A stretch of 64,000 nucleotides of DNA from contig NZ_KB904769.1 of NCBI RefSeq assembly GCF_000380185.1, forward strand, positions 52,002 to 116,001, given 5' to 3'. This DNA is from Thiofilum flexile DSM 14609. Lineage in GTDB: Bacteria; Pseudomonadota; Gammaproteobacteria; Thiotrichales; Thiotrichaceae. Shown here piece by piece: positions 1-64,000 of the stretch. How positions within the stretch are numbered: the first letter of the stretch is position 1; each line of letters begins with the position of its first letter. The notes under the pieces were generated by a model, which was not told the DNA's origin, did no database searches, and saw only the letters and a program-made list of their open reading frames with translations. The position numbers and the translations under genes were made by a program.

Positions 1-300
1 ATGTCCGGAATGGGTGGCATGAGCGGTATGTCCGGAATGGCTGGTGTTCCTGAAGGCTGGGCATGTCTGGAGTGGGCACCTGCTCAATCAGGTATGAGTG
101 GCATGTCAGGCATGGGTGGCATGTCTGGAATGGGTGGCATGAGCGGCATGTCTGGAATGGGTGGCATGAGCGGCATGTCTGGAATGGGTGGCATGAGCGG
201 CATGTCCGGAATGGGTGGCATGAGCGGCATGTCCGGAATGGGTGGCATGTCAGGTATGTCCGGTATGCAAGGACAAAACTGGGTTCCTCCAAAAAATTAA
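1..300 (+). CDS. Met/Gly/Ser-rich repeat protein (possibly 5' partial)
   Basis: The protein is built almost entirely of short M-S-G-M and M-G-G-M units, interrupted once (about residues 16-29) by a non-repeat stretch containing VPEGWACLEW. The DNA repeat is equally regular, so a second frame is also open, but frame 1 is the one with a clean Met/Gly pattern and ends in GQNWVPPKN. The ORF begins at base 1 and may start upstream of the window. No conserved domain is recognised. Met-rich low-complexity proteins often bind copper, but that is only a suggestion here. It sits 75 bp upstream of a cytochrome gene on the same strand, so it may belong to that operon. Confidence 0.55.
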   Translation: MSGMGGMSGMSGMAGVPEGWACLEWAPAQSGMSGMSGMGGMSGMGGMSGMSGMGGMSGMSGMGGMSGMSGMGGMSGMSGMGGMSGMSGMQGQNWVPPKN

Positions 301-323
301 TTAACTCATACTCATCGCTCATT

Positions 324-353
324 GGGTTACAGAAACTACGGTTTTTGTAACCC
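324..353 (+). other. Perfect hairpin with UACG tetraloop
   Basis: Thirty bases fold into a 13-bp stem (GGGTTACA... pairing with ...TGTAACCC, one G-U pair) closed by C(UACG)G, an exceptionally stable UNCG-type tetraloop. No T-run follows, so it does not look like an ordinary intrinsic terminator. It lies between the Met/Gly repeat ORF and the cytochrome ribosome-binding site, where it could act in mRNA processing or protect the downstream transcript. Confidence 0.7.
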
Positions 354-375
354 AGTCACACAGGGAGTCGCTATT

Positions 376-1488
376 ATGCATTCAGGTAGGGAAAAGTGGC
401 CGCTGGTAGCCTTAGCTGTCGCCATTCTTTCGGGGGTTGGTGGCTTGGCTGCTATTGGAGGGGGCTTGTTGTTCGGCAAGGAAAAAGCACCAGAACTATT
501 ACTCAGTCAATATTACATGGCAGCGACCACCTCCAGTGTACCTGCAACACCTACAAATACTAGTACCAGTGTTAGCACTGAAAATACTACAACGGTTGCT
601 ACCTCAGCAGCTACAGCCCCGGCTGCTACAACATCGACACCAGATCCTGCGCCAACAGCAGTCGCACCTAGTCCTGCTGTTGCGGTAGTCTCTAATGAGG
701 AAATTGCTAAAGAAACGCAAACCAATGCGGATAAATTATTGAGTGAAGTATCCCCAGAGCCAGTAAAAGTTAATTATGAAAATGCGCGTTGGGATCCGAT
801 TCACTTTAAGCCAGCTATTGAAAAAGCCAGTAATGCCGAGTGCCTGAAATGCCATCAAGAAGTACTGACTAGTAAGGTACGTGATAGCTCTCCGGCAGGG
901 TTAAATAAAAAGGATACCTTAGCCTGGTATCAAACCTTAGATACCTATCAAGGTGAGCAAATGACCTTTCACCAACGTCATTTAACCGCACCTTTTATTA
1001 ATAAAGTAGCCACTATGCAATGTATTACTTGTCATCAAGGTAATGATCCGCGTGAGGAAACAGGTACAGGATCAGTTGATGTGCAAAGTGATTTAACCCT
1101 ACGCAAAATGGTGAATCCACAAGTATGCTTAATGTGTCATGGACAATTTCCTCATGAAGTGATGGGGTTACCTGGGCCTTGGTCACAAAGTGGGGCTGCT
1201 TTCCAAAATAACTGTTTATTATGCCATGCAGCGATTCGGACTAATCGTCATCAAGTTAACTTCCTAAAAGCGCATGAAATCGAAAAAGAAGGCATGGCTA
1301 GTAGTGATAGTTGCTATGGTTGCCATGGTGGACGAGCTTGGTATCGCATTAGTTTCCCTTATCCGCGTCATCCTTGGCCGGGCAGCGGTGCTGTACCCGA
1401 TTGGGCAAAAGATCGCCCTACTGAGTCCGACTATCGATTTGTGATTCAAGGGACTACTCCAGCACCTGCTACTGCAACTAAACCATGA
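376..1488 (+). CDS. Membrane-anchored pentaheme cytochrome c
   Basis: Five CXXCH haem-binding motifs are visible near residues 156, 216, 251, 280 and 313 (CLKCH, CITCH, CLMCH, CLLCH, CYGCH). The N-terminus has one hydrophobic segment (about residues 8-33) serving as uncleaved anchor or signal, followed by a Thr/Ala/Pro-rich linker of about 80 residues, so the haem domain should lie in the periplasm. The start at 376 is chosen because AGGGAG precedes it; an in-frame ATG at 322 falls inside the hairpin arm. It is 10 bp upstream of a DmsA-like gene. Because no DmsC-type anchor follows, it is a good candidate to link that enzyme to the electron transport chain. The exact family is not recognised. 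Confidence 0.85.
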   Translation: MHSGREKWPLVALAVAILSGVGGLAAIGGGLLFGKEKAPELLLSQYYMAATTSSVPATPTNTSTSVSTENTTTVATSAATAPAATTSTPDPAPTAVAPSPAVAVVSNEEIAKETQTNADKLLSEVSPEPVKVNYENARWDPIHFKPAIEKASNAECLKCHQEVLTSKVRDSSPAGLNKKDTLAWYQTLDTYQGEQMTFHQRHLTAPFINKVATMQCITCHQGNDPREETGTGSVDVQSDLTLRKMVNPQVCLMCHGQFPHEVMGLPGPWSQSGAAFQNNCLLCHAAIRTNRHQVNFLKAHEIEKEGMASSDSCYGCHGGRAWYRISFPYPRHPWPGSGAVPDWAKDRPTESDYRFVIQGTTPAPATATKP

Positions 1489-1498
1489 GAAGCCAGCC

Positions 1499-4060
1499 AT
1501 GACTACACTTGATTGGAAAGATAAATTAAAAGCGGCTTTACAAATGGATCGCCGTACCTTTTTAAAAACCTCTGCTTTAGGTTCTGCTGCCCTAGCAGCG
1601 GGTGGGTTAGCCGTAAAGCCTAAAGAAGCTAAAGCTTTCGCTTATGAGCCTTATCCCCGTGATAATGACTTAACTACCGTCGTTACCAGTTGCGCTCATA
1701 ACTGCGGCTCACGCCATATGTTAGTCGCGCATAAAAAAGGTGATGTGATCGTGCGCTTGTCTACCGATGATGGGCGTTATCAGAAAGATGGTGAATTTGG
1801 CAAAGATACTTTTGAAGAACCGCAAATTCGTGCCTGTTTACGGGGGCGTTCTTATCGGTCACGTTTATATTCACAAGAGCGTTTACTCTATCCCATGATA
1901 CGAGTAGGTGAGCGGGGTGAGGGTAAATTTAAGCGTGCCTCTTGGGATACTGCCTTGGATTTTGTTGCAGGCAAAATGGAAGAGCTTAAGGCCAAGTATG
2001 GGCCTACCGCTTTACTCGATCAGTCTTATGCAGGAGCCTCTTATGGGGTATTACATAAATCAGACCAAATTGAGGGCTTATTAGGGCGCTTTTTGGGTAT
2101 GTATGGCTGCCGTACTAGCTCGTGGTCGGTTCCCTCCTATGAAGGCACAAAGTTTAGCTCACGTATTACTTTCGGCACCATTGAGGATGGTAATGAAGAT
2201 GATGCCTTTGCCCACTCTAAACTGATCATTATGTGGGGCTGGAATCCGGCTTATACCTTCCATGGGGGCAATACTTTTTATTACATGCGTATGGCTAAGC
2301 AACAAGGCTGTAAGTTTGTTTTAGTTGACCCGCAATATACCGATTCTGCCGCTGCCTATGATGCATGGTGGATTCCGATTCGCCCGAATACCGATGCCGC
2401 CATGATGGCGGGTATGGCGCACTATATCTTTACCAATAACCTGCATAATCAGGACTTTATTAATAAGTTTGTGCAAGGTATGGATGAGGGTACTATGCCA
2501 GACTGGGCGAAAGGCAAAGAGAACTTCAAAGATTATATCTTAGGTAAGTATGACAATACGCCTAAAACACCTGAATGGGCCTCTGCTATTTGTGGTGTAT
2601 CTGCCGAAGATATTAAAAAGCTAGCCGACCTCTATGCCAATACCAAACCAGCAGCCTTAAAAGCGTCTTGGGCACCGGGGCGTAATGCGTATGGTGAGCA
2701 ATATAATCGTATGGCTGCTGCTTTGCAGGCTATGACTGGAAATATCGGTGTGCTCGGTGGTTGTTCCGAGGGCATTGGTAAGGCATGGCATGCTGAAGGT
2801 GTAGCTTATCCTTATGATGAATTTGCCAATGTGTTTTATGAGTCGATTAAGTCCGACCGTTGGGCGCATTGTGTGCTGAATTACCCCAATGTGAAGCGTG
2901 AGGACATCGGCTTGTGGCCGGGTGGACGCGCGGGTGATGGGGTCATTCCTGATATTCGCGGTATTTTCTGGCAAGGTTCCGATTGGTTTAATCAATTAAC
3001 CAATATTAATAAAGAAATTGAAGCCATGAAAAAATTGGAGCTAGTGGTGTGTAATGATGCCACGATTACTCCATCGGGTTTATATGCGGATGTACTATTC
3101 CCCGTAGCGACTCACTTTGAGCGTCATGATGTGGCTTTGCCTTGGTATAAAGGGCATTACTACATTCACCGCCCTAAAGTCATTGAGCCTATGGGTGAGA
3201 GTAAAACCGACCTGCAAATTTATACCGAATTAGCATGGCGCTTAGGCGGCGAACAGTTTGGTAAACGTTATAACCCTAAAGCTAACCGTGATTACTTCCT
3301 CAATCCTGATGAGGTCGATGAACTCTACCTGCGTGAATGGTGGGAAAATAAGGTCATGGCACATCAACATGTGGAAATGCCTTGGGATGAGTTTAAAAAG
3401 CATGGTGTGTATAAATTTATTCTGCCACGCCCCCATGTTGCTTTCCAAGACAATGTAGAAAAGGGTACACCATGGCCTACTGCATCGGGGAAAATTGAAA
3501 TCTTTTCCGGTCAATTAGCGCAATACGATGATTGGACTAAGACCGCCTATGGTCATGAGATTCCAGCCATTCCAAAATGGATTGAGCCTTGGGAATACCT
3601 AGGTGCTAAGGATAAGGTAGAGAAACATCCCTTCCATTTAATTTCACCACATCCTCGTTGGCGGACACACTCGATCTTTAACAATATTGGGTGGTTACGC
3701 GAAACCTATGAGCAAGAGGTGACGATTAATGCCTCGGATGCTAAAAAGCTCGGTATTAAAACGGGTGATACGGTCGAGGTATTCAATGATCGTGGGCGGG
3801 TGGTCGTACCAGCTTATGTAACCGAGCGTTGTATGCCCGGTGTGCTCGTGATTCATGAGGGTGCGTGGATTGATTTAGATGAAAACGGTGTTGACCGCGC
3901 AGGTAATCCCGATATGTTGACCCTAGATGAGCCAAGCCCAGCAGGCGCTTTTGCTTATAACACTGTTTTGGCTGACATTAAAAAGACGGATTTGGCACAT
4001 AAACCGGGTTGGGATCAGTTAGCTACTTCACGTAGCCACGTATTCCGGCGTGATCTTTAG
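1499..4060 (+). CDS. DmsA-like molybdopterin oxidoreductase, catalytic subunit
   Basis: An 853-residue member of the DMSO reductase superfamily, closest in visible motifs to DmsA/YnfE. A Tat signal (RRTFLKTS, residues 18-25) predicts folded export to the periplasm. The N-terminal FeS site has Cys65, Cys69 and Cys113 (IRACLRGRSYR), but the expected third Cys (CxxxCGSRC in DmsA) is His73. Ser213 (VPSYEGT) aligns with the DmsA Ser molybdenum ligand. A molydopterin-binding region follows, and the C-terminal dinucleotide-binding domain contains HPRWRTHS. The neighbours supply the electron-transfer subunit and chaperone. The substrate cannot be read from sequence; sulfur oxyanions, sulfoxides, N-oxides or another oxyanion are all possible, and it could run as a reductase or dehydrogenase. 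Confidence 0.88.
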   Translation: MTTLDWKDKLKAALQMDRRTFLKTSALGSAALAAGGLAVKPKEAKAFAYEPYPRDNDLTTVVTSCAHNCGSRHMLVAHKKGDVIVRLSTDDGRYQKDGEFGKDTFEEPQIRACLRGRSYRSRLYSQERLLYPMIRVGERGEGKFKRASWDTALDFVAGKMEELKAKYGPTALLDQSYAGASYGVLHKSDQIEGLLGRFLGMYGCRTSSWSVPSYEGTKFSSRITFGTIEDGNEDDAFAHSKLIIMWGWNPAYTFHGGNTFYYMRMAKQQGCKFVLVDPQYTDSAAAYDAWWIPIRPNTDAAMMAGMAHYIFTNNLHNQDFINKFVQGMDEGTMPDWAKGKENFKDYILGKYDNTPKTPEWASAICGVSAEDIKKLADLYANTKPAALKASWAPGRNAYGEQYNRMAAALQAMTGNIGVLGGCSEGIGKAWHAEGVAYPYDEFANVFYESIKSDRWAHCVLNYPNVKREDIGLWPGGRAGDGVIPDIRGIFWQGSDWFNQLTNINKEIEAMKKLELVVCNDATITPSGLYADVLFPVATHFERHDVALPWYKGHYYIHRPKVIEPMGESKTDLQIYTELAWRLGGEQFGKRYNPKANRDYFLNPDEVDELYLREWWENKVMAHQHVEMPWDEFKKHGVYKFILPRPHVAFQDNVEKGTPWPTASGKIEIFSGQLAQYDDWTKTAYGHEIPAIPKWIEPWEYLGAKDKVEKHPFHLISPHPRWRTHSIFNNIGWLRETYEQEVTINASDAKKLGIKTGDTVEVFNDRGRVVVPAYVTERCMPGVLVIHEGAWIDLDENGVDRAGNPDMLTLDEPSPAGAFAYNTVLADIKKTDLAHKPGWDQLATSRSHVFRRDL

Positions 4061-4071
4061 GGAGAAGCATC

Positions 4072-4803
4072 ATGGCAAATGAAGTAGTTAAAGATCAAGG
4101 CGCAATCAAAGAAGCGATTGTCCGGCGCAAAAAAGCAGTCTATACGCCCGTTAAGCCCGTGCAGCAACTCGGCTTTATTCATAATAATGTCGATTGCATT
4201 GGTTGTCGTGCCTGCGAGATTGCCTGTAAGGATAAAAATGGTCTACCTCCGGGGCCGCGTTTCCGTCGGGTGATGTATGTTGAGGGTGGGACTTATCCGC
4301 AGGTCTATGCGTATAAAGTCAATATGTCCTGCAATCACTGTGCAGAGCCTGCGTGTTTACCGACTTGCCCCACAGGTGCAATCTTTAAGCGCGAAAAGGA
4401 TGGGATTGTCGATATTGATTCGACCCTATGTATTGGTTGTCGGCGTTGTGAAGCGGCTTGCCCCTTTGGTGCACCCCAATTTATCCCTGAGCAAAATATT
4501 GTCTCTAAGTGCAATATGTGTGTGGATGAGATTGAGGCTGGACGTAAACCGTACTGTGTGCAAGCTTGTATGATGCGGGTATTAGACATTGGCCCTATTG
4601 ATCAATTACGGGCGGGTACTTATCCCACTAAAGCGCGAGCTGAACATGAGACAGTGGTAGGACAAGTCAAAGGCATGGCAAATCCAGAACTCACTCATCC
4701 TTCTATAGTGTTCGTGGCACATAGTCAGGGTGTTGTAGCGGGTGCAGCTCCAGTAGCTCCTGCTCCAGCAGCTCCTACGGAGACAGGTAAAACTAATGGC
4801 TAA
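4072..4803 (+). CDS. DmsB-like 4x[4Fe-4S] electron-transfer subunit
   Basis: The 243-residue protein carries four ferredoxin-type cysteine groups: DCIGCRACEIAC, CNHCAEPACLPTCPTGA, CIGCRRCEAACPFGA and CNMCVDEIEAG...CVQACM, the pattern of DmsB/PsrB/NrfC subunits. It should relay electrons between the catalytic subunit and a redox partner. It has no signal peptide, as expected for a subunit exported bound to a Tat substrate. It ends in an Ala/Pro-rich tail of about 25 residues not usual in DmsB. GGAG precedes the start, 11 bp after the catalytic gene, and its end overlaps the chaperone gene by 8 bp, so translation is probably coupled. Confidence 0.9.
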   Translation: MANEVVKDQGAIKEAIVRRKKAVYTPVKPVQQLGFIHNNVDCIGCRACEIACKDKNGLPPGPRFRRVMYVEGGTYPQVYAYKVNMSCNHCAEPACLPTCPTGAIFKREKDGIVDIDSTLCIGCRRCEAACPFGAPQFIPEQNIVSKCNMCVDEIEAGRKPYCVQACMMRVLDIGPIDQLRAGTYPTKARAEHETVVGQVKGMANPELTHPSIVFVAHSQGVVAGAAPVAPAPAAPTETGKTNG

Positions 4804-5572
4804 TCATTTACTAGAAGATGAGAGAGTGCTAGGACAATTTTGTCAGGTAATAGCGACCGACTTGCGTTTATTGGCGGATTTACATGCTAGTGAATTGACG
4901 CGAGAGCGCATGCGGGAGTTATTGGACATTGGTTTTCCGGGACTCTTAGCCTTAGGTTCCTATGATCACACCTTAGCCTTGGCGGTAGAGCAATTAGGTG
5001 TGGGTATGGCAAGCTGGCCTAATCCCATACCGGATTCATTAGTCGATGATTTGGCAGCCGATTTTGCGGATATTTACTTAAATGGCAGCTTACATGGTCT
5101 ACCTAATGAATCGGTTTGGTTGGATGATGAGGAGCTTACTTGCCAGCAACCGATGTTTGAAGTACGTGAGTGGTATGCTCGGCATAATTTAGCGGTTCCG
5201 AATTGGCGCAAACTGTCGGATGACCATTTAGTCAATGAATTGTTGTTTATAGCCTATTTACTCGACAAAGTGTCGAGTGAACAGGATAGCCAAGTCTTAG
5301 AAGAGGTGGCGCAATTCATGGATGAGCATTTGTTACGCTGGTTATTGCCTTTTGGCAAACGAGTAGCGCTGCGCTGTGCTACTCCCTTTTATAGTTCTTT
5401 GGCTTTAACGAGCGCTTTATATGTAGAACAGTTGCGCGAATTAATAGCCATGATTTTAGGTGTAGCCCGTCCTAGTATCGAAGCCATCGAGCTTAAACTC
5501 AGGACACAACAATTAGCCGCTAGTGGGGTTCAACCTCTGCGTTATTACCCAGGTAGTGCGCCCAGTTGGTAA
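4796..5572 (+). CDS. TorD/DmsD-type molybdoenzyme assembly chaperone
   Basis: A 258-residue, Leu-rich, all-helical cytoplasmic protein without metal motifs, containing the acidic LNGSLHGLPNESVWLDDE and HLVNELLFIAYLLDK segments in the position and style of TorD/DmsD (NarJ-like) chaperones. Members bind the Tat signal of their partner molybdoenzyme and hold it until cofactor insertion. It overlaps the DmsB-like gene by 8 bp and is followed directly by a ferredoxin gene. The family call rests on overall character and operon position more than on a single motif. Confidence 0.78.
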   Translation: MANHLLEDERVLGQFCQVIATDLRLLADLHASELTRERMRELLDIGFPGLLALGSYDHTLALAVEQLGVGMASWPNPIPDSLVDDLAADFADIYLNGSLHGLPNESVWLDDEELTCQQPMFEVREWYARHNLAVPNWRKLSDDHLVNELLFIAYLLDKVSSEQDSQVLEEVAQFMDEHLLRWLLPFGKRVALRCATPFYSSLALTSALYVEQLRELIAMILGVARPSIEAIELKLRTQQLAASGVQPLRYYPGSAPSW

Positions 5573-5579
5573 GGATTGC

Positions 5580-6659
5580 ATGATGGTGTCATTGTCATGG
5601 TTGCGACAAACTCAGCGTGAATGGAAGATACCGGATATTATTCCTGAGCGCTGTGTGCATCAACATTGCGAAATTGCCAGTTGTACGCGTTGTGTCGATA
5701 GCTGTCCTACCTCGGCCTGGAGGTTAGATGAGGGTGGATTAAGGATTGATACCACCTTATGTGATAGCTGTGGACTTTGTGTGGCTGCCTGTCCACAACA
5801 AGCGTTAGTACAAACTCACTACCCATTGTTAGGCCTAATCAATCAACATAAATCACTATTAGCCTACTGTGAACGTTGTCATGGGGTTAAAGCAGGTAAG
5901 GGAGTGGTGCCTTGCCTGCATATTTTTAGTCTAAGTACTTTAGCAGAGTATTATCAATTAGGTTATCGGCATCTATATGTAGCGAGTGGCGAGTGCGAGC
6001 AATGTGAGCGCTTTGGTAAAACAGCTACCTTGCAACAGACACTACATAGCCTTAATCAACTACTAGAGAGCCGGCAGGTAGAACCTATTCAACTTACACA
6101 ACTCGATCAAACCGCACTCAAATCCTATCACAAGCATTTAATGACAGTGCAAGCGGATCAAACGGCTACCAGTCGGCGGCAATTCTTTCGTCAAGCAGTG
6201 ACTTTAGTAGCAGAAACGGTGGAGCAAGGGGAGTTAACGACAGAGATGATGGCTCCTGCCCAGAGTATTACCTGGGTTGCCCGCTTACCTCATAATACTA
6301 CGGCAGGTGTGACCTTCCCTTATGTACCAATAATTAATGCCGAGCGTTGTAATGGTTGTGATGCCTGTGTGCAATTATGCCCCCAACAAGCCCTTAAACT
6401 CGAACAACAGGCCGATACTTTAGCCTATCAAGTGCAGGTAGAGCGTTGTAATGGTTGTGGTGTTTGTGTGGATGGTTGTGATCAGCAAGCATTGCAAATT
6501 GAAGCAGTAAAACCAGCTCCAGAACCTTTAGCGTTAACCACCGCTCATTGCAAAGCGTGTGGTAGTCCGTTTCATTATCCCACCCAGCAAGCCTCGCCTA
6601 ACTATTGCCGTATTTGCACTCAAACGAATCATTATCGTCGTTTATATCAGGTGTATTAG
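5580..6659 (+). CDS. Polyferredoxin with C-terminal zinc-ribbon-like segment
   Basis: About 359 residues with two pairs of [4Fe-4S] groups. The N-terminal pair is in CTRCVDSCPTSAW and CDSCGLCVAACPQQA; the C-terminal pair is in CNGCDACVQLCPQQA and CNGCGVCVDGCDQQA, the last lacking the usual Pro. Between them is a 200-residue region with another Cys cluster (CERCH, CEQCERF). The end has CKACG...CRICT, a possible zinc ribbon. It resembles NapF/MauN-type cytoplasmic ferredoxins that accompany molybdoenzymes. The start is placed at the ATG pair 5580/5583 after AAGGA; an upstream in-frame ATG at 5523 would overlap the chaperone gene by 50 bp. Its role could be electron transfer or cofactor maturation. 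Confidence 0.8.
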   Translation: MMVSLSWLRQTQREWKIPDIIPERCVHQHCEIASCTRCVDSCPTSAWRLDEGGLRIDTTLCDSCGLCVAACPQQALVQTHYPLLGLINQHKSLLAYCERCHGVKAGKGVVPCLHIFSLSTLAEYYQLGYRHLYVASGECEQCERFGKTATLQQTLHSLNQLLESRQVEPIQLTQLDQTALKSYHKHLMTVQADQTATSRRQFFRQAVTLVAETVEQGELTTEMMAPAQSITWVARLPHNTTAGVTFPYVPIINAERCNGCDACVQLCPQQALKLEQQADTLAYQVQVERCNGCGVCVDGCDQQALQIEAVKPAPEPLALTTAHCKACGSPFHYPTQQASPNYCRICTQTNHYRRLYQVY

Positions 6660-6665
6660 CTAAAA

Positions 6666-6683
6666 AGCAGCATCCTTGCTGCT
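6666..6683 (+). terminator. Hairpin after the molybdoenzyme operon
   Basis: AGCAGCA and TGCTGCT form a perfect 7-bp stem with a 4-base loop, 6 bp after the ferredoxin stop. T-richness follows only about 10 bases later, so termination strength is uncertain. Confidence 0.4.
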
Positions 6684-6737
6684 GAGTATGTTTTAGACAA
6701 AAAACTATGATTATTTTTAGGTAACTAAAAAGTAGTA

Positions 6738-8024
6738 TTATTTATACAAAAACGAAGTTGAGAGTGGATACGCACCTGCAGTAGAAGATGAGCGTTTAAG
6801 ATTCGCTTGTTTTTCTAGCATTTCCGCTTCTAATAATAAGCTATCTAAGTCATCCTGTAGGGTTTTGCCACTCAATGTATCCTCGTCTAATTCAAAAGAA
6901 TCAAGGGGATCGGCTGCCTCTTGTAGTATATCTTTATGTTTAGAGCTGGAGCCTATAGCCGTAACATCGATTTTGTTAAAATCGAGTTTATCTGTGCTAT
7001 TGAGAGTTTTGGGTTCTGGGTTTAATAGTTTTTCTAACTCAAGCACACTATTATGGCTTAAATCTAGGTCTAGACCCTCCGCTTTATCCCAGTTTTTGTC
7101 CTGAGCAGGGGTAGGGGCATCCATATGGATTTGTACAGATACAGATTGATCCGCCTCAATAGTCTTTTCGGCTTTATCCGCAGTGTTATCCATTTTTTGA
7201 GATGTTTCAGAGCTAAGAAAGCTGTGCCTAGCATAGGAGGGGGGTGTTTCAGTTACTGCTGCTGTAGTGCTAGAAATAATAGCAGGCTGTGATAGCTCAG
7301 TTTCTGACACAGTTTCTTTGGCTGGCTCAGGCTTTGTGGTGCTAACTTCTGTTTTTTCTACGGATTCTGGAGAGGTAATGGCGCTAGTTTCTGCTTTTTC
7401 TGCGAGTTCTGAATAGGTAGTGGTGCTGTCTTCCGTTTTTTGTGCCGGCTCTGTAGCTGTAGCCGTGCTGACTTCAGTTTCTGGCACAGGTTTTTGTGCA
7501 GCTTCAAGTGTGGTATGACTGCTGAAGGTATTAGGTAAGTTGTTAGCAACTGTGGTTTGAGCAGGCATATCTATTGACAGATCAAGAGCGGCTGCGACTT
7601 TTTGTAAGCGTGAGCGTACCTGTTTTTCTTGTTCAAAATCACTGAGTAATTGTTCTAGCTCATGGATATACTCAACCCGTGTCTTTAAGAGCTGACTGTT
7701 TTTGATAAAAGGATCAATCAAATCAAGTGCCTGTTTAGTGTTTTTTTTGCTGAGGTTTGAGCTGATTTGATCAATAGAGACGGTTAGTGTTTGGCAATCT
7801 TCTTGGATGGCATGACTGCGACTTTGCTCTAATGTCGCTGGGGAATCTTCGGCATCAGCAACGTTGCTGGAGTCTTGTAGTGCTTTTAGGGTTTGCTTGA
7901 AGGTTTGAATGTGGGTTTGGTGCTCAAGAATACTCTGAGTATTGGTCTTGGATTGCACGATTAGGTCATTAATCGCTTGCATAATCGATGTTTGGAGTTG
8001 TTGTGAATGATTTGGATTAAACAT
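6738..8024 (-). CDS. Acidic protein with coiled coils and a Glu/Thr/Ser-rich repeat region, function unknown
   Basis: A 428-residue protein with no recognised domain. Residues 1-140 look helical and coiled-coil forming (many Q, L, E, K). A low-complexity middle has imperfect repeats of the type PEPAEKTEVSTT across about 90 residues. The C-terminal third is acidic, with an ELEKLLNPEPK helix and DDLDSLLLEAEMLEKQ near the end. No signal peptide or membrane segment is seen. The start at 8024 is preferred because AGAGG lies just upstream; the longer frame would begin with TTG at 8042. The C-terminal acidic helices recall FimV-like scaffold proteins, but this is a loose resemblance only. It is transcribed convergently with the molybdoenzyme operon. 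Confidence 0.7.
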   Translation of the reverse strand: MFNPNHSQQLQTSIMQAINDLIVQSKTNTQSILEHQTHIQTFKQTLKALQDSSNVADAEDSPATLEQSRSHAIQEDCQTLTVSIDQISSNLSKKNTKQALDLIDPFIKNSQLLKTRVEYIHELEQLLSDFEQEKQVRSRLQKVAAALDLSIDMPAQTTVANNLPNTFSSHTTLEAAQKPVPETEVSTATATEPAQKTEDSTTTYSELAEKAETSAITSPESVEKTEVSTTKPEPAKETVSETELSQPAIISSTTAAVTETPPSYARHSFLSSETSQKMDNTADKAEKTIEADQSVSVQIHMDAPTPAQDKNWDKAEGLDLDLSHNSVLELEKLLNPEPKTLNSTDKLDFNKIDVTAIGSSSKHKDILQEAADPLDSFELDEDTLSGKTLQDDLDSLLLEAEMLEKQANLKRSSSTAGAYPLSTSFLYK

Positions 8025-8194
8025 GCTAGCCTCTAAGTTCAAGTAATTATAATAATAGTAAAATGACCAAGATTTAGTGTAAGCGCGTAATGGACATGGG
8101 GCTTATCATACTAATAGGAAATTAATTCCGTATTAATTTTCATCACTAGGGCGATAGGTTCATATTTTTATACCGAACGGTTAAAGGTAGTGGG

Positions 8195-9001
8195 ATGGTA
8201 GTGGCATTACAACAATTTGCGGCAGAGTATCCTCGCTGGGTAGTGTTAACGGGAGCAGGGGTTAGTTTGTCCTCTGGTATTCCTACTTATCGGGATGAAA
8301 AGGGCATATGGCAACGTCCCTATCAGCCGATTCAGCATCAGGAATTTATTCAAAATGCGAACATGCGCCGCCGTTATTGGGCGCGTTCCTTTTTGGGCTG
8401 GGCAACTGTGGGGCAAGCTCAACCTAATCGAGCACACTCGGTTTTGGCTGAATTAGAGCAACGGGGAACCGTCAGTTTATTAATTACGCAAAATGTAGAT
8501 AATCTGCATCAACGGGCAGGTAGTAAACGAGTCATTGATTTACATGGTAATTTATCTCGTGTGGTGTGTTTGAGTTGTGGCACCTTAGTAGAGCGTGCTG
8601 AATTACAGGCTCGAATGCAAAGTGAAAATCTTCATTTTATGGGATTAGGTATTGAAGTACGTCCCGATGGCGATGCTGAACTAGATGGTGCAATTATTCA
8701 ACAGTTTAACCCACCTCATTGTAGTGTATGTGGTGGAGATTTAATGCCTGATGTAGTGTTTTTTGGCGGAATAGTGCCAAGTATACGAGTAGCTAAGTGT
8801 ATGCAGGCTTTGGAGCTGGCTGATGCTTTAGTCGTGGTGGGGAGTTCACTGAAGGTATATTCGGGCTATCGGTTTTGTGTGAAAGCCCGTGAACTCGGAA
8901 AGCCGATTGTGCTGATTAATCCGGGGTGGACGCGGGCGGATGAATTAGCTCAATTAAAAATTACCACACCTTGTGTACCCGCATTGGAGGCATTGCTCTA
9001 A
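8195..9001 (+). CDS. Sir2-family NAD-dependent protein deacylase
   Basis: A 268-residue cytoplasmic sirtuin. The NAD-binding motif GAGVSLSSGIPTYRD is at residues 20-34, TQNVDNLH and the catalytic-type DLHGN follow, and the zinc site is CLSCG...CSVCGG. The sequence MPDVVFFGG and VGSSLKVYSGYR complete the Rossmann core. The long segment between the zinc pairs and the motif style fit the class II (SIRT4-like) group found in many proteobacteria. The family removes acyl groups from lysine using NAD; the target is unknown. It converges with the next gene, overlapping by 4 bp. Confidence 0.92.
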   Translation: MVVALQQFAAEYPRWVVLTGAGVSLSSGIPTYRDEKGIWQRPYQPIQHQEFIQNANMRRRYWARSFLGWATVGQAQPNRAHSVLAELEQRGTVSLLITQNVDNLHQRAGSKRVIDLHGNLSRVVCLSCGTLVERAELQARMQSENLHFMGLGIEVRPDGDAELDGAIIQQFNPPHCSVCGGDLMPDVVFFGGIVPSIRVAKCMQALELADALVVVGSSLKVYSGYRFCVKARELGKPIVLINPGWTRADELAQLKITTPCVPALEALL

Positions 9002-9570
9002 GCATTGGAGTTATTAGCCCGCCCTTTGGGTAATAAAATTTGCTTAGGCTGGTTCGGTAATAATACGGCGGTCTCATTTTCTTTTGCTAACCGTTGTTTT
9101 TCTTGGCGCATACGCAAGACATACCCGCCCGCAGTACCCCCAGCGGTGGCTAATAACATAACCCCTAAGGTTAAAAATTGGGTCATTAATAAAAACGCAC
9201 CAAAACTGGCCACACCTGCGACCGCCACCCCCACCTTAAAATTAGCCTTAGCAGAGCTACGGGTCAGCTCGCGGCTCATTTCTTTAGTGATTTCTTTTTG
9301 AGTATCTTTCACCGCCCGCGTTTTAGCTCGTTCGGCATTAACCTTAATGCGCTCACGCTCCTCAGCATGCCGCTCCTTAATACGCATAATTTCGTCTTTG
9401 TGGTGATGTCCTTCTACTGCATGAAACCAAAAGGCGGTTAATACTCCTACCACTAATAAAGGTACTAGCACACGCAGCCACCCCCAACCCTCGGCATTAA
9501 TAGGGAAAAGTAGCACTAGGGCTACCGTCACAATTTGCAATAATAAAATACCCGGTAGAAATTTAAGCAC
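8998..9570 (-). CDS. Membrane protein with central coiled coil, function unknown
   Basis: A 190-residue protein with two N-terminal transmembrane segments (about 4-22 and 31-49), a charged helical or coiled-coil stretch rich in Glu, Arg and Lys (about 57-108), and two more hydrophobic segments (about 112-150), ending in a polar tail. The start is GTG at 9570, supported by AAGGA seven bases upstream. No family recognised. It converges on the sirtuin gene with a 4-bp overlap. Confidence 0.7.
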   Translation of the reverse strand: MLKFLPGILLLQIVTVALVLLFPINAEGWGWLRVLVPLLVVGVLTAFWFHAVEGHHHKDEIMRIKERHAEERERIKVNAERAKTRAVKDTQKEITKEMSRELTRSSAKANFKVGVAVAGVASFGAFLLMTQFLTLGVMLLATAGGTAGGYVLRMRQEKQRLAKENETAVLLPNQPKQILLPKGRANNSNA

Positions 9571-9981
9571 GTTATAATCCTTGTTTGGAAGATGACTTTA
9601 TCCGTTAGAGTATAAAACTTATCTTAGTCAGTGCAGGGGCAAGCTTGAAATATATCATGTTTTAAAGCCCCATAAACATGTTAAGGTGGTAGATCCTTTT
9701 AAGTCAAATCCAGATAGCTTGTTAATAAGTTAATACAGCTATTAACTCCATGGTTTTAGTCATTAAAAATATTAAAAAGACTATATTTTTGTTGTGCTGG
9801 CAACTAGTTTACTCTTACACTGGAACCACTTGCTGATACAGATTCCCTAGGTATAAATGCTAATACGCTAATATGAGTGATTTTATTAGTTATTAGGTGT
9901 TTGTTTTATAAAAACATAATTAAAAGTTAAAAATAAAAGTCCCCTATTTATTTTTAACTTTATCCGGTAAGCTTTTGCTCC
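9571..9981. other. AT-rich intergenic region with a long inverted repeat
   Basis: About 410 bp without a gene. It carries leaders for the divergent membrane-protein and rnt genes. The notable structure is a perfect 15-bp AT-rich inverted repeat, arms 9923-9937 (AAAGTTAAAAATAAA) and 9947-9961, separated by AGTCCCCTA, 20 bp before the rnt start. No convincing RNA gene or coding frame is visible in the rest. Confidence 0.6.
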
Positions 9982-10623
9982 ATGAACTCAGAAACAGATA
10001 TTGTACCCATTGCTGGGCGTTTCCGCGGTTTTCTTCCTATTGTTGTCGATGTGGAAACAGGTGGATTCGATAATCGTCGTGATGCTTTGCTTGAATTAGC
10101 AATGGTTGTGTTGCGTATTGATGAAAAAGGTGAGCTGCGCCGTTACCGCACTTATAATTGGCACATAGAACCTTTTCCTAATGCTAACCTTGATCCTAAA
10201 TCCTTAGAGGTCAATGGTATTAAGCCTTTTAGTCCACTGCGCTTAGCTGTGCCAGAAGAGAAGGCAATGGAGGAATTTTTTCGTATTGTGCGTAAAGAGG
10301 TAAAGCTCAATGAGTGTAATCGTGCTATTTTAGTGGGGCATAATGCGCCCTTTGATCTTGGTTTCGTGCAGTCAGCGGCGCATCGCGTGGATAGTAAACG
10401 TAATCCTTTCCATCCCTTTAGTACCCTTGATACGGTGACTTTAGGGGCAGTCATGTATGGGCAGACGGTACTTGCACGTATTGCCCAAGCAGCGGGTATG
10501 GGCTGGGATGCCTCACAAGCGCACTCGGCTGTCTATGATGTGGAAAAAACGGCTGATCTATTTTGCCATTTTGTTAATACTTGGAATACCTTAGATGCTG
10601 CGTTTAAAGCAGTTGAGTCTTAA
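9982..10623 (+). CDS. rnt: Ribonuclease T
   Basis: A 213-residue DEDDh exonuclease. Exo I is visible as PIVVDVETGGFDNRRDALLE, Exo II as HNAPFDLGFVQSA, and Exo III as AHSAVYDVEKTADLF, with the N-terminal RFRGFLP typical of RNase T. The enzyme trims the 3' ends of tRNA (including CCA turnover), 5S and 23S rRNA precursors in the cytoplasm. The length matches the E. coli enzyme (215 residues). The ATG at 9982 has no strong ribosome-binding site and is preceded by a 15-bp AT-rich inverted repeat. An intrinsic terminator follows 45 bp after the stop. Confidence 0.95.
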   Translation: MNSETDIVPIAGRFRGFLPIVVDVETGGFDNRRDALLELAMVVLRIDEKGELRRYRTYNWHIEPFPNANLDPKSLEVNGIKPFSPLRLAVPEEKAMEEFFRIVRKEVKLNECNRAILVGHNAPFDLGFVQSAAHRVDSKRNPFHPFSTLDTVTLGAVMYGQTVLARIAQAAGMGWDASQAHSAVYDVEKTADLFCHFVNTWNTLDAAFKAVES

Positions 10624-10668
10624 AGTAAATGAATTAAGCTAAAGCACTCAGCGTAAATGCGTAGAAAA

Positions 10669-10710
10669 GCAGCTTTATAAGGTCAATACCTTTGCCAAAG
10701 CTGCGTTTTT
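10669..10710 (+). terminator. Intrinsic terminator of rnt
   Basis: Perfect 8-bp arms GCAGCTTT and AAAGCTGC with an inner AAGGT/ACCTT pairing, followed by GTTTTT. Confidence 0.8.
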
Positions 10711-10809
10711 AGACTTCTTATCCCGCACTGCACAATAATTTTGTCTCAATGCTTGCAATCAAGAGGGGAATACACGTAGAGTATAACGACCCGACTTAAT
10801 TACCAGCAT

Positions 10810-10833
10810 GGGACACCTCCTGTTGTTAGTCCC
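10810..10833 (+). promoter_or_regulatory. Leader hairpin exposing an anti-Shine-Dalgarno sequence
   Basis: GGGAC and GTCCC (5-bp arms) enclose a loop beginning ACCTCCT, which matches the 3' end of 16S rRNA. It lies 33 bp before the deaD start, whose own ribosome-binding site is weak (AGG). A role in helicase leader control is only an inference. Confidence 0.3.
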
Positions 10834-10865
10834 TAATCTATTTTGCTTTTGCAGGCACACGTTAC

Positions 10866-12821
10866 ATGTCAGATATTTTACCTACCATCGACCAACCCAT
10901 TACGTTCGAGCAGTTTGAGTTAGCACCCGCGATTTTAACCGCGATCAAAGAAGTGGGCTATGAAACCCCTTCAGCTATTCAAGCCGCTAGTATTCCGCCT
11001 TTATTAGCGGGACGTGATTTACTAGGTCAAGCCCAAACGGGCACGGGAAAAACGGCCGCTTTTGCGCTACCGTTACTGAGCCGGATTGATCCGAGCTCTT
11101 ATCAAACACAATTATTAGTATTAACACCGACACGCGAACTCGCGATTCAAGTGTCAGAGGCCATGCAAAAGTATGGTCATCATTTGCCCGATTTCCATAT
11201 TCTGCCTATTTATGGCGGTCAAGGAATGGGCACTCAATTACGCATGCTAAAACGTGGTGTACAAGTGGTCGTCGGCACGCCCGGACGCATCTTAGACCAC
11301 CTTTCGCGCGGAACTTTAGACTTATCCCATCTGAAAGCTATTGTGCTGGACGAAGCTGATGAAATGCTGCGCATGGGCTTTATTGATGATGTGGATGAAA
11401 TTTTAAAGCATACGCCGGAAACGCGCCAAGTAGCGCTATTTTCCGCCACTATGCCGGATCAAATTCGCCGTATAGCCTTAAAGCATTTACATGATCCTGA
11501 AGAGATCAAAATTGCGGCAAAAACTACCACAGTAGAGTCCATTAGCCAGCACTATTGGATAGTACGCGGTATAAATAAGCTGGATGCTTTGACGCGTATT
11601 CTAGAAGTTACCGATTTTGATGCCATGATTATCTTCGTGCGCACTAAAATCAGTACGGAAGAATTAGCAGATCGCTTAGCGGCACGCGGTTTTGCTAGTG
11701 CAGCACTCAATGGCGATATGAATCAGCAACAACGTGAAAAAACCGTTGAGCATTTACGCCAAGGTAAATTAGATATTCTGATTGCAACCGATGTGGCTGC
11801 ACGTGGTTTAGATGTGCCTCGGATTAGTCATGTGGTGAATTATGATATTCCGCATGATATTGAGTCCTATGTGCATCGTATTGGTCGTACTGGACGTGCA
11901 GGGCGTAAGGGTGAGGCGATTCTATTTGTGGCTCCGCGTGAAACCCGCATGCTAAGAGCGATTGAGCAAGCGACACGTCAAAAAGTGTCACTCATGCAAT
12001 TGCCTACTAAGAGCGAAATTGTTGATCGGCGCGTGGAGCAGTTTAAACGTTCACTGATTGAGATGACTCAAGTTGAAGGATTAGAATTCTTTAAAGAGTT
12101 ATTAAATAATGTGGCGGAAGAAACGGGCTTAGGTCAGGAAGATTTAGCCGCTGCTTTGGCCTATTGGGTACAACGTGAGCAACCGCTGCAACCCGATATT
12201 CAAGATATTCCTACCGAGCCTGAACGTCGTGAACGTGAGCGTAGCAGCCGAGGTGAACGAGGCGAGCGTTTTGAGCGTGGCGATAGAGGGGAACGTGGTG
12301 AGCGTGAAGACCGTTTCGAGCGTAGTAGTCGTGGACGTACTCCCGCTGCCGATATGGTGCGTTACCGCATTGAAGTTGGTCGCGAGCATGGGGTACAACC
12401 TAAGCATATCGTAGGTGCCATTGCCAATGAACTAGATATGGATAGTCAAAATATCCAAAATCTAGATATTCGCAATACTTTTAGCCTAGTCGATTTACCC
12501 CAAGGACTGAGTAAGGATGCTTTCATGCACCTGAAAAAAGTGCGCGTGTGTGGGCGTAAATTAGAAATTACCGCAGATGCAGGTGCGCCTACTCGGCCTA
12601 GTAGTTCTGGTCGACGCTTTGAAGAGCGCGGTAGCTTTGAAGGTCGTGAGCGCAGTAGTAGCGATCGTCCTGAGCGTGAAAGCCGAGGCGAGCGCCCTGA
12701 GCGTGAACGTGGCAGCTTTGAAGGTCGTGAACGCAGTAGCCGTCCTAAAGAGCGTAGCAGCAGTAGCGGTGAGCGCCGTATCAGTGGTGATGCACCCCGT
12801 AAACGCCGCTTTAACGATTAG
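10866..12821 (+). CDS. deaD: DEAD-box ATP-dependent RNA helicase (CsdA/DeaD type)
   Basis: A 651-residue helicase. The Q motif (ITFEQFELAPAILTAI), Walker A AQTGTGKT, PTRELA, DEAD, SAT and HRIGRTGRAGRKG are all present in order. A DbpA/CsdA-type RNA-binding domain occupies roughly residues 494-568 (VRYRIEVGREHGVQ...). It is flanked on both sides by Arg/Glu/Gly/Ser-rich low-complexity tracts (about 455-492 and 580-651). The family unwinds RNA in ribosome assembly and mRNA decay and is often cold-induced. The leader of about 150 bp after the rnt terminator contains a small hairpin with CCTCC in its loop. The 3' end overlaps the convergent next gene by 11 bp. Confidence 0.93.
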   Translation: MSDILPTIDQPITFEQFELAPAILTAIKEVGYETPSAIQAASIPPLLAGRDLLGQAQTGTGKTAAFALPLLSRIDPSSYQTQLLVLTPTRELAIQVSEAMQKYGHHLPDFHILPIYGGQGMGTQLRMLKRGVQVVVGTPGRILDHLSRGTLDLSHLKAIVLDEADEMLRMGFIDDVDEILKHTPETRQVALFSATMPDQIRRIALKHLHDPEEIKIAAKTTTVESISQHYWIVRGINKLDALTRILEVTDFDAMIIFVRTKISTEELADRLAARGFASAALNGDMNQQQREKTVEHLRQGKLDILIATDVAARGLDVPRISHVVNYDIPHDIESYVHRIGRTGRAGRKGEAILFVAPRETRMLRAIEQATRQKVSLMQLPTKSEIVDRRVEQFKRSLIEMTQVEGLEFFKELLNNVAEETGLGQEDLAAALAYWVQREQPLQPDIQDIPTEPERRERERSSRGERGERFERGDRGERGEREDRFERSSRGRTPAADMVRYRIEVGREHGVQPKHIVGAIANELDMDSQNIQNLDIRNTFSLVDLPQGLSKDAFMHLKKVRVCGRKLEITADAGAPTRPSSSGRRFEERGSFEGRERSSSDRPERESRGERPERERGSFEGRERSSRPKERSSSSGERRISGDAPRKRRFND

Positions 12822-13554
12822 TCTTAAGATCGTTAGTTGATGTTGTAGGGGCGCGCGAGTCTTGTGGTAGAAAGCGCGCCCCGATAATTTGATAAGTTTC
12901 TTTACTCACTAAAGTGTCCCAAAATTGTTTAGCACTCGGTGTGCTATACCAAGCAAGTACCGTTGCTACAATCATAATCCCCGACTTCAGCGGTTTACGA
13001 CTATCTAAGAGTTTCATTGCCGTCCCAAAAGAGCGCTTAATACGCCGATTGGAAAAATCCACGCTATAAAGCTCATCTAATAGTAAATGTAATACAAAAC
13101 CTAGAAAGACAAATAAGCCTAATAACCAAGCGACAAAAGCCGTTTTACCGAGCCAATTATGGGTAACCGACGCCACCATAAAGGTAGCAAATAAGGCCGC
13201 TATTAAGGAATGAATCGAGCCACGGTGCGTGGTGTAGCGATGAAAAAGGGTCCAAAGCGGGTAGCGAATACCTGTAAATACACACAGCCCAACAAACCAC
13301 ATTTCTAAAATAGAAATATCCCGATCCATAGTAAAAATGACCGCAAAGGCCATGGCTATCCCCAAGAGCGAAAACATAATGCTACTCGGATAAGAATGCT
13401 GCAAATCGACATCGGGCAAAATCCCCCCTAACGTCCCCATAAAGGCTAGAAATAGAGCCTCATTAGGGGTCACAAAACCGACTTGCAGGCACAGCACGGA
13501 AAGAAGTCCAGAGGCAGCGGCAGCGTAGGAAATATGAGTGGTAAAATTTGCCAT
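12811..13554 (-). CDS. YdjM-like membrane-bound metal-dependent hydrolase family protein
   Basis: A 247-residue integral membrane protein. The N-terminal MANFTTHISYAAAASG and the GGILPDVDLQHSYP segment, together with a central HRYTTHRGSIHSL and HLLLDEL, are the His/Asp signature of the YdjM/DUF457 family, predicted to be membrane-bound metal-dependent hydrolases. Four to five hydrophobic segments are visible. The biochemical activity of the family is poorly defined; E. coli YdjM is LexA-regulated. It ends inside the 3' end of deaD (11-bp convergent overlap) and begins 3 bp after lepB on the same strand, so the two are probably co-transcribed. Confidence 0.82.
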   Translation of the reverse strand: MANFTTHISYAAAASGLLSVLCLQVGFVTPNEALFLAFMGTLGGILPDVDLQHSYPSSIMFSLLGIAMAFAVIFTMDRDISILEMWFVGLCVFTGIRYPLWTLFHRYTTHRGSIHSLIAALFATFMVASVTHNWLGKTAFVAWLLGLFVFLGFVLHLLLDELYSVDFSNRRIKRSFGTAMKLLDSRKPLKSGIMIVATVLAWYSTPSAKQFWDTLVSKETYQIIGARFLPQDSRAPTTSTNDLKTNR

Positions 13555-13557
13555 AAC

Positions 13558-14463
13558 TTATTGAATCCTATGCCCAATCCGTTCCCAGTTGAGTTTATGC
13601 TCTTGCATATTAATCGACATCCAAATGAGATCCGCTTTACCTATTACATCACGCAGGGCAACGGTGCCAAAAAAGCGTGAGTCATTACTAGCCGAACGAT
13701 TATCACCAAGGACAAAGATTTGCCCAGCAGGTACTTTGAAATTAATTTGTGGGGGGAGTGAGGGTTTATCGCGCCAGATGACGTTCCAACTGTGATTCTC
13801 AAATTGCTCTCTAACGGTGAGGATTTTACCGGTTTCATCAGCACTAAGGGTATTTAATAGGCTCTTACCATTAATGCTGACATCGGCATTTTTAATGCTG
13901 ATCTGATCGCCGGGCAGAGCTATTACGCGCTTAATAAAAAATTGAGTACGATCATTGGGATAGACAAAAATCACCACATCCCCTCGCTCTACCTTCGTCT
14001 GACAGCCGCTACAGTTATAGCGTTTATTGGCAAAGAGCATATCGCCGGCATAAATATTTGGCTCCATACTACCCGAAGGAACACGAAAGGATTCCACATA
14101 GTAATGACGCACATATAGTTTAGTTAGGGGTATGAGCACCACATAGGCGATGACTAATATACCAACATAAACCCCACTACGCTGCCAACTATACTCAAGT
14201 GTTGCTCCACGCCAAGCGACCCAAATCGCCCCTAAAGCAGCGTAAAGCCATAAGGCTATCTGAGCCAATACCCATAATAGTAGTCCATCCATGCGATTTT
14301 CAGGTGCCATGAATTGCATAATGCCAACAAATACGGCAGGAAAGAGAAAAATATAAATTAAAATTAAATAAATGGCTTTGGTGAGCTGTCCATTGTACCA
14401 CTGGCCTAAGCCGGGTAGGAAAGCGGATAACAAGAAGGCACTTAAAGGATGTGTTTTCGTCAT
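13558..14463 (-). CDS. lepB: Signal peptidase I with extra N-terminal membrane module
   Basis: The catalytic Ser132 lies in VPSGSME and the general base Lys178 in FFIKRVIALPGD; the later boxes GDNRSASNDSRFFG are intact. The enzyme cleaves Sec and Tat signal peptides on the periplasmic face of the inner membrane. Its 301 residues include about 110 before the catalytic part with three or four hydrophobic segments and the motif FLPGLGQWYNGQ, which resembles small TM2-type membrane domains and is absent from E. coli LepB. A CSGC pair (about 151-154) lies in the catalytic domain and may form a disulfide. It lies upstream of the YdjM-like gene in one unit. Confidence 0.93.
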   Translation of the reverse strand: MTKTHPLSAFLLSAFLPGLGQWYNGQLTKAIYLILIYIFLFPAVFVGIMQFMAPENRMDGLLLWVLAQIALWLYAALGAIWVAWRGATLEYSWQRSGVYVGILVIAYVVLIPLTKLYVRHYYVESFRVPSGSMEPNIYAGDMLFANKRYNCSGCQTKVERGDVVIFVYPNDRTQFFIKRVIALPGDQISIKNADVSINGKSLLNTLSADETGKILTVREQFENHSWNVIWRDKPSLPPQINFKVPAGQIFVLGDNRSASNDSRFFGTVALRDVIGKADLIWMSINMQEHKLNWERIGHRIQ

Positions 14464-14670
14464 GATCGATTGGATTGATTATTATCATGCATTGTTTGAA
14501 GTGTAGGCGGTTGTACTCTTTATCGGCTGAATCGTCAATGTGCTTGCGCTGATCTGCTAATCCTGCCTCTAGTCGGTATCGCTCTAGCTACTGTGGGTCA
14601 CTCTTGAATTAAAATTGCTTATAAGATTTATAAATAAAAAATTATATTATTTAATCACAAGTTGGTACTT

Positions 14671-16731
14671 ATGCTTTCAGCTCATGAACCTGCATCACCC
14701 CATGGTCAACTATTACCATACTATCACCTGCAAGCGGCTCCTTGTGCTAAGCCACTGGTGCAACCTCAAAGTTTATCTGGCGATCAGCTAGTGATTATCT
14801 GTGAGCGAGAAGATATTGAGTTAGGTCAGGTGCTGTCCGGTAAATTAAAAGGTGGCTCGCTAAAAATTAGCGCAGTTTCTTATAAAACGCTACGTATTCA
14901 GCCACTTTTTCTGAAGGAATCTCAACCACAGATTGTTTTAGTGGTATTACCGCGCTTATTGACCATAGGGGCAGAAGAGGGTGAAGTGCGCCAAGCGACC
15001 ACCCGCTTATATACGGTGCTCAATAGTTTACAGCATTATCAGCCAGATACTTTGTTGGTAGCACAGTTTAGCGACGGTCAATTTGGCCTAGATCCTGCTA
15101 GTGCGCCTCATTTAGAACAGGTGGGTTGGCGCAGTGTATTAGCCAATTGGTCGAGCCAATATCCACAGGGTCAGGCACGTTTGGTCGATTGTGATAGCTC
15201 GACACCTTTGGGGGCATGGAGTGATTTAGTGATCGCGGCCTTACAAATGCCCGGAACATTCCAATCCTTAGCCAAGCGCGAAGACGAATATTATCAATTA
15301 AGTCTCGTACCATGGGATGTGCAAAGTTCAGAGAGCGCTTTATCCTTTAAGGCGCAATCAGTAGTGATGGTGTTAGGCGTTCAATCCCCCTTAATTACTA
15401 TCTATGCTGCTACACTGGCCCAACAAACGGGGGTGAGCTTAGCTTTAGTGGGGCAAGAGGCTTTAGTGGCAAATGAAGCCATGCAGCGGGTGATACAATA
15501 CTGCCAACAGGCGGGGATTCGAGTACGTTATTATGCCTGTGATCTGACTGAAGAAACGGCAGTAGCCTCAACGGTACAACAAATTCAAAGTGACTATGAA
15601 GCGCCGATTGAAAGTGTGATTTATGGTACTTTGAGTGATGATTTGGTGAGTAATAGAGCCAGTCATAGTGTGGATCAGGTACGCAGTGTGATGCACCTTA
15701 CCCACTATTTACCTAAATTAATGAGATGGCTATCCATAGCTGCAATAGATACGCTATTGGGGGCTAAGCAAGATTATTGGGCAGGTTATACAACTGAGTT
15801 AATCCATGCTCATTTAGTGAATCAACGAAGAAAACGCCCGCATTGTGTGGTTCAGATGCTAGCTCTTGGAGATATGCCGGTTAATCAAAGCGTTGATGCA
15901 CTCCTACCCTTAGCTAATACACACTCTCATTACCCCTTATTTATTGGAGGACAAGAAGCATTAGCCCTTTGGGGGGAGAGTACTCATCCTGTCCCGCTTG
16001 AGCCACTTGAATCAGTGGATGAGCCGCCACTGGTTACTCTAGAGCCTATTACAGCAAGCATTATCCCTACAGTGGATGAGTTAAGCATTAATGAGCTAAC
16101 GCCAGAGTTAGAAGAACAAGATAAGTATCTGATAGCTTCAGAGCTAGAGGCAGAGAAGCATCAACCTATGCCTGCAGAGCTAGAAGCCAATAAACATCTA
16201 GTGCCTGCAGAGCTAGAAGCAGATAAGCACCCTACAGCTCCAGAATTGGAAGATAAGGTAACATTACCCAAAGCTAAGGTTGAGGATAAAATTGCTGAGA
16301 AAAAGGAGAGGGTGACTCAGCCCCGTCTCTGGTCAGAGCATAGTTTTACGGCTCAAACCGCAGTCAATGAGTATTTAACTGCAGAGGAGTTTGGGCATTG
16401 GCAAGCCGATTGGAGCATGGAAATCTTGCGTCCGGTGGTGGCTAGTGTCTTAAATGCCAAACCGAGGATTTTGGTTAATCAGGTAGAGTGTTTGGATTTT
16501 TTAGTGGATGGTCATCAAGAGACCACTGCCCGCGTGTATATTGCTGACTTCAACACGAGTCGTTTGGTTTTAAAGTATGAGTATTGGGGTAAAAATGCCT
16601 CAGATCAGCATTACCAAGTGGCTCAAGGAAACGTCATATTAGGGTATGGAGCACGCTGTTTAGAACGCTGGTTAGAATTACCATTTCCTGCTGAGGTAGT
16701 GGATAAAATACGAGATTTTTTAAATAGTTAA
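14671..16731 (+). CDS. Degenerate polyketide-synthase-like ketoreductase/dehydratase protein, function unknown
   Basis: A 686-residue protein. Around residues 228-330 a Rossmann-like pattern (VVMVLGVQSPLITIYAATLAQ..., YYACDLTEETAVASTVQQI, ESVIYGTLSDD) follows the layout of PKS/fatty-acid-synthase ketoreductase domains, but the nucleotide-binding glycines are not conserved. Residues 476-530 hold four imperfect AELEA-type Glu-rich repeats, probably a linker. The C-terminus (about 570-686; LVDGHQETTARVYIADFNT) may be a hot-dog dehydratase-like fold. The start is ATG 14671; the frame extends to a TTG at 14662. No acyl-carrier or synthase genes accompany it. It lies 108 bp before recA, where cinA is common in relatives. 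The call is a fold-level inference. Confidence 0.5.
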   Translation: MLSAHEPASPHGQLLPYYHLQAAPCAKPLVQPQSLSGDQLVIICEREDIELGQVLSGKLKGGSLKISAVSYKTLRIQPLFLKESQPQIVLVVLPRLLTIGAEEGEVRQATTRLYTVLNSLQHYQPDTLLVAQFSDGQFGLDPASAPHLEQVGWRSVLANWSSQYPQGQARLVDCDSSTPLGAWSDLVIAALQMPGTFQSLAKREDEYYQLSLVPWDVQSSESALSFKAQSVVMVLGVQSPLITIYAATLAQQTGVSLALVGQEALVANEAMQRVIQYCQQAGIRVRYYACDLTEETAVASTVQQIQSDYEAPIESVIYGTLSDDLVSNRASHSVDQVRSVMHLTHYLPKLMRWLSIAAIDTLLGAKQDYWAGYTTELIHAHLVNQRRKRPHCVVQMLALGDMPVNQSVDALLPLANTHSHYPLFIGGQEALALWGESTHPVPLEPLESVDEPPLVTLEPITASIIPTVDELSINELTPELEEQDKYLIASELEAEKHQPMPAELEANKHLVPAELEADKHPTAPELEDKVTLPKAKVEDKIAEKKERVTQPRLWSEHSFTAQTAVNEYLTAEEFGHWQADWSMEILRPVVASVLNAKPRILVNQVECLDFLVDGHQETTARVYIADFNTSRLVLKYEYWGKNASDQHYQVAQGNVILGYGARCLERWLELPFPAEVVDKIRDFLNS

Positions 16732-16839
16732 ACAGTATCAGAATAACATTTATATCAAGTGTTTTCAGGTGCTTACTTACCCTAAATATGCGATAATTAA
16801 TCCTTTAAATCAGCCTAAACTATAGCAGGAGTCATCTGC

Positions 16840-17904
16840 ATGGATGAGAACAAAAAGAAAGCATTAGCCGCCGCCTTAGGTCAAATTGAGCGCCAATTTG
16901 GTAAAGGTACTGTTATGCGTATGGGGGATAGTACTGCTGCACGTGATGTAGAAGTGATTTCAACCGGATCGATTACCTTGGATGTGGCGCTTGGTATCGG
17001 TGGTTTACCGCGCGGGCGTATTATCGAAATTTTTGGTCCAGAATCCTCTGGTAAAACGACTATGGCCTTGCAAGTCATTGCTGAGTGCCAAAAGAAAGGC
17101 GGTACAGCCGCATTTGTGGATGCTGAGCATGCCCTAGATCCGACTTATGCCCAAAAGCTAGGGGTAAATGTTGATGATCTCTTAGTCTCTCAACCCGATA
17201 CCGGCGAGCAGGCTTTAGAAATTACCGATATGTTAGTGCGCTCTACCGCAGTTGATATTATTGTTGTCGACTCAGTAGCGGCTTTAACGCCTAAAGCAGA
17301 AATTGAAGGCGATATGGGTGACTCCCATATGGGACTACAAGCCCGCCTAATGTCACAAGCGTTACGTAAACTGACCGGCAATATTAAACGTTCTAATACC
17401 TTAGTTATTTTCATCAACCAAATTCGGATGAAAATTGGTGTGATGTTTGGTAGCCCAGAAACCACTACAGGCGGTAATGCACTCAAATTCTACGCCTCAG
17501 TGCGGATGGATATTCGCCGTATTGGTGCGATTAAAAAGGGCGATGAAATCATTGGTAACGAAACCCGCGTAAAAGTGGTTAAGAATAAAATGGCTCCCCC
17601 CTTTAAAGAAGCCGAGTTTGAGATTTTATACGGTGAAGGCGTATCAAAGTTAGGCGAACTCATCGAGTTGGGTGTGGAACAAGGGTATGTTGCTAAGGCA
17701 GGCGCTTGGTATAGCTATAAGGGTGAAAAAATTGGTCAAGGTAAAGATAATGCTCGCCAATTCTTAAAAGATCATCCTGAATTAGCGGCTGAGATTGAAC
17801 AAGCCGTACGGAATGATTTACTCTCAAAACCTTTGAGTAGTGACTCAGGCTTTGTTGCTGACGCCGATGATTTGGATAATGAGGATGTCTTGGTTGATGA
17901 TTAA
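16840..17904 (+). CDS. recA: Recombinase RecA
   Basis: The 354-residue protein has Walker A GPESSGKT, the conserved DNA-binding loops, and an acidic C-terminal tail ([14 protein letters not shown]) typical of bacterial RecA. It forms ATP-dependent filaments on single-stranded DNA for strand exchange and stimulates LexA self-cleavage. GCAGGAG lies 8-9 bp before the start. The usual SOS operator (CTGT-N8-ACAG) is not visible in the 108-bp upstream gap. The recX gene follows after 30 bp. Confidence 0.98.
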
Positions 17905-17934
17905 TATTGTGTTTCGTTCCTAAGAGAACGGATA

Positions 17935-18414
17935 ATGATGGAACAAGTGAATCCTGTTTACCGCCGTGCTTACCACACGGCGGTTAGTTTATTAGCGGTA
18001 CGTGATCATTCAAGTGTTGAATTAACGCGTAAATTACGGCAACGTTATGCCGACCTAACCACGGACGACCTAGAGCGAGTGTTGGTCGAACTAGAGCGTA
18101 GTGGTTATTTAAGTAATGAACGTTTTGCACAGAGTTATGCTCGTTCCTTGATGAATCGAGGACAAGGGCCTGTCAAAATTTTATATGGGCTACGCGAAAA
18201 AGGTATTGCGGCTGAGTTAGCTAAAGACGCCTTAGCTCAAGTAGAGCACGAGGAGTCTATTGATTGGACTCAATTAGCGTCTGAGTTGCGTGCTCGAAAA
18301 TTTGGAGAGCATCTCCCCAACGATTTTAAGGAACGCGCTCGCCAATCCCGATTTTTGGCGGGGCGTGGTTTTAATTTAGATTCAATTAATGCGGTTTTCC
18401 ATGAAAAGTGCTGA
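17935..18414 (+). CDS. recX: Regulatory protein RecX
   Basis: A 159-residue helical protein with the RecX repeats: [44 protein letters not shown] and a final [15 protein letters not shown]. RecX caps RecA filaments and inhibits recombination. The gene follows recA by 30 bp and its end overlaps alaS by 14 bp, so recA-recX-alaS are probably transcribed together. Two tandem ATG codons (17935 and 17938) could serve as start; either keeps the same protein apart from one residue. Confidence 0.95.
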
Positions 18415-21022
18415 GGTAAGACAGAAGTTTTTAAACTTCTTTGCAGAAAGAGGGCATACAATTGTACCTTCGAGTTCATTGGTTCCGGGTAATGACCCTA
18501 CATTACTCTTTACTAATTCTGGTATGGTGCAATTTAAGGATGTATTTTTAGGTATTGATAAGCGTCCTTACTCACGAGCGACCACTGCCCAGCGCTGTGT
18601 CCGTGCGGGTGGCAAGCATAATGATTTGGAAAATGTAGGCTACACCGCCCGCCATCATACTTTCTTTGAAATGCTCGGTAATTTTAGCTTTGGCGATTAC
18701 TTCAAGCGCGATGCTATCCATTTTGCGTGGGATTTCTTGACCCGTGTGATTCAATTACCTAAGGCTAAATTATGGGTCACGGTATATGCCGAAGACCAAG
18801 AAGCCTATGACATTTGGGTAAATGAGGTAGGGGTAGACCCGCAGCGCATTTCCCGCATTGGTGATAATAAAGGGGCACGTTACGCCTCGGATAATTTCTG
18901 GCAAATGGGCGATACCGGCCCTTGTGGTCCTTGTACCGAAGTATTCTATGATCACGGTGAGCATATTTGGGGTGGGCCTCCGGGATCACCTGAGGAAGAT
19001 GGCGACCGCTATATCGAAATCTGGAACGTAGTATTCATGCAATTCGAGCGTTCTACTGACGGCGTCATGACACCTTTGCCTAAGCCCTCGGTTGATACAG
19101 GGATGGGTCTAGAGCGTTTATGCGCGATTTTGCAAGGCGTACATAGCAACTACGAAATCGATATTTTCCAAGCGCTGATTGGCAAAGTAGCCGAATTAGC
19201 AGGCATGACCACCAACCTCGATAATCCGTCCTTAAAAGTCATTGCTGATCATATTCGTTCTTGTTCGTTTATGATTGTGGATGGTGTACTGCCGGATAAT
19301 GAAGGGCGGGGGTATGTCTTGCGCCGTATTATCCGTCGTGCGATTCGCCATGGTCATAAACTCGGCTTAGATACGCTATTTTTCTACAAAATTGTTCCCA
19401 CTCTAGTGGAGCAAATGGGACAAGCTTATCCCGAACTCACTAAAGCACAAACGCAGGTAGAAAACGTTCTTAAACGCGAGGAAGAGCTATTTGCTAAAAC
19501 CTTAGCCAATGGCATGCGTTTAATTAATGAAGCCATTGAGGGTTTAAAAGCGGGTGATACCATCAATGGCGAAACCGCGTTTAAACTCTATGATACCTAC
19601 GGTTTCCCACTAGATTTAACGGCGGATATTGCCCGTGAGCGTGAGCTAAAGGTCGATGAGGCTGGTTTTGAGCAAGCCTTAGAAGAGCAGCGCCAACAAT
19701 CACGGGTGGCGGGCAAGTTCAAAGTCGATATGGCAGGCAAGCTCGATGTGAGTGGTGCGACCGATTTCCACGGTTATGATAATTTAGTGGAGTCCGCGAC
19801 CATTTTAGCCTTATTCCATGAAGGGAATTCAGTCCAACAGCTCCACGCTGGTCAACGCGGTCAAGTGGTGTTAGGTAATACCCCTTTCTATGCCGAATCC
19901 GGTGGGCAAATAGGCGACCAAGGCTATGTGCGGATGGGTAGCAGTGCTTTTAAAGTACAGGATACGCAAAAGCAGGGCAGCACTTTTATTCATGATGGTG
20001 TGCTGGAGTCTGGTACTTTAGCGGTGGGTAATACGATTCAAGCGGAAGTCGATCAAGAGCGCCGCCAAGCGATTATTCTCAATCACTCTGCTACCCACTT
20101 AATGCATGCTGCTTTGCGCCAAGTTTTAGGGACTCATGTAGAGCAAAAAGGCTCACTAGTGACTCCTGAGCGCTTACGCTTTGACTTTTCACAGCCTGAA
20201 CCTGTTACTGCTGCACAAATTGCTGCAGTTGAGACAATTGTCAATGCAGAGATCCGGCGAAATGTGGCAACCTCTGCACAAGTGATGAGTATGGAAAAAG
20301 CGCTTGAAGCCGGAGCGATGGCCTTATTTGGTGAAAAATATGGTGCTGATGTACGGGTACTGCAAATTGGTTTCTCCACCGAGTTATGTGGTGGTTGCCA
20401 TGTCAACCGCACGGGTGATATTGGACTATTCAAAATCGTCAGTGAAAGTGGTGTAGCAGCCGGTATTCGCCGGATTGAGGCGGTGACGGGTGCTAATGCA
20501 ATGGCTTGGTTAAATGAAACGGTTAATCGTCTGGATCAGGTCGCACGTTTATTAAAAACCTCTAGTACAGAAGCACCAGAAAAGACTGAGGCTTTGGTAG
20601 TTAAAAGTCGCGCTTTAGAAAAAGAGTTGGATCAATTAAAAGGTAAATTAGCCTCTCAAGCGGGTAATAGTTTAGTCGATCAAGCCGAAACGATTGATGA
20701 TATTAAAGTACTAGCCGTGAATTTAGGGGATGTCGATTCTAAAGCACTGTTAGATACCTTAGATCAGCTTAAAAATAAATTAGGCAAAGCAGCCATTGTT
20801 TTAGCATCGGTACAAGGGGATAAAGTAGGGCTGATTGCAGGTGTGACGGCTAATGAAACTAAGCGTATTAAGGCTGGTGATTTAGTGAATCATGTAGCTA
20901 GTCAAGTCGGGGGTAAAGGCGGTGGTCGCCCCGATATGGCGCGGGCTGGTGGTACAAATCCAGCGGCTTTAGAGCAGGCATTAGGTTCGGTAAAGGCTTG
21001 GGTTGCCGCACAGCTAGGATAG
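18401..21022 (+). CDS. alaS: Alanine--tRNA ligase
   Basis: An 873-residue class II synthetase. The catalytic N-terminus ([19 protein letters not shown], then [16 protein letters not shown]), the editing-domain zinc ligands (HSATHLMH and [13 protein letters not shown]), and the C-terminal oligomerisation domain ending in a Gly-rich segment ([15 protein letters not shown]) are all present. It charges tRNA-Ala and hydrolyses mischarged Ser/Gly. The start at 18401 ([14 protein letters not shown]) fits the family; an in-frame ATG at 18389 adds four residues and lies deeper inside recX. Confidence 0.98.
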
Positions 21023-21084
21023 CCTAGGACAGGATTTTGCATTAAAACGCTATGATAAACATAGCATAAGGGTAGGTTAGTTAA

Positions 21085-22305
21085 ATGGCTTTAATCGTGC
21101 AGAAGTATGGTGGTACTTCGGTGGGGAGTCCCGAACGCATAGCAGCAGTGGCGGATCGGGTGATAAAATGGCGTCAACAAGGGCATGATGTAGTGGTAGT
21201 TGTTTCCGCTATGTCTGGGGAAACCAATCGCTTAGTCGCATTGATTAATGCGATTAATCCGCGCGGTTCTGAACGTGAAAAGGATGTGATTTTAGCCACA
21301 GGCGAGCAAGTCACCATTGGGTTGTTGGCCTTAGCTTTAGAGCAAAAAGGTCAAGCAGCACGCTCCTACACGGGTGCTCAAGTTCGTATTCTAACCGATA
21401 ATGCCCATTCTAAAGCCCGTATTATAGCGATTGATGATGCCCCTATGCGCCGTGATCTAGCCGAGGGTAAAGTCGTGGTAGTGGCTGGCTTCCAAGGTGT
21501 AACGGAGGAGGGCAGTGTCACGACGTTAGGGCGTGGTGGTTCGGATACTACTGGGGTAGCTTTAGCCGTGGCGTTAAAGGCGGATGAGTGCCAAATCTAT
21601 ACGGATGTGGATGGGGTTTATACCACGGATCCGCGTATTGAGAGCCGTGCTACCCATATTCCCCGTTTGACCTTAGAAGAAATGCTGGAAATGGCGAGCC
21701 AAGGCTCTAAAGTCTTGCAAATTCGCTCCGTTGAGTTTGCTTATAAATACGATATGCCTATTAGAGTGCTATCAAGCTTTGATGATGAAAATGGTAAGAG
21801 TACCTTAGTGACGCGTGAGGATGAGGTGATGGAACAAGTTTTAGTACGCGGTATCGCGTTTAATCGTGATGAAGCCCAATTGACCATACGCGGTGTTCCT
21901 GATCGTCCGGGTATTGCCTATAGCATTCTAGGGCCTATTTCTGATACGAACATTGAAGTCGATATGATCGTGCAAAATGTAGGCTCTGATGGTTCTACCG
22001 ATTTTACTTTTACCGTACACAAAAATGATTATGACAAGGCTTTTGGCATACTCAATAATTTGGCGGCTCAGTTAGGTGCCAAAGAGTGTAAAGGTGATGA
22101 AAAAATCGCTAAGGTCTCTATTGTGGGTGCCGGTATGCGTTCTCATGCGGGGGTAGCCAGTAAAATGTTTGCCGCTTTAGGTAAAGAGGGGATTAATATT
22201 AGGATGATCTCTACCTCTGAAATTAAGGTTGCGGTCGTTATTGATGAGAAATACTTAGAGTTAGCAGTGCGGGTGCTACACGAGGCCTTTGGCTTAGCGG
22301 GTTAA
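21085..22305 (+). CDS. lysC: Aspartate kinase
   Basis: The 406-residue enzyme starts VQKYGGTSVGSPERI and has the TLGRGGSDTTGVALA motif of the amino-acid kinase fold, followed by two C-terminal ACT domains (LTIRGVPDRPGIAYSILGPIS and KVSIVGAGMRSHAGVASKMFAALG). It phosphorylates Asp as the first step to Lys, Thr, Met and diaminopimelate, with feedback control through the ACT domains. The order alaS-lysC-csrA is shared with Pseudomonas and other gammaproteobacteria. An intrinsic terminator follows 34 bp after the stop. Confidence 0.96.
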   Translation: MALIVQKYGGTSVGSPERIAAVADRVIKWRQQGHDVVVVVSAMSGETNRLVALINAINPRGSEREKDVILATGEQVTIGLLALALEQKGQAARSYTGAQVRILTDNAHSKARIIAIDDAPMRRDLAEGKVVVVAGFQGVTEEGSVTTLGRGGSDTTGVALAVALKADECQIYTDVDGVYTTDPRIESRATHIPRLTLEEMLEMASQGSKVLQIRSVEFAYKYDMPIRVLSSFDDENGKSTLVTREDEVMEQVLVRGIAFNRDEAQLTIRGVPDRPGIAYSILGPISDTNIEVDMIVQNVGSDGSTDFTFTVHKNDYDKAFGILNNLAAQLGAKECKGDEKIAKVSIVGAGMRSHAGVASKMFAALGKEGINIRMISTSEIKVAVVIDEKYLELAVRVLHEAFGLAG

Positions 22306-22338
22306 ATCGCTGTCCACTACGCTATAGACTTTTTGACT

Positions 22339-22376
22339 AAAAAGCCCGTGTATCTGCCAAAGACGCGGGCTTTTTT
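22339..22376 (+). terminator. Intrinsic terminator of lysC
   Basis: AAAAGCCCGTG pairs with CGCGGGCTTTT (one G-U) around a 12-base loop, ending in a T-run. Confidence 0.9.
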
Positions 22377-22599
22377 ATTAGTGCTATGTTATTGATCATA
22401 ATAATAATTCACACTTTGATAAATAAGTCTGTTGTTTTTTGTCACTTAATGGTAAAAATGCAACATCGAGCGTGAAAAGTTCAGGCTAAGTTCAGTGATT
22501 TTGTGTGATTGTTGGTCATGCTGTGCTGGCGGCTGGAAGAGTTCACAAAGTTGCTGACTTTCGTGGGCATAATGATACAGCGATATGGAGATTTGCGTT

Positions 22600-22797
22600 A
22601 TGTTGATACTGACTCGGAGAGTTGGAGAGACTCTTATGATTGGGGATGAGGTGAGCGTTACAGTATTGGGGGTAAAGGGTAATCAGGTTCGTCTGGGTAT
22701 CAATGCACCAAAAAATGTAGCGGTTCATCGTGAAGAGATTTATGAGCGTATTCGTCACGAGAAAAATGATCCGGCTTTAGTCAATGAAGAAAACTAA
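22600..22797 (+). CDS. csrA: Carbon storage regulator CsrA
   Basis: A 65-residue RNA-binding regulator with the standard start [18 protein letters not shown] and the RNA-contacting [25 protein letters not shown]. CsrA dimers bind GGA motifs in mRNA leaders and control carbon storage, motility and biofilm choices. The ATG at 22600 is used: GGAG precedes it by about 9 bp, and the in-frame ATG at 22585 would add five non-conserved residues. The GGAG-containing leader could itself be a CsrA site, giving autoregulation, which is known in relatives. tRNA-Ser and tRNA-Arg genes follow. Confidence 0.97.
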
Positions 22798-22814
22798 ATA
22801 GTCGAAAAAAAAGC

Positions 22815-22842
22815 TTTACATTGGGAGTTTTATCACTATAAT
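22815..22842 (+). promoter_or_regulatory. Promoter of tRNA-Ser
   Basis: TTTACA (22815-22820) and TATAAT (22837-22842) are separated by 16 bp, placing the start about 20 bp before the mature tRNA. Confidence 0.75.
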
Positions 22843-22867
22843 TCTGTGCTTCTAGTTCTTGCGTACT

Positions 22868-22960
22868 GGAGAGATGGCCGAGTGGTCGAAGGCACTCCCC
22901 TGCTAAGGGAGCATAGGGCCAAAATCTCTATCGAGGGTTCGACTCCCTCTCTCTCCGCCA
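22868..22960 (+). tRNA. tRNA-Ser(GCT)
   Basis: A 93-nt tRNA with a long variable arm. Acceptor GGAGAGA pairs with TCTCTCC, anticodon loop CTGCTAA gives anticodon GCT (reads AGC/AGU), and CCA is encoded. Confidence 0.96.
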
Positions 22961-23001
22961 TATACTAAGAAGCTGTCGAAAAAATAAAGTAAAATATTTT
23001 C

Positions 23002-23030
23002 TTGACATTAGCTAAGTAAGTATACAGAAT
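23002..23030 (+). promoter_or_regulatory. Promoter of tRNA-Arg
   Basis: A consensus -35 TTGACA (23002-23007) lies 17 bp from CAGAAT (23025-23030), 16 bp before the tRNA. Confidence 0.65.
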
Positions 23031-23045
23031 ACGCACCTTCTCAGC

Positions 23046-23122
23046 GCGTCCGTAGCTCAGTTGGATAGAGTACCTGGCTACGAACCAGGTGGTCGGAGGT
23101 TCGAATCCTTCCGGACGCGCCA
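23046..23122 (+). tRNA. tRNA-Arg(ACG)
   Basis: A 77-nt tRNA: acceptor GCGTCCG with CGGACGC, anticodon loop CTACGAA (ACG, expected A34-to-inosine editing), encoded CCA. Confidence 0.96.
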
Positions 23123-23133
23123 ATTTAATTCTG

Positions 23134-23168
23134 AAAAGCTGTAAGCAACCACTTACAGCTTTTTTTTT
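23134..23168 (+). terminator. Terminator after tRNA-Arg
   Basis: AAAAGCTGTAAG and CTTACAGCTTTT form a 12-bp stem around CAACCA, followed by a T-run. Confidence 0.93.
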
Positions 23169-23294
23169 GTATTCAATAAATGCTTTGGGACTGGCGCTTT
23201 ATTAAAGGGTTGTGTCTACGGTAGTTTTGGCGGCAAGAATACCGCCATGCTAGACTTTAGAAGAGGGTATATTGATTAGATGAGTGTATTAGCG

Positions 23295-23600
23295 CTAATC
23301 AATAAAATCGGCCTTAAGAATATCAGGGCGTTCTTTATTACGACGATATAATACGGCTACATTACCGACGCGTTGGATTAAGAGGGCTTGTGAGCTGGCT
23401 AGAATCTCTTCAATGAGTCCATCGCGTAAATCTCGATCCCCTACACTGAGCTTAACTTTAATAAGCTGATGATGATCCAAGGCGATATTAATTTCTTCCA
23501 AAGTGGTAGGCTTTAAACCCTGTTGACCCACCAATACGACAGGATTTAACGCATGAGCGAGGGTACGCAGGCGTTTTTTCTGAGTGTCTTTGAGTTCCAT
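23295..23600 (-). CDS. yhbY: YhbY/CRS1-type RNA-binding protein
   Basis: A 101-residue CRM-domain protein with the core LVGQQGLKPTTLEEINIALDHHQLIKVKLSVGDR. E. coli YhbY associates with the 50S ribosomal precursor and is thought to assist assembly. It is divergent from rlmE with a 55-bp gap, the same arrangement as yhbY-rlmE-ftsH in E. coli. Confidence 0.95.
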   Translation of the reverse strand: MELKDTQKKRLRTLAHALNPVVLVGQQGLKPTTLEEINIALDHHQLIKVKLSVGDRDLRDGLIEEILASSQALLIQRVGNVAVLYRRNKERPDILKADFID

Positions 23601-23655
23601 GATAGTTTTCCGATAATCCGCTAGAATGCAGCGAAGTGTAATGAGTTATTAGAAC

Positions 23656-24276
23656 ATGGCAAGAAGTAAAAGCAGTCAACGCTGGTTAAGCGAGCATTTT
23701 AGTGATCCTTATGTCAAAAAATCCCAGCAAGAAGGCTATCGCTCACGTGCAGTATACAAATTAAAAGAAATTCAAACCAAAGATCGTTTGATTCGTGCGG
23801 GTGATAAAGTCATTGATTTAGGTGCGGCTCCCGGAGGATGGAGTCAATATGTGGCTGAAATAGTGGGTGAAAAAGGTAAAATCGTAGCCAGTGATATTTT
23901 GCCTATTGATCCTTTGGCCTTTGTTGAGTTTATTCAGGGCGATTTTAGAGAAGAATCGGTACTCGATGAAATCCTGCAAGTATTAGGTAGCGATCAAGTC
24001 GATCTTGTTATTTCCGATATGGCACCCAATGTCAGTGGTATGGAAGCGGTGGATCAACCACGTGCCATACATCTATGTGAATTGGCATTAGACCTCGCTT
24101 GTAAGGTATTACGTCCTGGCGGACATTTTCTTGTTAAGATGTTCCAAGGTGAGGGTTCTGAGCAATTTCTAAAAGAGGTCAGAACCCATTTTAAGGATGT
24201 CAAAATCCGTAAACCATCAGCGTCAAGACCACGCAGTCGAGAGGTTTATGTGTTGGCTCAGCGTTTTGTGGTGTAA
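23656..24276 (+). CDS. rlmE: 23S rRNA 2'-O-methyltransferase RlmE (FtsJ)
   Basis: The 206-residue SAM-dependent enzyme has the substrate-contacting N-terminus [23 protein letters not shown] motif [12 protein letters not shown], and the catalytic pattern completed by [19 protein letters not shown] and [12 protein letters not shown]. It methylates U2552 in 23S rRNA during late 50S assembly. It is divergent from yhbY and lies 58 bp before ftsH, so the shared gap probably holds two promoters. Confidence 0.97.
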
Positions 24277-24334
24277 GATTTGAGACAAGTTTATAGGTAA
24301 AGTCCTACCTAAATTTGTGATGTGGAGAAGTTCT

Positions 24335-26251
24335 TTGAACGATTTGACTAAAAATTTACTGATATGGGTAGTCATCGCCTTTGTGCTAATTGTGGTGTTC
24401 AGTAAGTTTAGCACCACCACTCAACCCGGTGCTCCGTTATCCTACTCTGAGTTTATTCAAAACGTGCGTAATAATACGGTACGTGAAGTCGATATTCGTG
24501 GTCAAAAAATTACCGGTGTTACCGTAAATGGCGAGCGTTTTGTAACCTATAGTCCACCTAATGACCCTAAAATGGTGGATGACCTATTAGCTAATAATGT
24601 GAAATTTAAAGCGGCTCCTCCCGAAGAGCGCTCTATCTTTTGGGATATTATTATTAGCTGGGTACCTTTCTTATTAATTATTGGTCTGTGGATTTACATT
24701 ATGCGCCAAATGCAAGGCGGTGGTGGACGCGGGGGCGCTATGTCCTTCGGTAAAAGCCGCGCCCGCATGATGACCGAAGACCAAGTAAAAGTAACATTCA
24801 ATGATGTTGCAGGCTGTGATGAAGCTAAAGATGAGGTCAGCGAGCTAGTTGAATTCCTACGTGATCCGAGCAAATTCCAAAAGCTAGGTGGCAAAATTCC
24901 TCGTGGTGTTTTAATGGTAGGTTCGCCCGGAACAGGTAAGACCCTATTAGCTAAAGCCATTGCAGGCGAGGCTAAAGTACCTTTCTTTAGTATTTCGGGT
25001 TCTGACTTCGTGGAAATGTTTGTCGGTGTGGGCGCGTCACGGGTACGTGATATGTTCGACCAAGCCAAAAAACATGCACCTTGCATTATTTTTATCGACG
25101 AGATTGATGCGGTCGGTCGTCAACGTGGAGCCGGTTTAGGCGGTGGTCACGATGAGCGTGAACAAACCTTAAATCAGTTGCTGGTTGAAATGGATGGTTT
25201 TGAAGGCTCTGAAGGCATTATCGTAATTGCTGCGACGAATCGTCCCGATGTCTTAGATCCAGCCTTATTGCGTCCCGGTCGTTTTGACCGTCAGGTCGTC
25301 GTACCGCTACCGGATGTGCGGGGTCGTGAGCAAATTCTGAAAGTTCATATGCGTAAAGTGCCTTTAGGCGATGATGTGCGTGCAGAGTTGATTGCTCGTG
25401 GTACGCCAGGCTTTTCGGGGGCTGATTTGGCAAACCTAGTCAATGAGGCTGCCTTATTTGCCGCCCGCTCTAATAAGCGCACCGTGAATATGCAGGAATT
25501 CGAGAAAGCCAAAGACAAAATCATGATGGGTGCAGAACGTAAATCCATGGTGATGAAAGAGGAAGAAAAACGCGCCACCGCTTATCATGAAGCAGGCCAT
25601 GCCATTGTTGGTATGAATGTACCAGAGCATGATCCGGTGTATAAGGTGAGTATTATTCCTCGTGGTCGTGCTTTAGGTGTAACTATGTACCTACCTGAAG
25701 AAGATCGCTATAGCGCTTCTAAACAACGTCTCGAAAGCCAAATTTCTAGTCTTTATGGTGGTCGTATTGCCGAAGAGTTGATTTATGGCCCAGAAGGTGT
25801 CACGACAGGTGCTTCTAACGATATTGAGCGTGCAACGAGTATTGCTCGCAATATGGTTACTAAATGGGGCTTATCGAGCCGTATGGGGCCATTAGCCTAC
25901 TCAGAAGATGAGGGCGAGGTATTCTTAGGTCGTTCAGTTACTCAACAAAAGCATATGTCGGATGATACGGCTCATGCGATTGATGAAGAAGTGCGTATGG
26001 TGATTGATCGTAATTATCAACGCGCCAAAACCATTCTGAATGAGAATATGTCAGTACTACATGCTATGGCTGAGGCGCTGATTAAGTATGAAACCATTGA
26101 TCGTACTCAGATTGAAGCATTAATGCGTGGGGATGAACCTCCACCACCAGCGGATTGGACGGATAGTGATTCTGGTAAGAAAGTAGGTGTTCCACCGAAA
26201 AATACTGGGACGGGTAGTACAGGTGATACACCGGTAATACCAGCCGCTTAA
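24335..26251 (+). CDS. ftsH: ATP-dependent zinc metalloprotease FtsH
   Basis: A membrane AAA+ protease. Two transmembrane segments (about 6-24 and 105-125) flank a periplasmic domain; the AAA module has Walker A GSPGTGKT, Walker [12 protein letters not shown] and the second region of homology, and the zinc site is HEAGH. It degrades LpxC, sigma-32 and damaged membrane proteins. The start is set at TTG 24335 ([12 protein letters not shown]), with GGAG 7-8 bp upstream and the family-typical N-terminus; in-frame ATGs at 24317 and 24320 lack a ribosome-binding site. The tail is Pro/Gly/Thr-rich. A terminator follows directly. Confidence 0.95.
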
Positions 26252-26272
26252 TGAGACCTAGTTAAGGGTGAG

Positions 26273-26299
26273 AAAGCGCGGTTTATCCGCGCTTTTTTT
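26273..26299 (+). terminator. Intrinsic terminator of ftsH
   Basis: AAAGCGCGG and CCGCGCTTT form the stem around TTTAT and a T-run follows; it sits between ftsH and folP. Confidence 0.93.
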
Positions 26300-26313
26300 A
26301 TGGAGCTGTGTTT

Positions 26314-27123
26314 ATGTTATTACCTACTGATACGCCATCTGTGATGGGGATTATTAATGTAACCCCTGATTCTTTTTCAGACGGGGGACGCTTTAATCAA
26401 ATAGATCAGGCATTAAGACAAGCTGAGCGTTTATTACATGAGGGCGCAACTATACTCGATATTGGGGGTGAATCTACCCGTCCGGGTGCAGAGGCGGTAA
26501 GTGTCGATGATGAGTTAGCACGAGTCATACCCGTATTAGAGGCGCTTAAACAGCGTTTCCCAGAGGCTTTGCTCTCTGTTGATACTTGTAAGGCTGAGGT
26601 CATGCAGGCGGCTATTCAGCAAGGTGTCGCTATGATTAATGATGTGTTAGCCTTAAGGGCACCGAGGGCTTTAGAAGTTTGTAGTGCAGCACAAGTATCC
26701 GTATGCCTGATGCACATGCAGGGCGAACCGCGCACCATGCAGCAAAAACCTGTCTATACTAATGTTATTAGCGATGTTAGAACGTTTTTGTTGGAGCGAG
26801 CGACTATTTGCGAACAAGCGGGCATTCAACGCGAACGTATTTGGCTGGATCCGGGCTTTGGGTTTGGTAAGACCTTAGAACATAATATCACCTTATTACA
26901 GCATTTAGAGCAATTAACTAAAACACCCTATCCTCTATTGGTGGGACTATCACGTAAATCCATGATTGGAGCCTTATTAGGCCAGCGTGAAGTCGCGGAT
27001 CGGGTAACAGGTAGCGTAGTAGCTGCGGCGATTGCGGTATTAAAGGGGGCAAAAATATTACGCGTCCATGATGTTAAAGAGACGGTTGATGCCTTAAAAA
27101 TTGCCCAAGCCCTGTGGGTATAG
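26314..27123 (+). CDS. folP: Dihydropteroate synthase
   Basis: The 269-residue TIM-barrel enzyme has VMGIINVTPDSFSDGGRF, DIGGESTRPGA, LSVDT, MINDV, CLMHMQGEP, DPGFGFGKT and GLSRKSMIG, the classic folP series including the pterin- and p-aminobenzoate-binding loops. It condenses pterin pyrophosphate and p-aminobenzoate to dihydropteroate and is the sulfonamide target. ATG 26314 has GGAG 8 bp upstream; a GTG at 26308 is too close to it. Confidence 0.97.
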   Translation: MLLPTDTPSVMGIINVTPDSFSDGGRFNQIDQALRQAERLLHEGATILDIGGESTRPGAEAVSVDDELARVIPVLEALKQRFPEALLSVDTCKAEVMQAAIQQGVAMINDVLALRAPRALEVCSAAQVSVCLMHMQGEPRTMQQKPVYTNVISDVRTFLLERATICEQAGIQRERIWLDPGFGFGKTLEHNITLLQHLEQLTKTPYPLLVGLSRKSMIGALLGQREVADRVTGSVVAAAIAVLKGAKILRVHDVKETVDALKIAQALWV

Positions 27124-27174
27124 CCCTGCTTAGATCAGCGCTTTATGGATATATTTTTTAAAAGGTAAGTAAAT

Positions 27175-28506
27175 ATGACCAGACATTATTTTGGGACCGA
27201 TGGCATTCGTGGAAAAATTGGTCAACGTCCCATGACCCCCGATTTTATTCTTAAACTAGGTTGGGCAGCAGGCAAGGTATTAGTGAATAATAATCACCCC
27301 CTCGTCCTGATTGGTAAAGATACGCGTATTTCGGGATATATGTTGGAGTCGGCCTTACAAGCAGGTTTAGAGGCAGCAGGGGTGCATGTACGTTTATTAG
27401 GCCCTATGCCTACCCCGGCAGTGTCTTATTTGACTCGTGCTTTTCGGGCTTCAGCGGGTATTGTGATCAGTGCCTCGCATAATCCTTTTGATGATAATGG
27501 CGTAAAATTTTTCTCTTCGGATGGCATGAAGTTACCGGATGAAGTAGAAGAAGCCATTGAGGCGTATTTAGAGCGTGATTTTGTGTGTGTGGAGTCGGCG
27601 GATTTAGGACGCGCGGTGCGTATTGATGATGCAGCGGGACGTTATATTGAATTTTGTAAGCGTGCCTTACCCGCAGAACAGTCATTAGCCGGTTTACGTC
27701 TGGTAGTCGATTGCGCGAATGGGGCGACCTATCATATTGCACCGCATGTATTTGAAGAGTTAGGGGCTGAGGTTGTCACCATTGCCAATAAACCTAATGG
27801 TCTAAATATCAATGAAGAATGTGGTGCTACTCATCTCGATGGTCTACAGGCGGCTGTTTCAAAATATCGGGCAGATATAGGGATTGCGTTGGATGGTGAT
27901 GGTGATCGCTTGATGATGGTTGATCACAAGGGTAATACCATTAATGGCGATCAAATATTAGCGATTATTACCCATGCCCGTGCTAAAGAAGAAGCTTTGG
28001 CTAAGGGAGTTGTGGGTACGCTCATGAGTAATCTAGGGCTAGAGCAAGCGATCCAACGTTTAGGTTTACCCTTTTATCGGGCGAAAGTCGGGGATCGTTA
28101 TGTGCTAGAGATGATGCTACAAAACCAATGTATCTTAGGGGGCGAGTCCTCTGGGCATGTGATTGTGCGTGATATGATGCCTACGGGTGATGGTATTATC
28201 TCGGCCTTACAGGTACTCAGCGCCGTAGTGCAAAGTGGTAAAACGTTAGCAGAGCTGAGCGAGGTGATGCAGCAATATCCACAAACTTTGGTTAATGTAC
28301 GGGTTAAGCAGCCCTTAGATTTAAAGCATACTCTGATTCAATCTGCCGTGGCGGATGTAGAGTCTACTTTAGGGTTGCGGGGGCGGGTATTACTGCGTGC
28401 TTCTGGTACGGAGCCGCTCATTCGCGTCATGGTAGAGGGACAAGATTCCTATGAAACTGAGCAGTTAGCTCAACAAATTGCTTCGGCTGTGAAAGCGGCT
28501 GCTTAA
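27175..28506 (+). CDS. glmM: Phosphoglucosamine mutase
   Basis: The 443-residue enzyme has phosphoserine loop [12 protein letters not shown] (catalytic Ser101), metal loop ALDGDGDRL, sugar-binding GGESSGH, and the phosphate-binding [15 protein letters not shown]. It converts glucosamine-6-phosphate to glucosamine-1-phosphate for peptidoglycan and lipopolysaccharide precursors. It follows folP by 51 bp as in E. coli. Confidence 0.97.
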
Positions 28507-28595
28507 CGATAGGGAGAAGTTTTCCCTAGATTAGGGATTGATTTTCCTAAAACGAGCAGTTACGATTCAGCCCCACAGAGGAGAGGGAGTAGTAT

Positions 28596-29357
28596 ATGAG
28601 AGCATTACTAGTCGCTGGGAATTGGAAGTTAAATGGTAGTCAAGCCAGTATTAATACCTTAGTAGCGGATATTAATGCAGGTTTAGATAGTTTACATCAA
28701 ACCACGGTAGCGCTAGTGTGTACTCCATGCGTTTATATTCCTCTAGTACAAACGTTAACACAAAATAGCACCCTGAAATTAGGGGCGCAAAATGTGTCAA
28801 AATATGAGGTGGGTGCTTATACCGGTGAAGTATCAGCACTCATGCTTAAAGAGTTTGGTTGTGATTATGTGATTGTTGGGCATTCCGAGCGACGTGCGTT
28901 GTTTGGAGAGTCGGATGAGATCTGTGCTCAGAAGTTTGTGATGGCACAACAAGGGGGGCTTATTCCCATTTTTTGTGTCGGTGAGACCTTAGCTGAGCGG
29001 GAAGCTAATCAAACAGAGCTGGTTATTAGGCGTCAGTTACAGGCATTACTGGATAAAATAGATGTGCAAGATCTAGTAAATAGCGTGCTTGCTTATGAGC
29101 CAAGATGGGCGATTGGTACAGGTAAAGCAGCCACACCAGAGCAAGCGCAAGCCGTACATGCCTATATGCGAGAGATGATTGCTAGCTTAAATAAATCAGT
29201 TGCAGAACAATTACAAATTCTATATGGTGGCAGCGTAACAGGCTCCAATGCCGCTGAGCTGTTTGCGATGCCCGACATTGATGGTGGTTTGATCGGCGGA
29301 GCGGCGTTGAACGCGGATAAATTTTTAACAATCTGCCGAGCTGGAAATAAGGCTTAA
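28596..29357 (+). CDS. tpiA: Triose-phosphate isomerase
   Basis: The 253-residue barrel has GNWKLNG, the catalytic His in GHSERR, the catalytic Glu in AYEPRWAIGTGKAA and the phosphate loop YGGSVTGSNA plus GGLIGGAAL. It interconverts dihydroxyacetone phosphate and glyceraldehyde-3-phosphate. GGAGAGGGAG precedes the ATG. The gene lies between glmM and secG, an order common in gammaproteobacteria, and ends 7 bp before secG, so the two are probably translated from one mRNA. Confidence 0.98.
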   Translation: MRALLVAGNWKLNGSQASINTLVADINAGLDSLHQTTVALVCTPCVYIPLVQTLTQNSTLKLGAQNVSKYEVGAYTGEVSALMLKEFGCDYVIVGHSERRALFGESDEICAQKFVMAQQGGLIPIFCVGETLAEREANQTELVIRRQLQALLDKIDVQDLVNSVLAYEPRWAIGTGKAATPEQAQAVHAYMREMIASLNKSVAEQLQILYGGSVTGSNAAELFAMPDIDGGLIGGAALNADKFLTICRAGNKA

Positions 29358-29364
29358 ACACAGT

Positions 29365-29883
29365 ATGTTGTATAACATTTTATTGATTGTCCAAATTATA
29401 GTATCGGTTGCTATCATTATCTTAGTATTGATGCAACACGGTAAAGGTGCTGATGCCGGTGCTGCATTTGGTAGTGGCGCGTCTGGGACAATCTTTGGTT
29501 CTCAAGGCTCAGGTAATTTCTTGAGTAGAACAACTGCTATTTTAGCAGCAGTATTTTTTGTGAATTGCATTGTTTTGGCAATGATAGTTTCTAGCCAAAA
29601 TCGTGGTAGTTCACTGACAGGTAGTATTATGCAAGGCTCAGCCGTCAGTGCTCCAGTTAATTCTGAAGTACCGGCTGCTCCAAGTACATCTCAACAACCT
29701 ACATTGCCAGGTGTTCCGGCTAATTCTGAAGTACCCGCAGCTCCTGTTGCATCTACTTCAGAAGTACCTACAGCACCGGCAACAACAACTGCTCCTGCGG
29801 TAACTCAGCAGCCTGTAGCTCCGGCTCCAGCGGCTAATTCTGAAGTACCTGCAGCGCCAGCAGCCCCTGCTCAACCGCAGTAG
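29365..29883 (+). CDS. secG: Preprotein translocase subunit SecG with long Pro/Ala tail
   Basis: Two transmembrane segments (about 1-20 and 55-75) flank the conserved cytoplasmic loop VLMQHGKGADAGAAFGSGASGTIFGSQG, identifying SecG of the SecYEG channel. After residue 90 comes an 80-residue tail in which NSEVPAAP is repeated with variations at least four times. The E. coli protein is 110 residues, so the tail is an extension of unknown role. It starts 7 bp after tpiA, and tRNA-Leu follows 13 bp after its stop. Confidence 0.95.
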   Translation: MLYNILLIVQIIVSVAIIILVLMQHGKGADAGAAFGSGASGTIFGSQGSGNFLSRTTAILAAVFFVNCIVLAMIVSSQNRGSSLTGSIMQGSAVSAPVNSEVPAAPSTSQQPTLPGVPANSEVPAAPVASTSEVPTAPATTTAPAVTQQPVAPAPAANSEVPAAPAAPAQPQ

Positions 29884-29896
29884 GGGAACCAGTTAT

Positions 29897-29982
29897 GCCG
29901 ACGTGGTGGAATTGGTAGACACGCTATCTTGAGGTGGTAGTGGCTTATAGCCGTGCGAGTTCGAGTCTCGCCGCCGGCACCA
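29897..29982 (+). tRNA. tRNA-Leu(GAG)
   Basis: An 86-nt class II tRNA with anticodon loop TTGAGGT (GAG). The acceptor stem GCCGACG/CGCCGGC has one A5-C68 mismatch. CCA is encoded. It lies 13 bp after secG and is probably processed from the same transcript. Confidence 0.93.
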
Positions 29983-29986
29983 AATT

Positions 29987-30018
29987 AAAAAGCCCATCCT
30001 AGTGATGGGCTTTTTTTC
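29987..30018 (+). terminator. Terminator of secG/tRNA-Leu
   Basis: AAAAGCCCATC and GATGGGCTTTT form an 11-bp stem around CTAGT, ending in a T-run. Confidence 0.95.
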
Positions 30019-30043
30019 GTTTAGGTGGTGGGAGGTATTATAA

Positions 30044-31303
30044 ATGGCAGGCAGTTTACTCCTTGCAATGGCTTTATTGCATTTTGCTTATGTTTTTATC
30101 CCTTCTATACCTCTCGCCCTGAGTGGCTGTTACGGATGGCTAGTATTAGTCTGGCTACTCTATAAATTACCCGCCCGCCAATTTATCCAGTTCTTTGCTT
30201 TAGCCGGTTTAGGAGCAATACTTCTAGTCATTGCCGCTATGCGTGGCGCATCTATTTCAATAAGCGAGCTATTAACTCAAAACAATGCGCTATTAGTCAT
30301 GCTCTATGGAGTGAGTTTTTTAAGGCTTAGTGCTTTACCTAGGGCAGATACTAAACAGCAATTGGGTATTAAGAGTCTGATAGGTAATTTCTTTGGTATT
30401 CAAGCCTTGGGTGCTGTGATTAACTTATCTATTCTTGTATTAGTGGGCGAGTATTTTAAATCACATCAGATTTTAAAACGCCCGCAAATCACTCTCATGA
30501 CTCGTGCTTTTGCTATTGCTGCTTTTTGGTCGCCTTTTTTTGCTTCGATGGGGGTAGCTTTAACCTATGCTCCTAACGCTAGCTTATTGGGTATTTTAAG
30601 TTTAGGAATAGGTGTTGCGGTAGTTGCTAGTCTATTAAGCCTATTAGAGTTTAAATACCGTATGGGTAATGCTTTACATGACTTTCAAGGCTATCCTTTA
30701 AAGCTTAATAGCTTAGCCTTACCCTTAGGTTTAGCCTTGAGTATTATTGTATTGCACTACTTATTACCTAAGGTGCCGATTTTAACTCTAGTAGCCTTAT
30801 TAGCCATGATATTTAGTGCTGCTTTATTAATCATTAAAAACTTAGCAGTACAGCAACGCTTTGCAGAGCATGTACAAGCCGCACCTTTACGCATGGCGCG
30901 TGAGCTAGCCCTGTTTTTAGGCGCGGGGGTATTAACGGTGGGCTTAAAAAGTGTATTGAGTACTTTTCCTGAGGTTAGCCTATTTAATCAGTTTACTGGC
31001 TTAGAGGCTGCATTATCCTTAGGTGTTGCAATTATGTTGGCCTTAATAGGCATACACCCCTTAATTGCTATTGCCCTGATTGGTCCTATGGCTACCCCTT
31101 TAGTGGCTAATCCTAATGTATTAGGGCTATTGTTTTTATCCATTTGGAGTTTAGGTGTGGTTGCCAGCCCTTTATCTGGGATGAATGTGATGGTGCGGGG
31201 GCAATTAGAGATTGCCGGAGCAGATTTATTCCGCTGGCATATTGGCTATGTAGGGGTGATGTGGGTGTTATTGTCGCTATTGTTTACAGTATTATTGGGT
31301 TAG
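30044..31303 (+). CDS. Polytopic inner-membrane permease-like protein, function unknown
   Basis: A 419-residue, strongly hydrophobic protein with about ten to twelve predicted membrane segments and few charged residues. Repeated short motifs such as SLIGNFFGIQALGAV, AIAAFWSPFFASMGVAL and LFLSIWSLGVVASPLSGMNVMV have the Pro/Gly breaks of ion-transporter-superfamily permeases, but no specific family is recognised. GGTGGGAGG precedes the start. It stands alone between the tRNA-Leu terminator and ppc; nuoA often follows this tRNA in other proteobacteria, and it is absent here. Confidence 0.7.
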   Translation: MAGSLLLAMALLHFAYVFIPSIPLALSGCYGWLVLVWLLYKLPARQFIQFFALAGLGAILLVIAAMRGASISISELLTQNNALLVMLYGVSFLRLSALPRADTKQQLGIKSLIGNFFGIQALGAVINLSILVLVGEYFKSHQILKRPQITLMTRAFAIAAFWSPFFASMGVALTYAPNASLLGILSLGIGVAVVASLLSLLEFKYRMGNALHDFQGYPLKLNSLALPLGLALSIIVLHYLLPKVPILTLVALLAMIFSAALLIIKNLAVQQRFAEHVQAAPLRMARELALFLGAGVLTVGLKSVLSTFPEVSLFNQFTGLEAALSLGVAIMLALIGIHPLIAIALIGPMATPLVANPNVLGLLFLSIWSLGVVASPLSGMNVMVRGQLEIAGADLFRWHIGYVGVMWVLLSLLFTVLLG

Positions 31304-31325
31304 CTTTAATTTAACTAACCCAATA
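31293..31325. terminator. Hairpin between convergent permease and ppc genes
   Basis: TATTGGGTTAG and CTAACCCAATA form a perfect 11-bp stem overlapping the permease stop. T-runs are short. It may serve both converging genes. Confidence 0.55.
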
Positions 31326-31343
31326 TTTCACCGGTTGAGTTAA

Positions 31344-34160
31344 TCAACCCGTATTACGCATTCCTGCAGCAATGGCATTAATAGTACGTAATAATACTTC
31401 TAACCAAGGCGAATCAGCTTCACCCGTAGTAGCAACATAATCACGATGCCGTTTAATCAGCGTGATTTGAATATTATTTAGTGGATCTAAATAAGGATCG
31501 CGCCGTTTTAGCGAGTATTGCAGAAAGGGAGATTCAGCTAATAGATCGGGGATTTGTGCGACTTGTAGGATCTCTTGTTTGGTCAACTCATATTCGGCAC
31601 GAATCGTTTCAAAAATGGCTTCCGCATTGGGCGTGCTGGCTAGTTGTGCATAGGCATGGGCGGTACCCATATCAGCTTTATACAAGGCCATTTGCACATT
31701 ACTGAGCAAGGCACGAAATGCGAGCCATTGTTGATACATGCTTCTCAGCATGACTAAACCATCGGGCTGAGTAGTACGGTAGGTATGTAGAGCCGTACCG
31801 ATGCCATACCACGCGGGCAGAGTATGCCGCGCTTGCGCCCAACCGAATACCCAAGGAATCGCCCGAATAGAGCTTTTATCACGCACGGTTTGTTTGCGAT
31901 GCGAGGGACGTGAACCAATATTGAGGCGACCGATTTCTTGCACGGGCGTGGCCTCATAAAAATAGTCCATAAAGCCTTCGGTTCGATCCGTTAGCTCCCG
32001 ATAGGTATTTTCACCATAGTCCGCAATCGTTTGCATAGCGGTTCTAAAGCTATCGGGAATCGTACGGAATTGCTGGGTGACTAGATGAGCACTCGCCTTA
32101 AGCAAGCCGGTTGCACCCACACCTAGCTCATAGGCGGCGGTTTCTACATTGCTATATTTGGCAGCGAGTACTTCACCTTGCTCAGTGAATTTAATTTGCC
32201 CATATACCGTGCCAGAGGGCTGCGCAATAATAGCTTCATGAGTAGGGCCACCACCCCGTCCTACTGTCCCACCGCGCCCGTGGAATAAACGACATTTCAC
32301 GCCATATTGATTGGCAAGCGTAATTACTTGGCGCTGAGCATTATAGAGATTCCAGTTCGAGGCTAAGATGCCACCATCTTTAGCCGAATCAGAATAGCCT
32401 AGCATCACCTCTTGGGTATTACCGGAGGCTTGGAGCAATTGTTGATAGATAGGATTGCTAAACAGTTCAGTAAGCACGGAGGCAATACGTTTCAAGTCAT
32501 CAATGGTTTCAAATAGGGGAGCGACTTGAATATGGCAGTATAGCTCACCTTGTTGATAGCCGATTAAACCTGCTAAACGTGCTAAGAACATGACCTCTAG
32601 AATATGACTCGCATAATGCGTCATAGAGATAACATAGGCTCCGAAGGTATCCTCGCCTGTCTCTAAACGCATCGCCAGCATGGTGTCAAACACGGCTAGG
32701 GTTTCGGCACTTTGAGCGCTTAAGGTGGGGCGCTGTGGTAGCGGCAGGCGGGGGCGGGTAATCAGTTCTGCTAGCGTTGCAATCCGCTCTTGCTCACTGA
32801 GTTGGGTGTATTCGGGGACTAATTGCGTTTTTTGTAAGACTTCCGCTACGGTATTAGTGTGAGTAGTGGATTCTTGGCGAATATCCACCTGATACAAGCT
32901 AAAACCACAGGTTTCTACGAGTCGAATTAAATCTTTTAGTTCGCGCCCTGCGATTAAGTCATCATGATGGCTACGCAAAGAATCATTGATTAAGTTAAGC
33001 GCTTGTAAGAAGTCTTGGGCAGTCAGATAGGCATGTGGGGGCAGGGAGGCTTGATCATGTTCAATACGAGTCTCTACGGTTTCTAATGTATGCTTGAGGC
33101 GCTCTGCCATATAGTTAAGGAGTTGACGATAAGGCTCCTCTGGATAAGGGTTAACGACATTAGGATCGTGTTGCTGAAAGAGTACTTGTTGACTATCGAG
33201 GTAGTCACTGAAAGCCGGAGTAGGCGTAATAAACTGAATACTATGAGTCAGCATCGTGCTGAGTTCTTGAACACGTTTTATATACTCTTCTAGTGCTGCT
33301 TGCATATGCAAACGAATCGCTTGGCGTGTCACGTCAGCCGTTACAAAGGGGTTACCATCCCGATCCCCGCCAATCCAAGAACCAAAACGCACAAAACTAG
33401 GTACAGTGACTTGATGCAGTCCATAGGTGTGGCGTAAGGCACGATCAAAATAACGATATAACAGCGGAATAGCGGCAAAGAGGCTTTCGCGGAAATAATA
33501 TAAACCATAACGCACTTCATCGAGTACAGTGGGTTTATGATTACGCACCTCATTAGTACGCCATAAGGTTTGTAGTTGGGTACTCAGTTGGCGACGTAAG
33601 GCTTGCTGCTCTTCGGGGGCTATATAAGGTTGTGAGAGCTGATCGATAATAACAAAGAGGCGACGTTGTACCGTCATGAGGGTGCGGCGTCTAGCTTCGG
33701 TCGGATGGGCGGTGAAGACCGGAATATAGCGAAGTTGGTCTAATAAGGTTTGCACCTGCGCGGCACTTAGACCCTCTTGTTTTAGTTCATTAATAGTACC
33801 TTGAACCGAACCCTTCCATAAAGCAGCATTGCTGTCTTGAATCACTAAGCGCCGTCTGCGGTGTTGAAAGTCTTCTTCAATATTATTCGCTAACAAATAA
33901 AAGCTATTAAAAGCGCGAATAACTTTCTCAAGTGTGGGTATATCGAGCTGCTCAATCAGACTCATTAATTGCTGACGTAGAGCGGGATCATCTTGTTGAC
34001 GTAGTTGAATATACCCTTTGCGTAGGGTTTCAACGGTCTCAAGGAGCGCGGTACTTTCTTGGCTTTGTAGAATATCGCCAATCAACTCGCCATATTGACG
34101 TACATTAGCTTCTAATTTAGAAACATCTAGAGTAACAGGACTAACAGGGACTGAGGACAT
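31344..34160 (-). CDS. ppc: Phosphoenolpyruvate carboxylase
   Basis: The 938-residue enzyme has the catalytic VFTAHPTEARRRTL, the GYSDSAKDGGI signature, FHGRGGTVGRGGGPTHEA and the invariant C-terminal GMRNTG. It carboxylates PEP to oxaloacetate, replenishing the TCA cycle and supplying aspartate. The motifs are complete, so it should be active. It is a stand-alone gene on the minus strand, converging with the permease gene. Confidence 0.98.
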   Translation of the reverse strand: MSSVPVSPVTLDVSKLEANVRQYGELIGDILQSQESTALLETVETLRKGYIQLRQQDDPALRQQLMSLIEQLDIPTLEKVIRAFNSFYLLANNIEEDFQHRRRRLVIQDSNAALWKGSVQGTINELKQEGLSAAQVQTLLDQLRYIPVFTAHPTEARRRTLMTVQRRLFVIIDQLSQPYIAPEEQQALRRQLSTQLQTLWRTNEVRNHKPTVLDEVRYGLYYFRESLFAAIPLLYRYFDRALRHTYGLHQVTVPSFVRFGSWIGGDRDGNPFVTADVTRQAIRLHMQAALEEYIKRVQELSTMLTHSIQFITPTPAFSDYLDSQQVLFQQHDPNVVNPYPEEPYRQLLNYMAERLKHTLETVETRIEHDQASLPPHAYLTAQDFLQALNLINDSLRSHHDDLIAGRELKDLIRLVETCGFSLYQVDIRQESTTHTNTVAEVLQKTQLVPEYTQLSEQERIATLAELITRPRLPLPQRPTLSAQSAETLAVFDTMLAMRLETGEDTFGAYVISMTHYASHILEVMFLARLAGLIGYQQGELYCHIQVAPLFETIDDLKRIASVLTELFSNPIYQQLLQASGNTQEVMLGYSDSAKDGGILASNWNLYNAQRQVITLANQYGVKCRLFHGRGGTVGRGGGPTHEAIIAQPSGTVYGQIKFTEQGEVLAAKYSNVETAAYELGVGATGLLKASAHLVTQQFRTIPDSFRTAMQTIADYGENTYRELTDRTEGFMDYFYEATPVQEIGRLNIGSRPSHRKQTVRDKSSIRAIPWVFGWAQARHTLPAWYGIGTALHTYRTTQPDGLVMLRSMYQQWLAFRALLSNVQMALYKADMGTAHAYAQLASTPNAEAIFETIRAEYELTKQEILQVAQIPDLLAESPFLQYSLKRRDPYLDPLNNIQITLIKRHRDYVATTGEADSPWLEVLLRTINAIAAGMRNTG

Positions 34161-34238
34161 AAAAGTGAGGCTCCTACTGATGAAGAGAGCCTCAGTATAC
34201 TAGGTATAAATTTTAAACTATAGCGTTGCAGTCAGTCT

Positions 34239-34727
34239 TTATTGTAGACCCGCACAAGCTTGTTCTACTTTTGCAGTCCATAGTTCTGCCTGTTGGCTAT
34301 TTTTATCACCTGTCACATTTAAACCTTCTACGAGTGTATTAGCTTGCATCGCATATTGATTTAGTTGATCAGGGGATTGTGCTTGCATCGCTTGATTGCG
34401 TATGGTGGGCATTTTCTTTTGGGCGTTTAGGAGTTGTTGGCGCATGGCTGTGACTAGTTTTTTAGTACCAGATGCACGAGTCAACATGGTATTAATACAT
34501 TGTTTTTCCTTAGGATTAGGCTTTTGGCGTAAGTAGCCTTGTAAGGTTTTTTCATCGTCGGTAAGTGCCTTGAGATTAGTGTTCATCTTTCCTATGGCTT
34601 GGTTTAAAGCACCGAGGAACTTCTGAGTCTTAGCATTAAAATCGTTCTTATCTTGAGCTAAATCAGCCCATGCAGCATTGCTTATCAGCGTACCCAATAA
34701 TGTAATAATGATTAACCATTGTTTCAT
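34239..34727 (-). CDS. Small secreted helical protein, function unknown
   Basis: A 162-residue protein with a clear signal peptide (MKQWLIIITLLGTLISNAAWA, cleavage after AWA), then a mostly helical mature part rich in Gln, Lys and Leu with one Cys pair (CINTML and VEQACAGLQ) that could form a disulfide. No family recognised. The start at 34727 has AGGGA 9 bp upstream; a longer frame from 34760 would bury the signal peptide. Confidence 0.7.
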   Translation of the reverse strand: MKQWLIIITLLGTLISNAAWADLAQDKNDFNAKTQKFLGALNQAIGKMNTNLKALTDDEKTLQGYLRQKPNPKEKQCINTMLTRASGTKKLVTAMRQQLLNAQKKMPTIRNQAMQAQSPDQLNQYAMQANTLVEGLNVTGDKNSQQAELWTAKVEQACAGLQ

Positions 34728-34890
34728 AGTAGTAGTTTCCCTTGTAATTGAGTGGAGCATGATTCGCTCTATATCAGATTTTAACGAATCTTGAGGGCAA
34801 TAGAACCCCTAAATATGCACTTTCCATGGTTAGTACCCAAACAAGCTGATTAGTTGCATAATGGCCGATAAATAACCTATTTATATTATT

Positions 34891-34905
34891 TTGTGCATTG
34901 CACAA
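34891..34905. promoter_or_regulatory. PhaR-type operator 1 (upstream of the phaP -35)
   Basis: Perfect dyad TTGTGC-ATT-GCACAA. It contains the TGC...GCA core known from PhaR binding sites and shares its layout with two further sites downstream. Confidence 0.6.
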
Positions 34906-34913
34906 AATTGTTG

Positions 34914-34942
34914 TTGACAACATAGTATAAACCGGATATTGT
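34914..34942 (+). promoter_or_regulatory. Sigma-70 promoter of phaP
   Basis: TTGACA at 34914-34919 and TATTGT at 34937-34942 with a 17-bp spacer. Transcription should start near 34949. Operator 1 lies just upstream, operator 2 overlaps the -10 and operator 3 lies in the initial transcribed region. Confidence 0.8.
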
Positions 34943-34954
34943 GCATTGCATCAA
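34939..34954. promoter_or_regulatory. PhaR-type operator 2 (overlaps the phaP -10)
   Basis: TTGTGCATTGCATCAA repeats operator 1 for eleven bases and overlaps the -10 hexamer, where a bound repressor would block RNA polymerase. Confidence 0.58.
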
Positions 34955-34955
34955 A

Positions 34956-34970
34956 TGGTGCAGCGCACCA
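34956..34970. promoter_or_regulatory. PhaR-type operator 3 (early transcribed region)
   Basis: Perfect dyad TGGTGC-AGC-GCACCA with the same six-three-six layout as operator 1, about 10 bp after the predicted transcription start. Confidence 0.52.
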
Positions 34971-35008
34971 ATGTTTAAAACCCAACCACAAACCGCGAGG
35001 ATATTGCC

Positions 35009-35626
35009 ATGACAAACGAAATTATCGATGTATTAAAAAAATTCAGTGAAGATTCTTTAGCAACTGCTCAAAAGTTAGGTGAACTAAACCTCAAAACTTT
35101 TGAAAAGCTTACTACAAAACAAGCAGCACTGATGAATTCTTATGTTGAATCAGGTGTGAAAAGTGCTGAGTTAGTTAGCAAAGTGAAAGATCCTAAAGAT
35201 TTAGTAGCGCTACAAAAAGAGGCAATTACTCAATACAGTTCACAATGGGTCAACAATGTACGTGAAGCTGCTGAAACGTTAACAGCTGCTCGTGATGAGT
35301 TAATGGGCATTCTAGAACAAGCTAAAGGCTATACCACTGAAAGCGCTGAAGAGTTAACTAAACTCAATAAGCAATTAGTAGCTGATTCTATGGCTAAAGC
35401 AACTCAACAAGTTGAAAAAGCGACTAGCCAAGCGGTTGAAGCGGCTCAAGAAGTTGCTAATTTAACTAAACAAGCGACTGAAAAAGCAGTAAAAGCAGCT
35501 CAAGAAGCCACTGAGAAAGCAGTAAAAGCGACTCAAGAAGTAACAGATAAAGCCGTAGCAGCTACTCGTGATGCAGCCGCTCAAACTGTTGCAGCTAGCA
35601 AAAAAGTAGCTGATAAATCTGCCTAA
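35009..35626 (+). CDS. phaP: Phasin (PHA granule-coating protein)
   Basis: A 205-residue, wholly helical, Lys/Ala/Glu-rich protein. The N-terminal 110 residues match phasin-family character (FSEDSLATAQKLGELNLKTFEKLT). The C-terminal 70 residues are tandem 11-residue-type repeats (ATEKAVKAAQE, ATEKAVKATQE, VTDKAVAATRD), predicted to form a long amphipathic helix on the granule surface. It has no signal peptide. Its promoter is strong and overlaid by three PhaR-type dyads, and phaR lies immediately downstream in the opposite direction. Phasins control granule number and size, and their expression normally follows PHA accumulation. Confidence 0.88.
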   Translation: MTNEIIDVLKKFSEDSLATAQKLGELNLKTFEKLTTKQAALMNSYVESGVKSAELVSKVKDPKDLVALQKEAITQYSSQWVNNVREAAETLTAARDELMGILEQAKGYTTESAEELTKLNKQLVADSMAKATQQVEKATSQAVEAAQEVANLTKQATEKAVKAAQEATEKAVKATQEVTDKAVAATRDAAAQTVAASKKVADKSA

Positions 35627-35752
35627 TTGAAGCTATTAGGTAGTTAAAAGTTGTCTGTCTTGAGTATTCACTATGAGATAGGTGGCTTTTAATGACTGAG
35701 CTGACGACACAGTGTCCTCTCTCCTAATCGCTTCACTGTGAAGTCTTATTCA

Positions 35753-35781
35753 AGCCCGCCCAGCAGCGGGCTGTTTTTTTT
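35753..35781 (+). terminator. Intrinsic terminator of phaP
   Basis: AGCCCGC and GCGGGCT form the stem around CCAGCA, followed by GTTTTTTTT. It overlaps the 3' end of convergent phaR by 2 bp. Confidence 0.9.
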
Positions 35782-36247
35782 AATCATTTCTCTCAATAGA
35801 TTTTTGGGATAGTGATTTCAGAATATTGCGTTGTACCTGATTCCACATTTGCATATTTTGCTCGCTCATTTTCAGCCAAGTATCTAAGGGCGTGCCTTTA
35901 AGTACTTTATGCATTTGTTCGCTAACGGCTTTTTGTTGAGCTTTAAAGGTGCTCATGCTGTGTTCCATGAACTCGGTAAAACCCTGATGGGTGCTTAAAC
36001 TATAATTACGAATAAATTGAGCCAATACATCGGCACTAAAGAGTGGCTGTCCTCCTGATTCTTGCTCCATAATAATTTGTAATAAAATGCTACGTGTGAT
36101 GTCCTCGCCAGTTTGGCGATCTACGACTTTAAAAGGTGTTTCATTCATCACCAATTCGCGTACTTCATTGAGAGTAATATAGCTGCTTAAAGTAGTGTCA
36201 TAGAGGCGGCGATTAGGATATTTTTTAATAAGACGTGCGTCAGGCAT
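35780..36247 (-). CDS. phaR: PHA synthesis repressor PhaR
   Basis: A 155-residue protein with the family N-terminus RLIKKYPNRRLYDTTLSSYITLNEVRELV, the PHB/PHA accumulation regulator DNA-binding domain, followed by a helical C-terminal half (FTEFMEHSMSTFKAQQKAV) that binds PHA or granules. PhaR represses phasin genes until polymer appears and titrates it away. Its expected targets are visible upstream of phaP. It lies downstream of phaB on the same strand with a 157-bp gap that contains a 9-bp inverted repeat, so it may be partly co-transcribed with phaB. Confidence 0.94.
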   Translation of the reverse strand: MPDARLIKKYPNRRLYDTTLSSYITLNEVRELVMNETPFKVVDRQTGEDITRSILLQIIMEQESGGQPLFSADVLAQFIRNYSLSTHQGFTEFMEHSMSTFKAQQKAVSEQMHKVLKGTPLDTWLKMSEQNMQMWNQVQRNILKSLSQKSIERND

Positions 36248-36361
36248 GTGTCTCTACCAGTGTCATGGTTAAACCCTATAATTCTAATGAGATGGGGTAT
36301 TAATTATAAGTACAACTATTACACATGAGTGCTTGCTCATTTAGCAAGACCTAATACAAGC

Positions 36362-36384
36362 TAAGGTGTAACGGGTACACCTTA
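36362..36384. repeat. Inverted repeat between phaB and phaR
   Basis: TAAGGTGTA and TACACCTTA form a perfect 9-bp dyad around ACGGG, 21 bp beyond the phaB stop. No T-run follows on either strand. It could attenuate transcription into phaR. Confidence 0.5.
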
Positions 36385-36404
36385 ACATAAAATACAGCAC
36401 AATA

Positions 36405-37133
36405 TTAGTGCATGTATTGACCACCATTAGCTGAGAAATCAGCGCCCGTAATAAAGGCAGCATCATCAGAAGCTAAGAAGTTGGCAACAGCTGCAATTTC
36501 TTCCGGTTTACCTAAGCGTTGCATAGGAATTTGCGCCACAATCTTTTCGCGCACATCTTCACGGATCGCCATGACCATTTCAGTACCGATATAACCCGGA
36601 GAAATGGTATTAACTGTGACCCCTTTACGCACCACTTCTTGAGCTAAAGCCATGGTAAAACCATGTACACCGGCTTTAGCCGCACTGTAGTTGGTTTGAC
36701 CGGCTTGACCTTTTTGACCATTAACCGATGAAATATTAATAATACGTCCCCAGCCGCGCTCTGTCATACCATCTACGAATTGGTGGCTGATATTAAATAG
36801 GCTATCTAAGTTAGTAGACAGCACTGCACGCCACATATCGTAGGTCATTTTAGAGAATTTAGCGTCACGGGTAATGCCAGCATTATTGACAATCACATCG
36901 ACATTTAAGCCATCTGCTTCAATAGCTTGTTTTAATTTAACACAAGAATCATAGTCACTGACATTGCAATGATAGAGACCGACCGCAAAATCTTGTTTTT
37001 CTGCCCATGCTTTGGCCTGTTCTTCTGGCTCAAAGTAAGTGCTAATTACTTTAAAACCAGCAGCAGCTAAACGCTTACAAACTGCGCTACCGATACCACC
37101 AGTACCGCCAGTTACTAATGCCACTTTGCTCAT
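36405..37133 (-). CDS. phaB: Acetoacetyl-CoA reductase
   Basis: A 242-residue short-chain dehydrogenase. The NADPH-binding VTGGTGGIGSAVCKRL, NNAGITRDAKFSKM, catalytic Ser (ISSVNGQKGQAGQ), Tyr-Lys (NYSAAKAG) and ending GADFSANGGQYMH are those of PhaB. It makes (R)-3-hydroxybutyryl-CoA, the PHA synthase substrate. It is divergent from phaE-phaC across a 456-bp gap. A beta-ketothiolase gene (phaA), which would supply acetoacetyl-CoA, is not in this window. Confidence 0.95.
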   Translation of the reverse strand: MSKVALVTGGTGGIGSAVCKRLAAAGFKVISTYFEPEEQAKAWAEKQDFAVGLYHCNVSDYDSCVKLKQAIEADGLNVDVIVNNAGITRDAKFSKMTYDMWRAVLSTNLDSLFNISHQFVDGMTERGWGRIINISSVNGQKGQAGQTNYSAAKAGVHGFTMALAQEVVRKGVTVNTISPGYIGTEMVMAIREDVREKIVAQIPMQRLGKPEEIAAVANFLASDDAAFITGADFSANGGQYMH

Positions 37134-37589
37134 GTGTCATATCCTTTACGAGAAGTTAGTACGGGAAAGCCCGTTATCAGCTCTATTCTTTGACTTTCTA
37201 AATGAAGTCTGGAAATTGAACCTAATTGGAAGAGTTCCTTAAAGTTAAATGATGTTACAGTTAAATAGTTAAACCTAACCAAAACACCATCAAGGGGCGG
37301 AACTCTTATTACCACCCCAAGATTATAGTTTTTAATAAGAGACCTTATCCCGTCACGCGATGATGGGATAGCCTCCTATTTTTGTGTGAGAGTGAGTTGT
37401 CAACTAGGTGCGAAAAATAAGATATCAGTTGGTTCTGTATCCCTAGTATTATGTCAGCAGAGCAGGGCTACAGTGAGATTCAATTCCCTAACTGTAGAGG
37501 TATACTTACCACCTAATAATTTGCAATGCTGCGACGCACAAAATAACATGACCCTGTACTAGGTACAACCCCCCTTTGAAGGATTGCGT
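37134..37589. other. phaB-phaE divergent regulatory region
   Basis: About 455 bp with no coding frame. It must hold promoters for phaB (minus strand) and phaE-phaC (plus strand), but no strong hexamer pair stands out. The one regular structure is a 13-bp palindrome, TGTAC-TAG-GTACA, at 37555-37567, 22 bp before phaE. A partial TGC-rich sequence (TTGCAATGCTGC near 37521) only weakly resembles the phaP operators. Confidence 0.5.
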
Positions 37590-38333
37590 ATGACTTCTCC
37601 GATAGATGCACAAGTTTTATGGCAGCAAGGGCTGGATCAACAAGCACTATGGAGTCAATGGATTCAGCAGCAAACGGCCCCTTCGCTTAAAAACACCCTA
37701 GAGCAAATTCAGGCCGCGAGTACTTTACATCAGGAAGTAGCCCAAAAAATCTTGCCACAACTGTTAGCAGAAGCCCCTAATCCTGCCGCATTAGAGCAGT
37801 GTTTGGGGGCTATACAAGACACGATGTCGAATTGGGCACAACGCCAACAGGTTGAGGGGATAATGGATACAGTTACGGCTGTGTTTCAGGCTCAAATACA
37901 ACAATGGCAAGCCATACAGCAAGCTATGCAAGATTATCAGCGAATAGCTCAGCGTTATAAGGCAGCATTAGAGCAGTTAAATCAGCTCGTTTTCACCGCG
38001 TTTAAAGCCAATATGTTGCATGAAGCACCTAAGGCGGCCTCATTACAGGCCATTATTGATCAATGGGGAGAACAGTATGAGCGTGCTTATATTGCTTGGA
38101 CGCAAAGCGCGGAATATCAAGCCCTGTATGCGGAGTTAGTGCATGCAGGTATTCATTTAAAAGTGGCGGTACAAGACCAGTTAAAGCCCTTATTGCAATG
38201 GTTAAATATACCCAGTCAACAGGATGTACAATTAGTGGCGGAGCGTTATCATGAATTGCGCCGCGCTCATTTAGAGTTGCGTGAGCAATTTGAGTATTTA
38301 ACGGAACAAGTAGCGCTATTAAAGAAGGCATAG
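37590..38333 (+). CDS. phaE: Class III PHA synthase subunit PhaE
   Basis: A 247-residue helical, Gln/Ala/Leu-rich protein without signal or membrane segment, starting 8 bp before phaC, the arrangement of class III synthases, where PhaE is the non-catalytic partner. Internal Leu/Gln heptad-like stretches and a C-terminal LREQFEYLTEQVALLKKA helix fit the family. It is shorter than the Allochromatium subunit (about 357 residues). The start at 37590 has AAGGA 6 bp upstream; a TTG at 37584 lies too close to that site. Confidence 0.85.
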   Translation: MTSPIDAQVLWQQGLDQQALWSQWIQQQTAPSLKNTLEQIQAASTLHQEVAQKILPQLLAEAPNPAALEQCLGAIQDTMSNWAQRQQVEGIMDTVTAVFQAQIQQWQAIQQAMQDYQRIAQRYKAALEQLNQLVFTAFKANMLHEAPKAASLQAIIDQWGEQYERAYIAWTQSAEYQALYAELVHAGIHLKVAVQDQLKPLLQWLNIPSQQDVQLVAERYHELRRAHLELREQFEYLTEQVALLKKA

Positions 38334-38341
38334 GTATCCAT

Positions 38342-39403
38342 ATGCAATCCTTACTAGAGACTCAACAGTTACTACAGGAAATTGCCCAACTCCAAGCTAA
38401 ATTAGCACAAGCTGGGGCAGGGGTGGCAAAAGTATCCTTAGTCACAGGTGTGACACCTTATGATGAAATTGTTTATCAAGAAGATAAGCTGCGCCTGCTT
38501 TATTATCGCCCCGAAACCATCACGCTACACGAGCCACTCTTGATTGTGTATGCCTTGGTGAATCGCCCCTATATGCTGGATTTACAACAAGGACGCTCAC
38601 TACTACAAGGTTTATTGGCACGCGGGCAAGCAATTTATCTGCTTGATTGGGGCTATCCTGATGCCGTAGATCGTTATTTAACATTGGATGATTATATTAA
38701 TGGCTATCTACATCGCTGCGTACAACAGGTTTTAAAACGTCATACCCTTAAGGCCGTCAATCTGCTTGGTATTTGCCAGGGTGGGGTATTGAGCTTGTGC
38801 TACAGTGCTTTGCATCCTACTAGGGTGAAAAACTTAATCACGATGGTCACGCCCGTGGATTTTCATACAGCGGATAATCAACTAAGCCACGAAATACGCC
38901 CTATTGATATTGATTTATTGGTCGATACCTTCGGCAATATCCCCGGAGCATTATTAAATACGGTTTTTGCTAGGCTTAAGCCCTATCAGCTAACTCATCA
39001 GAAGTACTTTAATATTATTCACGCTTTAGATCAGCCCGCCGCATTGCAAAGTTTTGTTTTAATGGAGCAATGGATTAATGATAGTCCCGATCAGGCAGGA
39101 GAAGCTTTTCGCCAGTTTGTGAAACTATTTTTTCAAAATAATCAATTAGTCACGGGCGGGGCAGTCATCGGTCAGCATCCTATTGATTTAACGCAGCTCA
39201 CTTTGCCAATTCTAAATATTTATGCCACCGAGGATCATATTGTACCCCCTAGTGCGAGCCGAGCCTTACAGGCATTAGTGGCGAGTAGTGATTATGAGGA
39301 ATTTAGTTTTAACGGGGGGCATATTGGGATTTATGTGAGTACCAGAGCGCAAACTCAAGTCCCCGACAAGATAATCAATTGGTTGCTAGCTCATCAAGTA
39401 TAG
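38342..39403 (+). CDS. phaC: Class III PHA synthase catalytic subunit PhaC
   Basis: The 353-residue alpha/beta-hydrolase has nucleophile Cys145 in GICQGG, Asp298 in ATEDHIVP and His327 in NGGHIGIY. All three are offset by four residues from the published Allochromatium class III triad, which supports a direct match. It polymerises 3-hydroxybutyryl-CoA on granules in complex with PhaE. Together with phaB and phaP the locus is sufficient for PHA formation once acetoacetyl-CoA is supplied. Confidence 0.96.
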   Translation: MQSLLETQQLLQEIAQLQAKLAQAGAGVAKVSLVTGVTPYDEIVYQEDKLRLLYYRPETITLHEPLLIVYALVNRPYMLDLQQGRSLLQGLLARGQAIYLLDWGYPDAVDRYLTLDDYINGYLHRCVQQVLKRHTLKAVNLLGICQGGVLSLCYSALHPTRVKNLITMVTPVDFHTADNQLSHEIRPIDIDLLVDTFGNIPGALLNTVFARLKPYQLTHQKYFNIIHALDQPAALQSFVLMEQWINDSPDQAGEAFRQFVKLFFQNNQLVTGGAVIGQHPIDLTQLTLPILNIYATEDHIVPPSASRALQALVASSDYEEFSFNGGHIGIYVSTRAQTQVPDKIINWLLAHQV

Positions 39404-39488
39404 AAGTCATGAGCAGAGCGGTAAGCAAATACACTAAGTTTCGCTATAATTAACGGGTATTATTTCTCAATAAGCTGGGAGCGGCTTT

Positions 39489-40556
39489 ATGCCAAAAAGT
39501 TTACTCAATAATCGCCTCGTCAACATAACAGCAGGTTTATTGTTAGTCTGTGTGTTGGGTTGGCTCTTAGTTATCGGGCGCGATATCTTAATTCCATTAA
39601 TTATTGCGATTGTGATTTGGTATGTGTTGGATACCGTCGCACGTTACTTTCAGAGCATTTCACTTGGTGGCTTTCATGTGCCACGGGTGTTAGCGGTGCT
39701 ATTAGCATTGGCTATTTCTATTCTATTAGTGCTATTGGCTATGGATATGATTGCGACCAATGCGCGTTCCTTAGCTCAGGATGCACCGAGTTATCAGCTA
39801 AGAATTGAGGCAAAAATAAATCATATCTTGGGAGTATTTGCCCCCGATGTAAAACTAAATATGAGCCGTTTTAATGATTTATTTAACTTAGAGAAGCTGG
39901 TGAGTTGGGTAGTCAGTGCGGTGAGTGGCTTTTTAGGTATTGCCTCGTTAGTCATTATTTATATTATTTTTATTGTGTCGGAGCAGGCGGCTATTCCCAA
40001 AAAAATCACCGCATTATTTACCGATACTGAGCAGCGTGATCAGGTCAATGCAACCCTTGACCGGCTGGATAAAAATATTCGTACTTATTTGACGGTTAAG
40101 ACTTTTGTGAGTCTATTAACAGGGGTGCTTTGCTATATTGTATTAGCTTTATTTGATGTGAATTATCCCGCATTTTGGGGATTTATTGCTTTTTTATTGA
40201 ATTATATTCCGACCATTGGCTCTTTGATCTCTGTGATCTTTCCTGCATTACTCTCATTAGTACAGTTCGATAGTTATCTGCCTTTTTTTGGGGTCTCTAT
40301 AGTACTCACCATGGTTCAGTTCAGTATTGGTAATATTCTTGAGCCTTATTTAATGGGTAGTCGGCTCAATTTAAGTGGCTTGGTAATTATTCTGGCTTTA
40401 GCCGTGTGGGGGGCGATCTGGGGGATTACAGGGATGATTTTGAGTGTACCGATTATGGTTATTATTATGCTACTTCTCTCTAGCATGCCTAGCACTCGTC
40501 CCATTGCTATTCTCTTGTCTAGCAATGGGGTAATTGATGAGGAAAATAATAATTAG
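39489..40556 (+). CDS. AI-2E-family (PerM/TqsA-like) membrane protein
   Basis: A 355-residue polytopic protein with about eight membrane segments, including the pair near the N-terminus (LLLVCVLGWLLVIGRDILIPLIIA), and the conserved stretch LNYIPTIGSLISVIFPAL followed by NILEPYLMGSRLNLSGLVI of this family. E. coli members have been linked to autoinducer-2 export or Na+/H+ exchange; the substrate here is unknown. It lies 85 bp after phaC and overlaps the convergent HdeD-like gene by 4 bp. Confidence 0.9.
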   Translation: MPKSLLNNRLVNITAGLLLVCVLGWLLVIGRDILIPLIIAIVIWYVLDTVARYFQSISLGGFHVPRVLAVLLALAISILLVLLAMDMIATNARSLAQDAPSYQLRIEAKINHILGVFAPDVKLNMSRFNDLFNLEKLVSWVVSAVSGFLGIASLVIIYIIFIVSEQAAIPKKITALFTDTEQRDQVNATLDRLDKNIRTYLTVKTFVSLLTGVLCYIVLALFDVNYPAFWGFIAFLLNYIPTIGSLISVIFPALLSLVQFDSYLPFFGVSIVLTMVQFSIGNILEPYLMGSRLNLSGLVIILALAVWGAIWGITGMILSVPIMVIIMLLLSSMPSTRPIAILLSSNGVIDEENNN

Positions 40557-41143
40557 CGAGTAGAAAGCTCTTTATTAACTTTTCTAAAGCCAAAGCCGAT
40601 TAGTAGCATCCAAATACCGCTACTAATCAGCTCGACAGAGAGCAATATGCCCAACGTGATCGCTGCACTAACGGCGATATTGGTGAAAATCATAATGGCT
40701 AAAAGTAGCGAAATCATTCCAGAAATCAACATCCATACCCAACCTGCTAGCGGGCGCAGTTGGAAGGCATAGATTATTTTGACAATACCCGATGCACCAA
40801 TTAAAGAACCCGCTACGATAGTGAGACTCACAAGGCCAGCTAAGGGGTTTTTGAGTAGGGCTATCCCTAAGATAATAAAGAGCACACCTAATAATAATGA
40901 CCAAATAAAGGATGAACTTCTGTTAGCACGGAATAATTGTATAGCTTGCAAAATACCACCAACAATAAAAAAGATGGCGGTCATCACTTCAACTGTTAAT
41001 GAGGCTAGCATGGGTCTAGCGATCCCCATAAAGCCACCGATTAATAACACAATACCGGCAATCACATACCAATACCAACTAGAAGTGATAGAGGCGGCGA
41101 GATCACCAGCGCTTGCTGAACCGGCTGCTGAGATTGTACTCAT
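40553..41143 (-). CDS. HdeD-family (DUF308) membrane protein
   Basis: A 196-residue protein with six membrane segments arranged as three pairs, with repeated LLGVLFIILGIALLKNPLAGL-type motifs of the DUF308/HdeD family. E. coli HdeD contributes to acid resistance at high cell density; the role here is not established. It has a start 4 bp into the end of the AI-2E-type gene on the opposite strand. Confidence 0.88.
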   Translation of the reverse strand: MSTISAAGSASAGDLAASITSSWYWYVIAGIVLLIGGFMGIARPMLASLTVEVMTAIFFIVGGILQAIQLFRANRSSSFIWSLLLGVLFIILGIALLKNPLAGLVSLTIVAGSLIGASGIVKIIYAFQLRPLAGWVWMLISGMISLLLAIMIFTNIAVSAAITLGILLSVELISSGIWMLLIGFGFRKVNKELSTR

Positions 41144-41490
41144 AATGGATTCCTTCTTTAATGAGTTTAAAAAAGTCGAGATGGATAACGTTATAAAATA
41201 ATATTCTTTGGCCTTAGCTATGGATGACTACACACTGCAAAATGAAGAGGGCATATGTGAGTTAATGCGACACCTAGTACTGGGTTTAGTATAGTTTTAT
41301 GCCACATGCAACCCGATTTTGAATCTTAAGTTGCTAAGAGGGTCGGCAAGCAGGCTCTCAAGAGGCGAGGCTGGGGGCAATAATAATAATCTAAAAATAA
41401 TCTAAAAAATGCTTGACGCGGTTTAGATGCTTCAGTAATATTTGTCACCTCGATGCAGTGCAGAGTGACATTGTAATCGTAATCAAACGT
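41144..41490. other. Intergenic region before the tRNA cluster
   Basis: About 350 bp without a gene. Its only clear element is the tRNA promoter near 41413-41441, preceded by a short direct repeat AATAATCTAAAA (near 41386-41407). Nothing else is recognised. Confidence 0.6.
41413..41441 (+). promoter_or_regulatory. Promoter of the Pro-Arg-His-Leu tRNA cluster
   Basis: TTGACG (41413-41418) and TAATAT (41436-41441) with a 17-bp spacer, about 50 bp before tRNA-Pro. Confidence 0.75.
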
Positions 41491-41567
41491 CGGGGTATAG
41501 CGCAGCCTGGTAGCGCGTCTGTTTTGGGTACAGAATGTCGGGAGTTCGAATCTCTCTACCCCGACCA
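41491..41567 (+). tRNA. tRNA-Pro(TGG)
   Basis: A 77-nt tRNA: acceptor CGGGGTA/TACCCCG, anticodon loop TTTGGGT (TGG), encoded CCA. First of a cluster of four. Confidence 0.96.
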
Positions 41568-41605
41568 CTTCTTTTGATTATATTATTTATCTTTGCCTTC
41601 CTACT

Positions 41606-41682
41606 GCTCCCGTAGCTCAACCGGATAGAGCAACGGCCTTCTAAGCCGTAGGTTGCAGGTTCGAGTCCTGCCGGGTGCGCCA
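41606..41682 (+). tRNA. tRNA-Arg(TCT)
   Basis: A 77-nt tRNA with anticodon loop CTTCTAA (TCT) and encoded CCA. Acceptor GCTCCCG/CGGGTGC carries a U3-U70 mismatch, unusual for this otherwise regular tRNA. Confidence 0.94.
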
Positions 41683-41701
41683 GCACAGCAGGTTATTTTA
41701 T

Positions 41702-41778
41702 GGTGGCTGTAGCTCAGCTGGTAGAGTCCAGGATTGTGATTCCTGTCGTCGTGGGTTCGAGTCCCATCAGCCACCCCA
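41702..41778 (+). tRNA. tRNA-His(GTG)
   Basis: A 77-nt tRNA including the encoded extra 5' G (G-1) opposite the discriminator C. Acceptor GTGGCTG/CAGCCAC; anticodon loop TTGTGAT (GTG); CCA encoded. Confidence 0.96.
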
Positions 41779-41873
41779 AAACTTCAAACACAACATTATA
41801 CAAATGCAATCTAGCTATGTATAATCGCCTCCTTCCTAACTTAGCCGACGAACGGTTATAGTTAGTGTGATAT

Positions 41874-41958
41874 GCGAGAATGGCGGAATTGGTAGACGCA
41901 CTGGATTTAGGTTCCAGCGGGGTGACCCGTGAGAGTTCGAGTCTCTCTTCTCGCACCA
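41874..41958 (+). tRNA. tRNA-Leu(TAG)
   Basis: An 85-nt class II tRNA: acceptor GCGAGAA/TTCTCGC, anticodon loop TTTAGGT (TAG), encoded CCA. It lies 78 bp before tig. Confidence 0.96.
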
Positions 41959-42036
41959 CTTATTATTTATCCACAACATTTCAATGATGACGTGCCTGTT
42001 AAGTAAAATTAACACAGGTACATGATGAGGTATGGC

Positions 42037-43365
42037 ATGCAAGTTTCTGTCGAGACAACCGGTAATATCGATCGTAAAATGACCGTCACCGTTCCTGCTG
42101 AACGTGTTGGCAATGAAGTTGAGAAACGTTTACAAAAATTAGCTAAACGCGTACGTATCGATGGCTTCCGCCCCGGCAAAGTTCCTATGAATGTTGTTCG
42201 TCAACGTTATGCACAAGCTACCCGTCAAGAAGTTATTGGTGATGTGATTGAGTCATCCTTACGCGATGCCTTAAGCCAAGAAAAATTACGTATGGCAGGT
42301 TTGCCACAGGTTGATGTACAAACCTTTGGTCATAATGAACCATTAGCTTATGTAGCTACTTTCCAAGTCTATCCAGAGTTCGAACTCGCCGATGTTTCTA
42401 ATCTGAATATTAAACGCCCTGTATCAAGTGTGACGGATGCCGATATTGATAAAATGGTCGAGACCATTCGTAAACAACAAAAAGAATGGCAAGACGTTGC
42501 ACGCACGGCTCAAAATGGCGATTTAGTACGCTTGAATTTCGTAGGTACCTTAGATGGTGTTCCTTTTGAAGGCGGGAGTGCTGAAAACTTCGCTGTGGAA
42601 TTAGGGGCAGGGCGTATGCTACCTGATTTTGAGGCTGCCTTACTCGGTATGTCAGCAGGTGAGGAAAAAGTAGCAGATGTTAAATTCCCTGATGACTATC
42701 AAGCCGAAAACCTAAAAGGTAAAACCGCTCAATTCAAGCTAAATGTTATTAGCGTTCAAGAAGGTGTATTGCCTGAGGTAAATGAGGCTTTTATTGAGCG
42801 TTTTGGTCTAGAAAGCAAAACGGTTGAAACGTTCCGCGCTGAAATTAAGAAAAATATGGAACGCGAAATGACTAATGCGATTAAAGCACAAGTCAAACAA
42901 CAGGTGATGGATGGCTTAGCCGCATTGCATCTGTTTGATGTACCTAATGCTTTAACTAGTGAAGAAGCAAAGCAAGTTCGCCAAGAGTTTATGCAAAACA
43001 TGGGGCAGCAAATGCCTGATGCGAACCTACCTGATGAGCTATTTAAGCCACAAGCAGAGCGTCGGGTGAAATTAGGTCTGATTGTAGGCCAATTAATTCG
43101 TGAAAATAATATTCAACGCGATGCTAAACGTGTGGATGAATTATTAGAATCCTTATCGCTAACCTATGAAGATCCTGCCGCTTTGATTGAGTACTATCGT
43201 ACTAATCAACAAGCTATGCAGACCATTGAAGCTGCAGCTATGGAAGAGCTGATTGTGGATTGGGTAATGTCTAAAGCCCAAATCACGGATGAGGAGCGTC
43301 CTTTTGAGCAAGTAATCGGGCGCGCGCAAGGTAATATTGACACTACAGATGCACAAGCGGCTTAA
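42037..43365 (+). CDS. tig: Trigger factor
   Basis: The 442-residue ribosome-associated chaperone has the ribosome-binding signature [16 protein letters not shown], a central FKBP-type prolyl isomerase domain ([20 protein letters not shown]) and a long helical C-terminal domain. It binds nascent chains at the exit tunnel. The start is set at 42037 (MQVSVETTG, as in E. coli) with TGAGG upstream; an in-frame ATG at 42022 adds five residues. It heads the tig-clpP-clpX-lon cluster. Confidence 0.97.
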
Positions 43366-43403
43366 TAGCTACTATCTGTTATCCAATAAAGGATGTAGTA
43401 CGA

Positions 43404-44015
43404 ATGAATAGTGCCCTCCATACCCAAGCACTGAATTTAGTGCCGATGGTAGTTGAGCAATCTGCTCGGGGTGAGCGTGCGTATGATATTTACTCACGCT
43501 TATTAAAAGAACGTGTTATTTTTTGTGTAGGCCCTGTAGAAGACTACATGGCTAATTTGATTGTGGCGCAGTTATTATTTTTAGAGTCTGAAAACTCTGA
43601 AAAAGATATTTATCTCTATATTAACTCGCCCGGTGGGGTAGTGACGGCTGGGATGTCGATTTATGACACCATGCAATTTATTAAACCCGATGTTAGTACG
43701 CTGTGTATTGGTCAAGCGGCTAGTATGGGTGCAGTATTATTAGCCGGTGGTGCAGCCGGTAAGCGTTTTGTATTGCCTCATTCGCGCGTCATGATTCATC
43801 AGCCACTCGGTGGTTTCCAAGGTCAGGCGTCCGATATTGAAATTCACGCGCGGGAAATTTTAAAAATCCGTGCTGAATTGAATAGTATTTTGGCTAAGCA
43901 CACAGGGCAATCTTTAGACCGGATCGAAAAAGATACGGATCGGGATAATTTTATGACCGCAGAAGATGCTAAGGCCTATGGCCTAGTCGATGCTATTTTG
44001 ACTACCCGTAGTTAA
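43404..44015 (+). CDS. clpP: ATP-dependent Clp protease proteolytic subunit
   Basis: A 203-residue serine protease with catalytic Ser107 in QAASMGAV, His132 in MIHQPLGG and the Asp in the KDTDRDNFM region. It forms the 14-subunit chamber that works with ClpX encoded downstream. GGATG lies upstream of the start, 38 bp after tig. A long bidirectional hairpin follows, so clpX may have its own promoter. Confidence 0.98.
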
Positions 44016-44044
44016 TACAAAATATTGCATTTTATGCTTAATAT

Positions 44045-44082
44045 AAGTGAAAACAGCCTGCTTAGTCAGGCTGTTTTCACTT
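44045..44082. terminator. Hairpin after clpP
   Basis: A perfect 16-bp stem (AAGTGAAAACAGCCTG with its complement) around CTTAGT, whose distal arm contains TTTTCACTT. It is a strong terminator-like structure, though the T-run is inside the stem. Confidence 0.75.
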
Positions 44083-44281
44083 AAAGCAAGGCTAAATAGA
44101 GGGTATAGAGGCTAGTAACCCCATTAAATACGCCTAGAAAGTACAGCATTCTTGTGTTTCTAGGGGTAAATTATAATAATGGGACTTGAAAAATGCCGAA
44201 TGGGTAGAATACTGTCTTGGTATTAGGCGTTGCATGATTAAAAGCAGAGCGTCAGGTGGTCTGACGTAGGTAGAGGTTTAG

Positions 44282-45577
44282 ATGAGTAAAGATAAAAAGG
44301 GTAGTCAAGAGAGTGGCAAGCTTCTGTACTGTTCCTTTTGTGGGAAGAGTCAACATGAAGTACGTAAGCTCATAGCGGGCCCTTCCGTTTTCATCTGTGA
44401 TGAATGTGTTGATCTTTGTAATGACATTATCCAAGAAGAAATTCATGCGGCACAAACCGGCGAAGATGAACAACATACTTTGCCGATCCCGCGTGAAATT
44501 AGAGCTATTCTAGATGATTATGTGATTGGTCAAGATTCTGCAAAACGGGTGTTATCGGTTGCGGTATATAATCATTACAAGCGTCTACATCACAAGGGGG
44601 GGAGTAATAATAAAGATGAGGTTGAACTCGCTAAGAGCAATATCTTATTAATAGGCCCTACCGGCAGTGGTAAAACGTTATTGGCTGAAACATTAGCACG
44701 CCTCTTAAATGTACCCTTTACTATTGCAGATGCTACCACCTTAACTGAGGCGGGTTATGTGGGTGAGGATGTCGAAAACATTATCCAAAAACTATTGCAG
44801 AAATGCGATTATGATGTCGAAAAGGCTCAGACGGGTATTGTTTATATTGATGAAATCGACAAAATTTCACGCAAATCGGATAATCCCTCAATTACCCGTG
44901 ATGTCTCTGGTGAAGGTGTACAACAAGCCTTATTAAAATTAATCGAGGGCACTATTGCCTCTGTTCCACCACAAGGGGGACGTAAACATCCTCAGCAAGA
45001 ATTTTTACAGGTTGATACCCGTAATATTCTGTTTATCTGTGGCGGAGCCTTTGCGGGCTTAGATCGCATTATTCGCGAGCGTACCGAGAAAGGTAGTATT
45101 GGTTTTGCGGCGAATGTGCGAGCACCGGATACGAAAAAGCTCTTTGGTGAAGTGATTAAGGAAATTGAGGCAGAGGATTTAGTGCGTTATGGCCTGATTC
45201 CAGAGTTTGTAGGACGTTTGCCAGTGGTGGCAACCCTAGATGAACTGGATGAAGAAGCCTTAGTGTCTATTCTCAGCGAGCCTAAAAATGCCTTAGTCAA
45301 GCAATATGCCAAATTGTTTGAAATGGAAGAGGCTGAATTAGTCATTCGCGATGATGCCTTACATGCGATTGCGCGTAAAGCGATGGAGCGTAAGACAGGA
45401 GCGCGGGGTCTACGGACGATTATGGAGCGCATTTTACTCGACACGATGTATGATCTACCGTCGGAGAAAAATGTCAGCAAAGTAGTGGTTGATGAGTCTG
45501 TAGTCAATGGCGAAGCACCTCCTTATCTTATCTATGAAAATTTAGAGCCTAAATTAGTAGCCTCTGCTACTGAATAG
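44282..45577 (+). CDS. clpX: ATP-dependent Clp protease ATPase subunit ClpX
   Basis: A 431-residue AAA+ unfoldase. The N-terminal zinc-binding domain has YCSFCGKSQ and CDECVDLC, the Walker A is GPTGSGKT, Walker [10 protein letters not shown], and the pore loop region and sensor motifs ([13 protein letters not shown]) are intact. It recognises degradation tags and threads substrates into ClpP. It is 266 bp after clpP and 137 bp before lon, with a hairpin after its stop. Confidence 0.98.
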
Positions 45578-45592
45578 TCTCCTTGTTCACAC

Positions 45593-45623
45593 GTGTTACA
45601 GATATCTAGGGTATCTGTAACAC
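45593..45623. terminator. Hairpin between clpX and lon
   Basis: GTGTTACAGATA and TATCTGTAACAC form a perfect 12-bp stem around TCTAGGG. No T-run follows, so it may stabilise the clpX 3' end more than terminate. Confidence 0.55.
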
Positions 45624-45714
45624 CACTAGTCATACCTTATTCTTATAATATAGTTTTCCATAGGATACCTCGTTGGCTAGTGTACCTAGTCAATGTCTGC
45701 ACGGGAGTTTCGTG

Positions 45715-48153
45715 ATGTCTGAATCAGAGTTAGCACCGGAGAGTTTAATCGTTCCAGTGTTGCCGCTACGTGATGTTGTAGTTTATCCCCATATGGTGAT
45801 TCCTTTATTTGTGGGGCGCTCTAAGTCTATCCATGCATTAGATGCAGCAATGGATACGACTAAGCAAGTCCTATTAGTGTCACAAAAAAATGCCGATGTA
45901 GAAGAGCCCAGCTTAGAGGATGTTCATACCTTTGGCACCTTAGCCACCATTTTACAGCTCTTAAAATTACCCGATGGTACGCTTAAAGTATTAGTAGAGG
46001 GTGTGGAGCGGGCTGAGATCGTTGCTATTGATCAGGGTAGTGAATATTTTGCGGCACGGGTGGAAATTCGTAACTCCTTGTTTGATATTGATGAGCGTCA
46101 TGTTGACATACTCAGTCGTTCCTTAATTAATTCGTTTGAACAATATGTCAAACTGAATAAAAAAGTACCGCCTGAAATTCTTTCGTCCTTATCGAGTATT
46201 GATGATCCGGCGCGTTTAGCTGATACCGTAGTCGCACATTTGGGCTTAAAGATTCCACAAAAACAGACCATTCTAGAAATGTTAAGCGTTGAAGAGCGCA
46301 TTAAGCATTTGATTGAGCTGATTGAGGGTGAGCTAGATCTGCTGCAAGTAGAGAAAAAAATTCGCGGGCGCGTAAAGCAGCAAATGGAGCGCAGCCAACG
46401 CGAGTATTATCTCAATGAGCAAATCAAGGCCATTCAAAAAGAATTGGGAGATATGGATGATGCCGCGCCTAATGAGGTGGAGGAGCTAAACCGTAAAATT
46501 GATAAAGCGGGTATGAGTAAAGAGGCACTAGCGAAAGCACGGGCAGAACTCAATAAATTAAAGCTCATGTCACCGATGTCAGCGGAAGCAACAGTGGTGC
46601 GTAATTATATTGATTGGTTGGTGAATGTACCGTGGAAAAAGCGTTCACGTATCCTCTCGAATCTAGCCGAGGCCGAGAGTGTTCTTAATGCCGATCATTA
46701 TGGCCTAGAGGAAGTGAAAGAGCGCATTATTGAATTTTTAGCGGTACAGCAACGGGTGAAAAAACTTAAAGGCCCGATTTTATGTTTAGTAGGGCCACCC
46801 GGTGTGGGTAAAACCTCATTAGGGCAATCCATTGCTCGAGCCACTGGGCGCAAATTTACCCGTATGGCTTTAGGCGGGGTACGGGATGAGGCGGAAATTC
46901 GTGGACATCGTCGTACTTATATTGGCTCTTTACCCGGCAAAGTGATGCAAAATCTTAGCCGTGTGGGAACCCGTAATCCGTTATTCCTGCTGGATGAAAT
47001 TGACAAAATGTCGACGGATTTCAGAGGGGACCCGGCTTCAGCGATGTTAGAGGTACTCGATCCTGAACAAAATCATGCCTTCTCCGATCATTATTTAGAG
47101 GTGGATTTTGATCTATCGGAGGTCATGTTTGTGGCGACCTCGAATAGTATGCGCATCCCTGAGCCTTTATTGGATCGGATGGAAGTTATTCGGATTCCGG
47201 GCTATATCGAAGATGAAAAGCTGAATATTGCACGTAATTACCTCATTCCTAAGCAAATGGAAGCCAATGGTCTCAAAAGCGAAGAGTTGATTCTGAATAA
47301 TCCAACGCTACTAGAGATTATTCGCCATTACACTCGCGAGGCCGGAGTACGGGGCTTAGAACGTGAAATCTCTAAAATTTGCCGTAAAGTCGTAAAGCAA
47401 CACTTACTAGAGAAGAAAACTAAAACTACTATTACCGCTAAAAATTTAGCTAAATACCTAGGGGTTAAAAAGTTTGACTATGGTAAGGCAGGCAAGGCGA
47501 ATCAGGTCGGTCAAGTGACGGGTTTGGCATGGACTTCAGTTGGGGGCGATTTGCTGACAATTGAGAGTGCGCTTTTACCCGGTAGTGGCATGATTAAAAG
47601 TACCGGACGCTTAGGCGAGGTGATGAAAGAGTCGATTCATGCCGCTGAAACGGTGGTAAAGAGTCGCTCTAGACAATTAGGCATTACCCGTAAACAGTTA
47701 AGTAAGCATAATGTGCATATCCATGTACCCGAAGGCGCTATTCCTAAAGATGGCCCTAGTGCAGGTATTGGTATGGTAACGGTTATGGTCTCGGCAATGA
47801 CAGGGATTCCGGTCTTGGCTGATGTGGCGATGACAGGAGAGATTACCTTACGCGGGGAAGTGCTACCCATTGGGGGCTTAAAGGAGAAACTACTCGCAGC
47901 CCATCGCGGCGGCATTAAACGTGTTCTCATCCCTAAGGATAATGAAAAGGATCTAGCCGAAGTCCCTGATTCCGTCAAAGATGGCCTAGAGATTAAGGCG
48001 GTTAAATGGATTGATGAGGTGCTAGCTCTGGCGTTAGAGCGTGCTCCGGTAGCCTTGCGTGATGATGAAGATTTAGAGAGTGATGCAGAAATACAACCCC
48101 CCTCAAACCCCGTTACAGCGGAGGAAGAGGTGGAATCGGTACGTACACATTAA
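45715..48153 (+). CDS. lon: ATP-dependent protease Lon
   Basis: The 812-residue protein has the LON substrate-binding N-domain (LPVLPLRDVVVYPHMVIPLFVGR), Walker A GPPGVGKT, and a catalytic Ser in PKDGPSAGIGM with Lys in GGLKEKLLAAHRGG. It degrades misfolded and regulatory proteins. The start is at 45715 after GGGAG; an in-frame TTG at 45673 would add 14 non-conserved residues. No clear heat-shock promoter is visible in the short leader. Confidence 0.98.
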   Translation: MSESELAPESLIVPVLPLRDVVVYPHMVIPLFVGRSKSIHALDAAMDTTKQVLLVSQKNADVEEPSLEDVHTFGTLATILQLLKLPDGTLKVLVEGVERAEIVAIDQGSEYFAARVEIRNSLFDIDERHVDILSRSLINSFEQYVKLNKKVPPEILSSLSSIDDPARLADTVVAHLGLKIPQKQTILEMLSVEERIKHLIELIEGELDLLQVEKKIRGRVKQQMERSQREYYLNEQIKAIQKELGDMDDAAPNEVEELNRKIDKAGMSKEALAKARAELNKLKLMSPMSAEATVVRNYIDWLVNVPWKKRSRILSNLAEAESVLNADHYGLEEVKERIIEFLAVQQRVKKLKGPILCLVGPPGVGKTSLGQSIARATGRKFTRMALGGVRDEAEIRGHRRTYIGSLPGKVMQNLSRVGTRNPLFLLDEIDKMSTDFRGDPASAMLEVLDPEQNHAFSDHYLEVDFDLSEVMFVATSNSMRIPEPLLDRMEVIRIPGYIEDEKLNIARNYLIPKQMEANGLKSEELILNNPTLLEIIRHYTREAGVRGLEREISKICRKVVKQHLLEKKTKTTITAKNLAKYLGVKKFDYGKAGKANQVGQVTGLAWTSVGGDLLTIESALLPGSGMIKSTGRLGEVMKESIHAAETVVKSRSRQLGITRKQLSKHNVHIHVPEGAIPKDGPSAGIGMVTVMVSAMTGIPVLADVAMTGEITLRGEVLPIGGLKEKLLAAHRGGIKRVLIPKDNEKDLAEVPDSVKDGLEIKAVKWIDEVLALALERAPVALRDDEDLESDAEIQPPSNPVTAEEEVESVRTH

Positions 48154-48192
48154 AAATTGTTGTATTTTCGTCACTTCTGATAGCTTGGTGCG

Positions 48193-48222
48193 TTGACTTG
48201 TTTTAGAAGGGGCTGGTATAAC
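48193..48222 (+). promoter_or_regulatory. Promoter of hupB
   Basis: TTGACT (48193-48198) and TATAAC (48217-48222) with an 18-bp spacer. The predicted start, near 48230, is followed at once by a 12-bp stem-loop. Confidence 0.65.
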
Positions 48223-48233
48223 AGGTGTGCGAT

Positions 48234-48271
48234 AAAACTAGATAACTTGAATAAGGGGTTTATCTAGTTTT
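48234..48271 (+). other. Stem-loop at the hupB transcript 5' end (or lon 3' end)
   Basis: AAAACTAGATAA and TTATCTAGTTTT form a perfect 12-bp stem around a 14-base loop. It may close lon, or, given the promoter just upstream, form the 5' structure of hupB mRNA. Confidence 0.6.
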
Positions 48272-48319
48272 GAGAGTTTATCAGTTTCTTTTATAACAAA
48301 TTTACAAGGATCGCTTTTT

Positions 48320-48592
48320 ATGAACAAATCAGAGCTCATTGATGCCATCTCTGCTAAATCTAATCTGACGAAAGCAGAGGCAGACCGCGCTTATAAGGCA
48401 TTGGTTGCTACTATCTCTGAAGAGCTTGCAAAGGGCGAGCAAATTTCTTTGATTGGCTTTGGCACTTTCCTAGTTCGTGAGCGCCAAGCACGTTCAGGTC
48501 GTAATCCAAAGACCAAAGAAACTATCGAAATTCCAGCTTCAAAAATTCCTGCATTTAAAGCTGGTAAAGCGCTAAAAGATGCAGTAAACTAG
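48320..48592 (+). CDS. hupB: DNA-binding protein HU-beta
   Basis: The 90-residue histone-like protein has MNKSELIDAISAKSNLTKAEADRAY, the GFGTFLVRERQARSGRNPKT arm and a C-terminal FKAGKALKDAVN, all diagnostic of HU. It bends DNA and compacts the nucleoid. Its own promoter and a 5' stem-loop precede it. A tRNA-Val gene begins 17 bp after its stop, so the tRNAs may be co-transcribed. Confidence 0.97.
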   Translation: MNKSELIDAISAKSNLTKAEADRAYKALVATISEELAKGEQISLIGFGTFLVRERQARSGRNPKTKETIEIPASKIPAFKAGKALKDAVN

Positions 48593-48609
48593 CGCCCTCT
48601 TGAGCAGTT

Positions 48610-48685
48610 GGGTGATTAGCTCAGTTGGTAGAGCAACGCCCTTACAAGGCGTGGGTCGGGGGTTCAAGTCCCTCATCACCCACCA
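48610..48685 (+). tRNA. tRNA-Val(TAC), copy 1
   Basis: A 76-nt tRNA: acceptor GGGTGAT/ATCACCC, anticodon loop CTTACAA (TAC), encoded CCA. Confidence 0.96.
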
Positions 48686-48693
48686 ACAACTGT

Positions 48694-48770
48694 GGAGCGG
48701 TAGTTCAGTTGGTTAGAATACCTGCCTGTCACGCAGGGGGTCGCGGGTTCGAGTCCCGTCCGCTCCGCCA
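48694..48770 (+). tRNA. tRNA-Asp(GTC), copy 1
   Basis: A 77-nt tRNA with acceptor GGAGCGG/CCGCTCC, anticodon GTC and encoded CCA. Its fifth acceptor pair is C-G, unlike the next two copies. Confidence 0.96.
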
Positions 48771-48823
48771 CTCTAATGAGTGGTTGGTAGTAAAGAGTTT
48801 GAAAAATATGTTCTGCATATCAC

Positions 48824-48900
48824 GGAGTGGTAGTTCAGTTGGTTAGAATACCTGCCTGTCACGCAGGGGGTCGCGGGTTCGAGTCCCGTCCACTCCGCCA
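48824..48900 (+). tRNA. tRNA-Asp(GTC), copy 2
   Basis: Same as copy 1 except that the acceptor is GGAGTGG/CCACTCC, a compensated C-G to T-A change. Confidence 0.96.
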
Positions 48901-48944
48901 CCGTGCAGAACATTATATTGCTTAAGATCGCTGTAATCCTCAGC

Positions 48945-49020
48945 GGGTGATTAGCTCAGTTGGTAGAGCAACGCCCTTACAAGGCGTGGGTCGGGGGTTC
49001 AAGTCCCTCATCACCCACCA
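48945..49020 (+). tRNA. tRNA-Val(TAC), copy 2
   Basis: Apparently identical to tRNA-Val copy 1 over its 76 nt; second Val in a Val-Asp-Asp-Val-Asp array. Confidence 0.96.
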
Positions 49021-49024
49021 CTCT

Positions 49025-49101
49025 GGAGTGGTAGTTCAGTTGGTTAGAATACCTGCCTGTCACGCAGGGGGTCGCGGGTTCGAGTCCCGTCCACTCCGCC
49101 A
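49025..49101 (+). tRNA. tRNA-Asp(GTC), copy 3
   Basis: Carries the GGAGTGG/CCACTCC acceptor of copy 2, anticodon GTC and encoded CCA, 4 bp after tRNA-Val copy 2. Confidence 0.96.
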
Positions 49102-49238
49102 CTATTTATCTTTTACTCACCCTTCAGTTTAGGTATGATGCTCCCCTATATTTAACGGGGCTGAACCTTAGTCATCATTTGGGTACTGGGTACGTCTTCA
49201 TTTTTATCCTTAAACTTTTATAACGATTACGTAAGACC

Positions 49239-51122
49239 ATGCTGCAAAAAATTCATGATAAAGCAAAAGGCTGGGTTGCATATGCAATCATTGGTTTGAT
49301 TACCATACCCTTCGCCTTATGGGGCATTAACCAGTACTTTGAAGGAGGCGGTAAGCGTATTGTAGCTGTCGTCAATGGTGAGGAAATATTAGAGCCAGCC
49401 GTACGCATACAATTAGAGCAATTAAGGCAACGTATGCCTGCGCAATTGGCGAATAATGAAGAACTCATGAAGCCCATGGCGTTAGATGCAACGATTAATC
49501 AGACCCTATTAAACCAAATTATCAAGGAATTTGGTTTTAGAGCGAGTAATACCGAGGTGAGTGAAGCCATTCGCCAAGTTCCTCAGTTTCAGGTTAATGG
49601 TCAATTTGATACGGCAACCTATCAGCGACTCTTAGAAACACAAGGTTTAAGTCCAGCCCTTTATGAGCAAGACGTTCGCTCAAAATTAACTCAAGCCCAA
49701 TTGCAAGATGGCATTAACTTAACGGGATTCGTGCCTTTAAAAGCCTCAGAAAGCTATCAAGCCTTACAAGGGCAAGAGCGTGAGATTGAGACTTTTATCC
49801 TAAAAGCCGATAACTTTAAGAGCCAAGTACAAATTCCTGAGACGGCTATTAATGAATACTACGAGAAAAATAAAAAGTCGTTTATGACGGAAGAGCGGGT
49901 AAAATTAGCCTATGTCGAACTAGATCGTAATGAATTACTGAACTCCATAACAGCGACAGACGACGAGTTAAAGGGTTTCTTCGACACCAATAAAGATCAT
50001 TATGCAGTACCTGAAGAGCGTACCGCGAGCCATGTTTTAATCTCTATTCCTGATCCTCAAGGGGAAGAGCAAGATAAAGCTACCAAAGCTCGTATTGATA
50101 AGCTCTATGATGATATTCAAGCGGGCAAAATAACATTTGAACAAGCAGCACGCGAGCAATCTGACGATAAAACAGCCGCAGCACAAGATGGTTCCTTAGG
50201 TGTGATTGTGGCAGGTGATTGGGATCCTAGTTTTGAAAAGGCTGTATTTGGTTTAGCCAAAGGCACTATATCCCAGCCCATTAAAACACCTAGTGGTTAT
50301 GAAATTGTTAAAGTTACCGAGATTAAACCAGCTCAACCACGTACCTATGAGCAAGCGAAAGTCGATGTCGAGCGTGATTACCGGCGCGATAAAGCGGATA
50401 AGAAGGCCGTGGATATTGTTGATCAATTAGAGAAATTAGCCTTTGAAAATAATGGCGATTTAGCGCCTGCCGCCAGCGCAACAGGTCTGGCAGTGAAACA
50501 ATCGGATTGGGTAACTCGTACTAAGGGCGATGGTATTTTTGGTACAGAGTCGCTACGCCAAGAGGCTTTTTCGGAGGATGTGCGTAATGGTAAAAACTCC
50601 GGTGTGATTAGTTTAGGTGAAAGCCGTGCGGTTGTGATTCGTTCCATACAACGTGAGGATGCGAAGCAAAAATCATTGGCTGAGGTAAAAGAATCCATTA
50701 TTCAAATCCTAACGGCGGAGGAAGCACGTAAATTAGCTTCACAAAAAGGTACTGCTTTAGTCAAACAATTAGCAGCGGCTAATGCTTGGACGGTATTGGA
50801 TACTAGTGGTTTAGGGGCAAGTACCGATGTCGCTAAATTAGGTTTTATTCAGCGTACAGGTAGCCCAGTAGCACCTGAGTTGGCTAAGTATGTGTTTGCC
50901 ATGACTAAACCCGCTGCAAATGCGAGTACGTGGGATGGGGTCGCATTAGCCAATGGTGATTACACTGTAGTACAGCTAAAGCAAGTGAAAGAGGGTGCTG
51001 TAAAAGACGATATTCAAGTAACCCAAGGCTTTGGGCGTAGTGTTTCACAAAGTGAATTGAATGCAATGTTCCAAGCCTTACGTGATGCTGCGAAGATCGA
51101 ACGCTTCCCTGAAAATCTCTAA
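49239..51122 (+). CDS. ppiD: Periplasmic folding factor PpiD
   Basis: A 627-residue protein with one N-terminal membrane anchor (WVAYAIIGLITIPFALWGI), a SurA-type N-domain and a parvulin-like isomerase domain (ERTASHVLISIP...QPIKTPSGYEIVKVTEI). It is tethered to the inner membrane facing the periplasm and helps newly exported proteins leave SecYEG. The order lon-hupB-ppiD is the E. coli order, here with tRNA genes inserted. A bidirectional terminator follows 17 bp after the stop. Confidence 0.95.
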   Translation: MLQKIHDKAKGWVAYAIIGLITIPFALWGINQYFEGGGKRIVAVVNGEEILEPAVRIQLEQLRQRMPAQLANNEELMKPMALDATINQTLLNQIIKEFGFRASNTEVSEAIRQVPQFQVNGQFDTATYQRLLETQGLSPALYEQDVRSKLTQAQLQDGINLTGFVPLKASESYQALQGQEREIETFILKADNFKSQVQIPETAINEYYEKNKKSFMTEERVKLAYVELDRNELLNSITATDDELKGFFDTNKDHYAVPEERTASHVLISIPDPQGEEQDKATKARIDKLYDDIQAGKITFEQAAREQSDDKTAAAQDGSLGVIVAGDWDPSFEKAVFGLAKGTISQPIKTPSGYEIVKVTEIKPAQPRTYEQAKVDVERDYRRDKADKKAVDIVDQLEKLAFENNGDLAPAASATGLAVKQSDWVTRTKGDGIFGTESLRQEAFSEDVRNGKNSGVISLGESRAVVIRSIQREDAKQKSLAEVKESIIQILTAEEARKLASQKGTALVKQLAAANAWTVLDTSGLGASTDVAKLGFIQRTGSPVAPELAKYVFAMTKPAANASTWDGVALANGDYTVVQLKQVKEGAVKDDIQVTQGFGRSVSQSELNAMFQALRDAAKIERFPENL

Positions 51123-51139
51123 TCTCCACTCAGGCTAAT

Positions 51140-51179
51140 AAAAATGCTACCCAGAATAATACTCTGTGGTAGCATTTTT
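51140..51179. terminator. Bidirectional terminator between ppiD and higA
   Basis: AAAAATGCTACC and GGTAGCATTTTT form a perfect 12-bp stem with inner CAGA/TCTG pairing. T-runs occur on both strands. Confidence 0.9.
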
Positions 51180-51223
51180 GCTTTTAAGACCTACTCTTTG
51201 GGTTGGGTTGAGCAAAATATAAA

Positions 51224-51637
51224 CTAAATAAATACTTGAGCCGGTACACCAAAACGTTCACTCAGTGCTCGAATCTGGCGAATATTCAACTCACGCTTAC
51301 CACTTAAAATTTCCGACATGACCCCTTGACTAGCCACTTCAGGTAATCCTGCCTGACTAATACCCTGTGTTGCCATCAAATAGCTCAAGGCATCAATACC
51401 TGAACCCATGATTTCTATTTCTGAGGTAGCCTTATCCTCATAGGCAGCAATTAAATCTCCCATTCGCTCGGCTAAACTTGCCAAAGGATGCACCTCATCC
51501 GCGCCCCCTGCATCTAATACCTCATCTAAGGCGTCCACTAGCGCCTCATATTCTGCCTCATCGCCGGGCATAGTGAGCATAGGAGCCACAAATCCCCAGT
51601 GATCCATCGCTGTTTTTACACTGAATGCCATACCCAT
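51224..51637 (-). CDS. higA: HigA-type antitoxin
   Basis: A 137-residue protein resembling E. coli HigA in length and layout: an acidic N-terminal helical half with a repeated LVDALDEVLDAG pattern, then a Xre/Cro helix-turn-helix (GISQAGLPEVASQGVMSEILSGKRELNIRQIRALSERFGV). ATG 51637 is chosen because GGAGG precedes it; the frame runs upstream to 51664. HigA neutralises HigB and represses the operon. Upstream on the same strand only a shortened higB remains. Confidence 0.88.
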   Translation of the reverse strand: MGMAFSVKTAMDHWGFVAPMLTMPGDEAEYEALVDALDEVLDAGGADEVHPLASLAERMGDLIAAYEDKATSEIEIMGSGIDALSYLMATQGISQAGLPEVASQGVMSEILSGKRELNIRQIRALSERFGVPAQVFI

Positions 51638-51638
51638 A

Positions 51639-51863
51639 TCATTCCCTCCAATGACCTTTATCATAATCGGTATGCGTCAATATTGCCCGAATGAATACCC
51701 GCCCCGTATTAAAGTGAATTGCTGTAATCACGCGAAGTTTGTTACCACCGACATCAAATACATACAAAGAGCCTACTCGATCCACTGAATTAAAAGTGGT
51801 TCGTAAATCGGCAAAATGCTGGAATGAAGAGGAGCAAATGACTCGATTATGAGATTGATAAGA
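51639..51863 (-). pseudogene. higB: Truncated HigB-type toxin remnant
   Basis: Translating the minus strand gives a frame ending HFADLRTTF-NSVDRVGSLYVFDVGGNKLRVITA-IHFNTGRVFIRAI-LTHTDYDKGHWRE, closely like the C-terminal two thirds of HigB/RelE-type toxins that pair with HigA. The frame is closed by TAG at 51864-51866 just upstream, contains no ATG, GTG or TTG start, and lacks the N-terminal region of about 30 residues. Its stop is 1 bp before the higA start, the normal higBA junction. It looks like a toxin inactivated by N-terminal deletion. Confidence 0.72.
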
Positions 51864-51949
51864 CTAAAATCAACCATGAGGTCTAGTCTTGCACTAGACT
51901 AGTCAAGTGTGGACAATGCCGTGGCTAATGAGTACTGAGCAAAATCCCT

Positions 51950-53236
51950 ATGAAAATCCATCTCAAAGCCCTCGGCTGCCGTTTGAATGAGGCAGAATTA
52001 GAACAATGGTCAACCTCTTTTCAACAGGCTGGGCATGAAGTGATTAGTACTGCAGAGCAGGCCGATGTGGTGGTGTTAAATTCGTGTGCGGTCACTACCG
52101 AGGCGGCGGCTAAATCGCGCCGTTTGTTAAATCGGCTCTATCGAGATAACCCACAAACACGCCTTGTCGTGAGTGGGTGCTATGCCACCTTACAGCCTGA
52201 AGAAGCAGCGAATATTATGGGTGTGGATTTAATCGTACCCAATAGCACGAAGGACTCTCTACCACAGCAAGTATTAGAGCAATTTTCTGTACCGACTATG
52301 CCTTTAGTCGCGACGGATCCGGGGGAAAATACCTTATTTATGCGCGGGCGGCAGCGTGCTTTTATTAAAATCCAAGATGGTTGTCGCTATCGTTGTACGT
52401 TCTGTATTGTAACCGTCGCTCGCGGTGATGAGCGTAGCCGCACTGAAAGCGAGATTATTGAAGAAATCAATCAATTACACGACCAAGGTATTCAGGAAAT
52501 TGTCTTAACAGGTGTGCATGTGGGGGGCTATGGGAGTGATATTGAGAGTTCGCTCTATCAATTAGTGCAGCGGATTTTAACCGAAACGGCTATTCCACGG
52601 ATTCGCTTTGCTTCAGTCGAGCCTTGGGATTTACCGCCCGATTTCTTTACACTGTTTAGCAATCCGCGTTTAATGCCACATATGCATCTGCCGATCCAAA
52701 GTGGCTCAGATTCGGTGCTCAGACGTATGGCTAGGCGTTGTAAAACGACAGAATTTAGTGAGCTAGTCCAACAGGCGCGGCGGCATAATCCCTTATTTAA
52801 TATCACCACTGATATTATTGTCGGTTTCCCGGGTGAGACGGATGTAGAGTGGCAGGAAACGCTCGATTTTGTGCAAAGTATCGACTTTGGGCATATTCAT
52901 ATTTTTAGCTATTCGGCACGGCAAGGGACTAAAGCCGCGCGTTTACCGGATCAACTACCAGAGGCTATTAAAAAACAACGTAGCCAACAATTACATCGTA
53001 TTGCCGAGCAACAAAAACAACAATGGCTAGCGAAACAGTATAACCACGTTGTTGAAGTACTTTGGGAGCAACCGCATACCCAAAATGGTAAACTGAGCTA
53101 TACCGGATATACCCCTAACTATTGTCGCGTGGAATTAGTCACCGACACAGTAGGGTTAGATAATCAGATCACTCAAACCGCTCTTAGTGCTCATCCACAG
53201 GAGCTAGGTTTATTATTAGGAGTACTTAAGCCATGA
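51950..53236 (+). CDS. mtaB: tRNA t6A37 methylthiotransferase MtaB
   Basis: A 428-residue radical-SAM enzyme. Cys10, Cys46 and Cys77 hold the auxiliary [4Fe-4S] cluster, and Cys145, Cys149, Cys152 (DGCRYRCTFC) hold the radical-SAM cluster. A C-terminal TRAM-like segment ends the protein. The CRLNEAELE N-terminus is closer to MtaB than to MiaB or RimO. It converts t6A at position 37 of tRNAs to ms2t6A. The lipoprotein gene downstream overlaps its end by 4 bp (ATGA). Confidence 0.92.
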   Translation: MKIHLKALGCRLNEAELEQWSTSFQQAGHEVISTAEQADVVVLNSCAVTTEAAAKSRRLLNRLYRDNPQTRLVVSGCYATLQPEEAANIMGVDLIVPNSTKDSLPQQVLEQFSVPTMPLVATDPGENTLFMRGRQRAFIKIQDGCRYRCTFCIVTVARGDERSRTESEIIEEINQLHDQGIQEIVLTGVHVGGYGSDIESSLYQLVQRILTETAIPRIRFASVEPWDLPPDFFTLFSNPRLMPHMHLPIQSGSDSVLRRMARRCKTTEFSELVQQARRHNPLFNITTDIIVGFPGETDVEWQETLDFVQSIDFGHIHIFSYSARQGTKAARLPDQLPEAIKKQRSQQLHRIAEQQKQQWLAKQYNHVVEVLWEQPHTQNGKLSYTGYTPNYCRVELVTDTVGLDNQITQTALSAHPQELGLLLGVLKP

Positions 53237-53814
53237 AAGCGATGGCACGTCACTTAGGTTATTGGCTGTTGTTAGTATTATTACTCGGCGGCTGTATGGG
53301 GGAGGATAGTAAAGATCCTCAAGCGATTGCTAATCAGTTTTGGAATGCCGTGACTACAAATGATATGGAAACGGCAAAAAATCTGACTACTTGGGATAGT
53401 GTGCAGTATTTATCGTTTTTAAAAACCGCCCAATTAAATCCACAGCGTTATGAGTTGGGCGAGCTAAAGATGCTTGAAAATAATACTAAAGCCGAAATCC
53501 CGACCGTATTACACGGGGGAGAGCTAGGTAATGTGAATATTCCGGTACGAACTATCCTAGTCAAGGTCAATGAGGAGTGGCGTATTGATGTACAAAGTAC
53601 GTTAGGCGCATTAATTCAGGGCACCATGGGGGCGGTCGTCAATGAGCTTAATGGCTTATTACAACAGGGACTCAAGGGGCTAGATGAAAAAATGAATAAG
53701 ACTTTGGATGGTTTGGGGGAGCAATTAAATAAGAGTTTAGATAAGTTACAAAAAGATTTACAAATTTCTCCTCCTGTCAATGAAGAGCCAGCCGCTAAAG
53801 ATCAAATCATTTAA
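53233..53814 (+). CDS. Putative lipoprotein with NTF2-like (DUF4878-type) fold
   Basis: A 193-residue protein with lipobox LLLGGC (Cys21). The next 90 residues (QAIANQFWNAVTTNDMETAKNLT...EEWRIDVQST) have the pattern of small NTF2-like/DUF4878 lipoproteins. The C-terminal third is a helical, Leu/Lys/Asn-rich repeat segment (KGLDEKMNKTLDGLGEQLNKSLDKLQ). It is translationally coupled to mtaB by a 4-bp overlap. The function is unknown. Confidence 0.78.
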   Translation: MKAMARHLGYWLLLVLLLGGCMGEDSKDPQAIANQFWNAVTTNDMETAKNLTTWDSVQYLSFLKTAQLNPQRYELGELKMLENNTKAEIPTVLHGGELGNVNIPVRTILVKVNEEWRIDVQSTLGALIQGTMGAVVNELNGLLQQGLKGLDEKMNKTLDGLGEQLNKSLDKLQKDLQISPPVNEEPAAKDQII

Positions 53815-53826
53815 AGGCTAGTTTGG

Positions 53827-53852
53827 CGTGGGGAATATTATACATCCCCACG
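53827..53852 (+). terminator. Hairpin after the lipoprotein gene
   Basis: CGTGGGGA and TCCCCACG form a perfect 8-bp stem around ATATTATACA, 12 bp after the stop; no T-run follows. Confidence 0.4.
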
Positions 53853-53999
53853 ATATGGTTGATATTTGAACAATTAAAAAAATCCCATTTGTCATAGTAC
53901 TGCTATTATTAAATGAGTCGGGAGGGAGTTTATTCCGACTGGGGATGAAATTCTTCATTTTTTCCTCATCCCTGAATGCATCTATTGTGGGTGAGTGCT

Positions 54000-54617
54000 A
54001 TGCCTAAGCTGATTATTAAACAATCCAAACCCTTGACCTCATTAAAAATTACCTTAATAGCCCTATTGAGTTTAATTTTGATGATCGCCGCTACTTTGCT
54101 AGGGTTCAGACCCTATCAAGAGTTGCCTACTTCTTTATTAAGTGCTGCAGATACTACGGCTCAAACACAGTATCAAACGGCACATGCCAAACTCAGTCGT
54201 TTAGTCGCAGACTTTAATCAGCAATTTACGCAAAAACAACAAGGCTCTAAACATTATCACGAGCAGGCAGTCGCACAAACAGATGTTATTTTAGAGCAGC
54301 TTAATCAATTAGATCGTATAGTCGAGCAAGCCAAATTACCCAATGAAACCTTAAAGACCTTGGGTGCTACACACCAATATCAACGTGATTATTGGGATGC
54401 ACAACGTCATTTTCAGTTATTACGCTTAGATCGTTTTGCAGAGGATGCGTTATTGGCTAGCAGTCAGACAGAGGTGGATATACCCCTCATCACTAAGCAG
54501 GTAATAGAGGCAGAACCGGTAGCAAGTAAAAAATTCCATTTTGCCACCCCTCCCTCAGGTGTCAACTTACCGGCTGCTTTTTGTGTACCTGGGGCAAGTA
54601 CTTGCCAAGTACCATAG
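54000..54617 (+). CDS. Single-pass membrane protein, function unknown
   Basis: A 205-residue protein with one N-terminal membrane segment (about residues 17-40), a Gln/Leu/His-rich helical region with coiled-coil character, and a C-terminal tail PAAFCVPGASTCQVP with two Cys. ATG 54000 is used; the in-frame ATG at 53976 would add eight residues. The final codons contain a 14-bp palindrome. It is the last gene of host composition before the GC-rich island. Confidence 0.68.
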   Translation: MPKLIIKQSKPLTSLKITLIALLSLILMIAATLLGFRPYQELPTSLLSAADTTAQTQYQTAHAKLSRLVADFNQQFTQKQQGSKHYHEQAVAQTDVILEQLNQLDRIVEQAKLPNETLKTLGATHQYQRDYWDAQRHFQLLRLDRFAEDALLASSQTEVDIPLITKQVIEAEPVASKKFHFATPPSGVNLPAAFCVPGASTCQVP

Positions 54618-54648
54618 TTGAGATTCTGATTGGATACCACGCCCCCTT

Positions 54649-55539
54649 TTATGGCTGCCACCTCGTGAGCAACATTCTGTAGAACTGTTCTGCTGCGGGT
54701 GAGGTTTTGGTTTGCGGTACACGAACCACACCCACGGTACGGGTCACCGTGGGACTCCCCAGCGGAACGGCTGCTAGCAACGGGTGCGGGTCAGCCGGAA
54801 GGGACATGCGTGGAAGTGCGGCAACCCCCAGACCAGCCTCGACCAAACCTAGTGAGGTTGAAAGATGTTGCACCTCGTAATGAGGTCGAGGCCGAACCTT
54901 GGCTCCAGCCAGTGCCAGATCCATGATTAAGCGATTGCCACTGGCTCGTCCGACAGTGATGAAGTGATGATTCGCCAGCTCAGCCCAAGTCACCTCGTCA
55001 CGGCTCGCTAGTGGGTGATCTCGGCGACAAGCCAGATAGAAGGGCTCTTCGATCAGCGGTTCAAACACAACGTCGGGATCATCGGCACCCAGCAGGGTGA
55101 TGCCGAAATCCACCTCACGGTTGATGACGCTTTGCAACACTTCATTGGCTCCCGCATCGACAATACGGAAGCGGATAGCAGGATACTCCCTGATGAAGTC
55201 TCCGATCACATCAGGCAGAAAGTAATAAGCAGCGGTCGGGATACAGGCGATGCTGACCAGTCCAGATCGGCGCTCGGCTATCTCGCGCACAGAAAGCAGC
55301 GAGGTCTCCAAATCATCCAGCAGCCGTCTAGCACGGGGCAAAAAGTCTCGTCCAACAGCGGTTAGCGAAACACGACGTGTAGTGCGTTCTAGCAACGGGA
55401 CACCCAGCGTTGCCTCTAGCTTCTGAATACGACGAGTCAGTGCTGGCTGAGACAGGTAAATACTTTCCGATGCAGCGCGAAAGCTTTGCATCTCGGCGGT
55501 AACAACAAAAGCCTTAAGGTCTTCCAGATCAATATTCAT
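54649..55539 (-). CDS. LysR-family transcriptional regulator
   Basis: A 296-residue regulator with the N-terminal helix-turn-helix (LEDLKAFVVTAEMQSFRAASESIYLSQPALTRRIQKLEATLG) and a C-terminal effector-binding domain (DFGITLLGADDPDVVF). It is divergent from the PrpF-type gene, the usual arrangement for a LysR activator of adjacent catabolic genes. The first ATG (55539) is used; the longer frame starts with GTG at 55578 across an inverted repeat likely to be its operator. Codon choice (CTG, CTC, GCG) is GC-rich, unlike the genes to the left. Confidence 0.92.
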   Translation of the reverse strand: MNIDLEDLKAFVVTAEMQSFRAASESIYLSQPALTRRIQKLEATLGVPLLERTTRRVSLTAVGRDFLPRARRLLDDLETSLLSVREIAERRSGLVSIACIPTAAYYFLPDVIGDFIREYPAIRFRIVDAGANEVLQSVINREVDFGITLLGADDPDVVFEPLIEEPFYLACRRDHPLASRDEVTWAELANHHFITVGRASGNRLIMDLALAGAKVRPRPHYEVQHLSTSLGLVEAGLGVAALPRMSLPADPHPLLAAVPLGSPTVTRTVGVVRVPQTKTSPAAEQFYRMLLTRWQP

Positions 55540-55547
55540 GTGTATAT

Positions 55548-55572
55548 TGCAATAGTCGTTCAGATTATTGCA
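55548..55572. promoter_or_regulatory. LysR-type operator between lysR and the prpF-like gene
   Basis: TGCAATA and TATTGCA form perfect 7-bp arms separated by 11 bp, the T-N11-A layout of LysR recognition sites. Confidence 0.72.
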
Positions 55573-55650
55573 TTTCACACGTATCGCCCACTCATGGCAA
55601 TATCTTTTTATCGCAGGTCATCAAGCACCCGTTATAGGAGAGTCCAGATT

Positions 55651-56730
55651 ATGTCCAAAATACCATGCGTTCTAATGCGTGGCGGTACGTCGCGCGGTCC
55701 ATTTTTCCTGTCTTCAGATTTACCCTCAGATACTGCTGCCCGTGATGCCGTTCTGATCGCAGCGATGGGGTCAGGCCATCCCTTGCAGATTGACGGAATC
55801 GGCGGCGGCAACCCTTTGACCAGCAAGGTCGCTATTGTTGCTCCTAGCCAGAAACCGGGCACGGATATCGATTACCTTTTTGCTCAAGTGAGTGTTGAAA
55901 AGGCTCTGGTCGATACCGCGCCGAATTGTGGCAATATGTTGGCTGCGGTCGGCCCCTTCGCCATCGAGCAGGGCTTGATTGCGGCGACTGATCCTGAAAC
56001 CCGGTTGACAATTCTGAACGTTAATACCGGCAAGCGGATTGAGGCGACAGTGCAGACCCCCGGTGGTGTAGTCAACTATGAGGGTGATATGGCCATCGCG
56101 GGTGTGCCAGGCACGGCAGCACCAGTACGGCTGGCCTTTCTGGACGCGGCAGGCTCGAAGACGGGCAAACTACTGCCAACAGATGCGTTGCGTGATGAAG
56201 TGCAGGGTATTCCTGTCACGCATTTTGATATGGCCGTGGCTACTGTGTTGATCGCTGCGGAAAGCTTTGGCAAGACGGGGTATGAATTGCCCGCCGAGCT
56301 TGATGCAGACCTTGCCTTCATGGCTCGGCTTGAGGCATTGCGGTTGCAATCTGGACAAATGATGGGTCTTGGAGATGTGACCAACATGGTTATCCCAAAA
56401 CCCATTCTGTTGTCACGTCCGACCGAAGGTGCGACCATCAACGCACGTTATTTCATGCCTCATGCCTGTCATACGGCAGTGGCTATTACTGGCGCTGTCT
56501 GTATCGCGGCGGCCTGCTGTACTGAAGGCACGGTCGCGCATGATTTGGCAGTTCTGCCGGATGCGGATGCGCAGGGGCGCAGAATGCTGGTCATCGAGCA
56601 TCCATCCGGTCGCACGCCGGTCGAGATCGAACAAGATCCCGAAACTGGCGAGATCCGCCGGGCTTCGGTCATCCGAACAGCGCGTAGTCTTTTCGAGGGC
56701 TTCGTGCATATCCGCGACAACGTCGCATAA
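55651..56730 (+). CDS. PrpF-family isomerase (2-methylaconitate / 4-oxalomesaconate type)
   Basis: A 359-residue protein with the family start VLMRGGTSRGPFFLSSDLP and IDGIGGGNPLTSKVAIV, then NCGNMLAAVGPFAIEQGL, of PrpF/GalD-type isomerases. Family members isomerise double bonds in unsaturated tricarboxylates such as 2-methylaconitate or 4-oxalomesaconate. ATG 55651 has GGAG upstream. Its partner genes encode a tripartite carboxylate transporter, so the likely job is conversion of an imported carboxylate. Neither a prpBCD cluster nor gallate-pathway genes are present, so the substrate cannot be fixed. Confidence 0.88.
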   Translation: MSKIPCVLMRGGTSRGPFFLSSDLPSDTAARDAVLIAAMGSGHPLQIDGIGGGNPLTSKVAIVAPSQKPGTDIDYLFAQVSVEKALVDTAPNCGNMLAAVGPFAIEQGLIAATDPETRLTILNVNTGKRIEATVQTPGGVVNYEGDMAIAGVPGTAAPVRLAFLDAAGSKTGKLLPTDALRDEVQGIPVTHFDMAVATVLIAAESFGKTGYELPAELDADLAFMARLEALRLQSGQMMGLGDVTNMVIPKPILLSRPTEGATINARYFMPHACHTAVAITGAVCIAAACCTEGTVAHDLAVLPDADAQGRRMLVIEHPSGRTPVEIEQDPETGEIRRASVIRTARSLFEGFVHIRDNVA

Positions 56731-56756
56731 TCCATCCCTAAGGAGGAGGAAACCAA

Positions 56757-57845
56757 ATGAAACTGCTGAACAGATCTGGCATCCGGTCGATGCTATTGGG
56801 GGCTGCCGTGATCCTTGCCATGCCCATGTCATTGAGCGCCCAAGACTTCGCTGGCAAAACCATTGAATGGACTATTCCTTTCGGGGTGGGCGGTGGCACT
56901 GATGTCTGGGCGCGTTTCTTTGCGCCACAGCTTTCTGAGGCTCTGCCCGGCAAGCCTACAGTTGTAGTGCTGAATGTGCCCGGTGGTGGTTCGATTTCAG
57001 GCGCGAACCAGTTCGCCAAACGAGCCAGCCATGATGGGCTATCGATCCTAGGCACTTCGGCCTCGACGCAATACCCCGCCATTCTGGGTGATCCACGAGT
57101 ACGCTATGACTATGCCGACTGGACGGCGGTTTTGGCCTCGCCCACGGGTGGTGTGGTCTATATCGATCCGAAATATGGTGTCACAGGGCCTAAGGATATC
57201 GAGAAGCTACGCGCTGAGGAAATCCGCTTTGCCAGTCAGGGGGCTACGGCGCTGGAAATGCCAGTGCTGCTGGGCTTCAAGATGCTAGGACTCAAGATCA
57301 AACCCGTCTTCGGCATGGAAAGCCGTGGTGCAGGTCGTCTGGCCTTTGAGCGTGGCGAGGCTGGCATTGATTTCCAGACCAGTTCCGCTTTTCTCAATAG
57401 CGTCAAGCCGTTGGTAGATGCTGGCAAGGCGGTGCCGCTGTTCTCTCTGGGCGTGGTTGATGCCAATGGCAATGTCAGTCGTGATCCTTCTTTCCCGGAT
57501 CTGCCGACCTTTGTCGAATTCTATGAACAGGCGACTAGTGGCAAACCCGAAGGAGAGGCATACGAGGCTTGGAAGGCTCTGATGCTGGCCGGGTACTCGT
57601 TGCAGAAGATGATGGTGCTACCCAAGGATGCGCCTCCAGAGGTTATCGCGGCCTATGGCGAAGCAGCAAAGACTATCATCGACGCTCCCGATTTCCGTCA
57701 GCGTGCGGGTGACGAGCTGGGTGACTACAAACAGCTTGTCGGTTCTGAGGCTGATGCAGCGTTAAAAGCGGCGCTGACGCTGGATCCGGGAATCCGCAAA
57801 TTCCTGACTAACTGGCTGTCGGAAGACTACAACGTGCGCATGTGA
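56757..57845 (+). CDS. tctC: TctC/Bug-family periplasmic carboxylate-binding protein
   Basis: A 362-residue receptor with signal peptide (cleavage near LSA-Q29) and the family motifs IEWTIPFGVGGGTDVWARFFAPQL and NVPGGGSISGANQFAKR. It should capture an organic acid in the periplasm and deliver it to TctAB. A strong AGGAGGAGG site precedes the ATG. It is about 30 residues longer than typical members, from internal loops. The GC-rich codon use matches its neighbours. Confidence 0.9.
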   Translation: MKLLNRSGIRSMLLGAAVILAMPMSLSAQDFAGKTIEWTIPFGVGGGTDVWARFFAPQLSEALPGKPTVVVLNVPGGGSISGANQFAKRASHDGLSILGTSASTQYPAILGDPRVRYDYADWTAVLASPTGGVVYIDPKYGVTGPKDIEKLRAEEIRFASQGATALEMPVLLGFKMLGLKIKPVFGMESRGAGRLAFERGEAGIDFQTSSAFLNSVKPLVDAGKAVPLFSLGVVDANGNVSRDPSFPDLPTFVEFYEQATSGKPEGEAYEAWKALMLAGYSLQKMMVLPKDAPPEVIAAYGEAAKTIIDAPDFRQRAGDELGDYKQLVGSEADAALKAALTLDPGIRKFLTNWLSEDYNVRM

Positions 57846-57897
57846 GGCAGCAGGCGGGGTTTTGTGCTCCGCCACAACTCTCTAGGAGGAAATCACT

Positions 57898-59844
57898 ATG
57901 TTTGATATTGCGCTTTCGGCGTTGGGACAGGTTATGTCCGGCGGCCATCTTCTCTTCCTCGTCCTCGGCGTCTGTGTCGGGTTGATCGTGGGTATCTTGC
58001 CCGGCCTTGGTGGTATCGCGGGCATGTCTATTTTGTTACCGTTCCTTTACGGCATGAACCCGACCTCGGCGCTTGGTATGCTGATCGGAATGGTTGCGGT
58101 CATTCCGACTGGTGACACCTTTACCTCAGTCATGATGGGCATTCCGGGGTCTAGTGCTAGTCAGGCGACGGTTTTGGATGGCTTTCCTATGGCGAAACGC
58201 GGTGAAGCGGCACGTGCGCTGTCGGCAGCTTTTACTAGTTCGCTTCTGGGCGGGGTTATCGGAGCGCTGGTACTGTCTTTTGCCATCATCATGGCGCGTC
58301 CGCTGGTACTGTCCTTTTCCTCGGCTGAATTGTTCATGCTGACCCTTTTCGGTTTGTCCATGGTCGCTGTCCTTTCGGGGCGCAGTCTGATCAAGGGTAT
58401 CGCCGCTGCGGGGATTGGTCTGGTTATCGGTACGATAGGTACTGCCCCCGCAACTGGCGAGGCACGGATGACCTTTGGCATTGATTACCTCTATGATGGG
58501 GTGCCCTTAGTTGTCGTCGCCATGGGGCTGTTCGCCATCCCCGAAGTCATCGATCTGCTGAAGCGTGGCACTGCAATTTCAGAAACCACCGCACTTGGCG
58601 GCGGCTGGGGCAAAGGCGTGCGTGACGTGTTGCGTCACCCTTGGTTGGTCGCTCGTTGTGCTAGCCTAGGCTGCGTGATCGGTGCATTGCCCGGCCTCGG
58701 TGGTGCTGTTGTAGACTGGATCGCTTATAGCCATGCGGTACAGACCAGCCGCGATAAGTCGCAATTCGGTAAGGGCGATGTACGTGGTGTGATCGCGCCG
58801 GAATCTGCCAATAATGCTTGTCAGGGCGGGGCGCTGATTCCAACTCTGTTGTTCGGTGTACCCGGTTCAGGTTCGATGGCCGTATTTTTGGGTGGCATGG
58901 TGCTGCTAGGTATCCAGCCCGGCGTTACCATGGTCGAGACACGACTAGACCTGACTTATACCATCATTTGGTCGTTGGCATTGGCAAATGTCGTTGGTGC
59001 TGGTCTGTGCGTTCTTTTGGCTCGCCCCGTGGCGCGTCTGACTCAGGTGCCCTTTGTCTATCTTGCTCCCTTCATGGTGATGATTGCTATGTTCGCGGCC
59101 TTCCAAGCCTCGCGCTCTATGGCTGATTTGGTAGCGTTGATTGTGATGGGTGCGGTAGGCATCTATATGCGCCGCTTTGGTTGGCCACGTCCTGCCTTGC
59201 TGATAGGCTTTGTGTTGGCACCAGGCGCTGAGAACTATCTGTATCAGGCCGTCCAGTTCTATGACTGGGGCTGGATCACTCGTCCGGGTGTCATTATTAT
59301 CGGGCTGATTACGGTTGTTTCGGTCTATCTGGGGCTGCGCTTTGGTGCTGAGATTTCCAGCGAAGGCGAAAGCGACGACGCTGCTCAGCAGACACACAGT
59401 CGTCAGATCATCTTTGCTGGGCTATTGTTCCTTGTCGCCGCCTATTGCGTGGTCGAGGCCGTACAACTGACCTTCCTCGGCATGATCTTCCCGCTGGCTA
59501 TCGGTATTCTGGCGCTTATCGCGTCGCTGGTGGTCATTCTTCGGATCAGATCGAGTAGCGCTGCAGAAATCCACGATGACGATGCTAGCATGACTCTGGC
59601 GGGGAAATCTTCGGGACGCGAGATGTACTTGGCGGTTTTTGCGGGACTTGTTGGTCTGATCTGGCTGATTGGCTTCATCCCGGCTATGGTGGTCTTCTTC
59701 CCTGCCTTCCTGATCATTGCTGGTAAGGCTCGTCCGCTTTCCGCAGCTCTGATGACTGTTGGAGCCGTCGGTTTCATCACTCTTATCACTTGGGCGATGA
59801 CCCTACGTCTGCCTGAAGGGCTGATTGGGCTAAAGCTGTTTTGA
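57898..59844 (+). CDS. tctAB: Fused TctA-TctB tripartite carboxylate transporter subunit
   Basis: The first 500 residues are a TctA-type large permease with LPGLGGIAGMSILLPFLYGM, GDTFTSVMMGIPGSSASQATVLDGFPMAKRGEAARALSAAF and GVPGSGSMAVFLGGM. The remainder, about 150 residues from RQIIFAGLLFLVAAYCVVEAVQL onward, is a four-helix TctB-like domain, separate in most organisms. A soluble acidic linker (SSEGESDDAAQQ) joins them. AGGAGG precedes the ATG. With the TctC receptor it should import a di- or tricarboxylate driven by the ion gradient. Confidence 0.88.
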   Translation: MFDIALSALGQVMSGGHLLFLVLGVCVGLIVGILPGLGGIAGMSILLPFLYGMNPTSALGMLIGMVAVIPTGDTFTSVMMGIPGSSASQATVLDGFPMAKRGEAARALSAAFTSSLLGGVIGALVLSFAIIMARPLVLSFSSAELFMLTLFGLSMVAVLSGRSLIKGIAAAGIGLVIGTIGTAPATGEARMTFGIDYLYDGVPLVVVAMGLFAIPEVIDLLKRGTAISETTALGGGWGKGVRDVLRHPWLVARCASLGCVIGALPGLGGAVVDWIAYSHAVQTSRDKSQFGKGDVRGVIAPESANNACQGGALIPTLLFGVPGSGSMAVFLGGMVLLGIQPGVTMVETRLDLTYTIIWSLALANVVGAGLCVLLARPVARLTQVPFVYLAPFMVMIAMFAAFQASRSMADLVALIVMGAVGIYMRRFGWPRPALLIGFVLAPGAENYLYQAVQFYDWGWITRPGVIIIGLITVVSVYLGLRFGAEISSEGESDDAAQQTHSRQIIFAGLLFLVAAYCVVEAVQLTFLGMIFPLAIGILALIASLVVILRIRSSSAAEIHDDDASMTLAGKSSGREMYLAVFAGLVGLIWLIGFIPAMVVFFPAFLIIAGKARPLSAALMTVGAVGFITLITWAMTLRLPEGLIGLKLF

Positions 59845-59857
59845 TGCAACCTGTGAT

Positions 59858-59896
59858 TCTCCTGCGGCTCGGTAATAACGTGTCGCAGGAGATTCC
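59858..59896 (+). terminator. Terminator of the tct operon
   Basis: TCTCCTGCG and CGCAGGAGA form a 9-bp stem around a 17-base loop, followed by TTCCTTTA. It ends at the right edge of the GC-rich block. Confidence 0.6.
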
Positions 59897-59897
59897 T

Positions 59898-60377
59898 TTA
59901 AATCACAACCGCACTAGAGCGTAAGCCTAAAATATAATCCCATGCAAAGGGGGCGACAGGCGTGATAGAGAGGCGATTACCGCGCTTTAGCAAGGGCAAT
60001 TGAGCTAATGCTTCAGTATGATTACGTAATGTGGCTAAGGTAATAGGTGTATCGAATTTTTCCATAATACGCACATCGACCTGTAACCAAGGTAATTTAT
60101 CAGCGGTACATTTCGGGTCATAGTAGAGGCTATTAGGTAGTAGGGCGCTGCTATCAGGGTAGGCGCTAGAGGTTATTTCCATAATGCCAACAATGGCAGG
60201 CTCCTTACAGCTAGAGTGATAGAAGAACGCTAAATCTCCGATTTGCATATGGTCGCGCAATAGATTACGCACCTGATAATTACGGATTCCTTCCCACGGA
60301 GCCGTGCCGAGCCTGATTAAATCATCAATACTAAATACACTCGGCTCCGACTTCATTAGCCAATAACGTTGTTCCAT
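59898..60377 (-). CDS. EVE-domain protein (THYN1-like)
   Basis: A 159-residue PUA-related EVE protein: YWLMKSEPSVFSIDDL, WEGIRNYQVRNLLRDHMQIGDLAFFYHSSCKEPAIVGIMEI and DPKC...WLQVDVR are characteristic. EVE domains bind modified bases such as 5-methylcytosine derivatives in DNA. Its physiological role in bacteria is largely unknown. Codon usage returns to the host AT-rich pattern at this gene, marking the right edge of the island. Confidence 0.93.
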   Translation of the reverse strand: MEQRYWLMKSEPSVFSIDDLIRLGTAPWEGIRNYQVRNLLRDHMQIGDLAFFYHSSCKEPAIVGIMEITSSAYPDSSALLPNSLYYDPKCTADKLPWLQVDVRIMEKFDTPITLATLRNHTEALAQLPLLKRGNRLSITPVAPFAWDYILGLRSSAVVI

Positions 60378-60413
60378 AACTGCCCTAAAACCTGTTGACG
60401 AGGCTTTAGTTTA

Positions 60414-60905
60414 TCACTGAGCAGGGCCTGGCGTACCGACAATAGGTGCAGGAGCTAGAGGTGCCAAGCTAGGAGTAGGTGGCAACGTAAAAGGTTGCTG
60501 CTGCATGGGCATAGGGACGCTCGGATAAGGGTAGGGTTGATAATAAGAGTTATAATTATAACCCCAATTAGGTATCCCCGTATTCATCATAGGCGCATTG
60601 AAGGGCATGGAATACCCCCAGCCATTATTAAAACCATTGAAGCCATTATTGCCAAAAAAGGGCATATTAAAGCCATTACCATAATTAAAGCCGTTGCGGT
60701 AAAAGCCATTATTGTTGTTATTATCAAAGCTATCGAACATCTCCTGCATCCAATACATCGGTGTCCATTCAGGCCAATCGTTTTCCTCGTAATAAGGGCC
60801 ATAGGGCCCCATTTTCCATTCCCCATTATTATTGCCAAAGAAGCTGCTGGCTTGAGTGCTAGTAGTGAGTGCTAAGAAGGCTAAGGCTAAGCCGATACGT
60901 TTCAT
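60414..60905 (-). CDS. Sulfur-globule-like secreted protein
   Basis: A 163-residue protein with a signal peptide (cleavage after TQA), then an extremely Asn/Gly/Phe/Tyr/Pro/Met-rich mature chain with NGFYRNGFNYGNGF-type repeats and a Pro-rich end. The segment GPYYEENDWPEWTPMYWMQEM resembles the conserved segment I recall in sulfur globule family proteins of Thiotrichaceae and purple sulfur bacteria, which coat periplasmic sulfur globules. The composition and Sec signal fit. This identification is from memory of motif style and needs a database check. Confidence 0.6.
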   Translation of the reverse strand: MKRIGLALAFLALTTSTQASSFFGNNNGEWKMGPYGPYYEENDWPEWTPMYWMQEMFDSFDNNNNNGFYRNGFNYGNGFNMPFFGNNGFNGFNNGWGYSMPFNAPMMNTGIPNWGYNYNSYYQPYPYPSVPMPMQQQPFTLPPTPSLAPLAPAPIVGTPGPAQ

Positions 60906-60975
60906 AATCTTATGTCCTCCACGAAGGATAACTGAATAATAGTTAGTATATCAGTATATTCTAATATATTACAAG

Positions 60976-61566
60976 CTATCTAAAATAACGTATACCCCGC
61001 TCTGTCACTAAGCTATTAAGTGCTACATCCCAAGGCGCTGAATTTAAGCCGGGGACACGTTGAAACTCATAGCCTATGCCTATTAAGTGCGGTTTTAAAG
61101 GGCGAGGTCTACGGTTTAACAACGCAAAGCTACGATCATAAAATCCTCCCCCCATCCCCAAACGTTGTCCTTGTGTACCAAAGCCTAGTAAGGGGACTAA
61201 GACGCAATCTAATTGCGCGGCAAACAGGCTACGATAGTGTCCTTGCAGCGGTTCAGGAATATTAAAACGATTATTGTTAAAACGGGTGTGGGGTGTCCAA
61301 GGTATCCACTGCAAAGTAGCTATAGGGCGCTGAGCCAAAACGGGGAGGTATATTTTTTGATAGGGTTTTAAGTAGTGGCGGATTAAACGCGGATCGGCTT
61401 CCCCACGTACAGGCCAGTAGATACCAATCGCTTGGGCAGAGCGTAGGTAAGGGTGATGATTTAGGTACTGAGCTAAGCGCCGAGCGTGTTGCTGCCGTTG
61501 CCAAAAGGAGAGGGCGGCACGGCGGCGTTTAAGTTGGGTGCGGAGGGGTTTTAGATCCGGTGTCAT
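60976..61566 (-). CDS. fau: 5-formyltetrahydrofolate cyclo-ligase
   Basis: The 196-residue enzyme has KRRRAALSFWQRQQHARRL, YWPVRGEADPRL, and PLLGFGTQGQRLGMGGGFYDRSF, the nucleotide- and folate-binding motifs of the YgfA/MTHFS family. It uses ATP to turn 5-formyl-THF into 5,10-methenyl-THF. In many gammaproteobacteria 6S RNA (ssrS) lies just upstream of this gene; the 52-bp gap here is too short to hold it. Confidence 0.95.
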   Translation of the reverse strand: MTPDLKPLRTQLKRRRAALSFWQRQQHARRLAQYLNHHPYLRSAQAIGIYWPVRGEADPRLIRHYLKPYQKIYLPVLAQRPIATLQWIPWTPHTRFNNNRFNIPEPLQGHYRSLFAAQLDCVLVPLLGFGTQGQRLGMGGGFYDRSFALLNRRPRPLKPHLIGIGYEFQRVPGLNSAPWDVALNSLVTERGIRYFR

Positions 61567-61618
61567 AGAGTATCCTCATGAGAATAACTCTATGGTAGGA
61601 AATCAGGATGGCTATAGT

Positions 61619-62206
61619 CTAAGGTTTTTTTTCGTCCAGTTTAAAACTGGTTTGGTCTAGACTAAATACATCGCCGGCGGTGAGCTGATGCGTTTTCTCA
61701 TCACCATTCGGTAAAATAGAGGTTAGCAGATAGGCATTAGGTAACATACGTAACAACAACTGCTCTCTATCCCCTTGTAGGGTTAAGGCATCTGGGGGGT
61801 ATTTAAGCACTATTCTAGCACCTGCATGACGACCATTCATAATTTCTAACCACGCTTTTGCGTTGCTATCCATTGAATCAGCACTAGTTTTAAGCTGAGC
61901 AATTTGTTCATTCAAATGGGATTCTGCACTATAACTAATAGTATGCCGACCTAATTGAATGATATCGCCATCTTCTAACCAATATTCTTGTACCGCACGT
62001 TGATTGACATAGGTGCTATTGGTGCTTCCTAAATCTTCTAGTAAATATTTAGACGCTCGTAGGCTAATCCGAGCATGTTGATTGCTAACGGTTTTATCAC
62101 CTAAGACTAAGTCACAGCTAGGGTGACGCCCTATGGTATAGGAGTCTTGTTGTAAGTTAACACGTTTAATAATTTGATTATTGGTTCTAATAACGAGTTG
62201 GGGCAT
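61619..62206 (-). CDS. FHA-domain protein
   Basis: A 195-residue protein with an N-terminal forkhead-associated domain (YTIGRHPSCDLVLGDKTVSNQHARISL...DLGSTNSTYVNQRAVQEYWLEDGD), which binds phosphothreonine. The second half (GRHAGARIVLKYPPDALTLQGDREQ) looks like a degenerate repeat of the same fold. No effector domain, membrane segment or kinase is visible nearby. Its stop is 12 bp after the lytic transglycosylase gene's end on the same strand, so the two are probably co-transcribed. Confidence 0.88.
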   Translation of the reverse strand: MPQLVIRTNNQIIKRVNLQQDSYTIGRHPSCDLVLGDKTVSNQHARISLRASKYLLEDLGSTNSTYVNQRAVQEYWLEDGDIIQLGRHTISYSAESHLNEQIAQLKTSADSMDSNAKAWLEIMNGRHAGARIVLKYPPDALTLQGDREQLLLRMLPNAYLLTSILPNGDEKTHQLTAGDVFSLDQTSFKLDEKKP

Positions 62207-62217
62207 GATTTTTTCTC

Positions 62218-63255
62218 TTAACGATTCATCACCAAGCGCCCGCTATAAACAGGCGGCAGGGCTTGGATAATGGTGGCTAAAGCAGCGGCTTGTTGGCGCG
62301 GCAAAATAATACGGTTGGAAAACTCTGGTGTAACGACACCATAGCGAAAATAGGGATTTAGATAGGTCAACGTATGAGCAGGTAAGCCGGCTTGCAGCGC
62401 TGCTTGGCGTAAATCAATCGGTTTATTAATGCGCATTTGAGCCAGTATAGGTGCATCAGGGACATGAGGGAGACGAATACCATAACGCTCAGGGTGGCTA
62501 ATAATTTCCTTAAAAGCCAAGAGGCGTGGTACATACTGCGCGGTTTCTTTGGGCAAGCTGAGTTTCCAATAGCTTAAACGCTGCCCAGAGCGCTGCAAAG
62601 GCCATAAGGCGGAGCGCACCCGATTAGGCCCTGCATTATAAGCGGCGAGTGCCAGCATCCAGTCCCCATTAAATTGTTGATTTAGTTCTTGTAAGTAATT
62701 TAATGCGGCTCCAGTAGCGGCAAAAGAGTCTAGACGTCCATCATAGAATTGATTACGAATTAGTCCGTAAGAATGCCCGGTCTTAGGCATAAATTGCCAT
62801 AAGCCGGCAGCACCCGCGTGAGAGGCTGCATCAGCAGTAAAGCCACTTTCCACCAAAGGGAGTAAGGCTATTTCTGCGGGCATGCCACGTCGCTCTACCT
62901 CTTCAATAACAATATGGAGGTAACGGCTAGCATTGAGGGCTAAAGCCTGAATACGCTGCGGGTTAGCGGTATATTGACGAATAAAGTATTGTACACTAGG
63001 GTTAATAGTATGATCACCTAGTTGGTAACTACGCCCAATACGTTGCCAAATCGAGGAGGATTGATAATAAGCCTCAGCGGGTGTGTTTCTGGCAGTATAG
63101 GGATTAAAATTGGCTTTTTGGACAAAAACAGCGGGTGCCCTATTAGGGGCATAGCCCTGTGCTAGTTCATAGGCAAAACTGTTAGTGCTAGTCCCCAGGC
63201 TAACCACAACGGAGGTGAGAGCGCGAATTAGCAAAGCATTAAAACGTGCAGGCAT
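62218..63255 (-). CDS. mltD: MltD-like membrane-associated lytic transglycosylase
   Basis: A 345-residue protein with a signal peptide (MPARFNALLIRALTSVV..., cleavage near SFA) and an SLT domain. The catalytic Glu136 lies in ALLPLVESGF, followed by GLWQFMPKTGHSYGL, DGRLDSFAATGAALNYL and LALAAYNAGPNRVRSAL. The C-terminus ends in a LysM-like segment. It cleaves peptidoglycan with formation of 1,6-anhydro-muropeptides. The start at 63255 has GGGGA about 8 bp upstream; the frame opens further back to 63321 without a ribosome-binding site. Confidence 0.9.
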   Translation of the reverse strand: MPARFNALLIRALTSVVVSLGTSTNSFAYELAQGYAPNRAPAVFVQKANFNPYTARNTPAEAYYQSSSIWQRIGRSYQLGDHTINPSVQYFIRQYTANPQRIQALALNASRYLHIVIEEVERRGMPAEIALLPLVESGFTADAASHAGAAGLWQFMPKTGHSYGLIRNQFYDGRLDSFAATGAALNYLQELNQQFNGDWMLALAAYNAGPNRVRSALWPLQRSGQRLSYWKLSLPKETAQYVPRLLAFKEIISHPERYGIRLPHVPDAPILAQMRINKPIDLRQAALQAGLPAHTLTYLNPYFRYGVVTPEFSNRIILPRQQAAALATIIQALPPVYSGRLVMNR

Positions 63256-63476
63256 ATAATTATCCCCATTATTATTATGGTTATCAGGATGACAGAATAA
63301 TTGCAGCTTGAAAGTACTCATTCATAGAGGAGTAAAGATGCGCTGACCGTTAACTCCTGTTATGCTCTAGCAGGTTTCAAGTGATACCTTTGAATAACCG
63401 ATATTATATTGAGCCACGCTTAACTAATAAGCACGGGTAGGCTAATTAGTTGTTAGTATTGGGTTGTGTGCCTGAC

Positions 63477-63482
63477 TATAAT
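63477..63482 (+). promoter_or_regulatory. Candidate -10 element of the yafS-like gene
   Basis: A consensus TATAAT lies 13 bp before the ATG, predicting a nearly leaderless mRNA. No good -35 hexamer is visible at normal spacing. Confidence 0.4.
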
Positions 63483-63495
63483 CGCTACTAGATTG

Positions 63496-64000
63496 ATGAA
63501 CAAGCAAAAGCCATTACATGATTTTCAGCCCATAAATGCAGCAACGACGGTACTACAAGGCTGGTATGAATCCCATCGTGGGCAAGCAACATTACAACAG
63601 CTAAATATCCCCATACGACGTATGACGGCGGATATTTTTGGCTATTATGCGTTGGAAATGGGGCTATTAGCGCCCCATCAAACCTTTTTGACAGAGTCCC
63701 GCATTAGTCACCATATTCGTTTAGGGTCGGCGGGGGTGGCCTCACCCTTTATTGATTTGAGTAGCCATTGGACTGCCTTGCCTTTTGAGTTTGGCACTAT
63801 AGATTTAGTGCTCAGCACCCATAGCTTAGAATTGGTAGCAGACCCTACTTTAGTGTTGAATGAAATCGAGCGGGTCTTAATGCCAGAAGGGCATTGTATT
63901 TTGATCGGTTTTAATCCCTATAGTGCTTTGGGGATGCAACAATGGTTAAGTAATAGCCCCTCTAAGCTCAACTTTCCCTCTCCATGGCAAGTCAGTCAGT
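63496..64000 (+). CDS. yafS: YafS-like SAM-dependent methyltransferase (3' end cut by window)
   Basis: A plus-strand frame runs from ATG 63496 to the window end (168 complete codons). It contains FGYYALEMGL, then a Rossmann-type core with LPFEFGTIDLVLSTHSLEL and LNEIERVLMPEGHCILIGFNPYS, the acidic and post-I motifs of class I methyltransferases. Divergent placement beside an MltD-like gene matches E. coli, where yafS follows gloB next to mltD; gloB itself is missing here. TATAAT at 63477-63482 would start a transcript with a leader of about 6 bases. Confidence 0.75.
   Translation, partial: MNKQKPLHDFQPINAATTVLQGWYESHRGQATLQQLNIPIRRMTADIFGYYALEMGLLAPHQTFLTESRISHHIRLGSAGVASPFIDLSSHWTALPFEFGTIDLVLSTHSLELVADPTLVLNEIERVLMPEGHCILIGFNPYSALGMQQWLSNSPSKLNFPSPWQVSQ

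Follow-up and report, generated by a model that had tools for sequence, protein, structure and literature searches.

A DmsA-like molybdoenzyme clade with histidine at the third FS0 position, encoded beside secreted methionine-rich proteins

Gene content of the cassette

The window analysed here is a stretch of 64,000 nucleotides of Thiofilum flexile DSM 14609 (contig NZ_KB904769.1, positions 52,002 to 116,001 of the forward strand), and coordinates given without a locus handle count from its first base. It begins within a cassette of forward-strand genes. The 3' end of a gene for a secreted (Gly-Met-Ser/Gly)n methionine-rich protein (1..300; L121:6881-8300) is followed by a c-type cytochrome with five CxxCH motifs, as in 66 of 72 relatives, which in T. 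flexile also has a membrane anchor at its N terminus and a linker (376..1488; the probable start is ATG 376, the ORF being open from TTG 322). Next comes the catalytic subunit, a DmsA-like molybdoenzyme of 853 residues recognised by its ORF, its domain and profile matches and its place in the tree (1499..4060), which belongs to what we call the His clade. The DmsB-like subunit downstream of it (4072..4803; ORF and profile match) has 16 cysteines, as do 50 of its 52 relatives, and is predicted to hold four [4Fe-4S] clusters; it scores 196 bits against TIGR02951, slightly below the cut-off of 214. The series continues with a TorD/NarJ-type maturation chaperone, assigned by domain and profile match (4796..5572), and a NapF-like polyferredoxin (5580..6659; probable start ATG 5580, ORF open from GTG 5523). 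The sequence-only reading that drew attention to the molybdoenzyme site could not show that the methionine-rich gene, cut by the window edge, belongs to this conserved cassette.

Across the family the genes usually run from a secreted protein of about 100 residues through the methionine-rich protein and the five-haem cytochrome to the His enzyme, after which come the DmsB-like subunit, TorD and the NapF-like protein; a class I cytochrome c often stands between the last two. The small secreted protein, here L121:6490-6828 (+), is the first operon gene in most loci and displays the pattern PIAG..PS.RP..AP...WYTPF.RPGM.GPYD.R.WH; it has no Pfam match, and its structure model is poor. A search of the PDB returned no relative of the five-haem cytochrome. 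In three alphaproteobacterial loci a c2-like domain with a single haem is fused to the N terminus of this cytochrome, a hint that its partner may be a high-potential cytochrome c, and a class I cytochrome c gene is present in many of the gammaproteobacterial cassettes. The loci with the fusion are L059, L066 and L139, the last being the Rhodobacter xanthinilyticus plasmid pEJ01. No membrane anchor of the NrfD/DmsC type was seen among the conserved neighbour clusters or in the R. xanthinilyticus cassette; the four-Cys-type DmsA of Rhodovastum does have a DmsC. The conserved neighbour clusters examined likewise held no copper genes. In many genomes of lucinid symbionts the cassette is followed by a thioredoxin-like/NHL-repeat protein (L034:13020-14621, with relatives in 19 loci).

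The cassette is conserved together with genes for a sensor kinase and an NtrC-type regulator, which lie either upstream on the other strand or downstream. In T. flexile they lie divergently just upstream of the window (L121:2969-6319, minus strand) as a sensor kinase with a periplasmic CxxCH, HAMP and PAS and an NtrC-type sigma-54 activator; the periplasmic CxxCH of the sensor is found in 33 of 35 loci. A sigma-54 -24/-12 motif (approximately TGGCAC-N5-TTGCW) stands ahead of the first cassette gene in 19 of 35 loci, the expectation being 0.013 per region; the match in the T. flexile locus itself, TGGCATGGTTAGTGCA, is imperfect. At L121 ~6340-6380 there are two palindromes that differ little from each other, TGCCATTTTGGCA and TGCCAAAATGGCA; they lie some 125-147 bases ahead of the point where the ORF of the first cassette gene opens, and form a candidate activator site. 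As the NtrC-type palindrome TGCCATTTTGGCA is found only in this genome and, twice, in L052, it is no general feature of the family.

The FS0 site and the active site

The catalytic subunit carries a Tat signal peptide with the twin-arginine motif RRTFLK (1550..1567; TAT_signal, PF10518). When the codons of ORF 1499-4060 are read again, Cys65 (TGC, 1691..1693), Cys69 (TGC, 1703..1705), His73 (CAT, 1715..1717) and Cys113 (TGT, 1835..1837) stand where the sequence-only reading had placed them, and the alignment of relatives identifies them as the first to fourth FS0 positions, with His73 replacing the third cysteine of DmsA. That reading had also held that DmsA and YnfE have a cysteine at this point within conserved flanks, and both statements agree with the E. 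coli proteins: DmsA has CTVNCGSRC, YnfE CSVNCGSRC and YnfF CTVNCGSRC, and in all of them ACLRGRS comes after CxxNCGSRC. Its picture of a single altered residue within a site that is intact elsewhere is apt for the flanks, which are DmsA-like, but not for the whole protein, which is only about 35% identical to DmsA and therefore represents an old branch, rather than a DmsA with one altered residue.

We aligned 105 distinct relatives that are 65% or more identical, and all of the 104 that cover the FS0 site have C-C-H-C, which rules out a sequencing error, chance or a local mutation as the origin of His73. FS0 would most likely be a [4Fe-4S] cluster on three cysteines, with His73 as the ligand at the third position, an arrangement that may raise the cluster potential. 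An AlphaFold model of the subunit has a pLDDT of 64 overall and below 50 at residues 63-74; we therefore draw no ligand geometry from it and use it for the overall fold only. With this mediocre model, the fold search gave as its best match Haemophilus influenzae MtsZ, a methionine sulfoxide reductase, narrowly ahead of DorA, a ranking that agrees with the sequence comparisons in placing the Ser-type S/N-oxide reductases closest.

Further along the chain, Tyr177 (2027..2029) aligns with Tyr114 and Ser213 (2135..2137) with Ser147 of the DorA-type DMSO reductase of Rhodobacter, which are, respectively, the active-site tyrosine and the Mo ligand of that enzyme. Both are invariant in the 105 relatives. 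In DmsA-type relatives position 177 is mostly Gly, Thr or Ser, and otherwise Arg or Asn. As it has both a DmsA-type FS0 region and the DorA-type Tyr177, the His clade unites these two features.

Phylogeny and distribution

An alignment and a tree, the checks proposed along with the sequence-only reading, reveal that the close relatives share His73 and form a clade of their own. In a tree of 59 sequences, built by a quick method in which long rows, L102 among them, are not securely placed, the 27 His rows occupy one side of a branch with an SH-aLRT of 100 and a stem of 1.1 changes per column. Neither the four-Cys DmsA/YnfE rows nor the DorA/TorA/BisC rows, which have no cluster, fall among them. 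This monophyletic all-His clade, together with a score below the NCBIfam cut-off for DmsA/YnfE (TIGR02166; 607.1 against 777.7 bits), supports the earlier idea that these enzymes are a DMSO reductase branch not recognised before. Membership of DmsA/YnfE is contradicted by the ligands and the tree as well as by this score. Membership of DorA/TorA/BisC is ruled out by the invariant FS0 motif and the separate clades, and that of subfamily II (NarG, EbdA, SerA, DdhA, PcrA) by a score of 226.3 bits against a TIGR03479 cut-off of 984.75, with Cys65 at the first position and His73 at the third.

Scanning one genome per species, we found 311 encoding stretches, the best 80 of which are at 76-90% identity; further members came from whole-genome searches and one plasmid. 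The clade ranges over Alpha- and Gammaproteobacteria, including the former Betaproteobacteria; of the 369 genomes of the class, 16 carry it. There are no intermediates among the genomes of the class and of the Pseudomonadota that were searched, the identity of the matches within the class dropping directly from 71% to 37%. Members are present in the named isolates Thiolinea disciformis DSM 14473, Azospirillum rugosum, Rhodobacter xanthinilyticus (on the plasmid) and Thermopetrobacter, which makes a functional test practical.

At the DNA level, the pattern for CxxNCGSRH matches 15 of the 16 family genomes and three other genomes of the 369; the missing sixteenth is G422, whose gene is without its 5' part, and G306 has an additional match besides its own family gene. 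We considered whether the motif occurs in other DMSO reductase lineages, and the three off-family matches that were read in detail, in G306, G407 and G592, lie in frames of 24-36 residues and are attributable to chance. Second copies of the His enzyme in one genome also occur. In L021 (~13778-16562) this copy is located after a CRP/FNR-like regulator and has no methionine-rich gene; G327 also has two (L132, L138), one of them with its own methionine-rich protein of the GMYGMRGMGG type.

The methionine-rich neighbour

The methionine-rich gene of T. flexile starts upstream of the window (G000:C24, ~50882) with the signal peptide MKTLLKKVLPLVVSTMLFAPVTFADQQ; about 200 unresolved bases lie between this start and the window, and the reading frame shifts across the gap. 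The protein consists of (Gly-Met-Ser/Gly/Asn)n blocks with short aromatic stretches in between, for instance YFKITPQGQIFFYP and WVCTQW. Family members have a signal peptide and a methionine content of 14-31%, with 68-140 methionines in the longer copies of the sulfur-oxidiser type. In most complete copies every third residue is methionine, and the complete copies contain hardly any His or Cys and few charged residues.

Of the 43 family loci for which 2 kb or more of DNA precedes the enzyme, 37 have a methionine-rich ORF upstream, and a partly masked copy in L026 brings the count to 38; no recognisable gene of this kind is seen in the other five (L020, L033, L050, L072, L079). A DNA pattern of six GMx units is present in all 16 enzyme-positive genomes and in 15 of the 353 others (369 genomes of the class; Fisher p=7e-20, a value that overstates the independent evidence because the genomes are related). 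Two of these 15 are cassettes cut by contig ends, and the other inspected matches are GroEL tails or chance.

Proposed function and alternative explanations

As far as its sequence tells, the enzyme looks like an S-oxide reductase. We give an even chance to the proposal that the catalytic subunit is a periplasmic Mo-bisPGD S-oxide reductase whose FS0 is a [4Fe-4S] cluster with a His ligand and which re-reduces the methionine sulfoxide of its methionine-rich partner; in it we infer the substrate, the direction of electron flow, and the ligation and potential of the cluster. The main substrate would probably be methionine sulfoxide, above all that in the (GMX)n protein encoded upstream. Oxidants at an oxic-anoxic interface would convert the methionines of this sacrificial protein to the sulfoxide. 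Electrons from the quinol pool or from a cytochrome c would then enter the five-haem cytochrome, cross the DmsB-like subunit by way of its four clusters and go on through FS0-His to the Mo, which would remove the oxygen and regenerate methionine. As the fourth ligand of FS0, His73 may tune the cluster to its cytochrome partners, and the c-haem sensor kinase with the NtrC-type regulator could switch the operon on from its sigma-54 promoter.

The existence of the clade and its linkage to methionine-rich proteins suggest a system, not described so far, in which oxidised methionine beyond the cell membrane is repaired or recycled. With a Ser-type enzyme, a neighbour dense in methionine, and the precedents of DorA, DmsA and Azospira, a methionine/methionine sulfoxide buffer fed by respiration would be the simplest joint reading. 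Somewhat more tentatively, and at a little less than an even chance, we propose that the Cys3His-FS0 enzyme co-evolved with the extracytoplasmic (Gly-Met-X)n protein as a new two-part system, namely a rechargeable methionine/methionine sulfoxide buffer, charged by respiration and controlled by a haem sensor, in sulfur oxidisers and other Pseudomonadota.

Five of the 43 loci are without a recognisable methionine-rich gene and the second copy of L021 has none, which weighs against a sulfoxide reductase of this kind. The MxxM repeats, whose spacing is compatible with copper(I) binding, could serve that function instead. It is conceivable, though unlikely, that the enzyme simply serves respiration by reducing a small acceptor such as DMSO, free methionine sulfoxide, selenate or TMAO, next to a methionine-rich protein that binds copper(I) or silver or forms a structural layer. 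The DmsAB-TorD-NapF gene set does resemble that of respiratory enzymes, and Tyr177 and Ser213 fit S/N-oxide reduction in general; however, the methionine-rich gene lies beside the cytochrome in nearly all loci and tracks the enzyme between genomes, and neither the lack of copper genes in the conserved neighbour clusters examined nor the near absence of His and Cys from the protein favours a role in metal binding. The class I cytochrome c of the gammaproteobacterial cassettes and the c2-like fusions, for their part, would also suit an oxidising enzyme, as would a His ligand in a high-potential chain. Such an enzyme might be a dehydrogenase of reduced sulfur compounds, like DMS dehydrogenase, whose electrons would leave through the five-haem protein for a cytochrome c of high potential and an oxidase, and SoxB is mildly enriched in carriers (12/16 against 138/353, p=0.007). 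We consider this improbable, as a quarter of the carriers show no SoxB, the closest families are reductases, and the known dehydrogenases of the family, EbdA and DdhA, have Asp as the Mo ligand and their His at the first cluster position, not the third; a dehydrogenase would, moreover, leave the methionine-rich protein without explanation.

A separate doubt concerns His73 itself, which might be no ligand but a proton or electron relay near the pterin, with FS0 being a [3Fe-4S] or a site-differentiated [4Fe-4S] cluster on three cysteines. The AlphaFold model is too poor at residues 63-74 to position His73, and the iodate reductase IdrA has been reported to have a high-potential [3Fe-4S] cluster at the place of FS0 (PMC10100899). 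Against this, the histidine takes exactly the place of the third ligand in every one of the 104 relatives, the other three cysteines are equally invariant, and ligation of FS0 by histidine has a precedent in subfamily II. We regard a non-ligand His73, which can be combined with any assignment of the substrate, as rather unlikely, and favour its role as a ligand.

In the open literature we found no report of a histidine at the third FS0 position or of this cassette, most subscription papers lying outside the search. The clade adds a well-defined branch to the heavily studied DMSO reductase family, and as its ligand pattern was found described nowhere, the effect of the third-position histidine can be tested against the His-first enzymes. 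Should the methionine-rich protein be the substrate, a dedicated methionine buffer against oxidants, charged by respiration, would exist in bacteria besides Azospira. There is also a gain for annotation: the plasmid record gives the cassette genes general names only, the His enzyme being labelled just "molybdopterin-dependent oxidoreductase".

Relationship to known systems

The His cassette shares with DmsABC and YnfEFGH of E. coli the C3xC3x spacing of FS0, the GSR and ACLRGRS flanks, the Tat signal, a DmsB-type subunit with 16 cysteines and a chaperone of the TorD/DmsD type; by alignment alone, the serine on Mo is also common to DmsA/YnfE and the His clade. It differs from them in an identity of only about 35%, in the DorA-like Tyr177 and in having no DmsC anchor; the five-haem cytochrome, the methionine-rich protein and the control by a c-haem sensor and NtrC are further differences. 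DmsA has the four-Cys FS0 C3xC3xCxnC (PMC12636705), whereas in the His clade the third residue is His in 104 of 104. The Salmonella DmsA has been described as a methionine sulfoxide reductase (PMC12636705).

Unlike DorA, TorA, BisC and MtsZ, the His clade has both an FS0 cluster site and a DmsB-type subunit. It shares with the DorA types, by alignment, the serine on Mo and the active-site tyrosine (Tyr177 in 105 of 105), and we liken it to this group both in its probable S/N-oxide chemistry and in probably being fed by c-type cytochromes, as several of its members are. DorA reduces protein-bound methionine sulfoxide (PMC7402097), and TorC is a five-haem cytochrome (PMC11727998).

Histidine ligation of FS0 is established in subfamily II, where the His is at the first position with three cysteines after it (PMC8840923), in accordance with the statement in the sequence-only reading that Nar-type enzymes have theirs at a different, first position. 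The His clade has in common with these enzymes one His and three Cys at FS0 and a haem-containing partner; the Mo ligand of subfamily II, however, is Asp.

YedY1 of Azospira suillum has the MsrP/YedY fold, unlike the His enzyme, which has bisPGD DMSO reductase domains, the corresponding fold matches and an Fe-S subunit. The MrpX-YedY1 system, in which a methionine-rich peptide paired with a methionine sulfoxide reductase (PMC5748585) scavenges hypochlorite, is under SigF/NrsF control, whereas the His cassette has sigma-54/NtrC genes, and the long regular (GMX)n repeat of the latter is unlike MrpX. The two systems have in common a periplasmic methionine-rich protein encoded beside a molybdenum enzyme, which in Azospira is a methionine sulfoxide reductase.
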